A DNA stretch of 64,000 nt from Planctomycetota bacterium (GTDB taxonomy: Bacteria > Planctomycetota > Phycisphaerae > Phycisphaerales > SM1A02). Within the stretch, counting starts at the first letter, position 1, and each line of letters opens with the position of its first letter. The DNA lies in NCBI GenBank assembly GCA_003671025.1, contig QWPW01000008.1:1-64000 (forward strand). The letters are read 5' to 3'. Under the pieces are notes generated by a model. It was not told where the DNA came from and did no database searches. It saw only the letters and a list, made by a program, of their open reading frames with translations. Both the position numbers and the translations under genes were made by a program. Positions 1 to 64,000 of this stretch are shown in pieces.

Positions 1-12
1 CATTGAGCGATT

Positions 13-207
13 TGTGACAGGCACGGCCGACTTGGGACAGGCACAATTCCAACCGCGGCGAGGCACGATGTGCCAGGCACTTTCGAGGCACGGGGCAACT
101 TGGGACAGGCACATGGGGCAACTTGGGACAGGCACATCTGGCGGTTTGCGGGGCAACTTGGGACAGGCACAATTTCAACCGCGGGGAGCAACAACGTGCC
201 AGGCACT
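13..207. repeat. GGGACAGGCAC / GTGCCAGGCAC repeat cluster
   Basis: The core GGGACAGGCAC or a one-base variant occurs at about 13-24, 34-44, 102-112, 125-135 and 160-170. The related GTGCCAGGCACT occurs at about 69-81 and 195-207. Three copies share a longer unit beginning GGGGCAACTTGGGACAGGC. The GTGCCAGGCAC form is partly palindromic. Similar short GC-rich repeats near REP-associated tyrosine transposases are known in planctomycetes, so this may be a REP-like cluster; no transposase lies in the window. The family recurs at 28869-28943. I see no gene in 1-376. Confidence 0.7.
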
Positions 208-376
208 TCCGCGGCATCGAACAGCCCCTCCGGCACTCCGATTTCCAGCCAGTTCCCGCGCCCGCAGCGCCGGCATGCGCAATCATCTGACCACATCAGC
301 CTCACTCGACAAGGCAGCTTCCGCGCTGATCCATGAGCAGGTGCATTCCTGAGTTCTGGGTTGAAGATGCGGCCCT

Positions 377-1141
377 GTGCCGCCGATATGTCCGCAGATG
401 AGGCTCTGGTTCCATCGCATCGCTGAGTTCCTCCGCATGGAGGACGCGTCGGACGCTTCGATCCGCACCGTTCTGCACACGGCGGTTCTGCGTTCGGCGT
501 CGATTGGAATTGGAACGCTCGACGGCGCGGCGCTGCCCAGTCCGCTTTCGGGCCACGTCGAAGAGCTTGAGGACGACACGCTGGTCATCAGCCGGCCGCA
601 CGAAGGTGCGACGCGTCGTGAGTTGGTTGCCGGCGAAACGTTGCATCTCTCGATCGCGGCCGACCGCGGATTTCACCACGGCGTGGTGACGGTGGTTGGT
701 CGCTGGTCGCACGGCATCGGCATGTGCAAGCGCTATGGCTATCGCGTGTCGATTCCCAAGGTGCTCATGCATGAAGAGCGACGCTCGCTGCACCGCGTTC
801 CCGTCGCGTTTGATCTGGCACCGCGTGCCGTGCTCACGCGCCCCGCGTCGCTCGCGTCCGTCGGCGAAGGCACAGTGATTGACCTCTCGGAAGGCGGAAT
901 CTGCGTCCGTGCGCAGCTGTGGACATTGCTGCGTTGCGACGAGCCGCTGCTCTTGCGCGCGAGTTTTCCCGCGTTTATCCCTGAAATCGTCGGCCGCGTC
1001 GCCGTCGCGCATGTGATGAGCGCCAAGCAAACTGGCTACACCGATGTCGGATTGCGTTTCGTCGAAGCGCAGCCGGAACTCGGCCGCGCCATTCGCGCGC
1101 TCGAGTTGCGCCGCGTCAATCGCGCGGGCGCCGCGGGGTGA
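377..1141 (+). CDS. PilZ-domain protein
   Basis: A 254-residue protein whose C-terminal half is a PilZ domain, the usual bacterial cyclic-di-GMP receptor fold. The RxxxR-type motif RRSLHR lies near residue 135 and the partner motif DLSEGG near residue 172, and a VGLRFVE strand closes the domain. The first half resembles the beta-rich YcgR-N-like module of flagellar brake proteins. The start is uncertain: GTG at 377, ATG at 398 and ATG at 437 are all in frame and none has a good ribosome site. The gene stands alone downstream of a repeat cluster. A role in motility or surface attachment through c-di-GMP is inferred; the motA/motB genes are 28 kb away. Confidence 0.8.
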   Translation: MPPICPQMRLWFHRIAEFLRMEDASDASIRTVLHTAVLRSASIGIGTLDGAALPSPLSGHVEELEDDTLVISRPHEGATRRELVAGETLHLSIAADRGFHHGVVTVVGRWSHGIGMCKRYGYRVSIPKVLMHEERRSLHRVPVAFDLAPRAVLTRPASLASVGEGTVIDLSEGGICVRAQLWTLLRCDEPLLLRASFPAFIPEIVGRVAVAHVMSAKQTGYTDVGLRFVEAQPELGRAIRALELRRVNRAGAAG

Positions 1142-1218
1142 CGCGATGGTGGCTCGTGTATTAAGTTGACGCGTGCGCCGCGAGATTCATGAGGGTCGCA
1201 AACGCCCGACGCGTTCAA

Positions 1219-1590
1219 TCAATCATCAAGCGGATCGGAGTGAAGCGTTCGCCGTGCGCCATCAAGTGGCGACTGCCCCGACGACTCCTCATCGCGCATC
1301 GCAGACGTATTCATGTCGGACTCGACGCCATCTTCGCGCACGCCGCTGCTGCGGTAGCGCGCCCGGCGCGAGGCATATTCCTCGGGTGAAACTGGCAAAT
1401 CCATCAAGGCGCCCTCCGTGTGCAACGCGTGCAACTTCTTGAGGAACGGCACGCACCATTGACACCCCGTACCCGCGCCGAGGCAATCGGAAATCTGACT
1501 GGGCACGCGCGGCTCTTCACGTTCGATGAAGTTGGCAATCTTGCGCAACGACACGCGAAAGCAGAGGCAGACATGATCGTCAGGATCCAT
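1219..1590 (-). CDS. Bfd-like [2Fe-2S]-binding protein
   Basis: A 123-residue protein. Its first 65 residues carry the Bfd-like pattern CLC near residue 8 and CQWC near residue 40, giving the four cysteines that bind a [2Fe-2S] cluster. In the family this domain serves bacterioferritin-associated ferredoxins and electron-transfer partners. The C-terminal 55 residues are acidic, low in hydrophobics and probably disordered. The start is the ATG at 1590 rather than the longer ORF start at 1683: the domain begins right after it, and a TACGCT hexamer sits exactly six bases upstream. There is no neighbour in an operon, so its redox partner cannot be named. Confidence 0.78.
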   Translation of the reverse strand: MDPDDHVCLCFRVSLRKIANFIEREEPRVPSQISDCLGAGTGCQWCVPFLKKLHALHTEGALMDLPVSPEEYASRRARYRSSGVREDGVESDMNTSAMRDEESSGQSPLDGARRTLHSDPLDD

Positions 1591-1596
1591 GACCGC

Positions 1597-1602
1597 AGCG
1601 TA
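1597..1602 (-). promoter_or_regulatory. -10-like TACGCT, 6 bases before start codon
   Basis: On the reverse strand TACGCT is followed by six bases and then the ATG of the Bfd-like gene. A transcript starting six to seven bases after the hexamer would be leaderless. It is one of a set with the same geometry (see findings). Confidence 0.5.
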
Positions 1603-1743
1603 TCGGCGACGCGTGCGCGCATCCGTCAGTCGTATCTGTCCGTCACATGTGTTAGGGCTCGAGCAACAATCGAGTCGTAACACGCGACGAAAATTCGGCG
1701 GTGTAAAAGTGTGGCAAATTCGCGAAGAGGCGCAGCCGCGGGG

Positions 1744-1749
1744 TAGAGT
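1744..1749 (+). promoter_or_regulatory. Possible -10 TAGAGT for the MoxR/VWA cluster
   Basis: GGGTAGAGT lies in the gap before the large forward cluster. The same GGGTAGAGT string appears upstream of the pyruvate dehydrogenase operon at 51583-51591. It would give a leader of about 165 bases before the ATG at 1920. The interval 1591-1919 otherwise shows no gene, only one GGACAGGCAC core near 1795. Confidence 0.35.
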
Positions 1750-1919
1750 GCGCTAACGACAGTGTTCGCACGGGACGGAATTTGAGCGGCGCGACGGACA
1801 GGCACACGATGGATCGCCGTGAAGGCACGGCGATCGGCGGAGAAAGACGATTTCGAGCGCCAGGACGATTTTTGGCCTTTGGCCAGCAAGACGCGCACGT
1901 ACTCAATTCGGAGACAACT

Positions 1920-4061
1920 ATGGATCGCATTCGACACATCCTCCAGCTTGCTCGCCGACGTGACGCGTTCGCGAGCATCGTGTCCGCACTTTCGTGGGGG
2001 CTGCTCGCGGCGGCGATGGTGGCCATTGGCGCGGTTGGCGTGGTGAAGCTTGTGCCTTCGGCACGTTTCGCTGTGGAGTCCGTTGTCGATGCAACAACTG
2101 GTGTTGCCGTCAACGCACCGAAAGCGTCATCTATATGGACCGCAAATGAACTCACGCTCGCAGTCCTTTGCGCGAGTGTCGCGGCACTGTTGCTCACAAC
2201 GATGCTCTTGTATCTGGTGCATCGCCATGCAGCGCCGAGCGAAGCGGCGATTGCGCTGCGCGTTGATGAACGATTGAAACTCGACGAGCGCTTGACTTCG
2301 GCGTTGGCGTTTGAGCACGCGACCGACGCGTACGCGCGCGCGGCGGTGGCCGACGCGGTGGACGCTGCGTCGAAGCCAGACATCGCGACGCGTGTGCGGG
2401 TTGCGTTTCCGATTCCGCTCGCGCCGCGTGGCTACTGGTCGCTCGCCGCATTGGCCGCGGCGATGTCGGTGCAGATGTTTGTTCCGCGCTATCCCTGGAA
2501 TCTCGGCGACGGCGACGGTGCGCAGCTTGTCGCGAACACTCCAGCGAAGGTGTTGGAGGCTGCATCCGAAGCGGCGATTGAGCGACTCAAGGAAGGACTC
2601 GAGAGTTCGAAGACGCTTCCGCCTGCCGTGCGCAATGCGCTCACCACACTGGCGCAAAATGCAGATGCGAAGATTGGCGGCGACGCCGATCCAGAAGCGC
2701 CCGACAACGTCGACAAGCGACGCGATGCGATTCGGCGCATGAGCGAGTTGCAGAAGAAACTCGACGACGTGAAGAAGAGCGACCCCGCGCGAACCAACGA
2801 CGCACTCAAGCGCGATTTGCAGGGACTCGAATCGCAATCGGGCGAACTCTCGCAACTCACGGAGTCGCTCGCCGCTGGTGACTTTGGTGCGGCAAAGAAA
2901 GAGCTCGGCGAACTCGGGAAGAAACTTGAGTCCGGCGAAATGAGTGATGCTGAGAAGGCCGCTGCGAAGGACGCGTTGGCCAAGATGGCCAAGTCGCTCG
3001 ACGCGCTCGCCGAGAAACAGCAGTCGCTCAAGGACTCATTGGAGAAGAGCGGACTCGACGGCCAACTCGCGAACAACGCGGAGGCGCTCGAACGCGCGAT
3101 CAACGAAAATCCAAACTTGAACGAGCAGCAACGCGAGGAACTTCGCGCGGCAGCGAAGGCTTCCAAAGCAAGCCAGCAAGCACTCAAGAGCATGGCCAAG
3201 GCCGCGCAGAAGAGCGCGAGTCAGAGCGCGCCCAAGAGTGCGCAGCCACAAGGTCAACAAGGACAGCAGGGCCAGCAACAGCAACAGCAGGGTCAGCAGG
3301 GTCAACAGCAGCAGGGTCAACAACAGCAACAAGGTCAGCAGGGCCAACAAGGTCAACAGGGGCAGCAAGGTCAGCAGGGCCAACAAGGTCAACAGGGGCA
3401 GCAAGGTCAACAGGGCCAACAAGGTCAACAGGGCCAACAAGGTCAGCAGGGTCAACCCAGCGATGGAGACCAAGGACTCTCCGAGTTCTCGCAGTCGCTC
3501 TCGGAGTTTGAAATCACTGAGCAAATGCTTGAAGAGGCGGAGGCGCTCTCCAACATGGCGGATAGCGAATCGCAATCGCTCGGCGAAGGCATGTGCAAGA
3601 GTGGGAATTGCACAAAGCCGGGTTCCGCTGATGGGCAGACGATGAGCGGCAACTCAAAACGCACGGGGCAAGGTCCAGGGCAAGGTGGAAACAGCGGCAA
3701 ATCCAAGACGCCAACGGGAACGAAGACGCAGAAGGCGAAGTCGAACACTGCGGGCGGCGATGTCATCGCGCGGCAGCTGATCGAGAATCCCAATCCAGAA
3801 ATCGGCGAGAGCATCATTCCTTCCGAGTCCATCGAGCAGGCCGTCGACGGCGGCTCTGGTGCGGCGGTCGGAGAGGAGCAAGTGCCCACGCATCTCAAGG
3901 ACGCGCATCGCCACTACTTCGGCACGCTCAAGAAGGAGTTGACGAAGAAGGGAGCGGGAGCGGCGGCGACTCCCGCGATCACGCCAACGGTCGGGTCGGC
4001 GACAACTCCCGCCGTGGCGGCGCCTGCAAGCGGCGCACCGTCATCGGGCGGGAGCAATTGA
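1920..4061 (+). CDS. Large membrane-anchored coiled-coil protein, DUF4175-like
   Basis: A 713-residue protein heading the MoxR/VWA cluster. Two hydrophobic segments lie near residues 17-42 and 75-100 and a third near 165-180. A long charged region of about 190-430, rich in Leu, Lys, Glu and Ala, looks helical and coiled-coil. A Gly-Gln-Gln tract at about 445-513 and a Gly/Ser/Thr-rich tail follow. This architecture matches the DUF4175 type of protein found beside MoxR and VWA genes; the function is unknown, and a scaffold role in the envelope is my inference. The start is the ATG at 1920 because the hydrophobic N-terminus begins there; the longer ORF from 1782 adds an Arg-rich stretch. It overlaps or abuts the next gene. 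Confidence 0.7.
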   Translation: MDRIRHILQLARRRDAFASIVSALSWGLLAAAMVAIGAVGVVKLVPSARFAVESVVDATTGVAVNAPKASSIWTANELTLAVLCASVAALLLTTMLLYLVHRHAAPSEAAIALRVDERLKLDERLTSALAFEHATDAYARAAVADAVDAASKPDIATRVRVAFPIPLAPRGYWSLAALAAAMSVQMFVPRYPWNLGDGDGAQLVANTPAKVLEAASEAAIERLKEGLESSKTLPPAVRNALTTLAQNADAKIGGDADPEAPDNVDKRRDAIRRMSELQKKLDDVKKSDPARTNDALKRDLQGLESQSGELSQLTESLAAGDFGAAKKELGELGKKLESGEMSDAEKAAAKDALAKMAKSLDALAEKQQSLKDSLEKSGLDGQLANNAEALERAINENPNLNEQQREELRAAAKASKASQQALKSMAKAAQKSASQSAPKSAQPQGQQGQQGQQQQQQGQQGQQQQGQQQQQGQQGQQGQQGQQGQQGQQGQQGQQGQQGQQGQQGQQGQQGQPSDGDQGLSEFSQSLSEFEITEQMLEEAEALSNMADSESQSLGEGMCKSGNCTKPGSADGQTMSGNSKRTGQGPGQGGNSGKSKTPTGTKTQKAKSNTAGGDVIARQLIENPNPEIGESIIPSESIEQAVDGGSGAAVGEEQVPTHLKDAHRHYFGTLKKELTKKGAGAAATPAITPTVGSATTPAVAAPASGAPSSGGSN
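3252..3458 (+). repeat. In-frame 9-bp minisatellite encoding (Gly-Gln-Gln)n
   Basis: Roughly 23 tandem 9-bp units of the type GGTCAACAG/GGCCAACAA encode Gly-Gln-Gln with occasional extra Gln codons. Synonymous choices (GGT/GGC/GGG, CAA/CAG) vary from unit to unit, so the array is not a recent perfect expansion. Length variation between strains would stay in frame. Confidence 0.9.
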
Positions 4062-4075
4062 ACGGCGCGCGTGCA

Positions 4076-5368
4076 ATGAGGGAAGTGACAATCGGACAGA
4101 AGCAGAATCGTCGGCGCGTGAGGGGAATTGAAATCGACGCGAGCTCGCCGCGCGGCATCAGCACGCCTGAGCCGCTTACGCGTCGAGAGTTGATCGTCTC
4201 CACATTGACTCTACTCGCCGCGTCAACGCTTGCCGCGTGCGGCGATGGACGCAGCAATCCGAGCGGCGAATCCGCCAGCGTGGTCATGTACATCTCGGCC
4301 GATGACGCTCTCGCGCGCGTCGTGCTCGCGGCGTGCACGCGCGACACGGGAATCGAAATCGTTCCCGTCTTCGATACCGAGGCGACCAAGTCAACGGGGT
4401 TAGAGAATCGCATTCGCGCCGAACGCGATCGTCCGCGCGCGGATCTGTTCTGGTCCTCGGAGGCGTTTGCAGTCTTGCGTCTCGCGGCGGATGGATTGCT
4501 CGCGCCCCTGTCGGAGGAATTGTGGAACGGTTGGCCTGCGCAGCATCGCGATGCGCAGCGTCGATGGCTCGCATTTTCCGCGCGCGCGCGCGTGCTTGTC
4601 TGGAACACCGCGCATGACACACCTGCCATCGACGACTTGGCGGCGCTGTGCATGAACGCGACCGACGCGACCGACGCGACCAACGCGACCAACGCGACCA
4701 AACTGTCGTCGCAACACACTGCATCGACGGACGATGCGAAGCGCCATTCGATCGCCATTGCCGATCCGCGCTTTGGCACCACGCGCGGTCACCTCGCGGC
4801 GCTCGAAGATGCGTGGAACGCCGCACGTCAGCGCGGCATCAACGCGCCGACTCTTGAGCAGTGGCTCCATGCGATGCGTGCGCGTGGCGTGCGCGTCTTG
4901 CTCGGCGGAAATTCCGCGGTGGTCGAAGCGGTCGCGCTCGGTGAATGCGCCTACGGATTGACCGACAGCGACGATGCGTTCGCGGCGCAAGCGCGCGGAC
5001 TTCCTATCGCCATGAGTCTCGCGCGAGCGCTTCCGCGCGGCGACGCGGGCGGTGGCGCGATGGTGATTCCCAACACCATCGCGCGAGTGGCGCGAGTCGT
5101 GCGCGCAGATGGTGACGTTGGCAATGACAACAACGCGCGCCTCGCCGATCGCGTCGCGCAGTGGATGGTCTCTGCCCGCTGCGAAGAAATCATCGCGCGG
5201 TCACCGTCGCGCAATCTTCCGCTGGGTCCTAATGTTGCGCGCGAGGCGGCCGTCGATGCCGCATGGGCTGAGCCTGATCCGTTGCAGTTTGATCTCGCCG
5301 CCGCGAGCGCGCGCGCCGATGAAGTCGCCGTTTTCGCGCACCAGATTCTCACGCGGAGCGACTCGTGA
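4076..5368 (+). CDS. ABC transporter solute-binding lipoprotein (Fe3+/thiamine-like family)
   Basis: A 430-residue protein with a basic N-terminus, an RRE pair before a hydrophobic stretch, and the lipobox LAAC about 54 residues in, which together suggest a lipoprotein signal, perhaps Tat-dependent. The mature part begins with VVMYISADD and contains the DLFWSSEAF region, as in periplasmic binding proteins of the iron(III)/thiamine/2-aminoethylphosphonate type. A Thr/Asp/Asn-Ala repeat from a 9-bp DNA unit interrupts the domain at about 4656-4700. ATG 4076 is chosen; TTG 4058 is in frame and would overlap the upstream stop. The stop overlaps the GTG start of the permease, so the two are probably co-translated. 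No ATPase gene is adjacent. Confidence 0.72.
   Translation: MREVTIGQKQNRRRVRGIEIDASSPRGISTPEPLTRRELIVSTLTLLAASTLAACGDGRSNPSGESASVVMYISADDALARVVLAACTRDTGIEIVPVFDTEATKSTGLENRIRAERDRPRADLFWSSEAFAVLRLAADGLLAPLSEELWNGWPAQHRDAQRRWLAFSARARVLVWNTAHDTPAIDDLAALCMNATDATDATNATNATKLSSQHTASTDDAKRHSIAIADPRFGTTRGHLAALEDAWNAARQRGINAPTLEQWLHAMRARGVRVLLGGNSAVVEAVALGECAYGLTDSDDAFAAQARGLPIAMSLARALPRGDAGGGAMVIPNTIARVARVVRADGDVGNDNNARLADRVAQWMVSARCEEIIARSPSRNLPLGPNVAREAAVDAAWAEPDPLQFDLAAASARADEVAVFAHQILTRSDS
4656..4700 (+). repeat. In-frame 9-bp repeat (Asn/Thr/Asp-Ala tract)
   Basis: About five units of the form GCGACCGAC / GCGACCAAC encode an Asn-Ala-Thr-Asp-Ala-Thr-like tract inside the solute-binding protein. 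It is a likely replication-slippage insertion in a surface loop. Confidence 0.8.
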
Positions 5369-8300
5369 GTCCACGTCATCACGCGCCCACCCTTACACGT
5401 CCCTCCGCGAAACTCGACGCGGCCGCGCTATGCACGCTGGTAATCGTGATCGCGTTGACCGCGCTGTGGCCCGCGCTTTCGTTGAGTCTGCAACTGCTGC
5501 GTCGTGAGCCATCAATCACGATGCGTCAGAGTGTCGACGCGTCGCTGATGGGGACATCAACTCTCGCTTCACCAACGCTCGCTTCACCAACGCTCGCGAC
5601 AACGGAAGCTGTCGAACCGCGCGTCAAAGAACCAAGCCTCGTCGAACCGCGCGTCATCGATCAAAGCTTCGCGCCGCCGAACATCCTTGAACTCTGGTCG
5701 CGCAGCATCGCGTGGGCGGTTGCGGCGTCGATGGTGGGCGTGTTGCTCGCGTGGATTCCTTCCCGCGTGATGCGCAGTGCGCTTGCGTCGAGCGACGCGC
5801 GTGGCGCGACATCTCGCGCGAGTTCCCTCTTCGGCACAACTCGTGCGACGACTTCTCTCTCGACGAATCAAGCCGACGCATCGCCAACGCGCGTGCACTC
5901 CGAGCATGGGTCGCGCGGCACTCTCGCGACGCTCACATCACCGTTTGCGAGCGTCCCTTCCGCGTTGATCACGCTCCTCTCGTTGACGCTGCTGCTGCCA
6001 TTGTCGTTGCCGCCGTGGGTGCTCTCGGGAGCGATGTGGATTGCCGCCGGTCCGGGCACTGCCATCGGCGATTGGTGTGAACGCACCGACCGCGTGAGCG
6101 CGCTGCGACTTGCGATCCTGTGTATCGCACTCATCGCATGGAGCATGGCGCTTGGTCTCGTCGTACTCATGTGCGCTGGTGCGCCGTCGCGCGTTTCGAC
6201 GCAACGATTGCTCGCGCTCGACGACGCGTCACTGTTCGCGCGGGTGCGCGTGGCGTTCACGCAGGACGCGCGCGCGTGCGCCTTGGCCGTGTTGGTCGCG
6301 TCCACGTTTTTGCTAGGAGAAACCACCGTTTTCGACCTCGCGCAAGTCTCAACCATTGGTTTCGAATTGCGCACGATGGATGCGCTGGGCGCGTCGCCGC
6401 GCGCGCTGCTCGTCAGTGCGTGGCCTGGCATCGTGATCGCGTTGATCACCGTGTTCATCGCGTCGGTCGTCGCGCGGCGCATGAGCGATGAGCGGCTCCC
6501 TGCTCGAGGCAGTCGCGCGCACACCCAACGTGAATCGTGGTGGTCGCGTGCGTGCTGCGGGTTGGCCGCGCTGCTGGTGCTTGCTCCATTGGCGCTCTAC
6601 GTGCAGGCACTTTCCAACGCGCCGCGCGTGGAAGATTTTCTCACGCTGCATGGAATCGCGTTGCGCAACACCGTGTTCATCGCGTTGCTTGCGGCAGTAG
6701 TGGGGGCCCTCGTCGCCGTGGCGCTGCGCGTGGCGCTCGCGTCGCAACGGCGATGGATTCGACGAGTCGCGATCACACTCGCGATGCTCGCGTGCGTGAA
6801 CGCACTCGTCCCCGGAACCATCACCGCAACCGCGCTGGCCACGGCATACAACCACGCGGCGACCGCGCTGATCTACGACTCGTCGTGGATCGTCGTGTTC
6901 GCGTTGGCCTCGCGCGCGATGATCGTCGCGGTCGCAGTGAGCGTCGTCCTCTTCATGCGCGAAACCGCCGTCGCAGGAAAGCTCCGCGCGCTCGACAGTT
7001 CGACCTGCGTCAACCAAATGCGCGGTCTTCGTCGCGAAGCACGACTTGCGTTTGTCACCACGCTGCTCTTGTCAAGCGCATGGAACCTCGGCGAACTCAT
7101 CACCAGCGGACGCGTGTTGCCGCCGGGAGTTGCGTGGCTGGCCACCGATATTCTCAACGCGATTCACTATCAACGCCCCGATACCGTGTTGCTGGGAACA
7201 CTCGCGCTGCTGCTGACCTCGTTGATTGCCGTCGCCGCGCTGGGCGCGTTGATGAGGTTTCCTTTGCATGCGCTGCGTTACAACTCAATTCGCAGTGCTC
7301 GCGTTCTGCGCGTCATCCCGCTGCTCGTGTGTGCTCTCGCGGTGATCGTGTTCGACAGCGGATGCGACGAGCGTGCGCCGCGCGCGCTCGACGCGACCGC
7401 GTTCATGAACGAAGAAGAGCGACGCGAACACAACGCCATCGTCGCCGCGGCACCCAACGTCGATGCGCCACTGCAAGACGCGCAGGCGATTGGTGTGGCC
7501 GGTCGCGGCGCGGGCCAGTTCAACACTCCGCGTGCCTTGGCCTGTGACCCGCGCGACGGAACCGTCTACGTCATCGATAAGGACGCGCGTGTGCAGCATC
7601 TCACGCAGAACGGCGAGCTCCTCGCGCAGTGGCGCATGCCCAAGTTTGACCGCGGAAAACCCGTGGGCGCCACTGTCGCGCCCGATGGAACGCTCGTCGT
7701 CGCCGACACCCACGAGCATCGCATCGTCGCCTTTGCGCCTGATGGAACGATCCGTTGGACGCTCGGCGAGTACGGCCGCGAGACGGGCCAATTCATCTAT
7801 CCCACCGACATCGCCTTCGCTCCCGATGGACGCATGTTCATCGGTGAATACGGTGGAAACGACCGCATCCAAGTGTTCGACCGCGAGCGTCGCTTTCTCT
7901 ACGCGTTTGGCCGTTGCGGCGCACTTGAGGGTGAGTTTCTTCGGCCGCAAGCGCTCGCCTATGACAGCGCGCGCGACGAGTTGTACGTCGCCGATGTGGG
8001 CAATCATCGCATTCAAGTGTTCACCGGCGATGGCGAGTTTCGCCGCGCGCTCGGTTCGCCTGGTCGCGGCCCCGGCGAGTTCGCCTATCCCTTTGGACTG
8101 ATTCTGGAAATCGATGGAGTGCCCGTGACCAGCATCACCCAGCCAACTGCAGCGACCGAAGATGTCGCGCGTCGCACCGTGGTCGTCGCCGAGCACAGCA
8201 ATCATCGAGTGCAACGACTCGACGCAATTTCAGGCAAACCACTCGCGCTCGCGGGCGGAGTCGGCGCGGCGGTTGGCCGCCTCAAGTACCCTTGGGCTCT

Positions 8301-8439
8301 GGAACCATGTGCGCTTGAGCCATGTGCCCTTGAGACAGGTGCACTCGAGTCGAGTGCGACAAGCACCAACGCACCAAGGCGCATGGCGATTTGTGATTCG
8401 GGCAACTCGAGAATTGTGTTCTTCGTACTTCCGCAGTGA
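5365..8439 (+). CDS. ABC permease fused to a C-terminal NHL beta-propeller lipoprotein-like domain
   Basis: A 1024-residue open frame with two unlike parts. Residues 1-630 hold many hydrophobic helices in two halves, as in two-domain FbpB/ThiP permeases: one set near 20-330 and another from LRNTVFIALLAAVVGAL near 435 to about 630. The conserved EAA loop is degenerate. Residues 668-1024 contain six NHL-type repeats of the form GQF..P..A....G..YV.D..N.RIQVF, enough for a six-bladed propeller. Between them an in-frame ATG at 7252 begins a stretch with arginines, a hydrophobic core and a Cys after Asp-Ser-Gly, which looks like a lipoprotein signal. The NHL part may therefore also be made separately. 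The GTG start overlaps the stop of the solute-binding gene. Confidence 0.7.
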   Translation: MSPRHHAPTLTRPSAKLDAAALCTLVIVIALTALWPALSLSLQLLRREPSITMRQSVDASLMGTSTLASPTLASPTLATTEAVEPRVKEPSLVEPRVIDQSFAPPNILELWSRSIAWAVAASMVGVLLAWIPSRVMRSALASSDARGATSRASSLFGTTRATTSLSTNQADASPTRVHSEHGSRGTLATLTSPFASVPSALITLLSLTLLLPLSLPPWVLSGAMWIAAGPGTAIGDWCERTDRVSALRLAILCIALIAWSMALGLVVLMCAGAPSRVSTQRLLALDDASLFARVRVAFTQDARACALAVLVASTFLLGETTVFDLAQVSTIGFELRTMDALGASPRALLVSAWPGIVIALITVFIASVVARRMSDERLPARGSRAHTQRESWWSRACCGLAALLVLAPLALYVQALSNAPRVEDFLTLHGIALRNTVFIALLAAVVGALVAVALRVALASQRRWIRRVAITLAMLACVNALVPGTITATALATAYNHAATALIYDSSWIVVFALASRAMIVAVAVSVVLFMRETAVAGKLRALDSSTCVNQMRGLRREARLAFVTTLLLSSAWNLGELITSGRVLPPGVAWLATDILNAIHYQRPDTVLLGTLALLLTSLIAVAALGALMRFPLHALRYNSIRSARVLRVIPLLVCALAVIVFDSGCDERAPRALDATAFMNEEERREHNAIVAAAPNVDAPLQDAQAIGVAGRGAGQFNTPRALACDPRDGTVYVIDKDARVQHLTQNGELLAQWRMPKFDRGKPVGATVAPDGTLVVADTHEHRIVAFAPDGTIRWTLGEYGRETGQFIYPTDIAFAPDGRMFIGEYGGNDRIQVFDRERRFLYAFGRCGALEGEFLRPQALAYDSARDELYVADVGNHRIQVFTGDGEFRRALGSPGRGPGEFAYPFGLILEIDGVPVTSITQPTAATEDVARRTVVVAEHSNHRVQRLDAISGKPLALAGGVGAAVGRLKYPWALEPCALEPCALETGALESSATSTNAPRRMAICDSGNSRIVFFVLPQ
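8296..8355 (+). repeat. In-frame 15-bp repeat near the end of the fusion gene
   Basis: Four successive units encode Ala-Leu-Glu-Pro-Cys, Ala-Leu-Glu-Pro-Cys, Ala-Leu-Glu-Thr-Gly and Ala-Leu-Glu-Ser-Ser. They sit in a loop of the last NHL blade. A similar 15-bp duplication (TCACCAACGCTCGCT type) lies near 5565-5600 in the same gene. Confidence 0.7.
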
Positions 8440-8501
8440 GTGGTGATTGATGAGTGATGCGCGGCAAAGGCGGCGCGCGTCTGTTCCGTTTGTGAGTTTC
8501 G

Positions 8502-8507
8502 TACGTT
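8502..8507 (+). promoter_or_regulatory. -10-like TACGTT, 9 bases before start codon
   Basis: TACGTT lies nine bases before the ATG at 8517, with no ribosome site between. It could give the VWA/MoxR half of the cluster its own near-leaderless promoter. Confidence 0.4.
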
Positions 8508-8516
8508 TCGATCTTC

Positions 8517-11507
8517 ATGCAATTTGAGCGTCCCATCTTCCTCTTGCTCGCGCTGCTGGTGCTGCCTGTGGTGTTGCTCGCGTGGCGAAGTCGAAACAGT
8601 GAAGAGCGCGGCAAATGGTGGTTGAGTTTGATTCTGCGGGCGATGGTGGTGTGCTTGCTCACACTCGCGTTGGCGCAACCGTCATGGGTGCGCCGCGGCG
8701 AAGCGCTCACCACGGCATTCGTGCTCGACCGCAGTCGTTCGATTCCTGTGCCGCTGCTCAAGCAGTCGCGCGACTTCGCGCAGGCACTCATCGAAGGCAA
8801 GCAAGATCCTGAAGATCGCGTGGCCGCGGTGAGCGTCGGACGCGATGCGGAGATTCTTTCGCAACCCGATACGCGCTCGATCGTTCCCGACGAAGAACAC
8901 GCGGGCAGTCGCGATGCGAGCAATCTCGCGGCGGGTTTGCGGCAGGCGCTTTCGATTCTTCCGCCCGATACCGCCAAACGCATCGTGCTCATTTCCGACG
9001 GCAACGAAAACGTGGGCAACGCGCTCGCCGAAGCAGAAGTCGCGCGCGCCAACGGAATTCCTATCGATGTCGTGCCCATCGAATACGAAGCGCCCAACGA
9101 AGTCGTCTTCGAGAATCTCAAAGCACCAACGCGCGCACGTCCTGGTCAAACCGCGGACTTGCGTTTGCTGTTGCGCAGTCAACGCGCCGCGCGCGGCACG
9201 GTATTTTTGCGCGAGAGCGGCCGCGCGATTGATCTCGATAGTGAAGCGGCGGGCGATGGACTCGCAGTTGATCTCGAGCCAGGCGCGCGCACGATTTCGA
9301 TTCCGTATCTTCTCGAAGGCGCAGGCACGCGACGATTCGAAGCGGTGTTCGAGCCCGCCGACGACGCGCAAGATGCGGTGCTGGAAAACAATCGCGCCAC
9401 GGCCATTACCTTCATCGATGGCACGGGATTGATCTTGGTCATCGACGCCGAGGGCGCAGAAGCAAGCGCGCCGCTGGTCAACGCGCTGCGCAGCAGTGAA
9501 CTCGAAGTGGTTGTGGAAACACCCGAAGCGTTGGCGCAAGGCGGCGGCTATCTCTCGGGCTTCGACTCGATTGTGTTGGTCAACATTCCGCGCTGGTCCA
9601 TCGACGGCGAGACCGATCGATTGCTGCGCGCGTATGTCCATGATCTTGGCGGAGGACTGCTCGTCGTTGGCGGCGATCAAAGTTTTGGCGCGGGTGGTTG
9701 GATCGATTCCGAAGTCGCGTCGGTGCTGCCAGTGAAACTCGATCCGCCCGCGACGCGACAAATGGTGCGCGGCGGATTGGCACTCATCGTGCACTCCTGC
9801 GAAATGCCGCAAGGAAACTACTGGGCGCAGCAAGTTTCCATCGCGGCGATCGAAGCGCTCACGCGACTTGACCTCATCGGCATCATCACGTTTGTCAGCG
9901 GACCAACCTGGGCGCACACGCTGCAAGAAGCGGGGGACAAGAGTCGCGCCATCGCGGCGGCGCGCGCGATGGTGGTCGGTGACATGTTCGACTTTGATGG
10001 CGCCGTGGACATGGCGGTGACGGCGTTGCTCAACTCCAAAGCGGGTCAGCGACACATCATCATCGTCTCTGATGGCGACCCTTCGCCGCCGAGTCAAGCG
10101 ACGATGGCCAAGGCGCTCGCGGCGAAAGTCACCATCACTACGGTCATGGTGTCGGGTCACGGCACGGCGCAGGACTACGTGAACATGAAGTACACCGCCG
10201 AGACTTCGGGCGGACGTTTCTATGAAGTGACGAACCCGAAATCGCTGCCCAAGATTTTCACCAAAGAGGCGTCGGTGGTTTCGCGTTCGCTGTTGGTTGA
10301 AGGCGAGTTTCAACCGGTGATTTCTCCCAGCGTGACTGGACCGTTGCGCGCAATCACGGGAGTTCCGGGGCTTTCAGGCTATGTGCTGACCATGCCGCGC
10401 GGCGGATTGTCGCAAGTCGAAATCAGCAACAGCACTGCCGAAGGCGTCGATCCGATTTACGCGTACTGGAATCATGGACTCGGCCGCTGCATCGCGTTCA
10501 CCTCCGACGCGGGAACGCGTTGGACTAAGAGTTGGACTGCGTGGGGCGAGTATCGCGCGTTCTGGGAGCAGTCGGTGCGTTGGCTGCTTCGTCCGCCAGC
10601 GCCGAACAACGCGCAAGTGCGCACGCGCGTGGAAGGCGAACTCGCCATCGTCGATCTTGAAGCGAGCGACGCGAGTGGCGGATTCGCCAACGGCCTCGAG
10701 CCCACCGCGATGGCAGTCGAACCTGATGGCAGCACGCGCGCGCTCAACACGGTGCAAGTTGGACCGGGTCGTTGGCGGGTTGAGTTTCCTGTCACCCAAG
10801 CGGGTTCGTATCTGGTGAGTTTCAGTCTCGGTTCAATTGGAGGCGAACGCAGCGCTTCGGTGCAAGCATCAGTGAGCGTTCCCTATCCCAAAGAATTTCG
10901 CACCGTGCGCGACAATCGCGCGCTGCTGGAACAGATCGCAGAGAAGACCGGCGGACGCGTGCTGAGCATGAGCAACCCTGCGGGCATCGATGCGTTCTTG
11001 CGCGAAGGTCTTCCTGTTCCACAAAGCGCGCGACGCATGTGGGATTTGATGGCGATCATCGCGGCGGCGTTGTTCTTGTGTGATGTCGCGGTGCGTCGAT
11101 TGGCCATTGATTGGAGTGGCGCGCGCAAAGCCGCCGCCGATGCAGTGGCACGGCGCGAGGTGGGCGATGGCTCCGTGCAAGCGTGGAAAAAAGCGCGCGC
11201 GAATGCGTCTTCGCAGCGAGTCGAATCCAACTCGACGCAAACCGCGCAAGCAGCGCGTGACGCGCAATCGATGCGCGACTCGTTGAGCAAGGGACCAGCG
11301 CTTGATGTGCGTGGTGAACTCAAAAGTGGCGGCGCGAGCAACGATGCGAAGAAATCTTCTTCGACAACCGACAGCGACGCGTCGAGTGATCCAAGCGGTG
11401 CGTCGCCCGCCGCGGAAGAAACCACGTCGCGTTTGTTGCGCGCGAAGCGTCGCGCGGGCGGTTCGCAAGAGCCCGATTCGCCTGATGGAGAAGATCGTGG
11501 CCGCTGA
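8517..11507 (+). CDS. Large VWA-domain membrane protein (BatA-like N-terminus, glutamine-amidotransferase-like domain)
   Basis: A 996-residue membrane protein. The N-terminus has two hydrophobic helices (LLLALLVLPVVLL and the next near residue 40-60), as in aerotolerance-type BatA proteins. A VWA domain follows with the metal-site motif DRSRS near residue 75. A domain near 300-400 contains GGGLLVVGGDQSFGAGG, typical of the class I glutamine-amidotransferase-like fold found in these proteins without the catalytic Cys. A second VWA-like fold runs about 420-590. A C-terminal helix near 845-865 is followed by a polar Ser/Arg-rich tail. In MoxR systems such proteins are thought to act as MoxR substrates or partners in the periplasm. 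The 3' end overlaps the moxR start. Confidence 0.82.
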   Translation: MQFERPIFLLLALLVLPVVLLAWRSRNSEERGKWWLSLILRAMVVCLLTLALAQPSWVRRGEALTTAFVLDRSRSIPVPLLKQSRDFAQALIEGKQDPEDRVAAVSVGRDAEILSQPDTRSIVPDEEHAGSRDASNLAAGLRQALSILPPDTAKRIVLISDGNENVGNALAEAEVARANGIPIDVVPIEYEAPNEVVFENLKAPTRARPGQTADLRLLLRSQRAARGTVFLRESGRAIDLDSEAAGDGLAVDLEPGARTISIPYLLEGAGTRRFEAVFEPADDAQDAVLENNRATAITFIDGTGLILVIDAEGAEASAPLVNALRSSELEVVVETPEALAQGGGYLSGFDSIVLVNIPRWSIDGETDRLLRAYVHDLGGGLLVVGGDQSFGAGGWIDSEVASVLPVKLDPPATRQMVRGGLALIVHSCEMPQGNYWAQQVSIAAIEALTRLDLIGIITFVSGPTWAHTLQEAGDKSRAIAAARAMVVGDMFDFDGAVDMAVTALLNSKAGQRHIIIVSDGDPSPPSQATMAKALAAKVTITTVMVSGHGTAQDYVNMKYTAETSGGRFYEVTNPKSLPKIFTKEASVVSRSLLVEGEFQPVISPSVTGPLRAITGVPGLSGYVLTMPRGGLSQVEISNSTAEGVDPIYAYWNHGLGRCIAFTSDAGTRWTKSWTAWGEYRAFWEQSVRWLLRPPAPNNAQVRTRVEGELAIVDLEASDASGGFANGLEPTAMAVEPDGSTRALNTVQVGPGRWRVEFPVTQAGSYLVSFSLGSIGGERSASVQASVSVPYPKEFRTVRDNRALLEQIAEKTGGRVLSMSNPAGIDAFLREGLPVPQSARRMWDLMAIIAAALFLCDVAVRRLAIDWSGARKAAADAVARREVGDGSVQAWKKARANASSQRVESNSTQTAQAARDAQSMRDSLSKGPALDVRGELKSGGASNDAKKSSSTTDSDASSDPSGASPAAEETTSRLLRAKRRAGGSQEPDSPDGEDRGR

Positions 11508-12675
11508 TCCTGCGTCGACGAACCCGTCTTCTCTTGGCGCGCAAGGCGCACTCGGCGCGCTCAACGACGAAGTCGCGCAGCTCGATCACGCAGGCATCGA
11601 TGACGTGGCGCAAGCGCGCCGCCGATGCGAAGCGTTTCGTCGCGTGTTCACCAAGCTCCGCACCGAAGTCGGACGCACACTCGTTGGCCAACAAGAAGTC
11701 GTCGACCTCACATTGGTCACGCTCTTCGCCAACGGACATCTCCTCCTCGAAGGCGTGCCTGGCTTAGGCAAGACGCTGCTGGTGCGCACACTCGCGGCAG
11801 CGACGGGGTTAGGGTTTTCCCGCATTCAATTCACGCCCGACGTGATGCCTGCAGACATCACCGGCACAAACATCTTGGTGGACAACGAGGCGACCAATCG
11901 ACGCGAGATTGGTTTTCGTCGCGGGCCAATCTTCGCCGAGTTGGTGTTGGCCGACGAAATCAATCGCGCGAGCCCGAAGACGCAATCGGCGCTGCTCGAG
12001 GCGATGCAAGAACGCGCCGTGACCGTGGGCGGCGAAACGCGCGCGCTCGGTCGGCCGTTCCTCGTGATGGCCACCCAGAATCCCATCGAACAAGAGGGCA
12101 CGTATCCGCTGCCCGAAGCGCAACTCGATCGATTTCTGCTCAAGGTCGATGTGCCGCAACCTGATCGCGAAACGCTGCGCACGATCCTCGAGCGCACCAC
12201 CGTCGCCGACATGGTGCTGCCCGCGCAAGTGGTCGATGCGGCCACGATCATCGCCGCGCAGAAACTCGCGCGGCGCATCCCGATGGCCAGCGAAGTGCAA
12301 GATTGGATCGTGCGCTTGATCTTGGCCACCCATCCCGATGGCGAGTATTCCACGCCGGAAATCAGTCGCCTCATTCGCATCGGCGCCAGCCCGCGCGCCG
12401 CGCAATCGATCGCCACCTGTGCGCGGGTGGTCGCGCTGATGGCGGGGCGATACGCGGTCTCGTTCGAAGACGTGCGCAAAGTCGCGCGTTCGGCGCTGCG
12501 TCACCGCATTCATCGTTCGTTCGAGGCTGAAGCCGACGGAATCAGCAACGACGAAATTGCGCGGCGCATTGTTCGCACCACGCCCACCGAGTTTCACGCG
12601 CGCACCAGTCAGGCGCGTGTGAGTGCGCGCGATGCTCATGCACCCAACAGCAGCCCGCGTGGGAGCATGAAGTGA
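11485..12675 (+). CDS. MoxR-family AAA+ ATPase
   Basis: A 396-residue AAA+ ATPase. It has Walker A GVPGLGKT near residue 88, Walker B LVLADEINRA near 150, and the MoxR sequence QNPIEQEGTYPLPEAQLDRF with the arginine-finger region after it. MoxR proteins work as chaperone-like ATPases with VWA proteins; the genes on both sides here are exactly such partners. ATG 11485 (or GTG 11497) is chosen because the ORF-track start at 11302 only reads the overlapping upstream gene in a wrong frame. The start lies inside the end of the VWA gene, and the stop overlaps the DUF58 start codon by one base, so expression is coupled. Confidence 0.93.
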   Translation: MEKIVAADPASTNPSSLGAQGALGALNDEVAQLDHAGIDDVAQARRRCEAFRRVFTKLRTEVGRTLVGQQEVVDLTLVTLFANGHLLLEGVPGLGKTLLVRTLAAATGLGFSRIQFTPDVMPADITGTNILVDNEATNRREIGFRRGPIFAELVLADEINRASPKTQSALLEAMQERAVTVGGETRALGRPFLVMATQNPIEQEGTYPLPEAQLDRFLLKVDVPQPDRETLRTILERTTVADMVLPAQVVDAATIIAAQKLARRIPMASEVQDWIVRLILATHPDGEYSTPEISRLIRIGASPRAAQSIATCARVVALMAGRYAVSFEDVRKVARSALRHRIHRSFEAEADGISNDEIARRIVRTTPTEFHARTSQARVSARDAHAPNSSPRGSMK

Positions 12676-13589
12676 TGGAAGTGCGACCACTGCGCAAACT
12701 CGATGAGTTGCTCGACTCCAAGTTGATGGCCAAGCTCGACGCCATCGATGTGATGAGTCGCAAGATCTTTTCCGGAAAGCTGCAAGGCGAGCGTCGTTCC
12801 AAGCGTCGCGGCCAGAGCGTTGAGTTCGCTGACTTTCGTCCCTACTCCCACGGCGACGATTTGCGTTTCGTGGACTGGAACATCTACGGCCGCCTCGATC
12901 GACTCTTCCTCAAGATGTTTCTCGAAGAAGAAGATCTCTCATTGGTCATAGCCATCGACACCAGCGCGTCGATGCGCGCGGGAAATCCCGATGCCTTTGA
13001 TTACGCGCGTCGCGTGGCCATGGCGCTCGCCTATGTCGGACTGGTTAATCAACACCGCGTGTCGCTGGTGGGATTTTCGCAAGGTCGCATCGAACGCGCG
13101 ACCAACATTCGCGGTCGTCGCAAAGCATCCGACGTTGCGCAGTGGTTGCTCAAACTCGAACCCAGCGGCGTATCGGGATTCGAAGAAGCGATGCGCGTCA
13201 TCGGCACGTCGCGCAGCGGTCGCGGCGTGATGGTGATGCTCTCTGACTTTCTCTTTCCCGAGGGTTTCGAAAAGGGATTGGCCATGGTCGCGGGCCGCGG
13301 CTTCGACATGTTCGCGCTGCAGATTTTGGCGCCGCAAGTTGCGGATCCTTCGCGCGAAGGCGGAATCACCGGCGACGTGTTGCTCGTCGACAGCGAGACT
13401 GGACTCGAAACCGAAGTGACAGTGACGCCTGAGTTGTTGCGCCTCTATCGCGATCGACTCGATCGTCTGTGCGGAGCACTGCGCGGCTACTGCACGCGCC
13501 GCGACATCGTGCACATGGTGGTCGAGAGTTCGACGCCAGTGGAAACGCTGATGCTCGAGTATCTCCGTCGACGAGGGTTGCTGCGATGA
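12675..13589 (+). CDS. DUF58 / VWA-like protein
   Basis: A 304-residue protein of the DUF58 family, the usual companion of MoxR. The diagnostic block is near residues 50-75: SVEFADFRPYSHGDDLRFVDW. A VWA-like fold begins at about residue 95 with the metal-site motif DTSASM. There is no signal peptide or membrane segment, so it is probably cytoplasmic or peripheral. ATG 12675 is chosen; it shares one base with the moxR stop (TGATG). The last codons overlap the ATG of the next gene, continuing the tight coupling. Confidence 0.92.
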   Translation: MEVRPLRKLDELLDSKLMAKLDAIDVMSRKIFSGKLQGERRSKRRGQSVEFADFRPYSHGDDLRFVDWNIYGRLDRLFLKMFLEEEDLSLVIAIDTSASMRAGNPDAFDYARRVAMALAYVGLVNQHRVSLVGFSQGRIERATNIRGRRKASDVAQWLLKLEPSGVSGFEEAMRVIGTSRSGRGVMVMLSDFLFPEGFEKGLAMVAGRGFDMFALQILAPQVADPSREGGITGDVLLVDSETGLETEVTVTPELLRLYRDRLDRLCGALRGYCTRRDIVHMVVESSTPVETLMLEYLRRRGLLR

Positions 13590-15721
13590 ATCACGTCGCA
13601 TCACTCTTGGTCGCAACGATGAGCACGAGCATTGATGCGTCGCTCAACCAAAGTCTCGCGTTGCTTTCACCCACCCTCGCAATGACCTGGGTCACACCCG
13701 TGGCGGGAGCGATCTTGGGCGCTTCGGTGTTGGCGCCGCTGATTGCGTTGTGGTTTCTCAAACTCCGTCGCAAACGTCGCGTGGTGTCGAGCACCTTGTT
13801 GTGGTCACGTTCGCTCGCGGATTTGCGCGCCAACGCGCCGTTTCAACGACTGCGCATGAGTTGGCTGCTACTGCTGCAAATCCTCGCGGTGTGCGCAATC
13901 GCATTCGCGTTGGCCCAACCCGAAGCGGAGGGCTTCGGCAGTTCCGGCGGACGACATGTCATTCTCATTGATCGCTCCGCGAGCATGAATGCGATCGAAG
14001 GCGACGCGACGACGGATGCGAGCAGCGACGCAAGCACGACCAGCAACGCAACTGAAGACCCCACACGCTCGCGACTCGCGTTAGCCAAAGTTGCCGCGAA
14101 GGCGCGCGTTGATGAGTTGCTCGGCGGCGGTTGGTTTTCCGCGCGCGCATCCGATGTCATGGTGGTGACCTTTGGCGCACGCGCGGAGATTCGTGCGCCC
14201 TTCACCGATTCGGTGGCCACGCTGCACAGCGCCATCGATGCGATCACGCCTACCGACGAAGCAACCGCGCTCGCCGAAGCGCTCGAACTTTCGCGCGCCT
14301 TCACCACCAACGATCGTCCCGATGAAACCGCCACTGCGCTGCGCGAAGCACCGCCGACCATCGAATTGTTTTCTGATGGACGCCTCAACGATCTCGACAA
14401 GCTCGCGATGCGCGAAGGTGAAGACATCGTCTATCACCGCGTTGGTTCCGCGTCACGCAATCTCGCCGTTGCCGCGATCAGCGCCGAGCGCCCGCCGGAC
14501 TCGCAGAACCAAATCCAAGTGTTCGCCGCAGTGGTGAATCCCACAATGGTCCCAGCGCGCGCCACCCTGCACCTCGCCGTCGACGGCACGGTGCGTGCGA
14601 TGACTCCCGCGCCCATCGAGATTCCCGCAGGAATCGAACTCGACGGCGAGTTCATCGCGGGACGCACGCAAGTGGTATTTCGTCCCATCGAACAGCCCAA
14701 CAACGCATCGATCGAAGTCGCGATTATCGAAGATGACGCGCTGCGCGTCGATGACTCCGCAGTCGTCGTCGTCGCGCCAGCGAAACAACTCGCAGTGCTC
14801 CATGTCGGTGCGGGCGGATTTCTCGTGCGCACGCTGCTCGAAGGATTGCCCATCGCGCGCTTCGCCTCGGTCACGCTCGGTGAATACGAAGCGCTCATCG
14901 AGAGCGGCACCACCAACACATGGGACGTGGTTGTGCTCGATGGCGTCGCGCCGAAAGCACTGCCATCTGGCCGCTACTTCGCCATCGGCGTCGTGCCTCC
15001 CATCGATGGGCTTACTGCATTTGGAAATCACAGCGACGTCTATCCGCGCTTGGTGCGCGACGAGCATCCGCTGTTTCGCCAAGCGGGACTCGATGAGTTG
15101 TTCGTCTCCAAGAGCATCGCCGTGCAAGCGGATCGCCGCTTTCAAACGCTCGCCGACAGCGCGCAAGGCGGACTGATCCTCACGCTCGATCGATCGGATC
15201 TCCATCTGGTGTTGGTCGCGTTTGATCCGCTCGATTCCAATTGGCCGTTCCAACGTTCGTTCGTGAATTTCTTCGCCAACGCGATCGACTACCTCGGCCG
15301 CGCGGGCGACGCAGTGACGGGGCGCACGCTCACGCCGGGCGACGCCATTGCGGCGCGACTTCCCGCGGGCAGTCGCGATGGTGTGCTCACGCTTCCTGAT
15401 GGCGCGACCACGTCGGTGACGATTGCTCCCGATGGCAGCGCGTCATGGGGACCAGTGCTGCGCGCGGGTTTGTATCGCTTGGGCTATCTCGTCGCCGGGC
15501 GTGATGCACGCGAGACGCTTCTCATCGCGGTGAACATCACCGATCCCGCGGAGAGCCGCATCGAACCGCGCGCCGAATTAGATTTTGGCACGAGCACCGT
15601 TCAAGGCGTCGACGTCGCCGTCTCGCGCCGCGGCGCACTGTGGCCGTGGGTGCTCGCTCTGGGTCTGCTGCTGGTACTCACCGAATGGTGGTACTACCAA
15701 CGACAGATTCGGCTGGGGTGA
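13586..15721 (+). CDS. BatA-type VWA membrane protein
   Basis: A 711-residue membrane protein. Two N-terminal helices (residues 33-55 and 92-110) flank the basic loop KLRRKRR, the normal layout of BatA/aerotolerance N-terminal domains. The VWA domain that follows has DRSASM near residue 130, with an Asp/Thr/Ser-rich insert just after it. A long periplasmic region and one last helix (WVLALGLLLVLTEWW) close the protein. The start is ATG 13586, which overlaps the DUF58 stop; the ORF-track start at 13469 is not needed. This is the last gene of the cluster. The gap 15722-15938 shows no gene and no clear terminator. Confidence 0.85.
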   Translation: MNHVASLLVATMSTSIDASLNQSLALLSPTLAMTWVTPVAGAILGASVLAPLIALWFLKLRRKRRVVSSTLLWSRSLADLRANAPFQRLRMSWLLLLQILAVCAIAFALAQPEAEGFGSSGGRHVILIDRSASMNAIEGDATTDASSDASTTSNATEDPTRSRLALAKVAAKARVDELLGGGWFSARASDVMVVTFGARAEIRAPFTDSVATLHSAIDAITPTDEATALAEALELSRAFTTNDRPDETATALREAPPTIELFSDGRLNDLDKLAMREGEDIVYHRVGSASRNLAVAAISAERPPDSQNQIQVFAAVVNPTMVPARATLHLAVDGTVRAMTPAPIEIPAGIELDGEFIAGRTQVVFRPIEQPNNASIEVAIIEDDALRVDDSAVVVVAPAKQLAVLHVGAGGFLVRTLLEGLPIARFASVTLGEYEALIESGTTNTWDVVVLDGVAPKALPSGRYFAIGVVPPIDGLTAFGNHSDVYPRLVRDEHPLFRQAGLDELFVSKSIAVQADRRFQTLADSAQGGLILTLDRSDLHLVLVAFDPLDSNWPFQRSFVNFFANAIDYLGRAGDAVTGRTLTPGDAIAARLPAGSRDGVLTLPDGATTSVTIAPDGSASWGPVLRAGLYRLGYLVAGRDARETLLIAVNITDPAESRIEPRAELDFGTSTVQGVDVAVSRRGALWPWVLALGLLLVLTEWWYYQRQIRLG

Positions 15722-15938
15722 CGCGCGGGTTGATCAGCCGTGTGCGAGGGTTCCATGGGGCAACGCTCGGCCAACGCGCGTCACATGTCGTGGACATCAC
15801 CCGCGTGGTCTACGCCGCGGACGAGTGAAACCGCACGCCGACCGCGTGCGCGACGCGCCTTGATGGTGTCAAGGCTCGGGTTCCCGTCTTTGCCGAGCGC
15901 CTTATCGAGGCTCACTCGGCTCTCATCACTCTCATCAC

Positions 15939-17843
15939 TCACCCGCGCTTCGCTTCAATCGTCGCCCATCGGGTGTACAGCCGCGTCACTTCGGCGTGCG
16001 CCGTGGCGAGCACCTCGCATGCTTTCGCGTACGCCGCGTGATCGGCGAGCAACTTGGGGTCGTTGATTTGTGCTTCCAAGTCGGCGGCTTTTGCTTCGGC
16101 GGTGGAGATTGATTTCTCCATGTTGTCGCTTTCGCGTTGCTCGTTGTAGGAAAGTTTTTTCTTGGGCGCGTTGCTACTCGGAGTGCTCGCGGCCTTGGCC
16201 ACCGTCACTGCGATTGGTTTCGCGCTGGGTTTCGTGGCAGGAGTGGCCGCGCGCGCAATCGGCGTGGCGACGTGATTCTCAAACTCATGCAACACGCGCA
16301 GCGCTTGCGGCAAACTGGCAACGACGCGCGGCACTCCGTCGGGCGCGCCGAGGACCACGATGCGTGAAGCGAGACGACTGAGCATCGCGCGATCATGGGT
16401 GACGAGTAGCGTCGCGCCGGCGAATCCTTCGACGGCGTCTTCGAGCACTTCGAGTGTGGGGATGTCGAGATCGTTCGTCGGTTCGTCGAGGACCAAGATG
16501 TCGGCGGGATCGAGCATCATGCGTGCGACGTGCGCGCGTGCGAGTTCGCCGCCAGAGAGCATCGAAACTTGTTGCAGCAGTTGTTCGTCGCGGAACAAAA
16601 ATCGGCGGCTCCACGCGGTGACGTGCATCTCGACATCGCGAAAGCGCACCTTGTCGCCAAAGGGCGCGATCGCTTCGCTGAGCAATGTGCCCACCGGAAA
16701 CTCGCTTCGTGTTTGCGTCATCGATGCCACGCGAGGCGCGGGATCGGCGCGCTTGACAGTGCCCACATCAGGCGCGAGTTCACCCAACAACACACGCAGC
16801 ATCGTGGTCTTGCCCGAACCGTTGGGGCCCATGAGTCCGATGCATTCGCCGGGCACAACTTCGATATCGAAATCTTGGAACAGTCGACGGCCACCCATCG
16901 ACTTGGCCACGCCTGTGGCGACCAGCAATTTGCGCGTTTTTCGGCCGCTGGCGTTGAAATCAAGACCAGCACTGGTGGGTGCCGCGGCGGCGTTGCGTGA
17001 TGCGATCGACGAAAGTTCATCGCGGCGCTCGGAGCTCTCTTCGATGCGCCCCTTGGCTTTGGTGCGACGCGCCTTCGCGCCGCGCAACAACCATCGCGTG
17101 TCTTCACGCACTTCGTTCGCCAGCGACGCTTCGGCGCGCGCTTGCATCTGAAGAAACTCGCCGCGACGGCGACGAAACTCGGTGTAGTTTCCATCGACCG
17201 AAAGTGTGCCTTCGGGATACGCGCGCGAAAGTTCGACGATGCGCGTGGCGCAGTTCTCGAGGAACACTCGATCATGGGTGACGAAGATCACTGCGCGTGC
17301 GCGCAAGTCCTGACTACCGCGCAGCAGGAACTCTTCCAACCACTCGAGTCCTTCGACGTCGAGATGGTTGGTCGGCTCATCGAGATAGAGAATGTCGGGA
17401 GTTCCACCAGCAGACGCCAATGCGCATGCGATGGAGAGTCGTTTCTTCCAACCACCGGAAAGACTCTCGGCCACTTGATCCATGCGCGCGTCGTCGAAAC
17501 CAACTTTGCCCAGCACGACTGCGGCGAGAACTTCGGCCTCATGAATATCGCCATGAACACTCGCGCAACCCATCGCCGCCGAGGCGCACGCGGCGCGCGG
17601 AGTGATGCCCGCACCGAAGTCATCGCGCTGCGGAACATAGACCGTGACGGTTCCACGTGGCGCGCGAATGAGTCCGTCATCGGGCTCTTCACGCGAGGCC
17701 AGCATGCGTAACAGCGTCGACTTGCCCGAGCCGTTTGGCCCGATCATGCCGATGCGTTCGCCCTCATCGATCGAGAGGCACACTCCAGAGAAAAGTTCGC
17801 GTAAACCGTGGGATTTCGAGAGATCACGAGCAGTTAGCAACAC
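15939..17843 (-). CDS. ABC-F family ATPase (Uup-like)
   Basis: A 634-residue soluble protein with two ABC domains and no membrane segments, as in ABC-F translation factors. It has Walker A GPNGSGKST near residue 38 and GPNGSGKTT near 350, signatures LSGGWKK and LSGGELAR, and Walker B ILYLDEPTNHLD and ILVLDEPTNDLD. A C-terminal tail with a Lys/Ala/Pro linker and a coiled coil (NMEKSISTAEAKAADLEAQI) matches Uup-type proteins, which act on ribosomes or branched DNA. The start is GTG 17843, just after a GGAG ribosome site; the ORF-track start at 17993 lies inside the upstream gene. The 5' end overlaps the CoA-transferase gene by 10 bases. Confidence 0.88.
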   Translation of the reverse strand: MLLTARDLSKSHGLRELFSGVCLSIDEGERIGMIGPNGSGKSTLLRMLASREEPDDGLIRAPRGTVTVYVPQRDDFGAGITPRAACASAAMGCASVHGDIHEAEVLAAVVLGKVGFDDARMDQVAESLSGGWKKRLSIACALASAGGTPDILYLDEPTNHLDVEGLEWLEEFLLRGSQDLRARAVIFVTHDRVFLENCATRIVELSRAYPEGTLSVDGNYTEFRRRRGEFLQMQARAEASLANEVREDTRWLLRGAKARRTKAKGRIEESSERRDELSSIASRNAAAAPTSAGLDFNASGRKTRKLLVATGVAKSMGGRRLFQDFDIEVVPGECIGLMGPNGSGKTTMLRVLLGELAPDVGTVKRADPAPRVASMTQTRSEFPVGTLLSEAIAPFGDKVRFRDVEMHVTAWSRRFLFRDEQLLQQVSMLSGGELARAHVARMMLDPADILVLDEPTNDLDIPTLEVLEDAVEGFAGATLLVTHDRAMLSRLASRIVVLGAPDGVPRVVASLPQALRVLHEFENHVATPIARAATPATKPSAKPIAVTVAKAASTPSSNAPKKKLSYNEQRESDNMEKSISTAEAKAADLEAQINDPKLLADHAAYAKACEVLATAHAEVTRLYTRWATIEAKRG

Positions 17844-18517
17844 GAAACAACTCCGACTGTCCCGACGTGATCGGGTACAAAAATTTCTGCAGTAGTCTTG
17901 GCCAGCACTTCTTCGACAGAGACACCGGGCGCGAGTTCTTTGAGCACGAAGCGATGATGACTTGGATTGGACTTGTCCATCTCGAGCACGCACAGTTCGG
18001 TGATCACCATGTCAATACAACGGCGACCGGTGAGCGGAAGCGTGCACTGGGGAATGATCTTCGACTCGCCGCGTTTGTTCGCGTGTTCCATCATCACCAC
18101 CACGCGCTTCACGCCCGCGACCAGATCCATCGCGCCGCCCATGCCTTTGACGAGTTTGCCGGGGATCATCCAGTTGGCGATGTCGCCCTCTTGCGAAACT
18201 TCCATGGCGCCGAGGATGGCGAGATCAATGTGTCCGCCGCGAATCATCGCGAAACTGTCGGCGCTGGAAAAGTACGAATGCCCTGCGACTCCGGTCACCG
18301 TTTGCTTGCCCGCGTTGATGAGATCGGCGTCGACTTCATCGTCGTAAGGAAATGGTCCCATGCCCAGTAAGCCGTTTTCGGATTGCAGCCATACGGTCAT
18401 CCCTGAGGGGACATAGTTGGCGACCAGGGTGGGCATTCCGATCCCGAGGTTTACATAGAAACCATCGCGGAGTTCTTGCGCGGCGCGTTGCGCAATTTGA
18501 GTTCGATCGAGCGGCAT
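17834..18517 (-). CDS. CoA-transferase, beta subunit (3-oxoacid/acetate type)
   Basis: A 227-residue subunit B of a family I CoA-transferase such as succinyl-CoA:3-oxoacid CoA-transferase. The catalytic-glutamate motif SENGLLGMG lies near residue 46, preceded by NLGIGMPT, and the family motif GGAMDLVAG lies near 128. These enzymes need a separate alpha subunit, but none lies in this window; upstream is an aldehyde dehydrogenase on the other strand and downstream is an ABC-F ATPase. The alpha gene must be elsewhere, or the protein has another partner. A TATCAT hexamer lies nine bases before the ATG. Confidence 0.9.
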   Translation of the reverse strand: MPLDRTQIAQRAAQELRDGFYVNLGIGMPTLVANYVPSGMTVWLQSENGLLGMGPFPYDDEVDADLINAGKQTVTGVAGHSYFSSADSFAMIRGGHIDLAILGAMEVSQEGDIANWMIPGKLVKGMGGAMDLVAGVKRVVVMMEHANKRGESKIIPQCTLPLTGRRCIDMVITELCVLEMDKSNPSHHRFVLKELAPGVSVEEVLAKTTAEIFVPDHVGTVGVVSCC

Positions 18518-18526
18518 AGGGCGCGA

Positions 18527-18532
18527 ATGATA
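18527..18532 (-). promoter_or_regulatory. -10-like TATCAT, 9 bases before start codon
   Basis: Reverse-strand TATCAT is followed by nine bases and the ATG of the CoA-transferase gene, with no Shine-Dalgarno sequence between. Confidence 0.4.
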
Positions 18533-18659
18533 GACGAATGCAGCATGACCAATGCTGATTGCGGTGAGGTCGCACCCGCGAGCGATGAATGTCCCGATTG
18601 GTCGTCAGAGGGATTACCGCGACGAGTCGATGTTCGTGTGGACAGCGATGCTCCTTCGC

Positions 18660-18665
18660 TATCCT
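18660..18665 (+). promoter_or_regulatory. -10-like TATCCT, 9 bases before start codon
   Basis: TATCCT is followed by nine bases and the ATG of the aldehyde dehydrogenase gene. It decides the start at 18675 over the longer ORF start at 18552. Confidence 0.4.
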
Positions 18666-18674
18666 GCGCCGAGA

Positions 18675-20240
18675 ATGAGCACAACTATGCACCCACTTCT
18701 TTCTCGGCTTGGACTTGACAACGATCCACGATTGTGTGCGCCAGGTACGGCGAATTCAGTCACGAGCGACAATCCCGCCACGGGCAAAGCCATCGCCGCG
18801 GTTCGATTGCAATCGCGCGCGGACTACGAATCAGCGGTGCTGCGCGCAACTCGTGCGCAAGCATCGTGGCGTCAACTTCCTGCGCCAAAGCGCGGTGAAG
18901 TCGTGCGTCTCATGGGCAACGCGCTGCGCGATGTCAAGGAACCGCTGGGCGAATTAGTTGCGCTCGAGATGGGCAAGTTGCGCGCCGAGGGTCTGGGCGA
19001 AGTGCAAGAGTCAATCGACATCGCCGACTTCGCAGTGGGACTCTCGCGACAGTTGTATGGGCTCACTATGCACTCGGAGCGACCGGGTCACCGCATGTAT
19101 GAACAGTGGCATCCGCTGGGAACCATCGGCATCATTACCGCCTTCAATTTCCCCAACGCAGTGTGGGCGTGGAACGCGATGTTGGCCGCAGTGTGCGGCG
19201 ATGCGTGCATTTGGAAGCCGTCGTTGTTGACGCCGTTGGTGGCGGTCGCGACCACCCATGTGTGCGCGAATGTGCTGCGAACTCAAGAAGTGTGGCGACC
19301 GAATCAATTCGACGATGGCATTGATCCCGCGGATTTGTTTCCCTTGATCATCGGCACCGACGCAGAAGTGAGCGAGCCGATGGTGGCTGATCGGCGCTTG
19401 CCATTGATCTCGGCAACGGGATCGTGCCGCATGGGTCGTGCCGTGGGCTCAGTGGTTGCGCAACGACTCGGCCGCGCGCTGCTCGAACTCGGCGGCAACA
19501 ACGCAATCATCGTGATGGACGATGCAGACATGGATCTCGTCGCGCGCGCAGTCGTGTTTGGCGCGGTGGGTACTGCGGGACAACGTTGCACTTCGACGCG
19601 TCGCTTGCTGGTGCATGAAGCGGTGGTCGATGATCTTTGCGCGCGTTTGACGAAGGCGTATCAAGCGGTGCCAGTTGGCGATCCGTTGATTGCAGGAACG
19701 CTCATGGGTCCGCTCATCAGCGCGACGGCCGTGGCGGGAATGCGTCACGCGTGTGTCGAGGCGGAGCGCGAAGGATGCACGCTGCTCGCGGGTGGAGTGC
19801 GCGGAATCGAACGATTCAAAGGGAAACCAGGCAATTTCGTCGAGCCCACGCTCTATCGCGTTCCTCGCGGCGCGCGCCCGAAGATTTGCAACGACGAAAC
19901 TTTCGCGCCGATTCTCTACGTCTACTCGGTGTCGAATCTCGATGAAGCGATGGAGATTCAGAACAGCGTCGATCAAGGATTGTCGAGCGCGATCTTTACG
20001 CTCAACATGCGCCACGCCGAGCGATTCCTTTCGAGCGAAGGCTCCGACTGCGGTATCGCGAATGTGAACATCGGTACATCAGGCGCGGAAATCGGCGGAG
20101 CGTTCGGCGGCGAGAAAGACACCGGCGGCGGACGCGAAAGCGGCAGCGACAGTTGGCGCCAATACATGCGTCGACAAACCTGCACCATTAATTGGTCGAA
20201 GGAATTGCCGCTCGCGCAGGGAATTCAGTTTGATATCTGA
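18675..20240 (+). CDS. Aldehyde dehydrogenase, ALDH7-like (aminoadipate-semialdehyde type)
   Basis: A 521-residue NAD(P)-dependent aldehyde dehydrogenase. The cofactor-site stretch GIITAFNFPNAVWAWN is near residue 155, the catalytic Glu in LELGGNNAI near 275, and the catalytic Cys in GQRCTSTRRL near 305. The FNFP and GGNNA forms point to the ALDH7/piperideine-6-carboxylate dehydrogenase branch used in lysine catabolism, but the substrate is inferred. The start is ATG 18675 from the family N-terminus and a TATCCT hexamer nine bases upstream. The gene stands alone and is followed by a strong terminator shared with the convergent gene. No other lysine-degradation gene is adjacent. Confidence 0.9.
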   Translation: MSTTMHPLLSRLGLDNDPRLCAPGTANSVTSDNPATGKAIAAVRLQSRADYESAVLRATRAQASWRQLPAPKRGEVVRLMGNALRDVKEPLGELVALEMGKLRAEGLGEVQESIDIADFAVGLSRQLYGLTMHSERPGHRMYEQWHPLGTIGIITAFNFPNAVWAWNAMLAAVCGDACIWKPSLLTPLVAVATTHVCANVLRTQEVWRPNQFDDGIDPADLFPLIIGTDAEVSEPMVADRRLPLISATGSCRMGRAVGSVVAQRLGRALLELGGNNAIIVMDDADMDLVARAVVFGAVGTAGQRCTSTRRLLVHEAVVDDLCARLTKAYQAVPVGDPLIAGTLMGPLISATAVAGMRHACVEAEREGCTLLAGGVRGIERFKGKPGNFVEPTLYRVPRGARPKICNDETFAPILYVYSVSNLDEAMEIQNSVDQGLSSAIFTLNMRHAERFLSSEGSDCGIANVNIGTSGAEIGGAFGGEKDTGGGRESGSDSWRQYMRRQTCTINWSKELPLAQGIQFDI

Positions 20241-20268
20241 GTGACTCGACGAGCTCACGCAACTAAAA

Positions 20269-20314
20269 ACGCTGGGCGCACGAGAGTCTCGTGCGCCCAG
20301 CGTCTTTGTTTTTT
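20269..20314. terminator. Bidirectional intrinsic terminator
   Basis: A nearly perfect inverted repeat (arms 20269-20285 and 20287-20303, ACGCTGGGCGCACGAGA and its complement) is followed by CTTTGTTTTTT. On the other strand the A-rich stretch before the stem gives a T run. It lies between the convergent aldehyde dehydrogenase and the unknown gene at 20329. Confidence 0.93.
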
Positions 20315-20328
20315 AAGTCAGCGTTCGC

Positions 20329-21030
20329 TCAACTCGATCCGTCACGCGCGCGCGCCAGCGATTCCGGAAATGGAAACGCTGCGTATGCGCCAACGGCCGA
20401 TGTTTCCCACGCCGATGGCGGTGGATAGAGATCGCCTTCAAATCCCGCGCTGTGCATCGCACGCAGCACCGCTTCGAGCGAAGGCTCGCGTCCTTCGTGA
20501 TCCACGGCGCGATTCGACTTGGCCCCGATGAAACTCACCGTGGCCACGGGCTGTCGATCGCGTCGACCATCAAGCATCGATTGCGCGGTACGAAAGCCGC
20601 GATACAAATCTTCGAGCGTGAAGTGATCACGTCCGCGCGGACGCAGCAACGCAAGAATCAGCAGTCGATCCAAATCAAACTTGAGCACATACGGCTCGCG
20701 ATCCTCTTTCGCATGCAGACTGATGGCATCGCGAAACACGCGCGCGTAACTGGTCGCGCTCGAGAGCGACCACTGCGAACCCGGAACCAAACGCAACAGC
20801 TCCGCGACCACGCCCTTGGAATTGTCGACATCGTTGATGCCACAAATCACCGTGCGATATCGCCCCGCAACAAGATCATCGAGGATGTGATGTCCCCACA
20901 ACAAACGAATGCGCGGACGACCCGTGACCGAATGCGGATCGCCCGCGGGAAGCAAACGTACTTGTGGCTGCGACGGAGAAACTTCGAGCAGTCGATCACC
21001 GTCACCGTCGTACATGCGAAGCGTGGTCAT
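20329..21030 (-). CDS. Conserved-looking protein of unknown function
   Basis: A 233-residue protein I do not recognise. It has no signal peptide, membrane helix or clear catalytic motif. Visible features are an acidic start (RMYDGDGDRLLEV), a middle segment with WGHHILDDL, and FDLDRLLILALLRPRGRD near residue 125. Composition and codon use resemble the neighbours, so it looks like a real resident gene. The ATG at 21030 is preceded by an AAGGGA ribosome site and, about 35 bases upstream, a TATCGAT sequence. It converges on the aldehyde dehydrogenase across a shared terminator and follows the cyclophilin gene on the same strand. Confidence 0.6.
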   Translation of the reverse strand: MTTLRMYDGDGDRLLEVSPSQPQVRLLPAGDPHSVTGRPRIRLLWGHHILDDLVAGRYRTVICGINDVDNSKGVVAELLRLVPGSQWSLSSATSYARVFRDAISLHAKEDREPYVLKFDLDRLLILALLRPRGRDHFTLEDLYRGFRTAQSMLDGRRDRQPVATVSFIGAKSNRAVDHEGREPSLEAVLRAMHSAGFEGDLYPPPSAWETSAVGAYAAFPFPESLARARDGSS

Positions 21031-21087
21031 GAGTTTCCCTTTGCAGTGGAACCAGGCGGCCGAATCGATAGACGCGCGTTGTTGCGC

Positions 21088-21828
21088 TTACTTGGTGGCG
21101 GGAGCAGTTGGCGCAGCAGCGGGAGTTGTTGGCGCAGCGGCGGGGGCTTTCGACGCTTCGATGAGCTTGTCCGCGTCGGCCTTGGAGACCATCACCACTT
21201 TGGTCAGCAGTACATCCGCGGTCGGCCAGTCGCTCATGCCGTGCTTGACACCCGTCTTCACTTTCGCAATCTCGTCGACGACTTTCATGCCCACCAACAC
21301 CTTGCCAAACACGGCGTAGCCCGCGCCTGTCGCTGGTGAGGCATCAAGCATGTCGTTGTCTTTGAGGCTGATGAAAAACTGGCTGGTGGCGCTGTTGGGA
21401 TCGGGAGTGCGCGCCATCGAAAGCGTGCCGCGCGAATTCTTGAGCCCGTTCTTGCCTTCGTTCTTGATCGGGGCTTGCGTGGATTTCTGCACGCCGTCGG
21501 CGTTGAATCCGCCACCTTGAATGACGAAGCCAGGCATCACGCGATGGAACACGGTGTTGTCGAAGTGTCCGCTCTTGATGTAGCTCACGAAGTTCTCGAC
21601 GGAGATCGGCGCCTTGGCGCGATCAAGCTCAATCAAGATTGGACCTTTGGTGGTCGAGAGAATCGCGTATTCGATGCTTTCTGCGGCGGGTGTCTTCTCG
21701 GCTGCGGGCGCAGTGGTTGCGGGCGCTTTCGCGGGCGCAGTCCCATCTTGCGCAGATGCGCCGAGAACGATCGAAGAAGTGAGCGAGAGCGCGAGCAAGA
21801 ACGATGTCGTGTTGAGCATTGAGAGCAC
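21088..21828 (-). CDS. Secreted cyclophilin-type peptidyl-prolyl isomerase
   Basis: A 246-residue protein with an N-terminal signal peptide (LLALSLTSSIVLGASAQ) and an Ala/Pro/Thr linker. A cyclophilin domain follows at about residues 50-215. Family motifs are VENFVSYIKSGHFDNTVFHRV, with the catalytic Arg in FHRV, then GFVIQGGG, MARTPDPNSATSQFFI and GYAVFGKV. The tail is a low-complexity Ala/Pro/Thr stretch (AAAPTTPAAAPTAP). It catalyses proline isomerisation, probably on exported proteins. The start ATG follows a GGTG sequence, and a TATCAT promoter-like hexamer lies about 55 bases upstream. Another cyclophilin gene is at 41098. Confidence 0.93.
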   Translation of the reverse strand: MLSMLNTTSFLLALSLTSSIVLGASAQDGTAPAKAPATTAPAAEKTPAAESIEYAILSTTKGPILIELDRAKAPISVENFVSYIKSGHFDNTVFHRVMPGFVIQGGGFNADGVQKSTQAPIKNEGKNGLKNSRGTLSMARTPDPNSATSQFFISLKDNDMLDASPATGAGYAVFGKVLVGMKVVDEIAKVKTGVKHGMSDWPTADVLLTKVVMVSKADADKLIEASKAPAAAPTTPAAAPTAPATK

Positions 21829-22042
21829 CTAAACAAAGTCGGATATGAAGTCGGATGACACGGAAGTGAGGGTGGCGATGATAGCGCGGCAGGTCCGCCT
21901 TATTGGTTGCGCGAAGCACCTGATCATGTGGGCGGATTGATCGGCGCATGATTCGGTGCAGGATCGCCGCGCAACTCCACCGAGGGCTATCCTCGCGTAG
22001 CATCGAAAGGCTCGAACGACCTCAGTAGTTCCACTGATTCCT

Positions 22043-24619
22043 ATGCAAAAGCCACCCGCAGCCAAGACTGTTTCGACCACGCCCCGCACCGCCGAAGTTG
22101 TTGCTGTCCCGATGTGGTGGCACCGAGGAATCGTCGGCCGCTGCTTCGATCTCTTCTCCAACGTCCGCCTAGGCATCGTGCTCTTGGTGCTGCTGTTCAT
22201 CTACTCGTCGATTGGTTCTGCGGGCGTGCTCTATCCCGATCGATTGAGCATGACGAGTTGGAACATCTTTTCGAGCGACTTCTGGGCGCATGATCAGCTG
22301 CGGCAATGGCGCGGTCTCGAGATGACCGAGTTCGAGTGGTTCCACTGGTGGCCCTTCAGCACGCTGATGATTCTCATCAGCATCAACATCGTGGTCACCA
22401 CGCTGCGTCGCATTCCATTCAAGCCGGTGAACTACGGCGTGTGGCTGATTCACACGGGAATTCTCGTGTTGATCGGTGGATCGTTTTACTACTTCACCAC
22501 CAAGGTCGAAGGCGATGCTCCAGTCGCGCGACGAAAAATCATCGCGACGTATTCCACCATCGCGCCTGATGGAACGTCTCAACAAGAGACGATCGACTTT
22601 CTCGCCAGCCCTGGAATTCGCGCGGAAATCGGCGGAAAAACCCCGATTTCCTACGAGGTCACTTCGATCGATCCCGCGTGGGAGTTGCTCTCAGGTGTCG
22701 ACAAAGGCAAGCGGGTGTACAGCGTGACCGTGGCCATCGAACGCGATGGCAAACGTTTCATGCGCCAGTTGCTCGACGGATATCCCGAGTTCACCGAGGA
22801 TCTCATTCTCACTGGTGACTCCAAGCAACCAGTGAAGCGCGCAGTCAAAGAGTTGGGCAAGCCTATCTTTGACGATGCGCTCTCACTCACGCTCGACTAT
22901 GAGCCGCAGCAATGGTTTTACTTGCGCAACGAGTTGGCGAAATCGTGGGCGCTCTATGTGCGCAAGCCTGGCGCCGCGACATGGACCGAGCGACGCATCG
23001 ATGGACTGCCGTTGTACAACGACTATGTTGCAAGTCGCGACGCAGTGTTCCAAGTCGGCGGACAAGAGCTGCTGCCGCTGCATGCGATTGACATTCCTAT
23101 TCCCGCGACCGACCCCGCGGATCCCTGCGCCGATGTCGACTTTCGCGTGACTGGGTATCTCCGCTACGCCGTCATGCGCAGTCGCTACGTCGAAGGACCC
23201 GAAGGCAGCGCGGAGAATCCTGTCGCCTTCGTCACCGTCACCGATGATCGCGGTCAACGCGGCGACTATCGCTTGGTGGCGCGTGACCCGGAACTCTCGC
23301 GCGCCGATGGTGGCGTGCTGCGCTTCACCGAAATCACCGACGAAGCAGCGCTCGCGCCGATTCTCAAACAGCCATCGTTGATCATTTCGATTCCCTCACA
23401 AAACATCGAGATTCGCGAGGAAATTCGCGACGTCGCGGCGGCAAATCCAGACGCTCCGTTTGTTGAAATCAATGGCAGCGGCGTCGAGGGCAAAGCGGCC
23501 TATGCCTATCGGGTGGTGAATGTGCGCGACGATGTGCCGATTGGAAACGCCTCTGTTTCGCTGGCTATTCTCGAAGTGCGTACCCCCAAGGGCGTGTTCC
23601 GTCGTTGGGTGTTTTCTGATCCAACCTTGACGCGCGATGTGGTTGCCCCTGATGCATCTGATGCACACGGCGCACCGAAGCTTGAAGATGAGTCGATTGA
23701 AGTGCGCTACGAACCAGGCAACGGACTGGCGTTGGTCACGCTGGTGCATGGACCAGAACAAGGGCGCTTGCGCATGGTGAGTGCGCTCGGTGGTGCTGAG
23801 GCGAATGTGCAAGAGATCAGCGAAGGCAAGCCCGCGCCAGTGGCCAGCGGCGTGATCGTTACCGTGGAAGATCTCATGTTGCACGCGGTGCTCGAGAACA
23901 AGCCGCTGGTGATTCCGCGCGAAGAACGCCAACGCGACGCGATGGAAATGTTTGCCTTGATCCAACTCGAAGCGCCCGGCGCGCGCGCGCAGTGGATTCC
24001 CTTCAATCGTTGGGTTTCTGATTCGACGCGTGAAGTGCTGCGTCGCTCGCCCTATCAACCGCGCTCGGTGACCCTCGCCGATGGTCAGGTCATCGAGGTG
24101 TTGTTCTCGCGTCAACGGTTGCCGCTCAACACACGGGTGGCGCTCGATGAATTCGTACTCACTTCGCATGTCGGTGGATTTACTGGCGCGCAGGGAAGTA
24201 TTCGCGACTACACAAGTCGCGTCCGCTTTCGTGACGCGGCCGCTGGCGCAGACTCAACCGCGACCAACTCGGGTTGGAGCGCGCCTGTTGAAGTGAGTGT
24301 CAACAATCCCATCGAGCACGATGGTCTGTGGTACTTCCAAGCGCAGTGGGATCCACCAGAAGACAGTCGTGAAGAGGGGGAAACCCCTAGTCAAGGCTTC
24401 AACTACACCGTCCTCGGCGTGGGAAATCGCAACGGCGTGTATGTGCAATTGCTTGGCTGTTGCATCGCAGTGTCGGGCATGATTTATGCGTTCTATGTGA
24501 AGCCCGTCTTGAAGCGCCGCCGTCAAGACGAGGTGCTCGCGGGACTGGGCGTGAAGAACGGTTCATCGAACAACAAGCGCTCCGATGCGAAGGCCGGCGC
24601 AAGGAAGGTGTCTCCATGA
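22043..24619 (+). CDS. resB: ResB-like cytochrome c biogenesis protein
   Basis: An 858-residue membrane protein of the ResB/CcsB family, which with CcsA forms the system II haem-delivery and ligation complex for c-type cytochromes. Helices lie near residues 45-70 (LGIVLLVLLFIYSS), 105-130 and 135-155 (WLIHTGILVLIGGSFYYF), with a last one near 805-825 (LLGCCIAVSGMIYAFYV). The region between helices three and four is about 650 residues, much longer than in typical ResB proteins, and probably faces the periplasm. TATCCT and TAGCAT hexamers lie 30-55 bases upstream. The final codon overlaps the start of ccsA as ATGA, so the pair is translationally coupled. Confidence 0.85.
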   Translation: MQKPPAAKTVSTTPRTAEVVAVPMWWHRGIVGRCFDLFSNVRLGIVLLVLLFIYSSIGSAGVLYPDRLSMTSWNIFSSDFWAHDQLRQWRGLEMTEFEWFHWWPFSTLMILISINIVVTTLRRIPFKPVNYGVWLIHTGILVLIGGSFYYFTTKVEGDAPVARRKIIATYSTIAPDGTSQQETIDFLASPGIRAEIGGKTPISYEVTSIDPAWELLSGVDKGKRVYSVTVAIERDGKRFMRQLLDGYPEFTEDLILTGDSKQPVKRAVKELGKPIFDDALSLTLDYEPQQWFYLRNELAKSWALYVRKPGAATWTERRIDGLPLYNDYVASRDAVFQVGGQELLPLHAIDIPIPATDPADPCADVDFRVTGYLRYAVMRSRYVEGPEGSAENPVAFVTVTDDRGQRGDYRLVARDPELSRADGGVLRFTEITDEAALAPILKQPSLIISIPSQNIEIREEIRDVAAANPDAPFVEINGSGVEGKAAYAYRVVNVRDDVPIGNASVSLAILEVRTPKGVFRRWVFSDPTLTRDVVAPDASDAHGAPKLEDESIEVRYEPGNGLALVTLVHGPEQGRLRMVSALGGAEANVQEISEGKPAPVASGVIVTVEDLMLHAVLENKPLVIPREERQRDAMEMFALIQLEAPGARAQWIPFNRWVSDSTREVLRRSPYQPRSVTLADGQVIEVLFSRQRLPLNTRVALDEFVLTSHVGGFTGAQGSIRDYTSRVRFRDAAAGADSTATNSGWSAPVEVSVNNPIEHDGLWYFQAQWDPPEDSREEGETPSQGFNYTVLGVGNRNGVYVQLLGCCIAVSGMIYAFYVKPVLKRRRQDEVLAGLGVKNGSSNNKRSDAKAGARKVSP

Positions 24620-26430
24620 TTCGCCAAATGATGCGCTCCACTTCACGCGTCGTCCCTGTGAACGCTCGCGTCGCTCATATTCAGCGTTGGTCATGCTGCA
24701 TCGCCGTGTTGGCGTTGTCCATTCTGTTGAATGCGACGCACGCGCACGCGCAGCCACAACTCGACGCGAAGACCTTCGCGCAAGAAGTCGATCTCGCGCC
24801 ACTGGGAACCGTCGCGATTCAAAGCGATGGCCGACTCAAGAGTCTCTCCAGTTACGCCAACGAGATGATGGGCTTCGTGAGCGGACCGCGCAAGATCGCG
24901 GGACAAACCCAGCTCTTCACCTACTTCGACATGTTGTTTCGTCCCGATGCCTATCGCGACGCGGATGTGATTTACGTGAAAGGCGGTCCAGCGCGCGCCA
25001 TGATTTCCGATGCGGTGCTTGCGGGCGATGACTCGGAGTCGATGCAATCGCGCATGAGGGGATTTGCCTCGAGTGGTCTCATCTCGGAGACGCTCATCGC
25101 CAAGCCCGCGGTGTTGAAGGTGCTGCGTCAGATGCAGAGCGATCTCATTCGCACTGCCAAAGTTGTCGATGCGATTGACTCGGCGATGCGCGTGAAAGAT
25201 CCGCGCTCGCTGTTGGGTCGATTGCTCATCGTTCCACGCGGAGACGGCAATGCGTTTGCGCCGTGGCACGGCATTGCCGAAGTCATGTTTGCAGAAGGCA
25301 AAGAATCAGTGCCGGGATCGATGCTGCTCCTCGCCGCGAAGGAAGAGCCGCCTGCAGATCTCACCGCCGAGCAGATTGCGCAAGTGGGCGATGCGTGGCG
25401 CGCGATGGTGCGTTCGTGGCTGCGCGAAGATGCTGCCGGTGTGAACGCCGCAGTGCTCGCATTGTCGCAGCAACTTCCCAAGATTGATGTCGTCAACTAT
25501 CCCGATCAAAACCGACTCGCCTGGGAGCACTGGTATTTCGCCAACGGACACATGACCAAAGTGTGGTTGGTGTACCTCGGCGCGGTGGTGTTCTTGCTGC
25601 TGGGATTCGTGTGGAAGTGGCCACGCGCGCGGCAAATTGGCTTGGGCATCTTCGCGGTGGCGTTGTTGTTGCACACCAGCGCCGTCGTGTTGCGCTGGTA
25701 CATCTCGTCGCGCTGGCCTAACTCCAACATGTTCGAAGCGGTGACGACGTCGGCATGGTTTGGCTGCGTCGGCGCCGTCGTGATCGAGTGCTTCGTTCGT
25801 CGCACCGCGATGGCAAGTCTCTTCGCGTTAGGCGGCGCGGTGACGGCGATGGTCGCATTGATGGCCGCATATTTCTTGCCCGTGCATCTCAATCCCAACA
25901 TCGGCAACATGATGCCTGTGCTTCACGATGTGTGGCTGTACATCCACACCAACGTGATCATCTTTAGCTACGTGTTGATCTTCATGGCCGCGGTGTCAGG
26001 CGCGCTCTACTTGGGGCATCGCGCCCTCGGCGGTGCTGCGACATTCGCGCGCGTTGGTGGCGCGGGAAGTCTCATTCTCACGGGAAATCACGGCGAAGAA
26101 CTCATGTCGCCAGGACGTGCACAGTGGGGCGAGATTCTCGATGGAGTCACCATGGTGCTCATGGAGATTTCGTTCGTCCTGCTGTGGACCGGCATCATCA
26201 TGGGCGCGATTTGGGCCGACCATTCATGGGGACGACCGTGGGGCTGGGATCCCAAAGAAGTCTTCGCGCTCAACACGTTCATCGTCTTCGCGCTCTTGGT
26301 TCATGTGCGACACAAGGTCAAGGACAAGGGATACTGGACTGCGGTGCTCTCAGTGGTGGGCGCGGCAGTGATGCTCTTCAACTGGATTGTGATCAACTTC
26401 GTGATCACCGGTTTGCATTCCTACGCATGA
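24616..26430 (+). CDS. ccsA: Cytochrome c assembly protein CcsA (ResC-like)
   Basis: A 604-residue protein, partner of the preceding ResB-like protein in system II cytochrome c maturation. It has a signal-like N-terminal helix, a periplasmic region of about 280 residues, then about eight membrane helices from residue 315 on. The haem-handling WWD-type motif is visible as WGRPWGWDPKE near residue 538, and conserved histidines flank it (LPVHLNPN, VWLYIHTN, DHSWG). The start is ATG 24616, overlapping the resB stop; the ORF-track start at 24460 reads the resB end in another frame. Compared with short CcsA proteins the extra N-terminal domain is notable but common in planctomycete-type versions. 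Confidence 0.9.
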   Translation: MIRQMMRSTSRVVPVNARVAHIQRWSCCIAVLALSILLNATHAHAQPQLDAKTFAQEVDLAPLGTVAIQSDGRLKSLSSYANEMMGFVSGPRKIAGQTQLFTYFDMLFRPDAYRDADVIYVKGGPARAMISDAVLAGDDSESMQSRMRGFASSGLISETLIAKPAVLKVLRQMQSDLIRTAKVVDAIDSAMRVKDPRSLLGRLLIVPRGDGNAFAPWHGIAEVMFAEGKESVPGSMLLLAAKEEPPADLTAEQIAQVGDAWRAMVRSWLREDAAGVNAAVLALSQQLPKIDVVNYPDQNRLAWEHWYFANGHMTKVWLVYLGAVVFLLLGFVWKWPRARQIGLGIFAVALLLHTSAVVLRWYISSRWPNSNMFEAVTTSAWFGCVGAVVIECFVRRTAMASLFALGGAVTAMVALMAAYFLPVHLNPNIGNMMPVLHDVWLYIHTNVIIFSYVLIFMAAVSGALYLGHRALGGAATFARVGGAGSLILTGNHGEELMSPGRAQWGEILDGVTMVLMEISFVLLWTGIIMGAIWADHSWGRPWGWDPKEVFALNTFIVFALLVHVRHKVKDKGYWTAVLSVVGAAVMLFNWIVINFVITGLHSYA

Positions 26431-27866
<1,436 letters not shown>

Positions 27867-27893
27867 GAGTGGAACACATCCACTACTGACTTC

Positions 27894-28871
27894 TCACGCG
27901 CAAGGAAACTTCGGCGTGCGTCCTTGCAGCACTTCGGCGACATCGCGCACCACCCAACTCATGTTGTTCATCGCAGTCACGGTTCGGCTGGCGAGATGCG
28001 GCGCGAGGTGCGCGTTGGGCAGCGCGATGAGCGGATTCCCCGCAACAAACGGCTCAGGACTGTGCACGTCGAGAAGCGCGCTCCCGGCGGGATTCGCGCG
28101 CAGCCACACCGCGAGCGCGTGGTGATCGATGACGTTGCCGCGCGCGGTGTTGATCAGAATCGCGTCGGTGTGCAGTTGTGCCAACAGCGCGGCGCTCACG
28201 AATCCGTTGTTGGCTGCGCCTCCATCGATGTGAATGCTCAGCACATCGCTGTGCGCAAACAAATCATGCAGACTCACGCACTCGGCGCCGTGGCACTCTG
28301 CAAACGGAATCGCAACGATGTCGTGATAGAGCACGCGAAAGCCGATCGCGCGCGCGACTTGCGCCACGCGCTTTCCCACGCGACCCATGCCGAGAATTCC
28401 GAGCACCATCTCATCCATCTGCCACAAGCCCACGACTTCTTGACGCAGCTCATCCCATTCGGTCTTGTCGACAGCGCATTCGAGAAACACGCGCGGTCGC
28501 AGCGCGTCGCACAGCAAACATAAAACGTATTCGACCACCGCTTGCGTGTTCGCGTCAGGTGTTGAGACGACGACGATGCCACGCTTCTTGCACGCGGCGA
28601 GATCGATGTTTTCCAAGCCAACACCGGCGCGACCAACCACTTTGAGTTGAGGAAGCAGTGCGAGCAGTGCCTCGTCCACTTGCGTGTAGGTACGAACGAC
28701 CAGCGCTTGCACGTCGTGCGCGGCATCGATGAATCGCGCATCCTCGACGGCCGCATGAATCACCTCGCAGTGATGCGCCAGCCAATCAGACGCTTCATCG
28801 CTCAGGTGCTCGGCGATGACCACCAACGGGCGCGAGGCAATGGGACGCACGGGGGACACGGAATCAGTCAT
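27894..28871 (-). CDS. D-isomer-specific 2-hydroxyacid dehydrogenase (phosphoglycerate dehydrogenase-like)
   Basis: A 325-residue NAD-dependent dehydrogenase. An N-terminal substrate-binding domain leads to LKVVGRAGVGLENIDL near residue 77. The Rossmann motif GILGMGRVGKRVAQ is near 158, and catalytic residues are seen in NTARGNVID (Arg), DVHSPEP (Glu) and APHLASRT (His). It is the short SerA-like form without the regulatory ACT domain, so it could be a phosphoglycerate dehydrogenase or act on another 2-hydroxyacid such as glyoxylate or hydroxypyruvate. Its start codon lies inside a GGGACAGGCAC repeat, so the promoter and leader were formed from or overwritten by repeat sequence. Confidence 0.88.
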   Translation of the reverse strand: MTDSVSPVRPIASRPLVVIAEHLSDEASDWLAHHCEVIHAAVEDARFIDAAHDVQALVVRTYTQVDEALLALLPQLKVVGRAGVGLENIDLAACKKRGIVVVSTPDANTQAVVEYVLCLLCDALRPRVFLECAVDKTEWDELRQEVVGLWQMDEMVLGILGMGRVGKRVAQVARAIGFRVLYHDIVAIPFAECHGAECVSLHDLFAHSDVLSIHIDGGAANNGFVSAALLAQLHTDAILINTARGNVIDHHALAVWLRANPAGSALLDVHSPEPFVAGNPLIALPNAHLAPHLASRTVTAMNNMSWVVRDVAEVLQGRTPKFPCA

Positions 28872-28943
28872 GGGACAGGCACTTCACGCAGATGGGACCG
28901 GCAATAGGACAGGCACTCAACAAACAGTCATAGGACAGGCACT
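28863..28943. repeat. GGGACAGGCAC repeats overlapping a gene start
   Basis: Three good copies (about 28871-28882, 28905-28917, 28930-28942) and a degenerate GGGACCGGCAA copy form a second cluster of the family seen at 13-207. Two copies share the longer context CAGTCATRGGACAGGCACT; the CAT of the first is the start codon of the dehydrogenase. Confidence 0.75.
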
Positions 28944-29212
28944 CGACAAAGAAATGAGGAGATGACCCGCCGGACAACAATCGCGAGGATAGAGGCATCA
29001 GTTGTTGCGTGCCGTCCGAGAACGGGAATCGCACGGCTCGCGCTCTCCCAACCGTTACAGACGGCCGCTCCATCCGCAACTCGCACAGGTCGGCGGGATG
29101 AACGGCGCGGATTCTGTCGATCTCGCGGCGGGATCCACCAGTTCCACGCGCTCGACCTCGAGCGCAGCGGCGGACCCATCGCGACGCCAGCGGTCGCACA
29201 GGAGCGCGAGTC

Positions 29213-29992
29213 ATGGATAAAGCAAGCGTTGTCGGAAGTCTCATTGGCATCGTCGCCTGCGTCCTCGTGATGTACATGGCGTCGCACGGTCACTTCGAGA
29301 TGTTCTATTCCGAGAAGGGCTTCATCATGGTCGGCGGTGGCACGGTTTCCGTGTTGCTCATGGCCATGCCCATTGAAAACCTTAAGTGCGTGCCTGGCTA
29401 TGTGAAGCGTTTCTTGTTCAACAAGGGACTGAGCGCGCTGGACACCGTGAAGTTGATGAGCTCGCTCTCGGACAAGGCTCGTCGCGACGGCATCTTGGCG
29501 CTTGAGAACGAAATCGAAAAGATCGACGACCCGTTCCTCTCCAAGGGACTGCGTATGGCGGTGGACGGCACCGATGAAGAAATCATCGAGACCACTTTGC
29601 GCCTCGAAGTGATGGCGATGCAAGAGCGTCACAAGGCGGGCAAGAAATTCTTCGACATCATCAAGGTGTACGCGCCGGGCTACGGCCTGGTGGCCACGCT
29701 CATTGGTCAAGTCGGAATGTTCGGCAACCTCGGTGGTGACATTCAAACGCTCGGTCACATGTTGGCCATCGCCGTCGTCGCGACCATGTACGGCACGGTG
29801 CTGGCGAACGCAGTTGCCGGTCCGATGGGTGACAAGCTTGCGCTTCGTTCGAGCGAAGAAATCCTCAGCCGCGAAATGATGCTGCAAGGAATTCTTTCGA
29901 TTCAAGCGGGCGACAATCCACGTGCGACGCAAGAGAAGATGCTCGCGTTCATTCCCAACACGGTGCGCCGTGGACTCAAGATGGCCGCGTAA
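29213..29992 (+). CDS. motA: Flagellar motor stator protein MotA
   Basis: A 259-residue inner-membrane stator subunit that with MotB conducts protons or sodium ions to drive the flagellum. Four helices are visible: residues 5-25, 32-52, about 150-172 (YAPGYGLVATLIGQVGMF) and about 183-205 (LAIAVVATMYGTVLANAV). The large cytoplasmic loop between helices two and three carries charged residues (SDKARRDGILALENEIEKIDD), as in MotA/PomA torque-generating loops. The start is ATG 29213, just after a GGAGCG ribosome site. The gene pairs with motB 88 bases downstream. The 267 bases before it (28946-29212) show no convincing gene. Confidence 0.95.
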   Translation: MDKASVVGSLIGIVACVLVMYMASHGHFEMFYSEKGFIMVGGGTVSVLLMAMPIENLKCVPGYVKRFLFNKGLSALDTVKLMSSLSDKARRDGILALENEIEKIDDPFLSKGLRMAVDGTDEEIIETTLRLEVMAMQERHKAGKKFFDIIKVYAPGYGLVATLIGQVGMFGNLGGDIQTLGHMLAIAVVATMYGTVLANAVAGPMGDKLALRSSEEILSREMMLQGILSIQAGDNPRATQEKMLAFIPNTVRRGLKMAA

Positions 29993-30080
29993 ACATGGCG
30001 GAAATCCTGCGGAAACACGCGAGTTCACAGTGACCCCGTGGCACGCGCAATCACGATTGCGCATATCGAGAGAATGAACC

Positions 30081-31007
30081 ATGTCCGACGCAAAGCATGA
30101 CGCAAAAGGCAAGAAGGACCAGGGCCACGGCCACGGTGGTGGCGGTGGTGACGACGGCCACAAGAAAAAGCACAAGAGCCACGGCGGTGGTCATGGCGGC
30201 GGTGGTCACGGTGAAGAGCATGAAGGCGCGCCCGAGTGGCTCATCTCGTTCGCCGACATGGTCATGCTCATGATGGGATTCTTCGTGATTCTGTTCGCGC
30301 TCAACTCGCAGCCCAAGGGCGGCAATGCTGGTGGTGGCGGTGAGCAGGACGAAGGTGTGGCCAACGAGCCCGACATGATTGACTTCGCGATTGCGCTGCG
30401 CAAAGCGTTTCACAACGAAGTCGACATCACGTCTACTGATCCCAAAGATCAACTGCTCATTCAACGCATTCTCTCGGAGCGCTATCAAGGCGCGGGCGAA
30501 AGTAAGGATGCGGGAACGAAGGGCAAAGATCAGAACGTGCAAAGCGTGCGTCCGAGCGATCACTTTGGACATGGCACCAGCGTGGCCTTCGCGCCGCGAT
30601 CGGATGCGCTCTCGGATGACGCGGCGAAGACGCTCGACGACCTCGCGCGACAGTTGCGTGGGCAGTCGATGGTGATCGAAGTGCGTGGCCATGTTGGCGC
30701 GAGCGAAAATTACGGTGAGCCTGATAAGGCGATGGTTCTCGCACTCGATCGCGCTGTCGAAGCTGCGCGTCGACTCGCGGCGGGAGGTGTCGACTGGTGG
30801 CGCATGCGTCTGGTCGCGGCCGGAAGCGGTGAGCGCGTCGATCCATTTCCTACCGATGCCGCGGCAGATGCACGAAACGCCCGGGTCGAGGTTCGTATTC
30901 TCGATGAGGTCGCCAGTCCGCGTGAGCGGTCGGAGCCAGTGATCTCGGCGGGGGCGGAGTCGAGTCAAGCGGGCTCGAGTGCGTCTGAGGCCGCTCATCC
31001 AAAGTGA
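30081..31007 (+). CDS. motB: Flagellar motor stator protein MotB with His/Gly-rich N-terminus
   Basis: A 308-residue stator partner of MotA. The single helix near residues 52-72 contains SFADMVMLMMGFFV with the ion-carrying Asp. An OmpA-like peptidoglycan-binding domain at about 170-280 contains VIEVRGHVGASE and ALDRAVEAARRL. The cytoplasmic N-terminus is odd: about 45 residues of Lys, Asp, Gly and many His (HGHGGGGGDD, HKKKHKSHGGGHGGGGHGEEH), whereas most MotB proteins have a short basic tail. The stretch could bind divalent metal or be a flexible linker; this is inference. The tail after the OmpA domain is short and polar. Confidence 0.94.
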   Translation: MSDAKHDAKGKKDQGHGHGGGGGDDGHKKKHKSHGGGHGGGGHGEEHEGAPEWLISFADMVMLMMGFFVILFALNSQPKGGNAGGGGEQDEGVANEPDMIDFAIALRKAFHNEVDITSTDPKDQLLIQRILSERYQGAGESKDAGTKGKDQNVQSVRPSDHFGHGTSVAFAPRSDALSDDAAKTLDDLARQLRGQSMVIEVRGHVGASENYGEPDKAMVLALDRAVEAARRLAAGGVDWWRMRLVAAGSGERVDPFPTDAAADARNARVEVRILDEVASPRERSEPVISAGAESSQAGSSASEAAHPK

Positions 31008-31238
31008 ATTGCCCACAGTGGCGATCGCCCAATTCGCGGGTTGTGTCTTGCTTACGCGCGCTTGCGTGTTAGATTTTTGGTGTCACGATCGAAGGGTTCG
31101 CGGCATCCATCGCTGGCTGCGTGCGAACGTGAACATCGGTTGCACATTTATGCGAACTTCGCCGCATCGACTCGCGAAGTGACAGCTACCGTAATCTGCT
31201 TGTCATTCCACTCGCGTCGCGAACATTGATCACCGCAT

Positions 31239-31326
31239 TTGAATCACGCTTGAATCACGCTTGAATCAGCTTTGAATCAGCTTTGAATCAGCTTTGAATC
31301 ACCTTCGACTCACCTTCGAATCACTC
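31239..31326 (+). repeat. 11-bp tandem array (TTGAATCASCT x8)
   Basis: Eight units of exactly 11 bp run head to tail: two TTGAATCACGC, three TTGAATCAGCT, then TTGAATCACCT, TCGACTCACCT and TCGAATCACTC. Units become more divergent toward the following gene. The array fills the end of the 366-base gap between motB and the subtilase-like gene; the rest (31008-31238) shows only AT-richer sequence and no gene. Confidence 0.93.
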
Positions 31327-31373
31327 GCGTGACAAGAACGTCACAAGAACTTGAAACAGGAACCGCGCCCCAG

Positions 31374-32945
31374 ATGCTGACTCACCGCGCCCGCTCACTC
31401 GTCACCGTTCTCGTTGCTGCATCTGTTGCGCCAACATTTACCGTCGCGTTTGTTTCAGCCGACACTTTGAGCGACATCAAGTACACCGATCTGCTCGCGC
31501 GTCTGGGCGCTTCGGCACCAACAGGCGCGGGCATCGGCATCGGTCAATGTGAGGCCGTGGAAAACTCGACCACCGGTGCGTACGCGCCCGATGTCACCCT
31601 CGCCGAGTTCGCAGGAACAACCTTCAGCATTCTCTCGGGCGCAGCGCCTGCGAGCTCACACGCGACCGAAGTTGGTCGCATGCTTTACGGCAACACGTTG
31701 TCGTGCGCGCCCGGCGTCACAAACGTGTCGGCGTGGAATGTGAATCTGTGGGTGGCCGCGGCGTACTTGCGCGTGGGCCAAGGCGCGACTGCTCCGGCGA
31801 CGCCTCCTGCAGGCGTGAAAGTTTTCAATCACTCGTGGATCGGTTCGTTCGGCTCTGCCGCGAACGACAACGATGGACTGCGCCGACTGGACTTCACAGT
31901 GACGCGCGACAATCTGTTCATCGCCGCAGGCACCAACAACGGTGCGGGCAGCGTGGGGCAGCCGCTGCTTTCGTACGCCTACAACAGCGTCAGCGTTGGG
32001 CTCATGAATGGTGGCCACAGCAACAGTCTGACTCCCGCAGGTATTGACGGACAAAATCGCCGCAAGCCAGACATCGTTGCGCCTGGCGCGTTCACGAGTT
32101 TCTCGACGCCAGTAGTGGGCGCCGCCGCAGCGCTGCTCTTCGACACCGCCGACAGTCATCCTGCGATCGCGGGCAATCCCAACGCGAACAAGTCACTCAC
32201 GATCAAGACCGCGATGATGGCGGGCACGACGCACCGCGCCGCGTGGAGTAACGGTGCTGCGACCAGTGGCCCGACCCGTGGTTCGACCATCACTCCGCTC
32301 GACCCGCTCTACGGCGCGGACTTGCTTAACGTTGATCGCGCGCACATGATTTTTACTGCGGGCGAAACCAATGGATTCAGCGCGCCCAACCCGTCGAGCT
32401 TCGCCATCCATCGCGGCTTTGACTACATCGCCAGCGCGGCATCGGGCTCGAGCACCTTCTGGACATTTCGCGTGCACAGCCGCGTCGATGAGGCGAGTTT
32501 CTTGGCTTCGTGGCATCGTTCGGTGATCACCGGTTTCACGACGTGGACGTTGCAAGACTTTGATCTGCGACTGTGGAAGTTGGTCAACGGCGTGCCCACA
32601 TCGTTGGTGGGCGACGGAGGGATTTCCGCGTTTTCCTCGGGAAATGTCGAGAGTTTGAGCAGCGTCGACAACGTCGAACACCTCTACTTGCGCGATCTCG
32701 CTTCGGGTGATTACGCCGTCGAATTGGTGCGCAAAGCTGGCACCCAGACCGCGTTGCCCGTCGTGCTCGCGTGGTATCTCCCCGACACTGTGCCCACGCC
32801 AGACCTTGATGGCGATGGTTTCGTCGGCGCCGCAGACCTTGCGATCATGCTCTCTCAGTGGGGCAGCAACGGACTTGCTGATCTCAACGGTGATCGCATC
32901 GTTGATGCCGCAGACTTGTCCATTTTCCTCACCGCATGGAGTTGA
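31374..32945 (+). CDS. Secreted subtilase-like (S8) protein with dockerin-like C-terminus
   Basis: A 523-residue exported protein. A signal peptide runs to about residue 29 (VAPTFTVAFVSA). Subtilase landmarks follow: SSHATEVGRMLYG for the His motif near residue 93, FNHSWIG for the oxyanion Asn region near 155, and VAPGAFTSFSTPVVGAAAALL for the Ser motif near 240. The first acid motif is unusual, GIGIGQCEAVEN, with no clear Asp-Thr/Ser-Gly. The C-terminal 48 residues contain two dockerin-like halves (DLDGDGFVGAADLA, DLNGDRIVDAADLS), a calcium-binding pattern common on secreted Phycisphaerae proteins. ATG 31374 is preferred over 31329 because the signal peptide begins there. The target is unknown. 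Confidence 0.75.
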   Translation: MLTHRARSLVTVLVAASVAPTFTVAFVSADTLSDIKYTDLLARLGASAPTGAGIGIGQCEAVENSTTGAYAPDVTLAEFAGTTFSILSGAAPASSHATEVGRMLYGNTLSCAPGVTNVSAWNVNLWVAAAYLRVGQGATAPATPPAGVKVFNHSWIGSFGSAANDNDGLRRLDFTVTRDNLFIAAGTNNGAGSVGQPLLSYAYNSVSVGLMNGGHSNSLTPAGIDGQNRRKPDIVAPGAFTSFSTPVVGAAAALLFDTADSHPAIAGNPNANKSLTIKTAMMAGTTHRAAWSNGAATSGPTRGSTITPLDPLYGADLLNVDRAHMIFTAGETNGFSAPNPSSFAIHRGFDYIASAASGSSTFWTFRVHSRVDEASFLASWHRSVITGFTTWTLQDFDLRLWKLVNGVPTSLVGDGGISAFSSGNVESLSSVDNVEHLYLRDLASGDYAVELVRKAGTQTALPVVLAWYLPDTVPTPDLDGDGFVGAADLAIMLSQWGSNGLADLNGDRIVDAADLSIFLTAWS

Positions 32946-32983
32946 GACTCGCGGCTGAGTTGAGTGCCACCGACGCAGTTGGT

Positions 32984-32989
32984 TAGCAT
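32984..32989 (+). promoter_or_regulatory. -10-like TAGCAT, 9 bases before start codon
   Basis: GGTTAGCATC precedes the ATG at 32999 by nine bases. The same GGTTAGCATC string stands ten bases before the ATG at 40307. Confidence 0.45.
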
Positions 32990-32998
32990 CCGCTCCTG

Positions 32999-34786
32999 AT
33001 GCGTCCGTCGACTCAGCGAATCTGGCTTGTGGTGTTGCTCCTCCTCGTGGGCGTGCCGCTGCTCTATCCAATTTGGCTCGGAGTCGCGAGCGCGTTCGTC
33101 GCTGATGACGGCTCGCTCACGCTGTTTCACGTGGTCAATGTGTTTCGCGATCCTGTGTTGCGCGACGGATTGCTCAACGCGTTTCTCATCGCATGCGGAA
33201 CGACTTCCATCGCAGTGTGCATTGCGCTGCCGTTGGCCATGCTCTCCGCGCGCACGACGTTTCCCGGCAAACCACTGCTCTCTACGCTCATCTTGGCGCC
33301 GCTGATCCTGCCGCCATTTGTCGGCGCAATCGGCATGAAGCAGCTGCTCGGGCGCGAAGGCGCGATCAATGCGTTCTTGCTCGATCTGCACGTGGTCTCT
33401 TCACCGATTGATTTCCTCGGCCACGGAGGCTTCTGGCTCATCATCGTGCTCGAAGCGATCGCGCTCTATCCGATTCTCTATCTCAATCTCGTGGCCGCGG
33501 TGGCGAATCTCGATCCCGCGATGGAAGAGGCCGCGATCAATGTCGGCGCAGGCAAATGGCGCAGGTTCTTCAAGATCACGCTGCCGCTGATTCGTCCAGG
33601 ATTGTTCGCCGGCGGCACCATCGTGTTTGTGTGGAGCTTCACTGAGCTAGGCACTCCGCTCATGATGGAGTTTTCTAAGACGACGCCAGTGCAGATCTTC
33701 AACGGCATCAAAGAGATGGAAGCGTCGCGCAGTCCTTACGCGCTCACTGCAGTGATGTTGGCCTCGTCGATATTGGCGTACACCATCGGACGATTTTTTC
33801 TCGGCGGCAAAGGTCACGCGATGTTGGCCAAGGCGAGTGCGGGCGCGGGACCGAAGCGGCTCACCTCGTCACACGCGTTGCTCGCCACCATGTTCTTCGC
33901 GTGCGTTTCATGTGTCGCGCTCTTGCCGCACATCGGGGTGATCGGAACCGCCTTCGCCGCCAACGGCCAGTGGTACGGAACGATTCTGCCTAGCAGCGTG
34001 ACCGACAATCACATGGTGCAAGCACTCACGCATCCGCTCAGTGCGGGCGCCGTGCGCAACTCGATTCTCTTCGCAGGAATCGCCACCATTCTCGATTGCA
34101 TCGTGGGATTGTTTGTGGCGCGATTGCTCGTGCGCGGAACCGTGTGGGGCCGCGGTCTGCTGGACGCGATGGTGATGTTGCCGCTCGCTGTGCCTGGCTT
34201 GGTGTTCGCGTTTGGTCTGGTCGCCGCGAGTTTGCGATGGCCGTTCAACGGCACGCCTCCGCAGTGGGTCGCTTCGATATTTGCGCTTTTGCCCGCAGAT
34301 TTGAGTAGTTGGGCGATGAACGCGCCGCTCAAGTTTGTTGGTGACATCCTCGGACCGATGCCCAATCCGATTCCGTTTTTGATTCTCGCGTATGCCGTGC
34401 GCCGTCTTCCTTATGTCGTGCGTGCCGCTGCGGCGGGCCTTGAACAAACATCAGTCGCGCTCGAAGAGGCGGGCTACAACGTCGGAGCTTCGCGTTGGCG
34501 CGTCATGCGCAAGATCGTGTTGCCTCTGCTCGCCGCCAATCTTGCAGCGGGTGCGATTCTCGCGTTCTGCTTCGCGATGCTCGAAGTGTCGGACAGCCTG
34601 ATCTTGGCGCAGCGCGAAGGCGACTATCCGATCACCAAGGCGATCTTCACGCTCGCGGAACGTTTAGGCGATGGGCCCGGTGTCGCGAGCGCGCTCGGCG
34701 TGTGGGCGATGGCGTTCTTAGGTATCGCCTTGGCCACTGCTGCGGCGTTGGTGGGCAAGAAGGCCGGCGCTATCTTCCGCGGTTGA
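32999..34786 (+). CDS. ABC transporter permease, two-domain FbpB type
   Basis: A 595-residue inner-membrane permease with about twelve helices in two homologous halves. Each half carries a clean EAA loop that docks the ATPase: EEAAINVGAGKWRRFFKITLP near residue 175 and EEAGYNVGASRWRVMRKIVLP near 485. This layout is typical of iron(III), thiamine or 2-aminoethylphosphonate importers. Neither a solute-binding protein nor an ATPase gene is adjacent, so it is an orphan locus here. The solute-binding protein at 4076 is of a matching family, but a partnership is speculative, since that gene already precedes a permease-like gene. Confidence 0.9.
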   Translation: MRPSTQRIWLVVLLLLVGVPLLYPIWLGVASAFVADDGSLTLFHVVNVFRDPVLRDGLLNAFLIACGTTSIAVCIALPLAMLSARTTFPGKPLLSTLILAPLILPPFVGAIGMKQLLGREGAINAFLLDLHVVSSPIDFLGHGGFWLIIVLEAIALYPILYLNLVAAVANLDPAMEEAAINVGAGKWRRFFKITLPLIRPGLFAGGTIVFVWSFTELGTPLMMEFSKTTPVQIFNGIKEMEASRSPYALTAVMLASSILAYTIGRFFLGGKGHAMLAKASAGAGPKRLTSSHALLATMFFACVSCVALLPHIGVIGTAFAANGQWYGTILPSSVTDNHMVQALTHPLSAGAVRNSILFAGIATILDCIVGLFVARLLVRGTVWGRGLLDAMVMLPLAVPGLVFAFGLVAASLRWPFNGTPPQWVASIFALLPADLSSWAMNAPLKFVGDILGPMPNPIPFLILAYAVRRLPYVVRAAAAGLEQTSVALEEAGYNVGASRWRVMRKIVLPLLAANLAAGAILAFCFAMLEVSDSLILAQREGDYPITKAIFTLAERLGDGPGVASALGVWAMAFLGIALATAAALVGKKAGAIFRG

Positions 34787-34847
34787 TTGCAGCGAGACGT
34801 TGATGCGATCAGTGGATCTTCGGCGCACTCATCAACTTCGCTTCGGG

Positions 34848-37100
34848 TTATCTCCGTGCGACTTGCTCGAGCGCCAGCGAGATGCGCAACAAACCGTAGC
34901 TCACGCGTCCTTCGAGTTGGTCGAAGATCACGCGCAGCCCTCCGCTCGAGTCGGAGGCGAACGCATCGTCGATCTCGCGTGCCGTCTGCGCGCTCATGAA
35001 CTGGTCGCGTGAAAACGATTCGCCCGATTCAATCGCAGCGATGAGATGTCCTTCAATGGTGCCAGTGCTCAGTGCGCGCACGCGGGTGATCTCGTCGATC
35101 GAGTGTCCTTCGCGAAACAGCGCGAGCGTCTGCGTCGTCGTTTCGTTGAGTGCGTCGACCTCTTTCGCTTTGCGCGCGGGCGCACTCTTGACTCGGGCAC
35201 GCGCGTCGACTGATGCGAACTCGACACGCGCATGACTCTCGAGCCACTGCGTAATCGCGTCGCCAAAAGCACCGCCAAAGTCGGCGTATTTGCGCTCGCC
35301 GATGCCGGGCACACTCAAGAATTCATCGCGGCTTGCGGGATACGCGCGCGCCATGTGCCGCAGCGCAACATCGGAAAACACAACGTAGGGCGGAACTCCA
35401 CGGGCATCGGCGAGCGATTTGCGCACGACGCGCAGACGTTCGAACAGCGGCTCGTCGCACTCGATCGCGCCGGCTTTCACCGCGCCCTTGCGTTTGGATT
35501 TGCCGTCGCTGCCAAGTTCGGACTCATCGACGGTCACGACCGACTTCACCAACATGACGGCAGCGCGCGAGCGCAACGCATCAAATCCAAGTTCGGAAAT
35601 CTCCAGGGTGGGAAACTGTCCAGTGCTTTGCACGAGATGTCCCGACTGCAACAACTGTCGTCCCAGTGAGAGCCACGCCGCGCGCGGACGATCCTTGCCG
35701 ATGCCGTAGGTCGAGAGCGTGTCATGCGACCAACGACGAATCTTTTCGGTGTCGGCTCCCGCGAGCACATCGGCGACATGTTGCAGTCCCACACCGAAGC
35801 CGTCTTTCTGCGCGATGCGCCACACGCAACTGAGAAGCTTTTGGGCATCGACAGTTGCGTCGAACGACTCGCGCGGATCGATGCAGTTGTCGCACGCATC
35901 ACAACGACCATCACTCCACGTTTCGCCGAAGTACCCGAGCAACTCGACGCGCCGACAACGCGCGCTGTCGGCGAACGCAGCCATCTTGTCGAGCTGGGCA
36001 CGCGCGACGCGACGCGCATCGAGGTCTTCCATTTCCGCGAGAAATCCCACATATTTCGCGACATCACCGCGCGAGTACAAGAGCAAGCACTCGGCGGGAA
36101 GTCCATCGCGTCCCGCGCGTCCTGTCTCTTGGTAATAGCCTTCGATGTTCTTGGGCAGATCGGCGTGAATCACAAATCGCACGTTGGGTTTGTTGATGCC
36201 CATACCAAACGCAACCGTCGCGCACATGACGCGCAACTCGTCGCGTAAGAACGCATCTTGATGACGCGCACGCATCGCTGGGTCAAGTCCCGCGTGATAG
36301 GGCGCCGCCGCAACGCCCTTGGCCACCAGTGCCGCGGCCATCGATTCGGTTCCTTTGCGCGATTGGCAGTAGACGATTCCCGCGTCATCCAAACTGTCGG
36401 GACGAGCGCGCACAAACTCGACCACTTGCGCCGACGCCTTCTCTTTCGCCTTCACGCGATAGGTGAGATTGGGGCGATTGAAGCTGGCGACGAATACCGA
36501 CGGATCGATCAGCTTCAGTTGCGTGACGATGTCGGCGCGCACGCGCGGCGTGGCGGTGGCGGTGAGCGCGAGCACGGGCACGCCGGGCAACACTTCGCGC
36601 ACGCTCACCAGTCGTCGGTACTCGGGACGAAAGTCGTGGCCCCACTCGCTGATGCAGTGCGCCTCATCCACCGCCAAAGCGTCGACGCGCCAACGTTGCA
36701 AACTGCGCAAGAAATCAGGCAAAACCAAGCGTTCAGGCGCGACGAACAACAACTTGATGCGCCCCGCATCGAGCGCGTTCAATCGCTTGCGCGCTTCACG
36801 ATCGTCCAGCGACGAGTTGAGCGCGGTCGCCTCAACTCCTGCCGCGTGCAATTGATCGACTTGATCCTTCATCAACGCGATGAGCGGTGAGACCACGACG
36901 GTCAACCCATCGCGCACCAACGCAGGAAGTTGATAGCACAGACTCTTGCCCGCACCCGTGGGCAAGATGGCGACGGCATCCATGTTCGCCAGCGACGCTT
37001 CCATGATCTCGCGTTGCAGCGGACGAAACGCGTCGTAGCCGAACACTTGCTTGAGCAGTGCCGGCAGTCGCGCGGAGGAAGTGAGCATGTTGGTCGACAT
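34848..37100 (-). CDS. recQ: ATP-dependent DNA helicase RecQ
   Basis: A 750-residue 3'-5' DNA helicase of recombination repair. Helicase motifs: ILPTGAGKSLCYQLP near residue 45, DEAHCISEWGHDFRPEY near 140, then ALTATATP, and ATVAFGMGINKPNVRFVIH near 285 with the ETGRAGRDG arginine-finger motif. The zinc-binding part of the RQC region is seen as C near 375 plus CDACDNC near 395. An HRDC domain lies near 560-640, and a further helix-rich C-terminal module (EGHSIDEITRVRALSTGTIEGHL) resembles the extra RecQ C-terminal winged-helix domain. ATG 37100 is chosen over 37154 because family homology begins right after it. It faces the DUF885 gene in the same direction. Confidence 0.96.
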   Translation of the reverse strand: MSTNMLTSSARLPALLKQVFGYDAFRPLQREIMEASLANMDAVAILPTGAGKSLCYQLPALVRDGLTVVVSPLIALMKDQVDQLHAAGVEATALNSSLDDREARKRLNALDAGRIKLLFVAPERLVLPDFLRSLQRWRVDALAVDEAHCISEWGHDFRPEYRRLVSVREVLPGVPVLALTATATPRVRADIVTQLKLIDPSVFVASFNRPNLTYRVKAKEKASAQVVEFVRARPDSLDDAGIVYCQSRKGTESMAAALVAKGVAAAPYHAGLDPAMRARHQDAFLRDELRVMCATVAFGMGINKPNVRFVIHADLPKNIEGYYQETGRAGRDGLPAECLLLYSRGDVAKYVGFLAEMEDLDARRVARAQLDKMAAFADSARCRRVELLGYFGETWSDGRCDACDNCIDPRESFDATVDAQKLLSCVWRIAQKDGFGVGLQHVADVLAGADTEKIRRWSHDTLSTYGIGKDRPRAAWLSLGRQLLQSGHLVQSTGQFPTLEISELGFDALRSRAAVMLVKSVVTVDESELGSDGKSKRKGAVKAGAIECDEPLFERLRVVRKSLADARGVPPYVVFSDVALRHMARAYPASRDEFLSVPGIGERKYADFGGAFGDAITQWLESHARVEFASVDARARVKSAPARKAKEVDALNETTTQTLALFREGHSIDEITRVRALSTGTIEGHLIAAIESGESFSRDQFMSAQTAREIDDAFASDSSGGLRVIFDQLEGRVSYGLLRISLALEQVARR

Positions 37101-37202
37101 GGTGCGTTCTTGATCGTGCTGTCTTGGTGAAGAGAATGAGCCGCGCGCGTTCACAACGCCGGCGTACTGCTCAAGCGATGCTGTCGCCGCGTTGCCGCGA
37201 AG

Positions 37203-39149
37203 TCACTGCGTCGCGATTCGCGCGCGCTCGGCGTCGATCCATGCATGTACGTTTTGTTCCAGTTGCTCGAGCGGCAACGGACCTTGGAGCAGCACCGCAT
37301 CGTGAAAGCGACGCAAATCAAAGCGCGCACCCAACGCGAGTTCTGCTTCCGCGCGCAGACGACGAATGGCGAGCTCACCGATCTTGTAGCCGCACGCTTG
37401 TCCTGGCCAACTGATGTAGCGGTCGACTTCGTTGACGATGTTGAGTTCGCTCAACGCGGTGTTGTGTTGCATGAACTCAATCGCAGCGTCTCGCGTCCAA
37501 CCGAATGCGTGAATGCCCGGGTCAACCACTAAGCGACAGGCGCGCCACATCTCGTAGAGCAACCGACCGAAGTCGTCGTAGGGATCATTGAAGAAGCCCA
37601 TCTCGATTCCCAGTCGTTCGGCGTACAGCGCCCAACCCTCAACAAATGCCGTGGAATCAAGGTCTTTGCGAAACTCGCGCGCTCCCGTGAGCTCTTGCGC
37701 CAAGGCAATTTGAAAGTGATGTCCGGGCACGGCCTCGTGCAATGAGAGCGGGATGAACTCGTACGTCGGCCGTTGATCAAGCGCGTAGGTGTTCGCGTAA
37801 AACCAACCAGGCTCGCCGCGTTGGGGACTTCCTGGTTGGTAGTACGCGGTGGTCTGCGCGGGCGCCATGAAGCGGGGGATCTCGCGCACGCCGTAGGTGA
37901 GTCGCGGGCAAGTGGCGAAGAGTTCGGGCAACTTGGGATCGATCTTCTTGCACACATCGCGGTAACGCGCGAGCAGTTGCTCGGCGGACGTGCAATAGAA
38001 GCGCGCATCAGTACGCAAGTAGTTGATGAACGCCGCGAAGCGTGCGTCCGCATCCATCGACGCGCGCGATGGGTCGGCGCTGTACCAATCGGTGCGCGCA
38101 ATCACACTCATCATCTCGCTGCGAATACGCGCGACTTCGGCCAGTCCGGTTTCGTGAATCTCTTTGGCCGTGAGTTTGGTCGTGGTATGCAGCTGCAGTT
38201 GAAACTCGTACCACGCGACGCCGTCTTTCATGTCGCTTGCGCCAATAGTCGCGCGGCAGTGAGGCAGATATTCCTCGATGAAAAAGGCCTCAAACTCGGT
38301 GAGCACGGTGTCGATGGGATCGAGGCATCGCTCAAACTCGGCGAGCAAGCGTTGGGTGTCCTCTGAGGAAATCGACTTGGGCATCTTCGCAAACGGTTTG
38401 CGCAACGCATCGCGCAAACCCACGCGCGCGGCGCGAATCTGCAAAGGCACTTGCTCGACGGTGACGCGCGGCGGCATCACGCCCTCCGCGATTCCCGCCC
38501 GCAACACTTCCACCGTGCCCAACAAACTTCCCGGCACGGACAAGAGTCGTGAGACATACGCGTTGTAATCATCGAGATCCGCGAACGTTCCCAGTTCGCC
38601 CATCTGGGGAATTTCTTGCTGTGGACCAGAGCGTCCGCTCACGGGCATCATCCATGCGCCAAAGCGAAATCCATCCACGCCCAGTTGCAGTTCGCGTTGC
38701 AACAGCGCGTAGTCGCGCGCATCGTTCGTGCTGAGTTTGGTGCTGTCGAGTTGGTTCAATTCGCGCAACAGGTTGGTCAGTCCCGCTTGGCGACGTTTGA
38801 CGCCCATGAGCGAGGTATCCGTGAGTTCACCCGCGCGTGTTTCAACGCCACGACGAAGCGCATACTCAGGAAAGGCGACGAGACGAAAGTTGTCGTGCGC
38901 ATCGAGAATCGCTTCAAAACGCGTGGTGTTGAAGGCTGCTTTGGTCGCCTCGTCCTGAGTCGCATCTTGGGTGGTGTTTATGGCGATGGCCGCCTCGGTC
39001 GGCGGCGTAATGCGCGTTGATTGCGCGAATCCGCTGCAACAGACGAACCCCAGCGCGCTTGAGAGCGTCATCGCGCACCAACTCGTGGGCAACGAGCGCG
39101 GCGCAATCATCGTGTCATTCACCGCTCGAAAATCGGTTCGTGCATTCAT
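37203..39149 (-). CDS. DUF885 family protein, putative secreted metallopeptidase-like
   Basis: A 648-residue protein. The N-terminal segment has a hydrophobic stretch (AMTLSSALGFVCCSGFAQS) that reads as a signal peptide with cleavage after SGFAQ. The rest matches the DUF885 family: a long helical body and near residue 465 the signature LHEAVPGHHFQIALAQEL, an HExxxGHH pattern thought to bind zinc. Members are often predicted carboxypeptidase-like enzymes, but the substrate here is unknown. The start is ATG 39149, supported by TACTCT exactly six bases upstream; a second ATG four bases later is out of frame. Confidence 0.88.
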   Translation of the reverse strand: MNARTDFRAVNDTMIAPRSLPTSWCAMTLSSALGFVCCSGFAQSTRITPPTEAAIAINTTQDATQDEATKAAFNTTRFEAILDAHDNFRLVAFPEYALRRGVETRAGELTDTSLMGVKRRQAGLTNLLRELNQLDSTKLSTNDARDYALLQRELQLGVDGFRFGAWMMPVSGRSGPQQEIPQMGELGTFADLDDYNAYVSRLLSVPGSLLGTVEVLRAGIAEGVMPPRVTVEQVPLQIRAARVGLRDALRKPFAKMPKSISSEDTQRLLAEFERCLDPIDTVLTEFEAFFIEEYLPHCRATIGASDMKDGVAWYEFQLQLHTTTKLTAKEIHETGLAEVARIRSEMMSVIARTDWYSADPSRASMDADARFAAFINYLRTDARFYCTSAEQLLARYRDVCKKIDPKLPELFATCPRLTYGVREIPRFMAPAQTTAYYQPGSPQRGEPGWFYANTYALDQRPTYEFIPLSLHEAVPGHHFQIALAQELTGAREFRKDLDSTAFVEGWALYAERLGIEMGFFNDPYDDFGRLLYEMWRACRLVVDPGIHAFGWTRDAAIEFMQHNTALSELNIVNEVDRYISWPGQACGYKIGELAIRRLRAEAELALGARFDLRRFHDAVLLQGPLPLEQLEQNVHAWIDAERARIATQ

Positions 39150-39155
39150 CGGCGC

Positions 39156-39161
39156 AGAGTA
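39156..39161 (-). promoter_or_regulatory. -10-like TACTCT, 6 bases before start codon
   Basis: Reverse-strand TACTCT, six bases (GCGCCG), then ATG of the DUF885 gene. The layout is nearly identical to the promoters at 60421 and 60441. Confidence 0.55.
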
Positions 39162-39376
39162 CTAGAGGCGCACGATTACACGGCAATTCACGGTCTTGAT
39201 TCGCTTCACTTTAAACGCGCAGTACATTCTCATCGGCTCGAGCGTGCTCGAGCGTGCACGTGCCGTTCATTGCGCCAATGACACTTTGGCGGTTTCGCGT
39301 CGTTTGTTTGCGCGGTACCGATTCTCGTCCCTCGCTGTGCGGTTTGGCGACCACTTCCCCACTCAGAGGATTCATC

Positions 39377-40249
39377 ATGCTCAACGTTTCATCGTGTGCA
39401 CTGTCATTTCGTAGCGATCGCAGCCGCGTCGCCTTCAGCATTGGTGCGGCGGTTCTCGCAGCGACATTGCTGACGCCGGATGCGCGCGGCGACAGCGTTG
39501 CGCAAGTCAGTTCGCCTGCGGGCGCGTCGATGATTGCCACGATGACCATCACCATCACCACCGCGTTAGGCACGAGCTCAGACAGCGACACCAAGACGAT
39601 TGCGATTCTCGCCAACGGTTCCGCGCAATTGGCGCCTTCGGCTCCGCCATGGAACGGGGTCACCATCGATGCGCTGCATCTTGATCCTGCCGATACGACC
39701 TTTCACTTTGATCTCTATTGCTTTCCCTTCATCGGTTGTCAACCACTCGATGTCGCGGTGTCAGGATTAACGATTGACTCCACTGCGCCGATGTCGTCAA
39801 TCGTCACTGCGTCGGGCGGCGCGACTTTTCCCAACGCAAACTTCTTGGTGCGCGGTGCGTACAGCACCACTGGCGTGGCGACGGCGACAGGCACTCTGGA
39901 TGACGCGACCACCGCGACGTTTGCCTGTCGCGTGCAAGCGCTGGCTAAGAGCCAAGTGAAGTTCGATCAACTCTCGCTCGCGCCAATTGTGAATGTGGTT
40001 GATGCGGCCTCGCTTCCATCAGGTGTGACCGCGCTCACGATCACCTTCGCGTCGAATCTCACCAACACCACGCTCAGCGGAATGTATGTCGCGGCCAATC
40101 CCTACGACCTCAACGGCGATGGTGTGGTTGACGCGGCGGATCTCTCGACATTACTCGCGCAATGGGGCGTGGCAGGCAGCGCTGACCTCGATGGAGACGG
40201 CCTCGTGGGCGCGGCGGATCTCGCGATACTGCTTTCAAACTGGGGATGA
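39377..40249 (+). CDS. Secreted protein with dockerin-like C-terminus
   Basis: A 290-residue exported protein. A signal peptide (FSIGAAVLAATLLTPDARG) ends near residue 37. The body is Thr/Ala/Ser-rich, probably all-beta, with no enzyme motif that I recognise. The last 50 residues are two dockerin-like halves, DLNGDGVVDAADLS and DLDGDGLVGAADLA, each followed by LL..WG. These halves are in the opposite order to those in the subtilase-like protein at 31374. ATG 39377 is chosen for its AGAGGA ribosome site six bases upstream and because the signal peptide begins there; the longer ORF from 39254 is rejected. Confidence 0.75.
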   Translation: MLNVSSCALSFRSDRSRVAFSIGAAVLAATLLTPDARGDSVAQVSSPAGASMIATMTITITTALGTSSDSDTKTIAILANGSAQLAPSAPPWNGVTIDALHLDPADTTFHFDLYCFPFIGCQPLDVAVSGLTIDSTAPMSSIVTASGGATFPNANFLVRGAYSTTGVATATGTLDDATTATFACRVQALAKSQVKFDQLSLAPIVNVVDAASLPSGVTALTITFASNLTNTTLSGMYVAANPYDLNGDGVVDAADLSTLLAQWGVAGSADLDGDGLVGAADLAILLSNWG

Positions 40250-40290
40250 ATCCATCGACGCGACTGATGCATTGATGGGTTGGATTCGGT

Positions 40291-40296
40291 TAGCAT
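40291..40296 (+). promoter_or_regulatory. -10-like TAGCAT, 10 bases before start codon
   Basis: GGTTAGCATC stands ten bases before the ATG of the ACT-domain gene; no Shine-Dalgarno sequence is present. Confidence 0.45.
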
Positions 40297-40306
40297 CGCT
40301 CGCTCA

Positions 40307-40777
40307 ATGAGCATGATTCCCGCGGACACGGAACTCGGCTACGCACCTCCCATGGTGCGGCATTTCAGCATTTTTCTCGACAATCGCGTGGGTAAGTTGC
40401 TCGAACTGCTCGGCGGCCTCGATGAAGAGGGCGATGTGGCGGTGCGCGCGATTTCGCTGCTCGACAGTTCTGACTACACCGTGATTCGGTTGGTGGTGGA
40501 CAAACCCGCCACCGCCCGCAGCATTCTTGCCGCACATAAGTTTGCGGTCTGCGAAACCGACGTCCTCGTCGCAGAACTCGGCGATCATCGCCAACTGCAT
40601 CACCTATGTAAGTTTCTGTTGAGTGCAGAACTCAACATTCACTTCGCCTATCCCACCATGGCGCGCGACTCGGATCAATCCACGGTGGTTCTCTCAACCG
40701 ACGACAACACTCTCGCGGGTCAGATCCTGCGCCGGAAGGGCTTCCGCCTGCTCGGCGAAGCTGATCTGGCAAGCTGA
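40307..40777 (+). CDS. Double ACT-domain protein
   Basis: A 156-residue small protein made of two ACT-type regulatory folds. The first (residues about 17-85) begins VRHFSIFLDNRVGKLLELLGGL and continues to SDYTVIRLVVDKP. The second (about 90-155) contains AELNIHFAYPTM and ends with ILRRKGFRLLGEADL. ACT domains bind amino acids and control enzymes of their metabolism; proteins like this are sometimes labelled acetolactate-synthase-like, but no catalytic domain is present. The start is the ATG at 40307, shortly after GGTTAGCATC. It precedes the CDGSH gene by 41 bases, and the two may be co-transcribed. Confidence 0.82.
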   Translation: MSMIPADTELGYAPPMVRHFSIFLDNRVGKLLELLGGLDEEGDVAVRAISLLDSSDYTVIRLVVDKPATARSILAAHKFAVCETDVLVAELGDHRQLHHLCKFLLSAELNIHFAYPTMARDSDQSTVVLSTDDNTLAGQILRRKGFRLLGEADLAS

Positions 40778-40818
40778 ACAAAACCCTCTCTCGCAACAAC
40801 TTGTAAGGAAGCACACGT

Positions 40819-41022
40819 ATGGCCCGCATTGTCAAACTCGACGCCACTGGACCAATCAAGGTCGAACCCTCCGCGAATCCGATCTTCGTCTGCGCCTGCG
40901 GGCTCTCGAAGAAGTTTCCCTTCTGCGACGGCAGTCACAAGCCCACGCGCGAAGAAGAAGCGAACTGCGTCTATCGCTACGACGCCGCGACCGGAGCAGT
41001 CATCGAGAAGTCACAAGCGTGA
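40819..41022 (+). CDS. CDGSH iron-sulfur domain protein
   Basis: A 67-residue protein with a single CDGSH motif, CACGLSKKFPFCDGSH, at residues about 25-40. The three Cys and one His bind a redox-active, labile [2Fe-2S] cluster. No membrane anchor or signal is present, so it is probably cytoplasmic. A good AAGGA ribosome site lies upstream of the ATG. The gene ends just before a bidirectional terminator. The redox partner is unknown. Confidence 0.92.
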   Translation: MARIVKLDATGPIKVEPSANPIFVCACGLSKKFPFCDGSHKPTREEEANCVYRYDAATGAVIEKSQA

Positions 41023-41042
41023 CGCCTGCGCGGCGCTATGAA

Positions 41043-41074
41043 AAAACGCATGCGCCACGAAGCGCATGCGTTTT
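41043..41074. terminator. Bidirectional intrinsic terminator
   Basis: AAAACGCATGCGC and GCGCATGCGTTTT form a 13-bp stem with a six-base loop. T runs on both strands serve the CDGSH gene and the convergent cyclophilin gene. Confidence 0.92.
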
Positions 41075-41097
41075 GTGATTGTGAACAAGGACTCATC

Positions 41098-42513
41098 TCA
41101 CGGCTTCTTGGGGGCAGACGCGGGCGGCGTAATAGGAACACTGATTTCTTGTTTGCCGTTGGCGCCGAGTGTCGGCGTCACCAGTTTGGGCGCGGTGGCG
41201 GGGTCGAAACGAGTTTCACTCGCGCGCGCGGCAGCGGCTCCAGGAAGACGCGGCATGCTGAAATCGCCTTGTTTTTCCTCGGTGAGACGCACGCCTTTGT
41301 AGTCATGCGCGCGCTTCTCCACCACGCGCGCGGAGAGAATCTCATCGTCGTTTCCGAGTGCGCGCGCGACTTCCCAGCCATCGCGCACTTGACCAAACAC
41401 CGTGTACTGCCCGTCGAGTTGCTCACTCGGCGTGAGCAAGAACATGAACTGGCAACCGGCGCTGTTGAGCCTCGGCGAATCTGGCGCTTCTGCTGCGGGT
41501 TGCTTGACCATCACCAAGCGGCCGACGAGTGGTGCACGACGATCGACGCGATCAAGCTCATCAGGCACCGTCCATCCGCCCGTCGAGCGACCACCCGCAT
41601 CACCCGCGGCGGTCGCGGGGTCGCCGCCTTGCACGCCGAAGCCGCGCAAACGCCGGTGAAACTTGGTGCCCGCGTATGTGCCCGCTTCGACATGCTCGAT
41701 GAAGTTGCCCACCGTGTTGGGCGCGTGATCTTCGAAGAGTTCGATGAGCACCGAACCCTTCGAGGTCACCAACTCAACCAACGGAATATCTCCGCGCGAC
41801 TGATCCTGCGCTATCGCGGAGAGTTCGCGTAGCCACATAGTCTTGAGCGTGTTGAGGCGAATGGATCCGTTGCTGATGAGACTCTGCTGCGCGGTGCTGC
41901 GTCCTGCGGCCGGCGCTTCATTGAACGCGGCCTGCGCTTCATTGAAACGATGCAGTCCTAACAGCGCCAACGCGTAGGCGATCTTGACATCGATCAATCG
42001 CTCGGGCGCAAAGGTGCGTGATTGCAACAGCGTGCTCGCGCGATCGAATTGTCCGCTGGTGATGAGTTCGCGCGTCCACGCAAGCGCCACGGCGTCGCTT
42101 GCGGGCATCACTGATTGCATTCGTGTGAAGGCCGCATCCATCGCGGCGTCATCACCCAACCAGATCGCGACTTGCGCGCGTGCGGGGCAGAGGCGCTGCA
42201 CCATTTCCAGCGTTGATGTCGGCGCGGAAATATCAACATCAAGTGCAAGCGCGAGCGTGGCGAGATCGCGACGCGTGCTCTCGTCGACGACTCCGCGACC
42301 TTTGATGTAGGTCGAAAGCTCGCGAAAGCGCTGCTCGGAAATGCTGATCGGCGGAGGAAGCGGGGCGGGCGCGGCGGCCTTCGGTGCCACCGAAGTCGGC
42401 GGCGCAGTGGGCGTGAGTTGCGCGTGAGCGAGGCGCGTGGCGAGTGGACTCATCGTCAAGCCGATGGTGACCGTCAACGAAAGCGCGGAGAGATCTTGGC
42501 GAGTGAAGAGCAT
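41098..42513 (-). CDS. Secreted cyclophilin-type peptidyl-prolyl isomerase with N-terminal helical domain
   Basis: A 471-residue protein with a signal peptide ending near LAHAQ (residue about 31) and a Pro/Ala-rich linker. A helical region of some 200 residues resembles TPR-like or scaffold repeats (ERLIDVKIAYALALLGLHRFNEAQAAF). The cyclophilin domain runs about residues 265-430 and shows TVGNFIEHVEAGTYAGTKFHR with the catalytic Arg, GFGVQGGDP, GCQFMFLLTP and YTVFGQV. The tail is Ala/Pro-rich. It is probably an envelope folding factor. ATG 42513 is chosen over 42756 because the signal peptide begins there. It converges on the CDGSH gene. Confidence 0.88.
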   Translation of the reverse strand: MLFTRQDLSALSLTVTIGLTMSPLATRLAHAQLTPTAPPTSVAPKAAAPAPLPPPISISEQRFRELSTYIKGRGVVDESTRRDLATLALALDVDISAPTSTLEMVQRLCPARAQVAIWLGDDAAMDAAFTRMQSVMPASDAVALAWTRELITSGQFDRASTLLQSRTFAPERLIDVKIAYALALLGLHRFNEAQAAFNEAPAAGRSTAQQSLISNGSIRLNTLKTMWLRELSAIAQDQSRGDIPLVELVTSKGSVLIELFEDHAPNTVGNFIEHVEAGTYAGTKFHRRLRGFGVQGGDPATAAGDAGGRSTGGWTVPDELDRVDRRAPLVGRLVMVKQPAAEAPDSPRLNSAGCQFMFLLTPSEQLDGQYTVFGQVRDGWEVARALGNDDEILSARVVEKRAHDYKGVRLTEEKQGDFSMPRLPGAAAARASETRFDPATAPKLVTPTLGANGKQEISVPITPPASAPKKP

Positions 42514-42577
42514 GAGAATCTCAAGTTCAGGTGAAGGCGATGTCGGCGCCTGTGCGTGGGTCACAAATCGAGCGCAG

Positions 42578-43456
42578 TCAAGCGGGGTATCGGCAACTGG
42601 TCTTGTCGGTCTCCCAAACGCGCACGAATTCGAGCCGTGAATCGATTGAGGCAAAGCGCGGCGCGAGCAATTCGTAACAGACGACCGCGATGTTCTCCAC
42701 CGAAGGATTGCGCGTTGCAAACTCGGGGCAGTCGAGATTGAGATGGCGATGGTCAAAGCGCGTGACGATTTCTTGGTGCACGACGCGTTGAATCGTCGTG
42801 AAATCGTGACTCTGCCGATCGTTGGCGTTTGTCGCGTGGTTCATCGCCACCGCAACTTCGATGCGGTAGTTGTGCCCGTGACCGTTGGGGTTGTTGCACT
42901 TTCCAAAGAGCGCTTGATTGTCCGCGTCGGAGCGATCAGAAAGGTGCAGCCGATGCGAGGCGGCGAACTCGAAAGTCTCCGTGAGCAGCAGTTGATGGGG
43001 CATAGCGGGGAGCTCTGAGAGGGTGAGAGTTGACGGACTGAGGTCGATGGTGACCGAACGAAACGGTGACTGCGCGCCGCCGCACATGGGGCTCCACGAG
43101 AGACGGGTGAGTTTCGCAGGAAGAAGAGGCGCGACGGCGCGCGCGAGTTCGGCGAGCAGCGCGGGCATCGCGGTGGGAACACCGGTCTCGCATTCGGCGC
43201 GCAGCCCGGCGGACAGGCGCGGCGTCGCCTCCGCGCGGATAACGCGGTCGATGATCGCAATGTCGACGAGGTACCCGCTTGCCGCGGGCGTGCCGACGCA
43301 CGTCACCGCGATCTCGGCGATGGCGGCGATTCCCAGCGGCGCGGGCACGCCGAGCAGGCCGTTGGCTGCCACGTTGGTCGCATCTGTCCTCGAATGAGCG
43401 CCAATCAGCGGTGAAACGCAGAGGCGAACGGTGCGGGTGAGGGAGAAGGCTTCCAT
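42578..43456 (-). CDS. Tandem 6-pyruvoyl-tetrahydropterin synthase/QueD-like protein
   Basis: A 292-residue protein. The C-terminal half (about 140-285) is a clear 6-PTPS/QueD domain: FEFAASHRLHL and NGHGHNYRIEVAV carry the zinc-binding histidines, and ESVENIAVVCYE-like and FVRVWETDKT sequences close the domain. QueD makes carboxytetrahydropterin for queuosine/7-deazaguanine synthesis; PTPS makes a tetrahydropterin precursor. The N-terminal half (1-130) looks like a diverged copy of the same fold but lacks the HGHNY histidines, so it is probably structural. ATG 43456 is used; TTG 43498 is in frame. No other queuosine gene is nearby. Confidence 0.78.
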   Translation of the reverse strand: MEAFSLTRTVRLCVSPLIGAHSRTDATNVAANGLLGVPAPLGIAAIAEIAVTCVGTPAASGYLVDIAIIDRVIRAEATPRLSAGLRAECETGVPTAMPALLAELARAVAPLLPAKLTRLSWSPMCGGAQSPFRSVTIDLSPSTLTLSELPAMPHQLLLTETFEFAASHRLHLSDRSDADNQALFGKCNNPNGHGHNYRIEVAVAMNHATNANDRQSHDFTTIQRVVHQEIVTRFDHRHLNLDCPEFATRNPSVENIAVVCYELLAPRFASIDSRLEFVRVWETDKTSCRYPA

Positions 43457-43530
43457 GGTGGTTGCGAGGGGAGCGGCGCTCGAGGGCGGTGGAATCAACT
43501 TCGAGTTCGGGGGTGGATCAGGGCGTGAAC

Positions 43531-43536
43531 TAAACT
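43531..43536 (+). promoter_or_regulatory. Possible -10 TAAACT for the ncRNA candidate
   Basis: TAAACT fits the TANNNT pattern seen before many starts in this window. It would place a transcript start near 43543, upstream of the folded RNA region. No good -35 box is visible. Confidence 0.35.
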
Positions 43537-43542
43537 GTCCAA

Positions 43543-43689
43543 ATTTCTACATCAATTCGCGCAAGGTTTGAGACAATCGTTGGCGCGGCTTCAATCTCAG
43601 GGTACTGTTTCGCCGTTGGCGCAAATACCCCATGAAACTTGCCCCCGGAAGGGCTCGGCCTGAGGCTCTGTCTCGGCCGGGCCTTTTTT
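43543..43689 (+). ncRNA. Candidate structured non-coding RNA
   Basis: A forward-strand segment of about 147 bases in a 311-base gap folds into a three-way junction. P1 is GCAAG(G)TTT 43561-43569 with AAACTTGC 43635-43642. P2 is GAGA 43570-43573 with TCTC 43595-43598. P3 is GGGTA 43600-43604 with TACCC 43626-43630, extended by TTT/AAA and CGCC/GGCG around a GTT loop. A strong terminator follows at 43651-43689. No forward gene precedes or follows within kilobases (41022 and 45981), so the terminator must end a separate transcript. I do not recognise the class; it lacks tmRNA, SRP RNA and RNase P signatures. Confidence 0.55.
43651..43689 (+). terminator. Intrinsic terminator of the ncRNA candidate
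   Basis: GGGCTCGGCC pairs with GGCCGGGCC (one bulged G), with an inner GAG/CTC pairing, followed by TTTTTT. The T run is only on the forward strand, so it does not serve the reverse gene ending at 43768. Confidence 0.85.
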
Positions 43690-43767
43690 ATTTGCAGATC
43701 TCTCCCGGCGCGGCGCACAGTCTGATGGCAAGCCTAAGCGCATCCGCAATGCATGGCGGCATCGCAC

Positions 43768-44652
43768 TCACTTGGGCAAACCTGTGATTCGAACTTGCAC
43801 GCGCGAGCCCATCGGGGGCATCCGTTCACTCCACACTTCCCACATCGGCTGCGCGGCGGAGGCGCTGTCGGGAATCACTTCGAGCGCGCCGATGGTTTCA
43901 TCGCCAAAGGTCACCAGTCCAACCAGTGAGCCTGATCCATCGGCGACATAACGCTCGACACCGGTGCGTCGATCGCGATGAAACTTCGAACCACCAAAGA
44001 TGAATCGTCGCGGCGGCGTGTTCGATGTTGGCGTGCCAATGGGAGCTGCGCGCACGAACCACTCGAGTGGATGAGACGTGCCATCGGCGAGCCTCACTTC
44101 GATCTCGAGTTCGCTGCCACGCGGCGCGATTGCCTTGAGTTGCATCGCGCCCGCTTCCGATTCGCTCGCCACTTCTTGCCATGCGCCTGGCGCTTGCGAG
44201 ATGAATCCCGCAAGCAACATGGCAGCGTGCACTTCGCTTGCGCGTCCTTCAAAGACGAACAACGCTTCGTGATCGCGCGTGCCCGCTAGACAAATGTATT
44301 GCTCGAGAAATCCGGTCTCGAGCACGGCCATGCAGTCGAGCTCGACCAACTGTTTCGCGGCGTCAACACGAATGAGCGGGGAGCATGCGACGAATGAATC
44401 CGCGAGTGAGGCGCTCGTCGGCGCGTCGCTTGCGTTCGTCTGGGCGACGATCGCGGCGGATGGGGCGGTGCTTACAGATGGGCTGCGCGTGTGCGGCGCA
44501 TCGATCGAGTGCGGCGCAGGCGTTGCCATCGTTGACTGCTCTGACGCGTTTGGCGTCGCGCATGAAGCGAGCACGATGCAGGGGACGCAGCGGACGAATG
44601 TCACAACAATCGCAAAAACCTGCAGCAAACGCGGTGTTTGCGCGATGATCAC
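43768..44652 (-). CDS. YdjY-domain lipoprotein
   Basis: A 294-residue protein starting at GTG 44652, which overlaps the ruvC stop as GTGA. The N-terminal hydrophobic stretch ends in VLASC, a lipobox, and is followed by a Ser/Thr/Ala-rich linker. From about residue 85 it matches the YdjY domain found on planctomycete secreted proteins: RVDAAKQLVELD, the LEQYICLAGTRDHEALFVF block, VHAAMLLAGF, then the FIFGGSKFHRD and YVADGSGSLVGLVTFGD blocks. The function of YdjY is unknown. It ends the operon ABC ATPase - ruvC - YdjY. The ORF-track start at 44682 (TTG) would lengthen the basic N-terminus inside ruvC. Confidence 0.75.
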   Translation of the reverse strand: MIIAQTPRLLQVFAIVVTFVRCVPCIVLASCATPNASEQSTMATPAPHSIDAPHTRSPSVSTAPSAAIVAQTNASDAPTSASLADSFVACSPLIRVDAAKQLVELDCMAVLETGFLEQYICLAGTRDHEALFVFEGRASEVHAAMLLAGFISQAPGAWQEVASESEAGAMQLKAIAPRGSELEIEVRLADGTSHPLEWFVRAAPIGTPTSNTPPRRFIFGGSKFHRDRRTGVERYVADGSGSLVGLVTFGDETIGALEVIPDSASAAQPMWEVWSERMPPMGSRVQVRITGLPK

Positions 44653-45146
44653 GCGACACCGCGCAATCGCCGAGCGCCGCACAACGCAATGCCGATCGCG
44701 TCGGCGACATCATGCGGCTCGGGCATCACCGTCAATCCGCATTGGGTCATGACGGCGCGTTGCATCTGCACTTTGGTCGCGCGGCCGTTACCTGTGAGCG
44801 CCTTCTTGACTTCCGCGGGCGGCAATTCGGCGACGGGAATCGCGCGCAGTGCCGCCGCGAGCAACACCACGCCGCGTCCGTGCGCCATCTGAATCGCAGT
44901 CGCGGCGTGCGCGCTGTGCGAGAAGATCGCCTCGAGCGCCATGTGGGTAGGCGAGTGCTCCTCGATGAGCGCGGTCACATCGTCGTGCAGTTGTTTGAGT
45001 CGCTCGATCAACGGCGCGGTCGCGCTCAAGCGAAACACGCCCGCGTCGACGATCACGCAATTGCCGCGCAGATCGGAGTCGAGCACCGCGTACCCAGCGA
45101 CGCGAGTGCCAGGATCAATGCCTAACACGCGCGCATTCGACTGCAT
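44649..45146 (-). CDS. ruvC: Crossover junction endodeoxyribonuclease RuvC
   Basis: A 165-residue Holliday-junction resolvase. The four catalytic acids are visible: LGIDPGTRVAGY near residue 9, ALEAIF near 68, and PHDVADAIGIALCGA near 145 with two Asp. It cuts junctions made by RuvAB-driven branch migration; ruvA and ruvB are not in the window. The start is ATG 45146; TTG 45182 overlaps the upstream ATPase stop but adds 12 residues not typical of RuvC. The stop overlaps the start of the YdjY lipoprotein gene, so three unrelated genes share a transcript. Confidence 0.95.
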   Translation of the reverse strand: MQSNARVLGIDPGTRVAGYAVLDSDLRGNCVIVDAGVFRLSATAPLIERLKQLHDDVTALIEEHSPTHMALEAIFSHSAHAATAIQMAHGRGVVLLAAALRAIPVAELPPAEVKKALTGNGRATKVQMQRAVMTQCGLTVMPEPHDVADAIGIALCGARRLRGVA

Positions 45147-45178
45147 CGAAATCCACGCGCCGTCGCGGCTGGTGGACT

Positions 45179-45934
45179 TCAAGCGCTTCCTCGTTGATTG
45201 CCGCCAGCACGGTCGCTCTCGAGCGCGCCGTCGGCGAGACGAACAACGCGTTGGCAGCGCTGCGCGATCCGATCATCGTGCGTGACCATGATCAGCGTGA
45301 GTCCCTGCGCGTGCAGCTCTTCAAACGTCTCCAAGATCTGTCGGCCAGTAGTTGAGTCGAGGTTGCCCGTTGGCTCGTCGGCGAGCAACACGGCAGGTCG
45401 ACCAACAAGGGCACGCGCGATCGCGGCTCGTTGTTGTTGACCGCCGGAAAGTTCGCGCGGTCGATGGCTCATGCGATCCTCGAGGCCCACGAGGCGCAAA
45501 CTCTCGATCGCCCGCTCGCGCCGCACCGCACGAGAAAACCCTTGATAAAGCAGGGGAACTTCGGCGTTTTCGAGAATCGAGAGTTCGGAGATAAGGTTGA
45601 ACGCTTGAAACACGAAGCCGATCTTTTGTCCACGCACGCGTGAGAGCGCGTCGTCATCGAGCAACTCGGTTGCGTCGCCGTCGAGTTCGTAGCGACCCGA
45701 TGTTGGTCGATCAAGGCAACCGAGCAGATTCATCAGCGTGCTCTTACCCGAGCCCGACGCACCCATGATCGCGATGTATTCGCCGCGCGGAATCACGAGA
45801 TCGAGTCCGCGCAATGCATCGACAAGCACCGAGCCATCGGGCTTGAAATACGTCTTGCGCACTGCGACAAGCTTCGCGGCAGCAGGCGCGGAACCTCCAT
45901 GCGTGCGAGGAACTGAAGTGGTCGCCGTGTTCAC
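45179..45934 (-). CDS. ABC transporter ATPase, MacB/LolD-like
   Basis: A 251-residue ATPase of the FtsX-associated (MacB/LolD) class. It has Walker A GASGSGKSTLMN near residue 58, the Q-loop in GFVFQAFNLISEL, the signature LSGGQQQRAAIARAL near 162, Walker B LLADEPTGNLD near 185, and the switch His in MVTHD. Such ATPases usually pair with an FtsX-like permease gene; none is adjacent here, and the nearest (58511) has its own ATPase. GTG 45934 is preceded exactly six bases upstream by TACACT. The gene is divergent from trpE and heads the operon with ruvC. Confidence 0.9.
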   Translation of the reverse strand: MNTATTSVPRTHGGSAPAAAKLVAVRKTYFKPDGSVLVDALRGLDLVIPRGEYIAIMGASGSGKSTLMNLLGCLDRPTSGRYELDGDATELLDDDALSRVRGQKIGFVFQAFNLISELSILENAEVPLLYQGFSRAVRRERAIESLRLVGLEDRMSHRPRELSGGQQQRAAIARALVGRPAVLLADEPTGNLDSTTGRQILETFEELHAQGLTLIMVTHDDRIAQRCQRVVRLADGALESDRAGGNQRGSA

Positions 45935-45940
45935 CCTTCA

Positions 45941-45946
45941 AGTGTA
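45941..45946 (-). promoter_or_regulatory. -10-like TACACT, 6 bases before GTG start
   Basis: Reverse-strand TACACT, six bases (TGAAGG), then the GTG of the ABC ATPase gene. It is half of a divergent pair with the trpE promoter 22 bases away. Confidence 0.55.
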
Positions 45947-45967
45947 AAGAGTCGCACAGCGATCGGC

Positions 45968-45973
45968 TACGCT
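45968..45973 (+). promoter_or_regulatory. -10-like TACGCT, 7 bases before trpE GTG
   Basis: TACGCT, seven bases (AGGGCCC), then the GTG of trpE. A leaderless trpE transcript would rule out a trp attenuator or leader peptide. Confidence 0.5.
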
Positions 45974-45980
45974 AGGGCCC

Positions 45981-47591
45981 GTGCATGATTTGAAGGACTC
46001 ATTTGAGCGGCAGTGTCGCGAAGGCGACCTGGTCATTCTCTCCCGACGATTGATGAGCGATCAGCTCACGCCTGTGCTCGCGTATCGGCGCCTCGTGCTT
46101 CCCGATCAACGCACCGCGCCGAGTTTTCTCTTTGAATCCGTGGAAAACGGCGCCAATGTCGGGCGTCATTCGATTCTCGGGGCTCGTCCGGCGCTCGAAC
46201 TCTCCGCGCACGGCTACACAACTTCAATTGTCGATCGCGTTGCGCACACGCGCCGCACGTTTGAGTCGCGCGATCCACTCGCTGAGTTGCGCGCGCTCGC
46301 GGCGCCTTTCCGTCCCGCGTCCGCGCAAGCACTTGCACCGCTCAAGTTGCCAGCGGCGTTCGTCGGTGGCTTCGTGGGTTTCGCGAGTTTCGACAGCGTG
46401 CGCTATCTCGAACCGAGCAAGTTGCCGTTTGAAAACGCGCCGCGCGATGATCGGGCGATTCCTGATTTGCACTTTGGGTTGTATCGCGATGTGGTGGTGT
46501 TCGATCATGTCGCGAAGACGATGCACGCGATTGTCTCTGCGCGCATGAGTGAATTTTCATCGAGCGAACAAGGCTTTTGCGCGTTGGTCGAGCGACTCGA
46601 TGCGCTCGAATCGCAACTGGCCGCGAACGGTCCGCCGCTCGCGCACGGAACCATCGACATCGATTTGTCACGTCGTCCCGCGACGCCGACGAGCAACCTC
46701 ACGCAACTCGAGTTTGAGCAATTGGTGTTGCGCGCACAAGAATACATTCGCGCGGGCGATGCATTTCAAATCGTGCTCTCGCAGCGACTCGAACGCAAGA
46801 CGATGTGTGATCCCTTCGATCTCTATCGCGCATTGCGGGTGGTCAATCCCAGTCCCTATCAAATCTATCTCCAAGGCGAAGGCGCGATTCTGGTCGCGTC
46901 GAGTCCGGAGATTCTCTGTCGCGTGCACGATGGTGTCGTCACCAATCGACCGCTCGCGGGAACGCGGCCGCGCGGCGCGTCGAGTGAACTTGATCTCGCG
47001 CTCGAGCGTGAGTTGCTCGCCGATGAAAAGGAACGCGCAGAGCACGTGATGTTGGTGGACCTCGGTCGCAACGATCTCGGCCGCGTGTGCGCCAGCGGTT
47101 CGATCAACATCGAGCGCTGCATGGAAGTCGAGCGCTACAGCCACGTCATGCACATCTCTTCGACAGTGACGGGACGATTGCGTCCGGAGTGCGACGCATT
47201 CGATGCGTTGCGCGCGACGCTCCCGGTGGGCACGGTGTCGGGCGCTCCGAAAGTGCGGGCAATTCAAGTGATCGACGAACTCGAACCTACGCGACGCGGG
47301 CCGTATTCCGGTGGCATCGGCGCGATTGGGTACTCGGGTGATATGGACATCGCGTTGGCGTTGCGCACGATGGTGATTCCGATTGCGCGCGATGCCGACG
47401 CGCCGTCATCGCTGGCGATTTCTGCGTCACACACCGCGACGAGTTGCGCGCCGTGGACGGTGCATCTTCAAGCGGGTGCAGGCGTCGTGCTCGACAGCAA
47501 TCCCACTGCGGAATGGCAGGAAACGCTGCATAAAGCGAGCGCACTCGGTCGCGCGATTGATCTGGCCGAGTCGGCGTTCTTGCGCGCGTGA
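45981..47591 (+). CDS. trpE: Anthranilate synthase component I
   Basis: A 536-residue enzyme that makes anthranilate from chorismate and ammonia in tryptophan synthesis. The N-terminal allosteric region has FLFESVENG (compare LLES) near residue 48. The catalytic domain contains PSPYQIYLQGEGAILVASSPE near 290, GTRPRG near 327, the DLGRNDLGRVC block near 360, and SGAPKVRAIQVIDELEP near 415. It could in principle be PabB or an isochorismate enzyme, but the overall pattern fits TrpE. The glutamine-amidotransferase partner is not adjacent. trpB lies at the far end of the window, so the trp genes are scattered. Confidence 0.93.
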   Translation: MHDLKDSFERQCREGDLVILSRRLMSDQLTPVLAYRRLVLPDQRTAPSFLFESVENGANVGRHSILGARPALELSAHGYTTSIVDRVAHTRRTFESRDPLAELRALAAPFRPASAQALAPLKLPAAFVGGFVGFASFDSVRYLEPSKLPFENAPRDDRAIPDLHFGLYRDVVVFDHVAKTMHAIVSARMSEFSSSEQGFCALVERLDALESQLAANGPPLAHGTIDIDLSRRPATPTSNLTQLEFEQLVLRAQEYIRAGDAFQIVLSQRLERKTMCDPFDLYRALRVVNPSPYQIYLQGEGAILVASSPEILCRVHDGVVTNRPLAGTRPRGASSELDLALERELLADEKERAEHVMLVDLGRNDLGRVCASGSINIERCMEVERYSHVMHISSTVTGRLRPECDAFDALRATLPVGTVSGAPKVRAIQVIDELEPTRRGPYSGGIGAIGYSGDMDIALALRTMVIPIARDADAPSSLAISASHTATSCAPWTVHLQAGAGVVLDSNPTAEWQETLHKASALGRAIDLAESAFLRA

Positions 47592-47610
47592 AGCACGTCG
47601 TAGTCGATCA

Positions 47611-48609
47611 CTAGGACAACGGAATCGGCGCGTCGTCCTCGTCATCGCTCGTGCGCGGTGGTGGGCGTAAGCGCGAGGGCGGGACATACGCATCACCAAC
47701 CGTGCCCACAGGTTTGTTGGTGAAATCGTGCTGTCGCAGCGCCTCCGATTCGAACACACACTCGGCGACGTACATGGCATGTCCACGCGCGCCCAGCGCG
47801 ATCGCGCCAAAGAGCAACGCGGCGCTGCCGAGCAGCAGAACTCCCAGCACAGAAAAAATCGTCTCGAACCCGGTGAACAAGACTGTCCCTGCGCTCAACA
47901 GTCCGCTGTTGGTGGACACGAGTGCTGCCGCGCCACTCAACGCCAACACAATCGCCAATGTCGTTCCTTGACGCAAGCGCTCCACGCTTCGAGTGTGAGG
48001 CGAATCCGCATCGACCAGAAGGTCGGCCATGTGCGCACCCAATTGCAATTGCACATTCATCGCGCGTGCCGCGACCATCCACCACAACACGAGCACCACG
48101 TAGTACACGAAGGTTGATCCTTCGGGCAGCAGGCCGAAGGTCCACAACGCGGCGATCCCACTGATCGCGCCAGCGAAGGCGAGTTCGATCAATTGCATTC
48201 GTCGCGCGCTGGCAATGAGTGGCGCAAGCGGCTCTGCAAATTCATCAGGAAGCAAGTCAAACGCTCGCATCGACATCAGGCGAAACGCAGGCGCAAAGCC
48301 TAAACACACTGCGAGCACCACGCCCCAAGGGATGAGGCAGGGCAGCGGCGTGAGCAGCAATACCGGCGCGAGAACAGCGTTGCCCAATCCGTGCCACATC
48401 AGGTAAATCTCGTCGCGCACCATCACGCGCCGCGGTCGCTCCATCAGCGTGCGCACTGGCTTTGGAACGGTGGTGCCGCATTCGGGGCAGCGCGCACCGC
48501 TTCGCATTCCGCGGAGGTCGTAGCCGCAACTTGCACAAGGGCGCGGCCCGTCATTCAGCTTGGAAACTTTGTCAGCCTCAGCGGGGTTGTCTTGCGGAGG
48601 TTTGGGCAC
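47611..48609 (-). CDS. Zinc-ribbon multi-helix membrane protein, unknown function
   Basis: A 332-residue protein. An N-terminal zinc ribbon (CASCGYDLRG...CPECG, residues about 24-45) is followed by about five or six hydrophobic helices (near 75-100, 140-160, 163-185, 218-238, 245-275). The ribbon form CxxCGYDLRG is common on planctomycete membrane proteins of unknown role. The C-terminal 40 residues are Pro/Arg/Asp-rich and cytoplasmic-looking. The start is GTG 48609. It converges on trpE with a 19-base gap and no visible terminator. I cannot name a function. Confidence 0.7.
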   Translation of the reverse strand: MPKPPQDNPAEADKVSKLNDGPRPCASCGYDLRGMRSGARCPECGTTVPKPVRTLMERPRRVMVRDEIYLMWHGLGNAVLAPVLLLTPLPCLIPWGVVLAVCLGFAPAFRLMSMRAFDLLPDEFAEPLAPLIASARRMQLIELAFAGAISGIAALWTFGLLPEGSTFVYYVVLVLWWMVAARAMNVQLQLGAHMADLLVDADSPHTRSVERLRQGTTLAIVLALSGAAALVSTNSGLLSAGTVLFTGFETIFSVLGVLLLGSAALLFGAIALGARGHAMYVAECVFESEALRQHDFTNKPVGTVGDAYVPPSRLRPPPRTSDDEDDAPIPLS

Positions 48610-48792
48610 AAGAGTTTTTCGCTAGAGCAGCGCACTTCGCAGAACCGAGGCCGATAGAAACGGTACAGGAATCGGACTGATCGGTCATCTTTCCAAGAGA
48701 CTTTCAATCTGCTCGTCGATCACGCCGACGAAACACTACACGCGCGGTTCCCGATCCGATATTTTTTGAGGTTCCGCGCGCCCTTCACGCCG

Positions 48793-48840
48793 ACACTGTC
48801 TAGACACTGTCAAGACACTGTCAAGACACTGTCTAGACAC
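48793..48840 (+). repeat. 11-bp tandem array (ACACTGTCWAG x4)
   Basis: Four 11-bp units ACACTGTCTAG, ACACTGTCAAG, ACACTGTCAAG, ACACTGTCTAG are followed by a partial ACACGGT. The TCTAGA junctions are palindromic. The array lies in the 351-base gap 48610-48960, which otherwise shows no gene. Confidence 0.93.
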
Positions 48841-48960
48841 GGTGCCCACGCAATAAGCAACAGGCAGTAAGCCACGCCCATTTGTAAGTCATACCCTTAG
48901 AGCGAAGCCACCAGTTTGGGTCACGACGCATCGCGCGTCAGTTTCGCGGAGTCCAAATCA

Positions 48961-51375
48961 ATGCCGTCTCATCAGCACCGCACATTCCGTTCGATTCTTG
49001 TTCCACGACGAGTTTCCATTTTCGGCCCAACGACACTTCTTTCCGTTGGGCTTTTTTGTGCCCCATCGTTGACTGCATACGCGGTGATCGATGCGGGAGG
49101 GACGACCAACTCGATCAACGACACCGATGTCGCGCGTTGGTCCGATGGCATTTGGAACGCGGCGAAGAGCGGTGATCTCGAAGCAGTCGAAGCGGCGCTC
49201 AAAGCGGTTCCCGACTCGACCAATGTCGCGGAGTCCACTCGGTTGCGCGACTTCATCGCAAGCCGCGCGCAGCATGTCGATGAAGGCACCAAGACGCGCG
49301 ACGCCGATCGCACCACTGCGCTTGAGGAGTTGAACACCGCGGTCACCAAAGTGGAAATCACCAAGGCGCTCACAGCAGCGGTGAAGTTGCAAACGCTTTC
49401 GGATGATTGGGCCGCCGCACTGGCGTTGCCCGAAATCAAAGATCTCATCACCAAGAGCGAAGCCGCGGAAATCGTGGCTGCACAGAACGGTGACTGGTTG
49501 GTGTCGCAAGAAATTCTCTATCGCTTGCGCACGCTGCACGATGAATCGGGCGACGCCGCAACGTTTCGTCGCTACGACGCGATGCTCGATGAAGTGAACA
49601 AGCGCATCACGCTGTTGGCGCAGTACGCGCCGCGCGAACTGTGGCGCTTGCGCAAGGCATACGCGGACAAGATGGAGCTCACCAGAGTTGATCTGGGCGA
49701 CGATGCTTCGGGCAAGGTTGATCCCGGGAAAGATGACGCCCGCAAGCCGTTTCCTGAATTCAACGAAGCCTTCGCTGACGATTGGAAAGAAGCACTCGAT
49801 GGCGTGACCAAGGGCATGCTCACCAGCGCGCTCAACACTGCCGCCAACGACCACATTTCTTCTGGCGGTTGGGAGCCATTGGTGAAGGGCGGACTTGACG
49901 CTGTGCGGGTCATGGCCACCACCGAGGCGCTCAAAGAGAACTTCGCGGGTCTAGGCGAAGCGGATAAAAACCAAGTGCTGCTCGACGCCATCACCCGCAA
50001 CATGGAAGGTCTTGCGCGCATGAACCGTGAGGCGGTCGGTCGGCCGCAATACAACGCGGCGCTGCGCGATTTGCTCGAAGCCAACAAGAAGGGCCCGCAG
50101 CTTCCCGACACCGCGATTTACCGCGAATTCGGCGACGGCGCGCTGGAAGAACTTTCCAAGCGCTTCGAAGATGAGTACTCGGCAATCATTTGGCCTGACC
50201 AGCTACGCCGCTTTGAGCAGATGGTCAAAGGCAACTTCGTCGGCGTGGGAATTCTCATTCGTCACGATGATCGTCGCGACATCCAAATCATCAATCCGCT
50301 CGAAGGAAGTCCTGCTTCGCGCTCGGGCGTGAAGAGCGAAGATCGCATCGTTGCCGTCAACGGCGTCTCCACGGTGGGATGGACGCTCAACAAGGCAGTC
50401 GATTCGATCACGGGTCCCGCGGGCCAAGATGTGAAACTCACCATCAAGCGCGAAGGCGCTGCGGATCCGCTCGACCTCTCGCTCACGCGTGAAGAGATCA
50501 AGATTCGTTCCGTCAACGGTTGGTGGAAAAAAGGTCTCGATGAACGAGGCTCGCCGCTGTGGAATTGGTTCGTCGATAGCGACTCAGGCATCGGCTATGT
50601 GCGCTTGACCAGTTTCAACGATGAGAGCTTCGTAGACTTTCTCTCCGCGATCAAAGAGATGCGCGCGGAGCGCACGCTCAACGGAGTCATCCTCGACTTG
50701 CGTCACAATCCTGGTGGCTTGCTCAAGAGCAGCGTCGAGTTCTCCAACGCGTTCATCGAACAAGGCAAACTCGTTGGTGGTCAAGACAAGAACGGTGCGC
50801 CGGTGTGGCAGATGATGGCGGAGCGCCAGCGCGCGATGCTTAAGGATTTGCCCGTCGTGGTGCTGATCAATCAAGGATCCGCAAGCGCGAGCGAAATTGT
50901 TTCCGGTGCGCTCAAGGCGCATGACCGAGCGGTGGTCGTGGGCGAGCGCAGCTTCGGCAAGGGTTCGGTGCAGACCGTGCATCCTTGCGGCGATCAGCAA
51001 TCCGATGCGCAACTCAAACTGACCACGCAGTACTACGTGCTTCCTCCAGGCCCTGGCGAGACTGAGCCGCGCCTCGTGCACAAGCGTCCTGGTTCGTCCG
51101 ACTGGGGCGTCAATCCTGATCTCATTGTGAAGATGACGCCCGATCAAATCGAGCAGTCAGTGATCTTGCGCCAGAACGCCGACGTGATCGAAGAGTGGAA
51201 AGATGAAGCGCAGCGCAAGCCGCGTCCCGAAGTCCGCGACTTGCTCACCAAGGGCATCGACCCGCAACTTGAATTGGCGCTGCTGATTCTTGAAGCGAAA
51301 GCACTCAAGCAAGTTGACGCGGCCGCGCAGGCGCATGCGAGTGAGACGTCTCCGGCCACGCCCAAAGGTGGCTGA
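48961..51375 (+). CDS. S41 carboxy-terminal processing peptidase
   Basis: An 804-residue exported serine protease of the CtpA/Prc family. A signal peptide runs to about residue 41 (VGLFCAPSLTAYA). A helical region of about 380 residues precedes a PDZ domain at about 418-515 (VGVGILIRHDD-like start, GSPASRSGVKSEDRIVAVNG). The S41 core follows: LDLRHNPGGLL near 578, the nucleophile in NQGSASASEIVSGAL near 641, and the Lys of the Ser-Lys dyad in ERSFGKGSVQTV near 667. It probably trims envelope proteins. The N-terminal extension is longer than in CtpA. ATG 48961 fits the signal peptide; the stop lies in an 11-bp repeat, followed by a terminator. Confidence 0.9.
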   Translation: MPSHQHRTFRSILVPRRVSIFGPTTLLSVGLFCAPSLTAYAVIDAGGTTNSINDTDVARWSDGIWNAAKSGDLEAVEAALKAVPDSTNVAESTRLRDFIASRAQHVDEGTKTRDADRTTALEELNTAVTKVEITKALTAAVKLQTLSDDWAAALALPEIKDLITKSEAAEIVAAQNGDWLVSQEILYRLRTLHDESGDAATFRRYDAMLDEVNKRITLLAQYAPRELWRLRKAYADKMELTRVDLGDDASGKVDPGKDDARKPFPEFNEAFADDWKEALDGVTKGMLTSALNTAANDHISSGGWEPLVKGGLDAVRVMATTEALKENFAGLGEADKNQVLLDAITRNMEGLARMNREAVGRPQYNAALRDLLEANKKGPQLPDTAIYREFGDGALEELSKRFEDEYSAIIWPDQLRRFEQMVKGNFVGVGILIRHDDRRDIQIINPLEGSPASRSGVKSEDRIVAVNGVSTVGWTLNKAVDSITGPAGQDVKLTIKREGAADPLDLSLTREEIKIRSVNGWWKKGLDERGSPLWNWFVDSDSGIGYVRLTSFNDESFVDFLSAIKEMRAERTLNGVILDLRHNPGGLLKSSVEFSNAFIEQGKLVGGQDKNGAPVWQMMAERQRAMLKDLPVVVLINQGSASASEIVSGALKAHDRAVVVGERSFGKGSVQTVHPCGDQQSDAQLKLTTQYYVLPPGPGETEPRLVHKRPGSSDWGVNPDLIVKMTPDQIEQSVILRQNADVIEEWKDEAQRKPRPEVRDLLTKGIDPQLELALLILEAKALKQVDAAAQAHASETSPATPKGG
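49025..49057 (+). terminator. Terminator-like hairpin inside the signal-peptide coding region
   Basis: GCCCAACG (49025-49032) pairs perfectly with CGTTGGGC (49044-49051), loop of 11 bases, followed directly by TTTTTT. It lies 64 bases after the start codon of the S41 protease gene. It reads as an intrinsic terminator or attenuator within the frame. Confidence 0.6.
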
Positions 51376-51410
51376 TGGGTGGCTGATGGGCAGCTGACGG
51401 ATGGCTGAGG
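51367..51410 (+). repeat. 11-bp tandem array (GGTGGCTGATG x4) at a stop codon
   Basis: GGTGGCTGATG twice, then GGCAGCTGACG and GATGGCTGAGG. The first unit contains the last codons and TGA stop of the S41 protease gene. This is the third unrelated array with an 11-bp unit in the window. Confidence 0.85.
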
Positions 51411-51490
51411 CATGCAGTGGTTGACTGAGAAGTGGCGAATGCGTGCGCAACAGTTGCGACGCGTAGACCTCGCAACAACACATTCACTTC

Positions 51491-51525
51491 AACGACGAGC
51501 GTAAGTGCGCTCGTCGTTGCTTTTT
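51491..51525 (+). terminator. Intrinsic terminator after the S41 protease gene
   Basis: AACGACGAGCG and CGCTCGTCGTT form an 11-bp stem with loop TAAGTG, followed by GCTTTTT. Confidence 0.9.
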
Positions 51526-51585
51526 CGACGTCGGATGAGGACGCTTCAGAGCGCGCGACGGTTGCGAAGCGCACGGCGTTTCGGG

Positions 51586-51591
51586 TAGAGT
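51586..51591 (+). promoter_or_regulatory. Possible -10 TAGAGT for the pyruvate dehydrogenase operon
   Basis: GGGTAGAGT, as also found at 1742-1749 before the MoxR cluster. It would give a leader of about 160 bases before the E1 alpha start. The gap 51526-51756 holds no other feature that I can see. Confidence 0.3.
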
Positions 51592-51756
51592 TGCCCGACT
51601 TGGCGCCCGTTCGTATGGGCGTCTTTCGTTCGATTGGATTCACGGCGTATTTTTACGACAGCGGCGGGCGACGTGTGCTTTCGGCCATGCAAGCCGCTCG
51701 CTTCGTCGGTTCAGACTCGCGACGCCGTCGCTTCAGACTTTTGCATGCGAACCCCA

Positions 51757-52908
51757 ATGATGGCTACGACTACACCCAGCGGCAGCGGCGCAAACTCAAC
51801 GCACGGCGCGGCACGCAAACTACCCGCGCTCCCGAGCACCACTCTCACCAAATGGCTGCGCGAAATGCACCTCATTCGTGAGTTTGAAGTGCGCTGCATG
51901 CAGAGTTACCAAGAGAAGAAAATCGGCGGCTTCTGCCACGTCTACATCGGGCAAGAAGCCGTTGCTGTGGGCTGCACTGCCGCGGTGAATCTGGAAGATC
52001 CCATCATCACGGCGTACCGCGATCACGGCCATGCGCTGGCGCGGGGCATGAGTTCGCGCGCGTGTATGGCGGAGATGTACGGCAAGGTCGGCGGTTGCGC
52101 CAAGGGCAAAGGCGGATCGATGCACATGTTCGATCGCCCGCACAATTTGTACGGCGGACACGGCATCGTCGGCGCGCAAACTCCGCTCGGTGCGGGCATC
52201 GCCTTCGCGACCAAGTACGAAGATGAAGTCATGAACGCGGGACGCAATCGTCGCGTGACGTTGTGCTTCCTCGGCGACGGCGCGGTCAATCAAGGCTCGG
52301 TCTACGAGGCCATGAACCTCGCTGGATTGTTTGATATCCCCGTGATCTTCATCGTCGAGAACAACGGGTACTCGATGGGCACCGAGATCAGTCGCGGCAC
52401 CACCATGAGTCACGAGCTCACCATCAAAGGTCGCGCCCATGGACTCAAGGAAGCCACCATCGATGGCATGGACGTGCTCGCGGTCTATCACGACATGCAC
52501 GAGCTTGCGAATTGGTGCCGCGAAAACTCGCGCCCTGCGTTCGTGGACATGAAGTGCTATCGCTACAAGGGTCACTCGATGTCGGATCCGCGCAAGTACC
52601 GCACGCGCGAAGAAGAAGAGCGTCACGAGCTCAACGATGCCATCGGAAAGTTCGAGCGCACGCTGCTCGATCACGCAGTGGTGACCGACGCGTCCATCAA
52701 GGAAATCATGAACTCAACGCGCGAAGAAGTGCGCGATGCGCTGAAGTTCTCCAACGAATCGCCAGAGCCGGACATGAGCGAGTTGTACACCGACGTGTTT
52801 GTCGAACCGTGGGGTCGATTCACCGGCTCGTCGTTGCCTGAATTCATGGGAGGCGCGGCCAACGCTTGTCGCTTCCATGCGACCAACGGGAAAGAAGGCT
52901 TGGTATGA
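51757..52908 (+). CDS. pdhA: Pyruvate dehydrogenase E1, alpha subunit
   Basis: A 383-residue thiamine-diphosphate enzyme subunit that decarboxylates pyruvate. Landmarks: the GGFCHVYIGQEAVAVG block near residue 62, YRDHGHALARG near 92, KGKGGSMHMFD near 118, the thiamine-diphosphate motif GDGAVNQGSVYEAMNLA near 178 with ENNGYSMGT after it, and the phosphorylation-loop-like RYKGHSMSDPRKYRTREEE near 275. The first 30 residues are a Thr/Ser/Gly-rich leader. The start is uncertain among ATG 51745, 51757 and 51760; no ribosome site helps. The stop overlaps the E1 beta start (ATGA). Confidence 0.93.
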   Translation: MMATTTPSGSGANSTHGAARKLPALPSTTLTKWLREMHLIREFEVRCMQSYQEKKIGGFCHVYIGQEAVAVGCTAAVNLEDPIITAYRDHGHALARGMSSRACMAEMYGKVGGCAKGKGGSMHMFDRPHNLYGGHGIVGAQTPLGAGIAFATKYEDEVMNAGRNRRVTLCFLGDGAVNQGSVYEAMNLAGLFDIPVIFIVENNGYSMGTEISRGTTMSHELTIKGRAHGLKEATIDGMDVLAVYHDMHELANWCRENSRPAFVDMKCYRYKGHSMSDPRKYRTREEEERHELNDAIGKFERTLLDHAVVTDASIKEIMNSTREEVRDALKFSNESPEPDMSELYTDVFVEPWGRFTGSSLPEFMGGAANACRFHATNGKEGLV

Positions 52909-53954
52909 GTCGTTCCAATTCTGCTGTTCTTTCCAATCCGCTCTTTCGCGAACCGACATTGATGGGCGGTGTCACGCACGAGATTGAGTTTCGCGATGCA
53001 GTGCGCGATGCGATGAGCGAAGAGATGCGTCGCGACAAGCGCGTGTTCTTGCTCGGCGAAGAAGTCGCGCAATACGACGGCGCGTACAAAGTTTCTAAGG
53101 GCATGCTTGCGGAGTTTGGCGAGCGTCGCATCATCGACACGCCGATTTCCGAGTCCGGCTTTGCAGGCATGGCCATCGGTGCGGCAGCGATGGGATTGCG
53201 TCCCATTGTCGAGTTCATGTCGTGGTCGTTCTCGCTCGTCGCTGCCGATCCGATTCTCAACAACGCGCCCAAGATGCTCTACATGTCGGGCGGACAACTC
53301 GGTTGCCCGATTGTGTTTCGCGGCAACGATGGTGCCGGCGGACAACTTGGTTCGACACATTCGTGGGCGGTGGAAGGCTTGTTCTCCAACGTCCCCGGCG
53401 TCAAGATTGTGATTCCGTCTTGCGCCGCCGACGCCAAGGGTCTGCTCAAGACTGCGATTCGCGACGACGATCCCGTGTTCTTCATGGAGAGCGAGCGATT
53501 GCTCTCGATCAAGGGACACGTTCCTGAAGGCGAGTATCTGATTCCGTTTGGTCACGCGTTGGTGCGTCGTGTGGGAACGCAGTGCACGCTTTGCTCGTGG
53601 GGCCGACCGGTGAACTTCTGCCTCGAAGCCGCGGAAATCTTGGCTAAAGAAGGGATCGACTGCGAGGTCATCGACCTGCGCACGATTCGTCCGCTTGATC
53701 TTCCGACGGTTGTGGCCAGCGTGCGCAAGACCAGTTGCGCGGTGGTGGTCGATCAATCGTGGAGCTTCGCTTCGCCAGGAGCCGAGCTCGCGTCGCAGAT
53801 TCACCGTCACTGCTTTGACGACCTCGACAACTTCGTTCATCGCGTCCATTCCGACGATGTGCCGACGCCCTACTCGAGCAAACTCGAGCAGGAGTACCTC
53901 CCTAATGTGCGCAAGATTTGCGAAGCAGTACGCAGCGCGACCTATCGCGCCTGA
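52905..53954 (+). CDS. pdhB: Pyruvate dehydrogenase E1, beta subunit
   Basis: A 349-residue subunit completing the E1 heterotetramer. Family motifs: EIEFRDAVRDAMSEEMRRD near residue 26, LLGEEVAQYDGAYKVSKGM near 48, the DTPISESGFAGMAIGAAAMG block near 77, HSWAVEGLF near 148, PEGEYLIPFGHALVRR near 205 and IDLRTIRPLD near 260. The start is ATG 52905, sharing bases with the alpha stop, so alpha and beta are made in step. The gap of 133 bases to the E2 gene shows no terminator. Together with E2 the set forms a pyruvate (or related 2-oxoacid) dehydrogenase complex. Confidence 0.95.
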   Translation: MSRSNSAVLSNPLFREPTLMGGVTHEIEFRDAVRDAMSEEMRRDKRVFLLGEEVAQYDGAYKVSKGMLAEFGERRIIDTPISESGFAGMAIGAAAMGLRPIVEFMSWSFSLVAADPILNNAPKMLYMSGGQLGCPIVFRGNDGAGGQLGSTHSWAVEGLFSNVPGVKIVIPSCAADAKGLLKTAIRDDDPVFFMESERLLSIKGHVPEGEYLIPFGHALVRRVGTQCTLCSWGRPVNFCLEAAEILAKEGIDCEVIDLRTIRPLDLPTVVASVRKTSCAVVVDQSWSFASPGAELASQIHRHCFDDLDNFVHRVHSDDVPTPYSSKLEQEYLPNVRKICEAVRSATYRA

Positions 53955-54087
53955 GTGACTGCGCTTTGGTTTTACTTGTGCGTGAAGTGATTTCTGCATC
54001 GCACGATTGCAGACACAGTTCATCTCCTCACGCTCTTGCGTCTTTCGATATCTCCGCCCGCTCATCCGCCACTCACGCGACTCACCA

Positions 54088-55482
54088 ATGCCGATTGAAA
54101 TCACCATGCCTCGCCTGTCCGACACGATGGAAGCAGGCACTGTCATCAAGTGGAATGTGAAAGAAGGCGACGCCGTCAAGTCGGGCTCGATCGTTGCGGA
54201 CATCGAGACCGACAAGGCCACGATGGAAATGCAATGCTTCGACGATGGCCGCATGGCCGCGATCGTGGTGGAGGCTGGTCGTCAAGTGAAGGTGGGAACG
54301 CTGATCGCGTTGGTCGCGCTTGAGGGAGAAAATCTCGCGGCGGTGAAAGCGCTCGCGAATGCGGCCAAGTCCGCAGCACCGACACAAGCGTCTGCAGCGG
54401 CGACCTCGGCAACGAAGTCCAGCAACGACTCCACGAGTCCCGTCGGCGCGCCCGCATCCGCAGTGACGCAGACCGAGACTCGTCACGGAATGGAAGGATT
54501 TCCCGCAGAAAACGCGGTCGATGGCGATGGTCCGCGCATGCGCGCGAGTCCCGTTGCCCGACGTATGGCCGAAGATCACGGTCTCTCGATTCAATCGATT
54601 CAGGGCACGGGTCCAGCTGGGCGCATCATCAAGCGTGATGTTGAACAGGCGCTTGAGAATCGTTCCGCAGCCAAGTCGGCGAGCACATCGAGCGCCACCC
54701 ATGCAACGCTCGCACCTGCGCAAGCGTTGGCCGTGAGCACCAGTGGTGTGCAGACCGCGTCGAGTCCGCTCGCATTGGCATTGCCAGGACGCGATGTCGC
54801 TCTCAGCGGAATGCGCCAAGTGATTGCGCGTCGACTGGTCGAGAGCAAGACCACCATTCCGCACTATCAAGTGACCATGAAGTTTGACATGGACGCGCTG
54901 CTGGAATTGCGCGCGAGTTTCAACACCAAGTTGGCGTCGTCAGGCGTCAAGTTGTCGGTCAACGATTTCCTCGTGCGTGCGTGTGCGTTGGCGATGGCTG
55001 AGCATCCGTACTTCAACGCAAGCTTCGCTGGCGATCACGTGCGCGTGCACAGCGTGGTCAACATTGGCGTTGCCATCTCGCTGCCCGAAGAGAAGGGCGG
55101 AGGACTGGTGGTGGGCGTCATTCGTGATGCCGATCACAAGAGTTTGCGCCAGATTTCCGGCGAAACCAAGGCGCTCGCCGAGAAGGCGCGCACCAAGGGT
55201 CTCACAGTGCAAGAGATGTCCGACGCCACCTTCACCATTTCCAACTTAGGGATGTTCGGTGTCGAGCACTTCACCGCGATCATCAATCCGCCCAACTCCG
55301 CGATTCTCGCGTGTGGTGCAGCGGTCGAGCAGCCCGTGGTGCGCAATCGCGAACTCGTGGTGGGAACGCAAATGCAAGCGACGCTTTCGCTCGATCACCG
55401 CGTGATCGATGGCGCGATGGCCGCGCAGTATCTCGCGAGCTTGAAAGAGTTCATCGAAGAGCCAGAGACGCTGGTCATCTGA
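54088..55482 (+). CDS. pdhC: Dihydrolipoamide acetyltransferase (E2) of pyruvate dehydrogenase
   Basis: A 464-residue E2 core enzyme. One lipoyl domain at residues 1-78 carries the lipoylated Lys in ETDKATME. A Ser/Ala/Thr-rich linker, a peripheral subunit-binding domain near 150-190 (RASPVARRMAEDHGLSI, GTGPAGRIIKRDV) and a catalytic domain from about 240 follow. The active-site stretch DHRVIDGAMAAQ is near 435. ATG 54088 is chosen because MPIEITMPRLSDTMEAG is the standard start of the lipoyl domain. The E3 lipoamide dehydrogenase is not in the window. The 3' end overlaps the convergent lutC by 8 bases. Confidence 0.95.
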   Translation: MPIEITMPRLSDTMEAGTVIKWNVKEGDAVKSGSIVADIETDKATMEMQCFDDGRMAAIVVEAGRQVKVGTLIALVALEGENLAAVKALANAAKSAAPTQASAAATSATKSSNDSTSPVGAPASAVTQTETRHGMEGFPAENAVDGDGPRMRASPVARRMAEDHGLSIQSIQGTGPAGRIIKRDVEQALENRSAAKSASTSSATHATLAPAQALAVSTSGVQTASSPLALALPGRDVALSGMRQVIARRLVESKTTIPHYQVTMKFDMDALLELRASFNTKLASSGVKLSVNDFLVRACALAMAEHPYFNASFAGDHVRVHSVVNIGVAISLPEEKGGGLVVGVIRDADHKSLRQISGETKALAEKARTKGLTVQEMSDATFTISNLGMFGVEHFTAIINPPNSAILACGAAVEQPVVRNRELVVGTQMQATLSLDHRVIDGAMAAQYLASLKEFIEEPETLVI

Positions 55483-56203
55483 TCAGCGCGTGCGCGTCGG
55501 CGACGTGCTTACTTTCGTCAGCGACGAGCACAATCTCAACATACGCAGGGCCATGCACGCCCGTGACCAACACGCCTTCGATGTCGGCGGTCTTCGATGG
55601 ACCGGTGATGATCGTCGTTGACGCGGCGGTGGTGCATTCGTTGCGAATCTCGAAAAGGTCGACGAGGTCGGCGAGGATCTGCGACTCGAACACGATCGCG
55701 AGATGAATCGGTGGAGTGATCCACGCGTTGCGCATGCGACCGATGGTGGAGATCACCAGTGAGCCCGAGTCAGCGATGGCGCAATCGACATCGGTGATGC
55801 CGACATCGCAGTCAAACAAACCGTCTGCGTCGTCGTCGCGCGCGAGCGTGGCCGGGCATGAGGAGAGGCAATCGCGCATGCGTTGGGCGAGCGACGCATC
55901 GCGGATCGCCACCACCGTGCGCAGAGTTTGGTTGGGCGTGCTTGTGTCCGCGTGTGCGCGCATGATTGCGGCGACGGTGGTGTGCAGCGCATCCGATGCG
56001 CATCGAGTCACACGCATGCCGACGCTCGATGCGCGAGTCGCGAAGATGGTGGCCAGATCGCTGTTGCTGGCACTGGTGCGTCGCGCGATGGACAAGTCGA
56101 CTGCGTTCATCGCGCTCGCTGGTTGCGCGGCGACTGCGCGGCGAACGCGCTCCAACAATGCGGCGACCCCTGCGTCTCGAGCGCGAATCGTTGCGTCGTT
56201 CAT
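55475..56203 (-). CDS. lutC: LutC/YkgG-type LUD-domain protein
   Basis: A 242-residue protein of the LUD family, the third subunit of the LutABC L-lactate oxidation complex. The C-terminal part shows the family pattern: ITDVDCAIADSGSLVIS near residue 140, HLAIVFESQILADLVDLF near 170, and TTIITGPSKTADIEGVLVTGVHGPAYVEIVLV near 200. Start ATG 56203 is chosen over 56257 because the latter would run into lutB; as chosen it overlaps the lutB stop by four bases. Genes lutA, lutB and lutC are all coupled in this way. L-lactate as substrate is inferred from the family. Confidence 0.9.
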   Translation of the reverse strand: MNDATIRARDAGVAALLERVRRAVAAQPASAMNAVDLSIARRTSASNSDLATIFATRASSVGMRVTRCASDALHTTVAAIMRAHADTSTPNQTLRTVVAIRDASLAQRMRDCLSSCPATLARDDDADGLFDCDVGITDVDCAIADSGSLVISTIGRMRNAWITPPIHLAIVFESQILADLVDLFEIRNECTTAASTTIITGPSKTADIEGVLVTGVHGPAYVEIVLVADESKHVADAHALIR

Positions 56204-57711
56204 CGCGCAGCCTCTTTCGGTGGCGCGTCGCGCTCGGCCGCGTGTTGGACAAACCATGCGCGAAACGGCTGCGCGGAAGCAATTCCTAAGTCACGCGATT
56301 GCGTCCAACCAGCGGCGGGCCCAGGCGCATTGGAGATCCACGCGTGTCGTCCGTCGTTTTGTCCGAGCATGCGTGCATGCAAACGACTCGCGCGAATGGC
56401 TAAGCGAAACAGCATTGGTCGCTGCGCCAGCCAACGCCACAAGCGAAGCGCGCGCGATTCGCTTGCCGGTGAAAGTGTGCGCGTGCGCAGTTCGGCGCGA
56501 GCGTGCAACAAGAACTTTGGAATATCGATCTTGACCGGACACGCCTCGAGACACGCGCCGCACAGCGAACTCGCGCGTGGAAGATCGGGGTAGTTCGCAA
56601 GTCCTTCGGCGCGCGCGGCGCCTCGATTGAGTTCGGGTGTGAGCACCGCACCAATGGGCCCCGAGTACACCGAGCCGTAACTGTGTCCGCCCACCTTGCG
56701 ATAGACGGGACATGCGTTGAGGCACGCGCCGCAGCGAATGCAGCGCAACAATTCGCGCTTGCTGCTGCCGAGAATCCCCGTGCGCCCCGCGTCGACGAGC
56801 ACGATGTGCAGTTCTTTCGGGCCGTTCGATTCGCCGGCGCGCCTCGGTCCATTCACAAACGAGGTGTACACCGTGAGTGGTTGACCAGTGCCGCTGCGCG
56901 CGAGCAGCTTGAGAAACGGCGCGAGATCACGCGCGCCGCGCAGAAGTTTTTCGATGCCCACAAACATGATGTGCACTGGCGGCCCGCCCACCGAGAGATC
57001 GAAGTTGCCTTCGTTGGTGCAGATGACTGCGGTGCCTTCTTCTGCGAGCAGGAAGTTCGCGCCAGAAACGCCGATGTGCGCGTGACGATAGAGGCCGCGC
57101 ATATGCGCGCGCGCAATCGCCGTGAGTTCCTCGGGATCCTCGGTGTAGCGCGAGCCGAGCACGCGCACGAAACTGCGCGCAGCAGCGGCGCGATCCTTGT
57201 GAATCATCGGCGTGACGATGTGGCTGGGCGCATCGTTGTCGATCTGCAGAATGAACTCGCCGAGATCGGTCTCCACCGTTTCGATGCCCGCACGCGTGAG
57301 CGCGTCGACGAGTCCGATCTCTTCGGTGAGCATCGACTTGCTCTTCACGCAGCGTGTGGCTTTCACGGCGTACTTGGCTTCGTGTTGGGCCGCGATGCTC
57401 AGCGCGATGGCGCATGCTTGCGCGGCATCGACGGCGGCGTGAACGATCGATCCGTGCGCTTGTGCTCGCTCGATGAACTGCTCAAGCAACACATCAAGTT
57501 GATCAAGCGCCTGTTGCTTCGTCGTCGCGGCGACGCTGCGCAAGAGTTCGTAATCGTCGTGACCAAAGTCCGCGCCGAACACGCTCTTGCGTTGTTCGTC
57601 TTTGAGATGAGTGGCGCGACCGACGAACTGCTGCAAGTGGACATCGGCAATCGCCGCGCGTGCACGCGGCATCATGTCGTAGGGAAGCGTCGGCGCGATG
57701 AGTTCGTTCAC
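56200..57711 (-). CDS. lutB: LutB iron-sulfur protein
   Basis: A 503-residue protein combining a LUD domain with a ferredoxin-like domain carrying two [4Fe-4S] motifs. The LUD part (about 75-300) includes VKSKSMLTEEIGL, the LGEFILQIDNDAPSHIV block and GVSGANFLLAEEGTAVI. The clusters are bound by CIRCGACLNACPVY near residue 330 and SLCGACLEACPVKIDIP near 383. The C-terminal 100 residues contain WRWLAQRPMLFRLAIR and are basic. It passes electrons from lactate oxidation, probably to a membrane carrier. Its start overlaps the end of lutA. Confidence 0.95.
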   Translation of the reverse strand: MNELIAPTLPYDMMPRARAAIADVHLQQFVGRATHLKDEQRKSVFGADFGHDDYELLRSVAATTKQQALDQLDVLLEQFIERAQAHGSIVHAAVDAAQACAIALSIAAQHEAKYAVKATRCVKSKSMLTEEIGLVDALTRAGIETVETDLGEFILQIDNDAPSHIVTPMIHKDRAAAARSFVRVLGSRYTEDPEELTAIARAHMRGLYRHAHIGVSGANFLLAEEGTAVICTNEGNFDLSVGGPPVHIMFVGIEKLLRGARDLAPFLKLLARSGTGQPLTVYTSFVNGPRRAGESNGPKELHIVLVDAGRTGILGSSKRELLRCIRCGACLNACPVYRKVGGHSYGSVYSGPIGAVLTPELNRGAARAEGLANYPDLPRASSLCGACLEACPVKIDIPKFLLHARAELRTRTLSPASESRALRLWRWLAQRPMLFRLAIRASRLHARMLGQNDGRHAWISNAPGPAAGWTQSRDLGIASAQPFRAWFVQHAAERDAPPKEAAR

Positions 57712-58487
57712 GCGATAGATTCCATCGCGAGTAAACCCAATCGATGTGCCAGCGCTTCGGCGGGAGAGATGATTCGAAATGCCGCGGCACTATTGTTGTC
57801 TGCGCGTTGACGATGAGCGAGTCCCGCAAGATGCGCGCCGCATCCGGTGTCGCTCACCACCAGCGTGCTCGCGCCGGTGGTCGCGACGTGCGCGAGTTTC
57901 TCTTGGCCCAAAGCTGAGGAAACCTCGGGAAATTGCGTGGAAAACATGCCGCCGAAGCCGCAGCACTGCGCCATGTCGGGCAAGGGGCGCACATCGCGAC
58001 AGCCAAACGCAGTGAGAAATGGCGCGGTGCAACCATGTCGATGAATGCCACGCAAGTGACAGGCATCGTGACAAGTCATCGATGGATCGCACTCGGGCGA
58101 TGGAGCGCTTGTGGTGGGAACGGCCACACGAAGTTGCGTCTCCAAGAACTCCACCAACTCGAAGGTCCGGGCCGCGAGCGCGAGTGCGTCGCGATGATCG
58201 TCGCTTCCGTGAACAAACAAATCGGCGAAGCGTTCGCGCACGATGGCGCAGCACGAGCCTGACGGAGTGACCACGGCGTCGAACGCGCGGAAGATCACAC
58301 ACATCCGTCGCGCCAGGGTCGCGGCTTCCTCGGGCAATCCGTTGGAAAGAAGTGGTTGACCGCAACACGTTTGTTCGGCGGGAACTTCGGGAGTGACTCC
58401 AAAGTGCTCCAACACCAACACCGTCGCTTGCAACGATCGCGGCGCGAGCGCTTCAGCAAGACAGGTGGTGAAGAGAGCGACGCGCAT
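57708..58487 (-). CDS. lutA: LutA, cysteine-rich (CCG-domain) protein
   Basis: A 259-residue protein with two CCG domains: the pairs TCCGQPLLSNG near residue 40 with SGSCCAIV near 76, and the CHDACHLRGIHRHG region with QCCGFGG near 170 and DTGCGAHLAG near 210. These cysteine clusters, as in GlpC and HdrB, bind an iron-sulfur cluster. It starts at ATG 58487 with MRVALFTTC, the usual LutA N-terminus, and TATCGT lies seven bases upstream; the ORF-track start at GTG 58496 would overlap that hexamer. It heads the lutABC operon. Confidence 0.93.
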   Translation of the reverse strand: MRVALFTTCLAEALAPRSLQATVLVLEHFGVTPEVPAEQTCCGQPLLSNGLPEEAATLARRMCVIFRAFDAVVTPSGSCCAIVRERFADLFVHGSDDHRDALALAARTFELVEFLETQLRVAVPTTSAPSPECDPSMTCHDACHLRGIHRHGCTAPFLTAFGCRDVRPLPDMAQCCGFGGMFSTQFPEVSSALGQEKLAHVATTGASTLVVSDTGCGAHLAGLAHRQRADNNSAAAFRIISPAEALAHRLGLLAMESIA

Positions 58488-58494
58488 TGGCAGC

Positions 58495-58500
58495 ACGATA
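58495..58500 (-). promoter_or_regulatory. -10-like TATCGT, 7 bases before lutA ATG
   Basis: Reverse-strand TATCGT, seven bases (GCTGCCA), then ATG. It supports the shorter lutA start and a leaderless lut transcript. No GntR-type operator was recognised. Confidence 0.5.
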
Positions 58501-58510
58501 GCACGACGCT

Positions 58511-59722
58511 CTAACTCTCCGACACCATGCGCAACAGAAGTGGTGATGCAAGCGGCGCGAGACTCCAGACTACCAGTGCGAGTGCGACACTCAACATCGC
58601 CAAGAGCAACGCTTCGGTGGCGATGAATGTCGCGACGCGCGCGCGTGATGCACCGAGTCGACGCATGAGTGCGAGTTCATCGGCGCGCAGACGAATGGAA
58701 AGTGCGAAAGCACTCGCGACCACCAACGCTACCAGCAGTGCAGTTCCCAGCGCGACTGCGCCGAGCACACGAGCGACGCCGAAGATGCGATCGAGAACGC
58801 GCGAGGCGAAGAGCTCGGGACGGATCAGCTGCAGCGGCTCGTTTTTCGCAGTAAATCGGCCTAAAAGAAGCGCGAGCGATTTGGCATCGCGTGGGTACAC
58901 CAGCGCGGCGTCGAGGGGTAAGTCGTCGACGCTGCCGTGGAAATGGAAGGATGCGGAAGTCGTCGCAGTGGCAGCAGTCGTGGCCGCGCGTTCGATGACC
59001 AGCGCCTCAGAGAGAATCGCACGCGCACCGTCTTGACCGATCACCGCGGCGGCTGCCGTTGACGATCCCGATGGATGCGCTGGATCAGCGTGCCGATGAC
59101 CGAGGCCGCGAATCGACCACATGGTCCTCAAGTCGACGAAGATGACATCGTCATCGGCGGACCCTGTTTCACGCAGGATTCCCGTGACCGTGAGTTCCAG
59201 TGGGAGCACGCCCGCGAGATCGCTTAACGAGTGCGCGTCGGTAAACAAACGAGCATCATCGGTGAGTGCGAGCCTCTGTGCGACGTTGGCACCTACGACA
59301 CACTCACCGATCAACGCAAACATCTCGCCGCGTTGAGGCGTGATCTCCCTCTGTGCGAAGTAATCGAGGGTGGTGCCGACGACGACCGCTTCGCGCGCGG
59401 AAGCTCCCAGCATGATCGGAATTGCCCGCGCCATTTCGTCGTGTTCAACGCGCGCGAGATCACGCATGGTCAATCCGTTGGGCGGAGTTGAGGCGAAGAA
59501 GAGTGCGCCAAAGACCAGATCGGACTCGCTGCCTTTGGCGCCCAAGAGCAACGGCGCGATGTGTGCGCGCGCGGTCATGTCGAGCGAGGCGCGTGCCAAC
59601 AGCGACGACAACGCGAGCGGAACTCCCAGCGACACGCCCAACACAAACGCCAACAACAGCGAGCGCTTCCACGCGTGAAGCAGCGATGTGCGCGCGATGA
59701 ACAGCGAGTGACGCAAGATCAT
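58511..59722 (-). CDS. FtsX/MacB-type ABC transporter permease
   Basis: A 403-residue membrane protein of the FtsX-like permease class. It has one N-terminal helix (SLLLAFVLGVSLGVPLALSSLL, residues about 20-42), a periplasmic domain of about 250 residues, then three C-terminal helices (near 308-335 ALGTALLVALVVASAFALSI, 355-375, 380-400). The basic cytoplasmic loop RLRADELALMRRLGASRARV between the last helices is the usual FtsX contact with the ATPase. Its start overlaps the end of the ATPase gene. With that ATPase and the divergent ZnuA-like lipoprotein it may form a metal-related transporter; this grouping is inference. Confidence 0.85.
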   Translation of the reverse strand: MILRHSLFIARTSLLHAWKRSLLLAFVLGVSLGVPLALSSLLARASLDMTARAHIAPLLLGAKGSESDLVFGALFFASTPPNGLTMRDLARVEHDEMARAIPIMLGASAREAVVVGTTLDYFAQREITPQRGEMFALIGECVVGANVAQRLALTDDARLFTDAHSLSDLAGVLPLELTVTGILRETGSADDDVIFVDLRTMWSIRGLGHRHADPAHPSGSSTAAAAVIGQDGARAILSEALVIERAATTAATATTSASFHFHGSVDDLPLDAALVYPRDAKSLALLLGRFTAKNEPLQLIRPELFASRVLDRIFGVARVLGAVALGTALLVALVVASAFALSIRLRADELALMRRLGASRARVATFIATEALLLAMLSVALALVVWSLAPLASPLLLRMVSES

Positions 59723-60414
59723 TCGAGCTCTCCGATAGTCAAAACCGAGCCGAAAAGCGGCACAATCGACTGGTCATGAGTGGCGATGATCAACGCGGCG
59801 CCGGCGGCTTGAGTTTCGCGCAGCAGCAATTCGGCGATCGCGCGTTTGCGCGGAGTATCGAGGCTTCCGGTTGGTTCATCGGCGAGCACGAGCGAGGGTT
59901 TGGTCACCAGTGCGCGCGCGATCGCGACGCGTTGCCGCTCGCCATGGGACATGGTCAAGATGGAGCGACGCTCCATGCCGCGTAAGCCCACGCGTTCGAG
60001 TAACTCCAACGCTCGCGCACGCGCGGCGTCATTCAACACCAGCGACGCATGCAAGCGAAATGGCAGCAGCACATTGTCGAGCACATCAAGCGCATCCACC
60101 AACTCGAAGGTTTGGAAGACTTGGCCACAGCCAGTCGCGCGATGCTTGCGCCGCGCCGTGTCCGTCGCGGTTGAGATCATCACTCCGCTCGCTTGAATCG
60201 ATCCGCGTTGGGGCAGCAGTTCGCCGCAGAGCAGTGACAGCAGCGTGCTCTTGCCCGAACCCGATGCGCCGCGTACGGCCAACGACTCGCCGCCATGGAG
60301 CACGATGGGGCGCACGCGCAGTTCAAATCCGCTCGCGCGACGAAACTCCAATTCGCTGGTGACCAGCAGCGGAGTCGCGACGAGGGGCGATGAGTCTTGA
60401 GCGATACCAAGCAC
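59719..60414 (-). CDS. ABC transporter ATPase paired with the FtsX-type permease
   Basis: A 231-residue LolD/MacB-type ATPase. It has Walker A GASGSGKSTLLS near residue 47, the Q-loop in GQVFQTFELVDALD, the signature near 145 in the form MSHGERQRVAIARAL (usual Gly-Gly replaced by His-Gly), Walker B LVLADEPTGSLD near 168 and the switch His in IIATHD. The start is GTG 60414, with TACTCT exactly six bases upstream; the ORF-track start at 60615 would run across the divergent gene. It is coupled to the permease gene (overlap of four bases). Confidence 0.87.
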   Translation of the reverse strand: MLGIAQDSSPLVATPLLVTSELEFRRASGFELRVRPIVLHGGESLAVRGASGSGKSTLLSLLCGELLPQRGSIQASGVMISTATDTARRKHRATGCGQVFQTFELVDALDVLDNVLLPFRLHASLVLNDAARARALELLERVGLRGMERRSILTMSHGERQRVAIARALVTKPSLVLADEPTGSLDTPRKRAIAELLLRETQAAGAALIIATHDQSIVPLFGSVLTIGELE

Positions 60415-60415
60415 G

Positions 60416-60451
60416 CGCGCAGAGTAACGCTTGTGCCGTGTACTCTGCGCG
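60416..60451. promoter_or_regulatory. Symmetric divergent promoter pair / inverted repeat
   Basis: Arms CGCGCAGAGTA (60416-60426) and TACTCTGCGCG (60441-60451) are exact reverse complements with a 14-base spacer. Each arm contains TACTCT six bases before a start codon: GTG 60414 on the reverse strand and ATG 60453 on the forward strand. It is either two matched leaderless promoters or also an operator for a dimeric regulator, such as a metal-responsive one. Confidence 0.65.
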
Positions 60452-60452
60452 T

Positions 60453-61421
60453 ATGACTTGCACGATTCATCATCGAGAGAACTCCGCGCATCGCTGTGTG
60501 TGCGCATTGCTGATTTCATTGTGCAGCGTGATGATGTGCATGCTGGTGGCCTGCGGGGGCAACGCCGCGCCTGCGCCGACCGCGAATCGCGCGAAACCGC
60601 TGGTTTTTGCGGCAAATCCGCCGATTGCGAGCTTCGTGGACGCGCTTGCTGGCGACGCGGTCACCGTGATCACGCCGTGGAGCGCGCATGCGGGTGACCC
60701 TGCACAGTGGCTGCCCACATCGGCAGAGATTCGGTCTGTTGCTGCGTGTGATCTCATCGTGCTCAACGGCGCGGGCTACGAGCCTTGGACGGAACAAGCA
60801 GCGTTGCCGCGCGCGCGTGTGCTCGTGAGTAGCGAAAGCAAGCGCGACCGTTACATCACTGAGTCTGGCAGCGTGCATAGTCATGGGCCTCAAGGCGAAC
60901 ACTCGCATGGCGCGACTGCATCGACCACATGGCTTTCGATGGAGATGGCGCAGACGCAACTCGACGCGATTGCGCAGCGATTGACCCAACTGCTGCCAAC
61001 TCAACGCGAGAGCATCGAAAGCAATCGAGTCGCGTTGCAGGCGCGATTGCACGCGCTGTCGACTTCGGTGAGAGCGACCAGCGCGCGGCGCCCGCATTGG
61101 TTCGCGTCGCATCCTGTCTATCAATACCTCGCGCAAGAAGGCGGCTTGGTGATTGACAGCATGCACTGGGAGCCTGGCGAAATGCCCAGCGACAGTGAGT
61201 GGGAGACGCTGCGTGGGTTGCGCGCACGCGACTCGAGTCCCGTCGCGCTCATGTTGTGGGAAGGGGAGCCAGGGATTGCGATTCGTGAGAAACTTGCGGC
61301 AATCAGCACGAATGTCGTGGTTTTTCCACCGCAAGGGGTTGCGGGCGAGCGTGACTTTGTGAGCAGCCTTGAACGCAGCGTTGCCGCGATGCAAGACGCA
61401 GCAGCATCGTCTGTGCGCTGA
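60453..61421 (+). CDS. ZnuA/TroA-like metal-binding lipoprotein
   Basis: A 322-residue substrate-binding lipoprotein with lipobox LVAC near residue 34. Features of the zinc/manganese cluster 9 family: FAANPPIASFVDALAG near 53, LNGAGYEPWTEQA near 105, a short His-rich loop (HSHGPQGEHSHG) near 150, and WFASHPVYQYLAQEGGL near 235 with its metal-ligand His. Two canonical His sites are altered: DPH in the first domain reads DPAQWLP, and the DPHVWLS-type site reads TTWLS. Metal binding may therefore differ from ZnuA. There is no ZnuB or ZnuC gene; the nearest transporter is the divergent FtsX-type pair. ATG 60453 follows TACTCT by six bases. Confidence 0.8.
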   Translation: MTCTIHHRENSAHRCVCALLISLCSVMMCMLVACGGNAAPAPTANRAKPLVFAANPPIASFVDALAGDAVTVITPWSAHAGDPAQWLPTSAEIRSVAACDLIVLNGAGYEPWTEQAALPRARVLVSSESKRDRYITESGSVHSHGPQGEHSHGATASTTWLSMEMAQTQLDAIAQRLTQLLPTQRESIESNRVALQARLHALSTSVRATSARRPHWFASHPVYQYLAQEGGLVIDSMHWEPGEMPSDSEWETLRGLRARDSSPVALMLWEGEPGIAIREKLAAISTNVVVFPPQGVAGERDFVSSLERSVAAMQDAAASSVR

Positions 61422-61427
61422 TCGAGT

Positions 61428-61433
61428 TAGACT
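61428..61433 (+). promoter_or_regulatory. -10-like TAGACT, 6 bases before start codon
   Basis: TAGACT, six bases (GTCACC), then ATG 61440. It gives the nuclease-like gene its own leaderless start only seven bases after the upstream stop codon. Confidence 0.5.
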
Positions 61434-61439
61434 GTCACC

Positions 61440-63068
61440 ATGCTGACTTCACTCATCTTGACTGCGTTTCTCGCGTCGATGCCAATCACCACGAGCGCCG
61501 CGATCACAGCGAACTCCGCGCCTACGCAACAAGCAGGCAAGCAACAAGACGCGGCCAAGCAGAGCACATCCAAGAAAGCAGTTCGCCCCGCGGGGATGTG
61601 GTACGGCATCGAGGACGCCCGTCCCAAAGCGAAGGGCGCACTTCGCTTGGCGTGTTACAACGCGGAAAACCTCTTCGATCGCATCGATGATCCCACGCAG
61701 TCGGGCGAGTACGACGATCTCAAAGAAGCGACCACCGAGGTGCGACTCAAGGCAATTGCTGCGGTGATTCGTCGTCTCGACGCCGATGTGCTTTGCCTCG
61801 AAGAGATCGAATCGAAAGAGTGCCTCACATGGTTTCGCGACACCTATCTCAAAGGAATGGGATACGACTATCTCGCCAGTGAAGACGTGAGTTACTACCG
61901 AGGGGTTGAGCAGTCGGTGCTCTCGCGCGTGCCCATCACCAAGGTCACGGTGTTCAAGGGTGAAGACGCGGTGATCGAAGACATGAAAGCGCGTCAGACT
62001 CCTGAGTTAGCGAAAGCGCTGGGAGCAGAGTGGGGCAAGCCTACTTCGGCCGAAAGCGGCAACGGGAAGCCCAAGGTGTTCCAACGCTCTCCGCTCAAAG
62101 TCGATCTCAAGACCAAGGACGGTTACGAATTGACGGTGTACTGCGTGCATTACAAGGCGGGAAATTTCGATCATCAACGCGAGCTCGAAGCACTGCAAAC
62201 CGAGGCATTCATCAAGGATGGCCTCAAGGTAAATCCCGACGCGAACATCGCGGTGCTCGGCGATTTCAACGGCACGCCCAACGACATGAATGTGCGCGTG
62301 CTGCGCTCGAGTGACGCGGGATTGGTGAGCGCGTACGACTGGCGCTTCGACAAGAAGCCCGCGTCGCCCGATGTCTTCACCACGCACGCGAGTGGTCGTT
62401 CGATTGACTTCATCGTGATGACTCCCGGCCTTGCCGCGGATTGCATCGACGGTTCCTACTTCGTGTTGGGCGCGATGCATGCCGCGAGTGATTGGGATTA
62501 CAAGAAGGCCGCGGAGATTCCTCCTCCGGATGGCTACGCGAGTGATCACTATCCGGTGGTGATTGATATTGCCGTGAAGAACGACAAGCCTGCGTCGGAC
62601 TTCAAGTCACCCGCGCGAAGCAATGCAACTGCCGCGACTCCCGCGACGTCGAAAGATTCGGCGACGACGACCAGCGATACCAAGTCAAACGACATTACGA
62701 GTGACAAGTCAATCGACAGCGAGAATGGACTGCGCGCACTCGCCGGACGCACCGCGCCTGCGGCCGACATCGCCACCGCGACGGCGTTGCATGCAGCAGG
62801 TTGGAGTTACGTGATGCCCATGCCCAAGAGCAAGACTGCGAGTTGGGAGAACACCAACGCGAAGTCGACGTTTTGGATTGGCCACTGGAAACACGCGCCC
62901 TCAGGCAAGACTTCGCAGACTGCGCCAGCTGATGGCAACGACATTGTCGGCGGCGAGAGCGCGCTCGACGAGAAGGGCAAAGTGCGTTGGAAAGACGGCG
63001 GAGCTCCTGCGGCACCGAGTTTTGTGGAGTGGCTGTGTTCGAGTGAAGGCGGCATCGAGCCTAAGTGA
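61440..63068 (+). CDS. Secreted endonuclease/exonuclease/phosphatase-family protein
   Basis: A 542-residue exported protein. A signal peptide ends near residue 21 (ASMPITTSA), followed by a Gln/Lys/Ala linker. The EEP domain (about 65-380) has its metal and catalytic landmarks in order: CYNAENLFD near 78, CLEEIESKE near 119, VYCVHYKAGNFDHQ near 235, VLGDFNGTPND near 275, SIDFIVMTPG near 320 and ASDHYPVVID near 362. It could be a nuclease, phosphodiesterase or lipid phosphatase; the substrate cannot be told. A Ser/Thr/Ala linker leads to a 110-residue C-terminal part with several Trp (TFWIGHWKH) of unknown role. Confidence 0.85.
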   Translation: MLTSLILTAFLASMPITTSAAITANSAPTQQAGKQQDAAKQSTSKKAVRPAGMWYGIEDARPKAKGALRLACYNAENLFDRIDDPTQSGEYDDLKEATTEVRLKAIAAVIRRLDADVLCLEEIESKECLTWFRDTYLKGMGYDYLASEDVSYYRGVEQSVLSRVPITKVTVFKGEDAVIEDMKARQTPELAKALGAEWGKPTSAESGNGKPKVFQRSPLKVDLKTKDGYELTVYCVHYKAGNFDHQRELEALQTEAFIKDGLKVNPDANIAVLGDFNGTPNDMNVRVLRSSDAGLVSAYDWRFDKKPASPDVFTTHASGRSIDFIVMTPGLAADCIDGSYFVLGAMHAASDWDYKKAAEIPPPDGYASDHYPVVIDIAVKNDKPASDFKSPARSNATAATPATSKDSATTTSDTKSNDITSDKSIDSENGLRALAGRTAPAADIATATALHAAGWSYVMPMPKSKTASWENTNAKSTFWIGHWKHAPSGKTSQTAPADGNDIVGGESALDEKGKVRWKDGGAPAAPSFVEWLCSSEGGIEPK

Positions 63069-63149
63069 GATGGCATCGGGCGTGCGTCATCGATGCCCGT
63101 GCATCGCTGGTTGTCACCCATCGAATCGCCGTCCATCACATCGAAAGAC

Positions 63150-64000
63150 TCAGCTCAATCCAAGCAGCCGCATCACTTCGGTGACATCTTTGTCGCCGCG
63201 ACCTGACACGTTGATCACCAGCGTGCTTTCGCGCGGCATCGCGCGCGCCACCAGAATCGCGCCATGAATCGCGTGCGAAGTTTCCAACGCGGGAATGATT
63301 CCTTCGAGGCGCGAAAACAACTGAAACGCGTCGAGCGCTTCTGTATCGGTCGCGGCGATGTACTCGACGCGCTTGCTGTCTTTCCACCAACTGTGTTCCG
63401 GGCCAACGCCGGGATAGTCGAGTCCCGCGCTGCACGAGTGCACGTCTGCCGTTTGTCCAAACCCATCTTGCAAGACGTAACTCAGCGATCCATGCAACAC
63501 GCCGGGAGCGCCGAGCGTGAGTGCCGCCGCGTGATCGCCTGGAGTGTTGGCGCGGCCGCCGGCTTCAACGCCAATCAAGCGCACCGACTTGTCATCGACA
63601 AAGGGCGCGAAGATTCCTGCGCCATTGGAACCACCACCAATACACGCGACCACTGCATCGGGAAGTCGTCCAATTTTTTCGAGGCACTGCGCGCGACACT
63701 CGCGACCGATGACGCTTTGAAAATCACGCACCATCATGGGGAACGGATGCGGTCCCACTACCGAGCCAATCACGTAGTGCGTGTTGCCTACTGATCCCAT
63801 CCAATCGCGCATCGCTTCGTTGGTCGCGTCTTTGAGCGTCTTCGAACCGGAGTCCACTTCGATGACGGTTGCGCCCATGACTTTCATGCGAAAGACGTTG
63901 AGCTTCTGGCGGCGCACGTCTTCGCTGCCCATGTACACGCAGCACTCAATGCCAAAGCGCGCACATGCAGTTGCGATGGCGACTCCGTGTTGTCCCGCGC
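63150..64000 (-). CDS. trpB: Tryptophan synthase beta chain (partial, 5' end outside window)
   Basis: The last 283 or so residues of TrpB, which joins indole and serine to give tryptophan with pyridoxal phosphate. The frame stays open past 64000; the ORF-track start at 63938 is an internal Met. The frame begins [24 protein letters not shown], with the substrate-binding Gln-His. Other landmarks: the [17 protein letters not shown] block, the phosphate-binding loop [19 protein letters not shown], the [15 protein letters not shown] block, and [10 protein letters not shown] near the end. The lysine that binds the cofactor is upstream, outside the window. The 81 bases between this gene and the nuclease-like gene show no clear terminator. 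Confidence 0.96.

Follow-up and report, generated by a model that had tools for sequence, protein, structure and literature searches.

What does the gap at positions 43457–43767 of the window (the whole stretch of 64 000 nucleotides of planctomycete DNA analysed here) encode? It separates two reverse-strand genes, a divergent one for a 6-pyruvoyl-tetrahydropterin synthase-like protein (PTPS; 42578–43456; PF01242, E = 2.6e-29) and a convergent one for a YdjY-domain lipoprotein-like protein (43768–44682; NF040466, E = 3.1e-23). A sequence-only reading had recognized this arrangement, which the gene identifications bear out, and had placed no forward gene within about 2.3 kb; the nearest supported one is indeed TrpE-like, at 45981, about 2.3 kb off. 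It had proposed a forward-strand RNA starting near 43531 behind a TAAACT promoter box, folded into a three-way junction of stems P1, P2 and P3 and ending in a terminator. Comparison with relatives suggests that the gap almost certainly contains a member of a real small-RNA gene family. This RNA would probably extend only from about 43615 to 43689 (approx. 75 nt) and consist of a short leader, the decamer CCCCCGGAAG and an intrinsic terminator.

We assessed the proposed fold first on the window sequence and then on its relatives. The 159-nt stretch was more stable than its shuffles with a z of −2.07 (7/200), and its reverse strand reached nearly equal stability (z −1.94). Because the complement folds almost as well, single-sequence folding is weak evidence here. 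When the window was aligned with seven relatives from its genus, P1 showed standard pairs in 65% of cells compared with 58% after shuffling, the P2/P3 region in 51% compared with 48%, and slid controls scored about equally well for the covariation of both. A DNA search of 61 relatives returned no significant counterpart of the P1–P3 region; the conserved part, present in most of them, was the terminator with the bases just 5' of it (from about 43636). The three-way junction, with pairing near that of shuffled alignments, is not conserved even within the genus. Compensatory base changes were abundant among homologues in the terminator, whereas in P1–P3 they were no better than in controls. What stands of the earlier description is the GC-rich terminator with six T residues, forward only and ending at 43689; its multi-branched body does not.

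The genus alignment also placed, by homology, a probable forward promoter at 43580–43608, with a −35 element TTGGCG (43580–43585), a 17-nt spacer and a −10 element TACTGT (43603–43608). This promoter is weak when scored alone (7/12, under our cut-off of 9/12), and it aligns with TTGACT, TTGACG or TTGACC followed by TA...T in the seven relatives. The TAAACT box at 43531 is out of register with the conserved −10 element. Since the −10 aligned in the genus is 43603–43608 and not TAAACT, the earlier 5' boundary lies about 85 nt too far upstream of the predicted start, and P1 and the 5' side of P2/P3 fall upstream of the likely promoter. The predicted leader (43615–43641, forward strand), its start set 7 nt past the −10 element, is not conserved in sequence. 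It is followed by the invariant decamer CCCCCGGAAG (43642–43651, forward strand), the most conserved feature of the locus and one that the earlier description lacked. Its CCCCC is predicted to be unpaired and its GGAAG to pair with the U-tract of the intrinsic terminator (43649–43689, forward strand; stem 43649–43687, U bulge at 43661, T-run 43684–43689).

How far this RNA extends was examined by a pattern scan and two covariance models. The pattern scan over 85 462 species genomes (GTDB) matched at least 120 stretches, and among the matches listed nearly all titles were Phycisphaerales or another planctomycete. An alphaproteobacterial match had no T-run and was set aside as a chance likeness. 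Model R1, built from 48 sequences, matched 108 of the 117 genomes of the window's family, a number taken from the listing, and in the order as a whole 177 of 301 genomes; genomes of other orders in the phylum sample gave no match. R2, a broader model built from 83 sequences, extended detection to further families of the order and found one convincing member outside it, in a genome of another order of the same class, which has CCCCCGGAAG and a stem of its own. The remaining R2 matches outside the order were weak, many of them to the terminator only. The family is found throughout the order Phycisphaerales and was previously uncatalogued; the covariance models allow immediate annotation of hundreds of genomes. 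Most of family f1 has a single copy per genome, and families f5 and f6 reach about 12. Viral contigs gave no exact match to the RNA.

Among 240 collected members, 217 carry the exact sequence CCCCCGGAA. Members of other families have in common only the terminator shape and a decamer of the form (C/A)CCCCGGAA(G/A/C). Their terminator stem occurs in versions such as GGGCTCGG/CCGGGCC, GGCGGCG/CGCCGCC, CGCCCG/CGGGCG, CCGGATCGG/CCGGTCCGG and CCCGTGTCG/CGGCGCGGG. The decamer is kept while stems are wholly replaced with compensation. Its invariance is partly ascertained, as the searches include it, although the stem columns were searched equally and vary freely. Across the alignments, the terminator was paired in 95–96% of cells with massive covariation. 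In alignment A2, 96.3% of terminator cells were paired, all 13 core stem pairs had changed on both sides, and covariation was 0.615 compared with 0.142 after shuffling; a separate set of 42 sequences (A3) gave 0.834 compared with 0.189. Both alignments were fitted to the model, and slid controls fell to about 0.03–0.16. In predicted folds of 93 members, each of the five C had an unpaired probability of 0.88–0.97 and GGAAG was mostly paired with the U-tract. The design, ten frozen bases on a terminator free to evolve, can be tested directly by mutation.

Upstream of the decamer, a sigma-70-like promoter scoring at least 9/12 was found in 106 of 239 members, compared with 12.3 ± 1.7 for shuffled sequences, and the distance from the −10 element to CCCCC peaked at 15–17 nt. 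Predicted lengths range from about 52 to 93 nt with a median of 63 nt, and many of the RNAs have just 8–10 nt before the decamer. Long leaders tend to contain a small predicted hairpin; 41 of them had a mean MFE of −8.9 kcal/mol, compared with −4.6 kcal/mol for shuffled leaders.

The sequence-only reading had put the RNA outside the known families, and the Rfam scan agrees: none of 4227 families matched at gathering score. The best-scoring family, RF00489 (ctRNA_p42d), reached 19.1 bits against a gathering score of 50, and RF02784 (SorX) 13 bits against 46.6; the likeness to both is essentially a GC-rich terminator followed by a T-run. The 6C/B11 RNAs were not among the sub-threshold Rfam matches up to E = 10. 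The window sequence CCCGGAAGGG resembles the apical hairpin of SRP RNA, CCC-GGAA-GGG. An SRP RNA mimic was rejected, since GGG is not conserved in families f5 and f6 (CCCCCGGAAGCGCC and others) and the tetraloop hairpin cannot form there. In the literature, we found no small RNA of this kind described from Phycisphaerae and no such family from Planctomycetota; papers containing the letters CCCCCGGAAG appear from their titles and abstracts to be unrelated to such an RNA.

Two known groups of small RNAs share elements of this design. Like 6C/B11 of Actinobacteria, the RNA has a highly conserved cytosine run linked to an intrinsic terminator. In B11/6C, the cytosine-rich terminator loop pairs with runs of guanine adjacent to ribosome-binding sites (PMC12395582), and the title of a 6C paper cited there presents 6C as chaperone-independent. 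The C runs of 6C/B11 lie in hairpin loops, including that of the terminator, whereas here the run is single-stranded, 5' of the stem, and followed by GGAAG. Moreover, 6C/B11 belong to a different phylum, and G-tract targets are reported for B11 but only proposed for the Phycisphaerales RNA. The anti-Shine–Dalgarno RNAs SmelA075 and SmelA099 of Rhizobiales likewise combine a fixed C-rich motif with stems that diverge freely (PMC3927594). These alphaproteobacterial RNAs carry CCUCCUCCC in three or four hairpin loops, while the RNA described here has a single CCCCCGGAAG outside the hairpin.

We then asked whether the RNA is bound to an adjacent gene. Comparing neighbourhoods among relatives, we found PTPS upstream and divergent in 80 loci, and a ydjY-like gene that follows the RNA on the same strand in 71 loci and on the opposite strand in 11. 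In family f2, UbiA and a MarR-like gene flank the RNA, and the genes beside other copies are unrelated or on the opposite strand. The neighbours thus differ from family to family. In one genus and relatives, the RNA is present beside ruvC as an oppositely oriented pair of copies at most a few hundred bases apart. As both neighbours and copy number vary between families, we consider the RNA free-standing and trans-acting. With its own promoter, a covarying terminator and order-wide conservation, this agrees with the earlier preference for a stand-alone small RNA over a riboswitch.

The best explanation of the whole, which we hold to be somewhat more probable than all others together, is a trans-acting regulatory small RNA with its own promoter and terminator that acts by base pairing through its C run. 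The family would be a new one of a known kind, probably of base-pairing regulators. The pairing mechanism itself, to which we give even chances, is proposed because 6C/B11 likewise place an accessible, unvarying C run next to a terminator, as do, in loops, the CCUCCUCCC RNAs. The five C would be kept single-stranded at the base of the terminator hairpin, with GGAAG tied to the U-tract, and would serve as a seed for G-tracts of several mRNAs. These tracts would most likely lie in or close to ribosome-binding sites, and pairing, independently of Hfq, would make the mRNAs less stable or less well translated. One seed for many targets would account for its fixity across the order despite drift in leader, stem and location, and also for multi-copy genomes with different stems and promoters. 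Hfq was not found in 41 genomes of the order by a search that detects it in E. coli, B. subtilis and other controls; since the family is conserved across an order where Hfq was not found, it offers a compact test of chaperone-free RNA regulation.

Our searches for conserved target sites covered long exact complements. The perfect complement CTTCCGGGGG has a single further occurrence in the genome, which is not conserved in G001. Over six genomes, TTCCGGGG...ATG occurred 20 times compared with 17 for the reversed control, which is not above control, and no two of the non-self sites were orthologous. The start regions of PTPS, YdjY, RuvC, ABC and TrpE genes paired with the RNA no better than shuffled sequences. 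Genome G024 contains four consecutive copies of CTTCCGGGGG, complementary to the decamer, with 15-base spacing (G024:C1:2354062-2354116).

The main rival keeps the same small RNA and takes the decamer to be the recognition site of an RNA-binding protein that the RNA carries or sequesters, or that stabilizes it. We give this about one chance in four, particularly because GGAAG is conserved though predicted to be paired, an invariance that a pure C-tract seed leaves unexplained. The constant zero distance between decamer and terminator stem would also suit a protein site, as would the failure to find a conserved mRNA complement, and with Hfq absent another partner may exist. Against it, there is no candidate protein, and to our knowledge proteins seldom require five consecutive unpaired C. 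The GGA core of CsrA-type binding is lost in 13 of the 240 members (CCCCCGAAA in 11, CCCCCAAAA in 2). A CsrA/RsmA sponge was rejected on this loss and because such a sponge needs several GGA in loops, whereas here a single conserved GGA is predicted to be mostly paired. More tentatively than the base-pairing regulator itself, which we continue to prefer, one might picture minimal RNAs forming a regulon that is order-wide and often multi-copy, with all their information in one decamer at the base of an arbitrary terminator hairpin. In these bacteria without Hfq, either a dedicated protein or a global set of mRNAs would read the decamer. This would be a new post-transcriptional control system of Planctomycetota.

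It is unlikely that the sequence is no regulator at all, being a mere conserved terminator or a selfish or attachment element copied around genomes. A mere terminator would need no invariant CCCCC, and as the RNA has its own promoter and a divergent gene upstream, there is no upstream message to terminate. Mobility is suggested by one genome (G065) in which six near-identical copies of the RNA gene lie in integrase-bearing islands, yet in most of family f1 the RNA is single-copy and syntenic. Five of the six copies lie 56–64 nt downstream of a tyrosine integrase gene, and the homology spans integrase and RNA and breaks off close to where the terminator ends, as though the RNA gene marked the terminus or attachment site for a family of mobile islands. 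An HTH_17 (excisionase-like) gene is found in one of these islands, together with a PLD/helicase gene resembling defence genes.

A cis-acting attenuator or leader of the YdjY-domain gene, or of another downstream gene, is strongly disfavoured. The terminator would suit attenuation and the 71 same-strand loci would fit it, but in the window's genus (the 11 opposite-strand loci) the YdjY-domain gene has the opposite orientation to that in most of the family with no change in the RNA, the contexts of f2 and of the other copies do not fit, and 8–10 nt before the decamer is too short for an aptamer. A riboswitch or attenuator was rejected, there being neither an aptamer upstream nor, downstream, one constant gene on the same strand. 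Finally, a three-way-junction RNA starting near 43531, for which the MFE fold of the single window sequence speaks, is highly implausible given its unconserved stems, their position partly upstream of the aligned promoter and the modest z.

One further variation was seen in genome G048, where a sub-group of members has ACCCCGGAAC decamers and GACGGCGG stems. Several copies are present, in tandem or scattered, and a similar TTGGGG...CCCC stretch precedes each of them.
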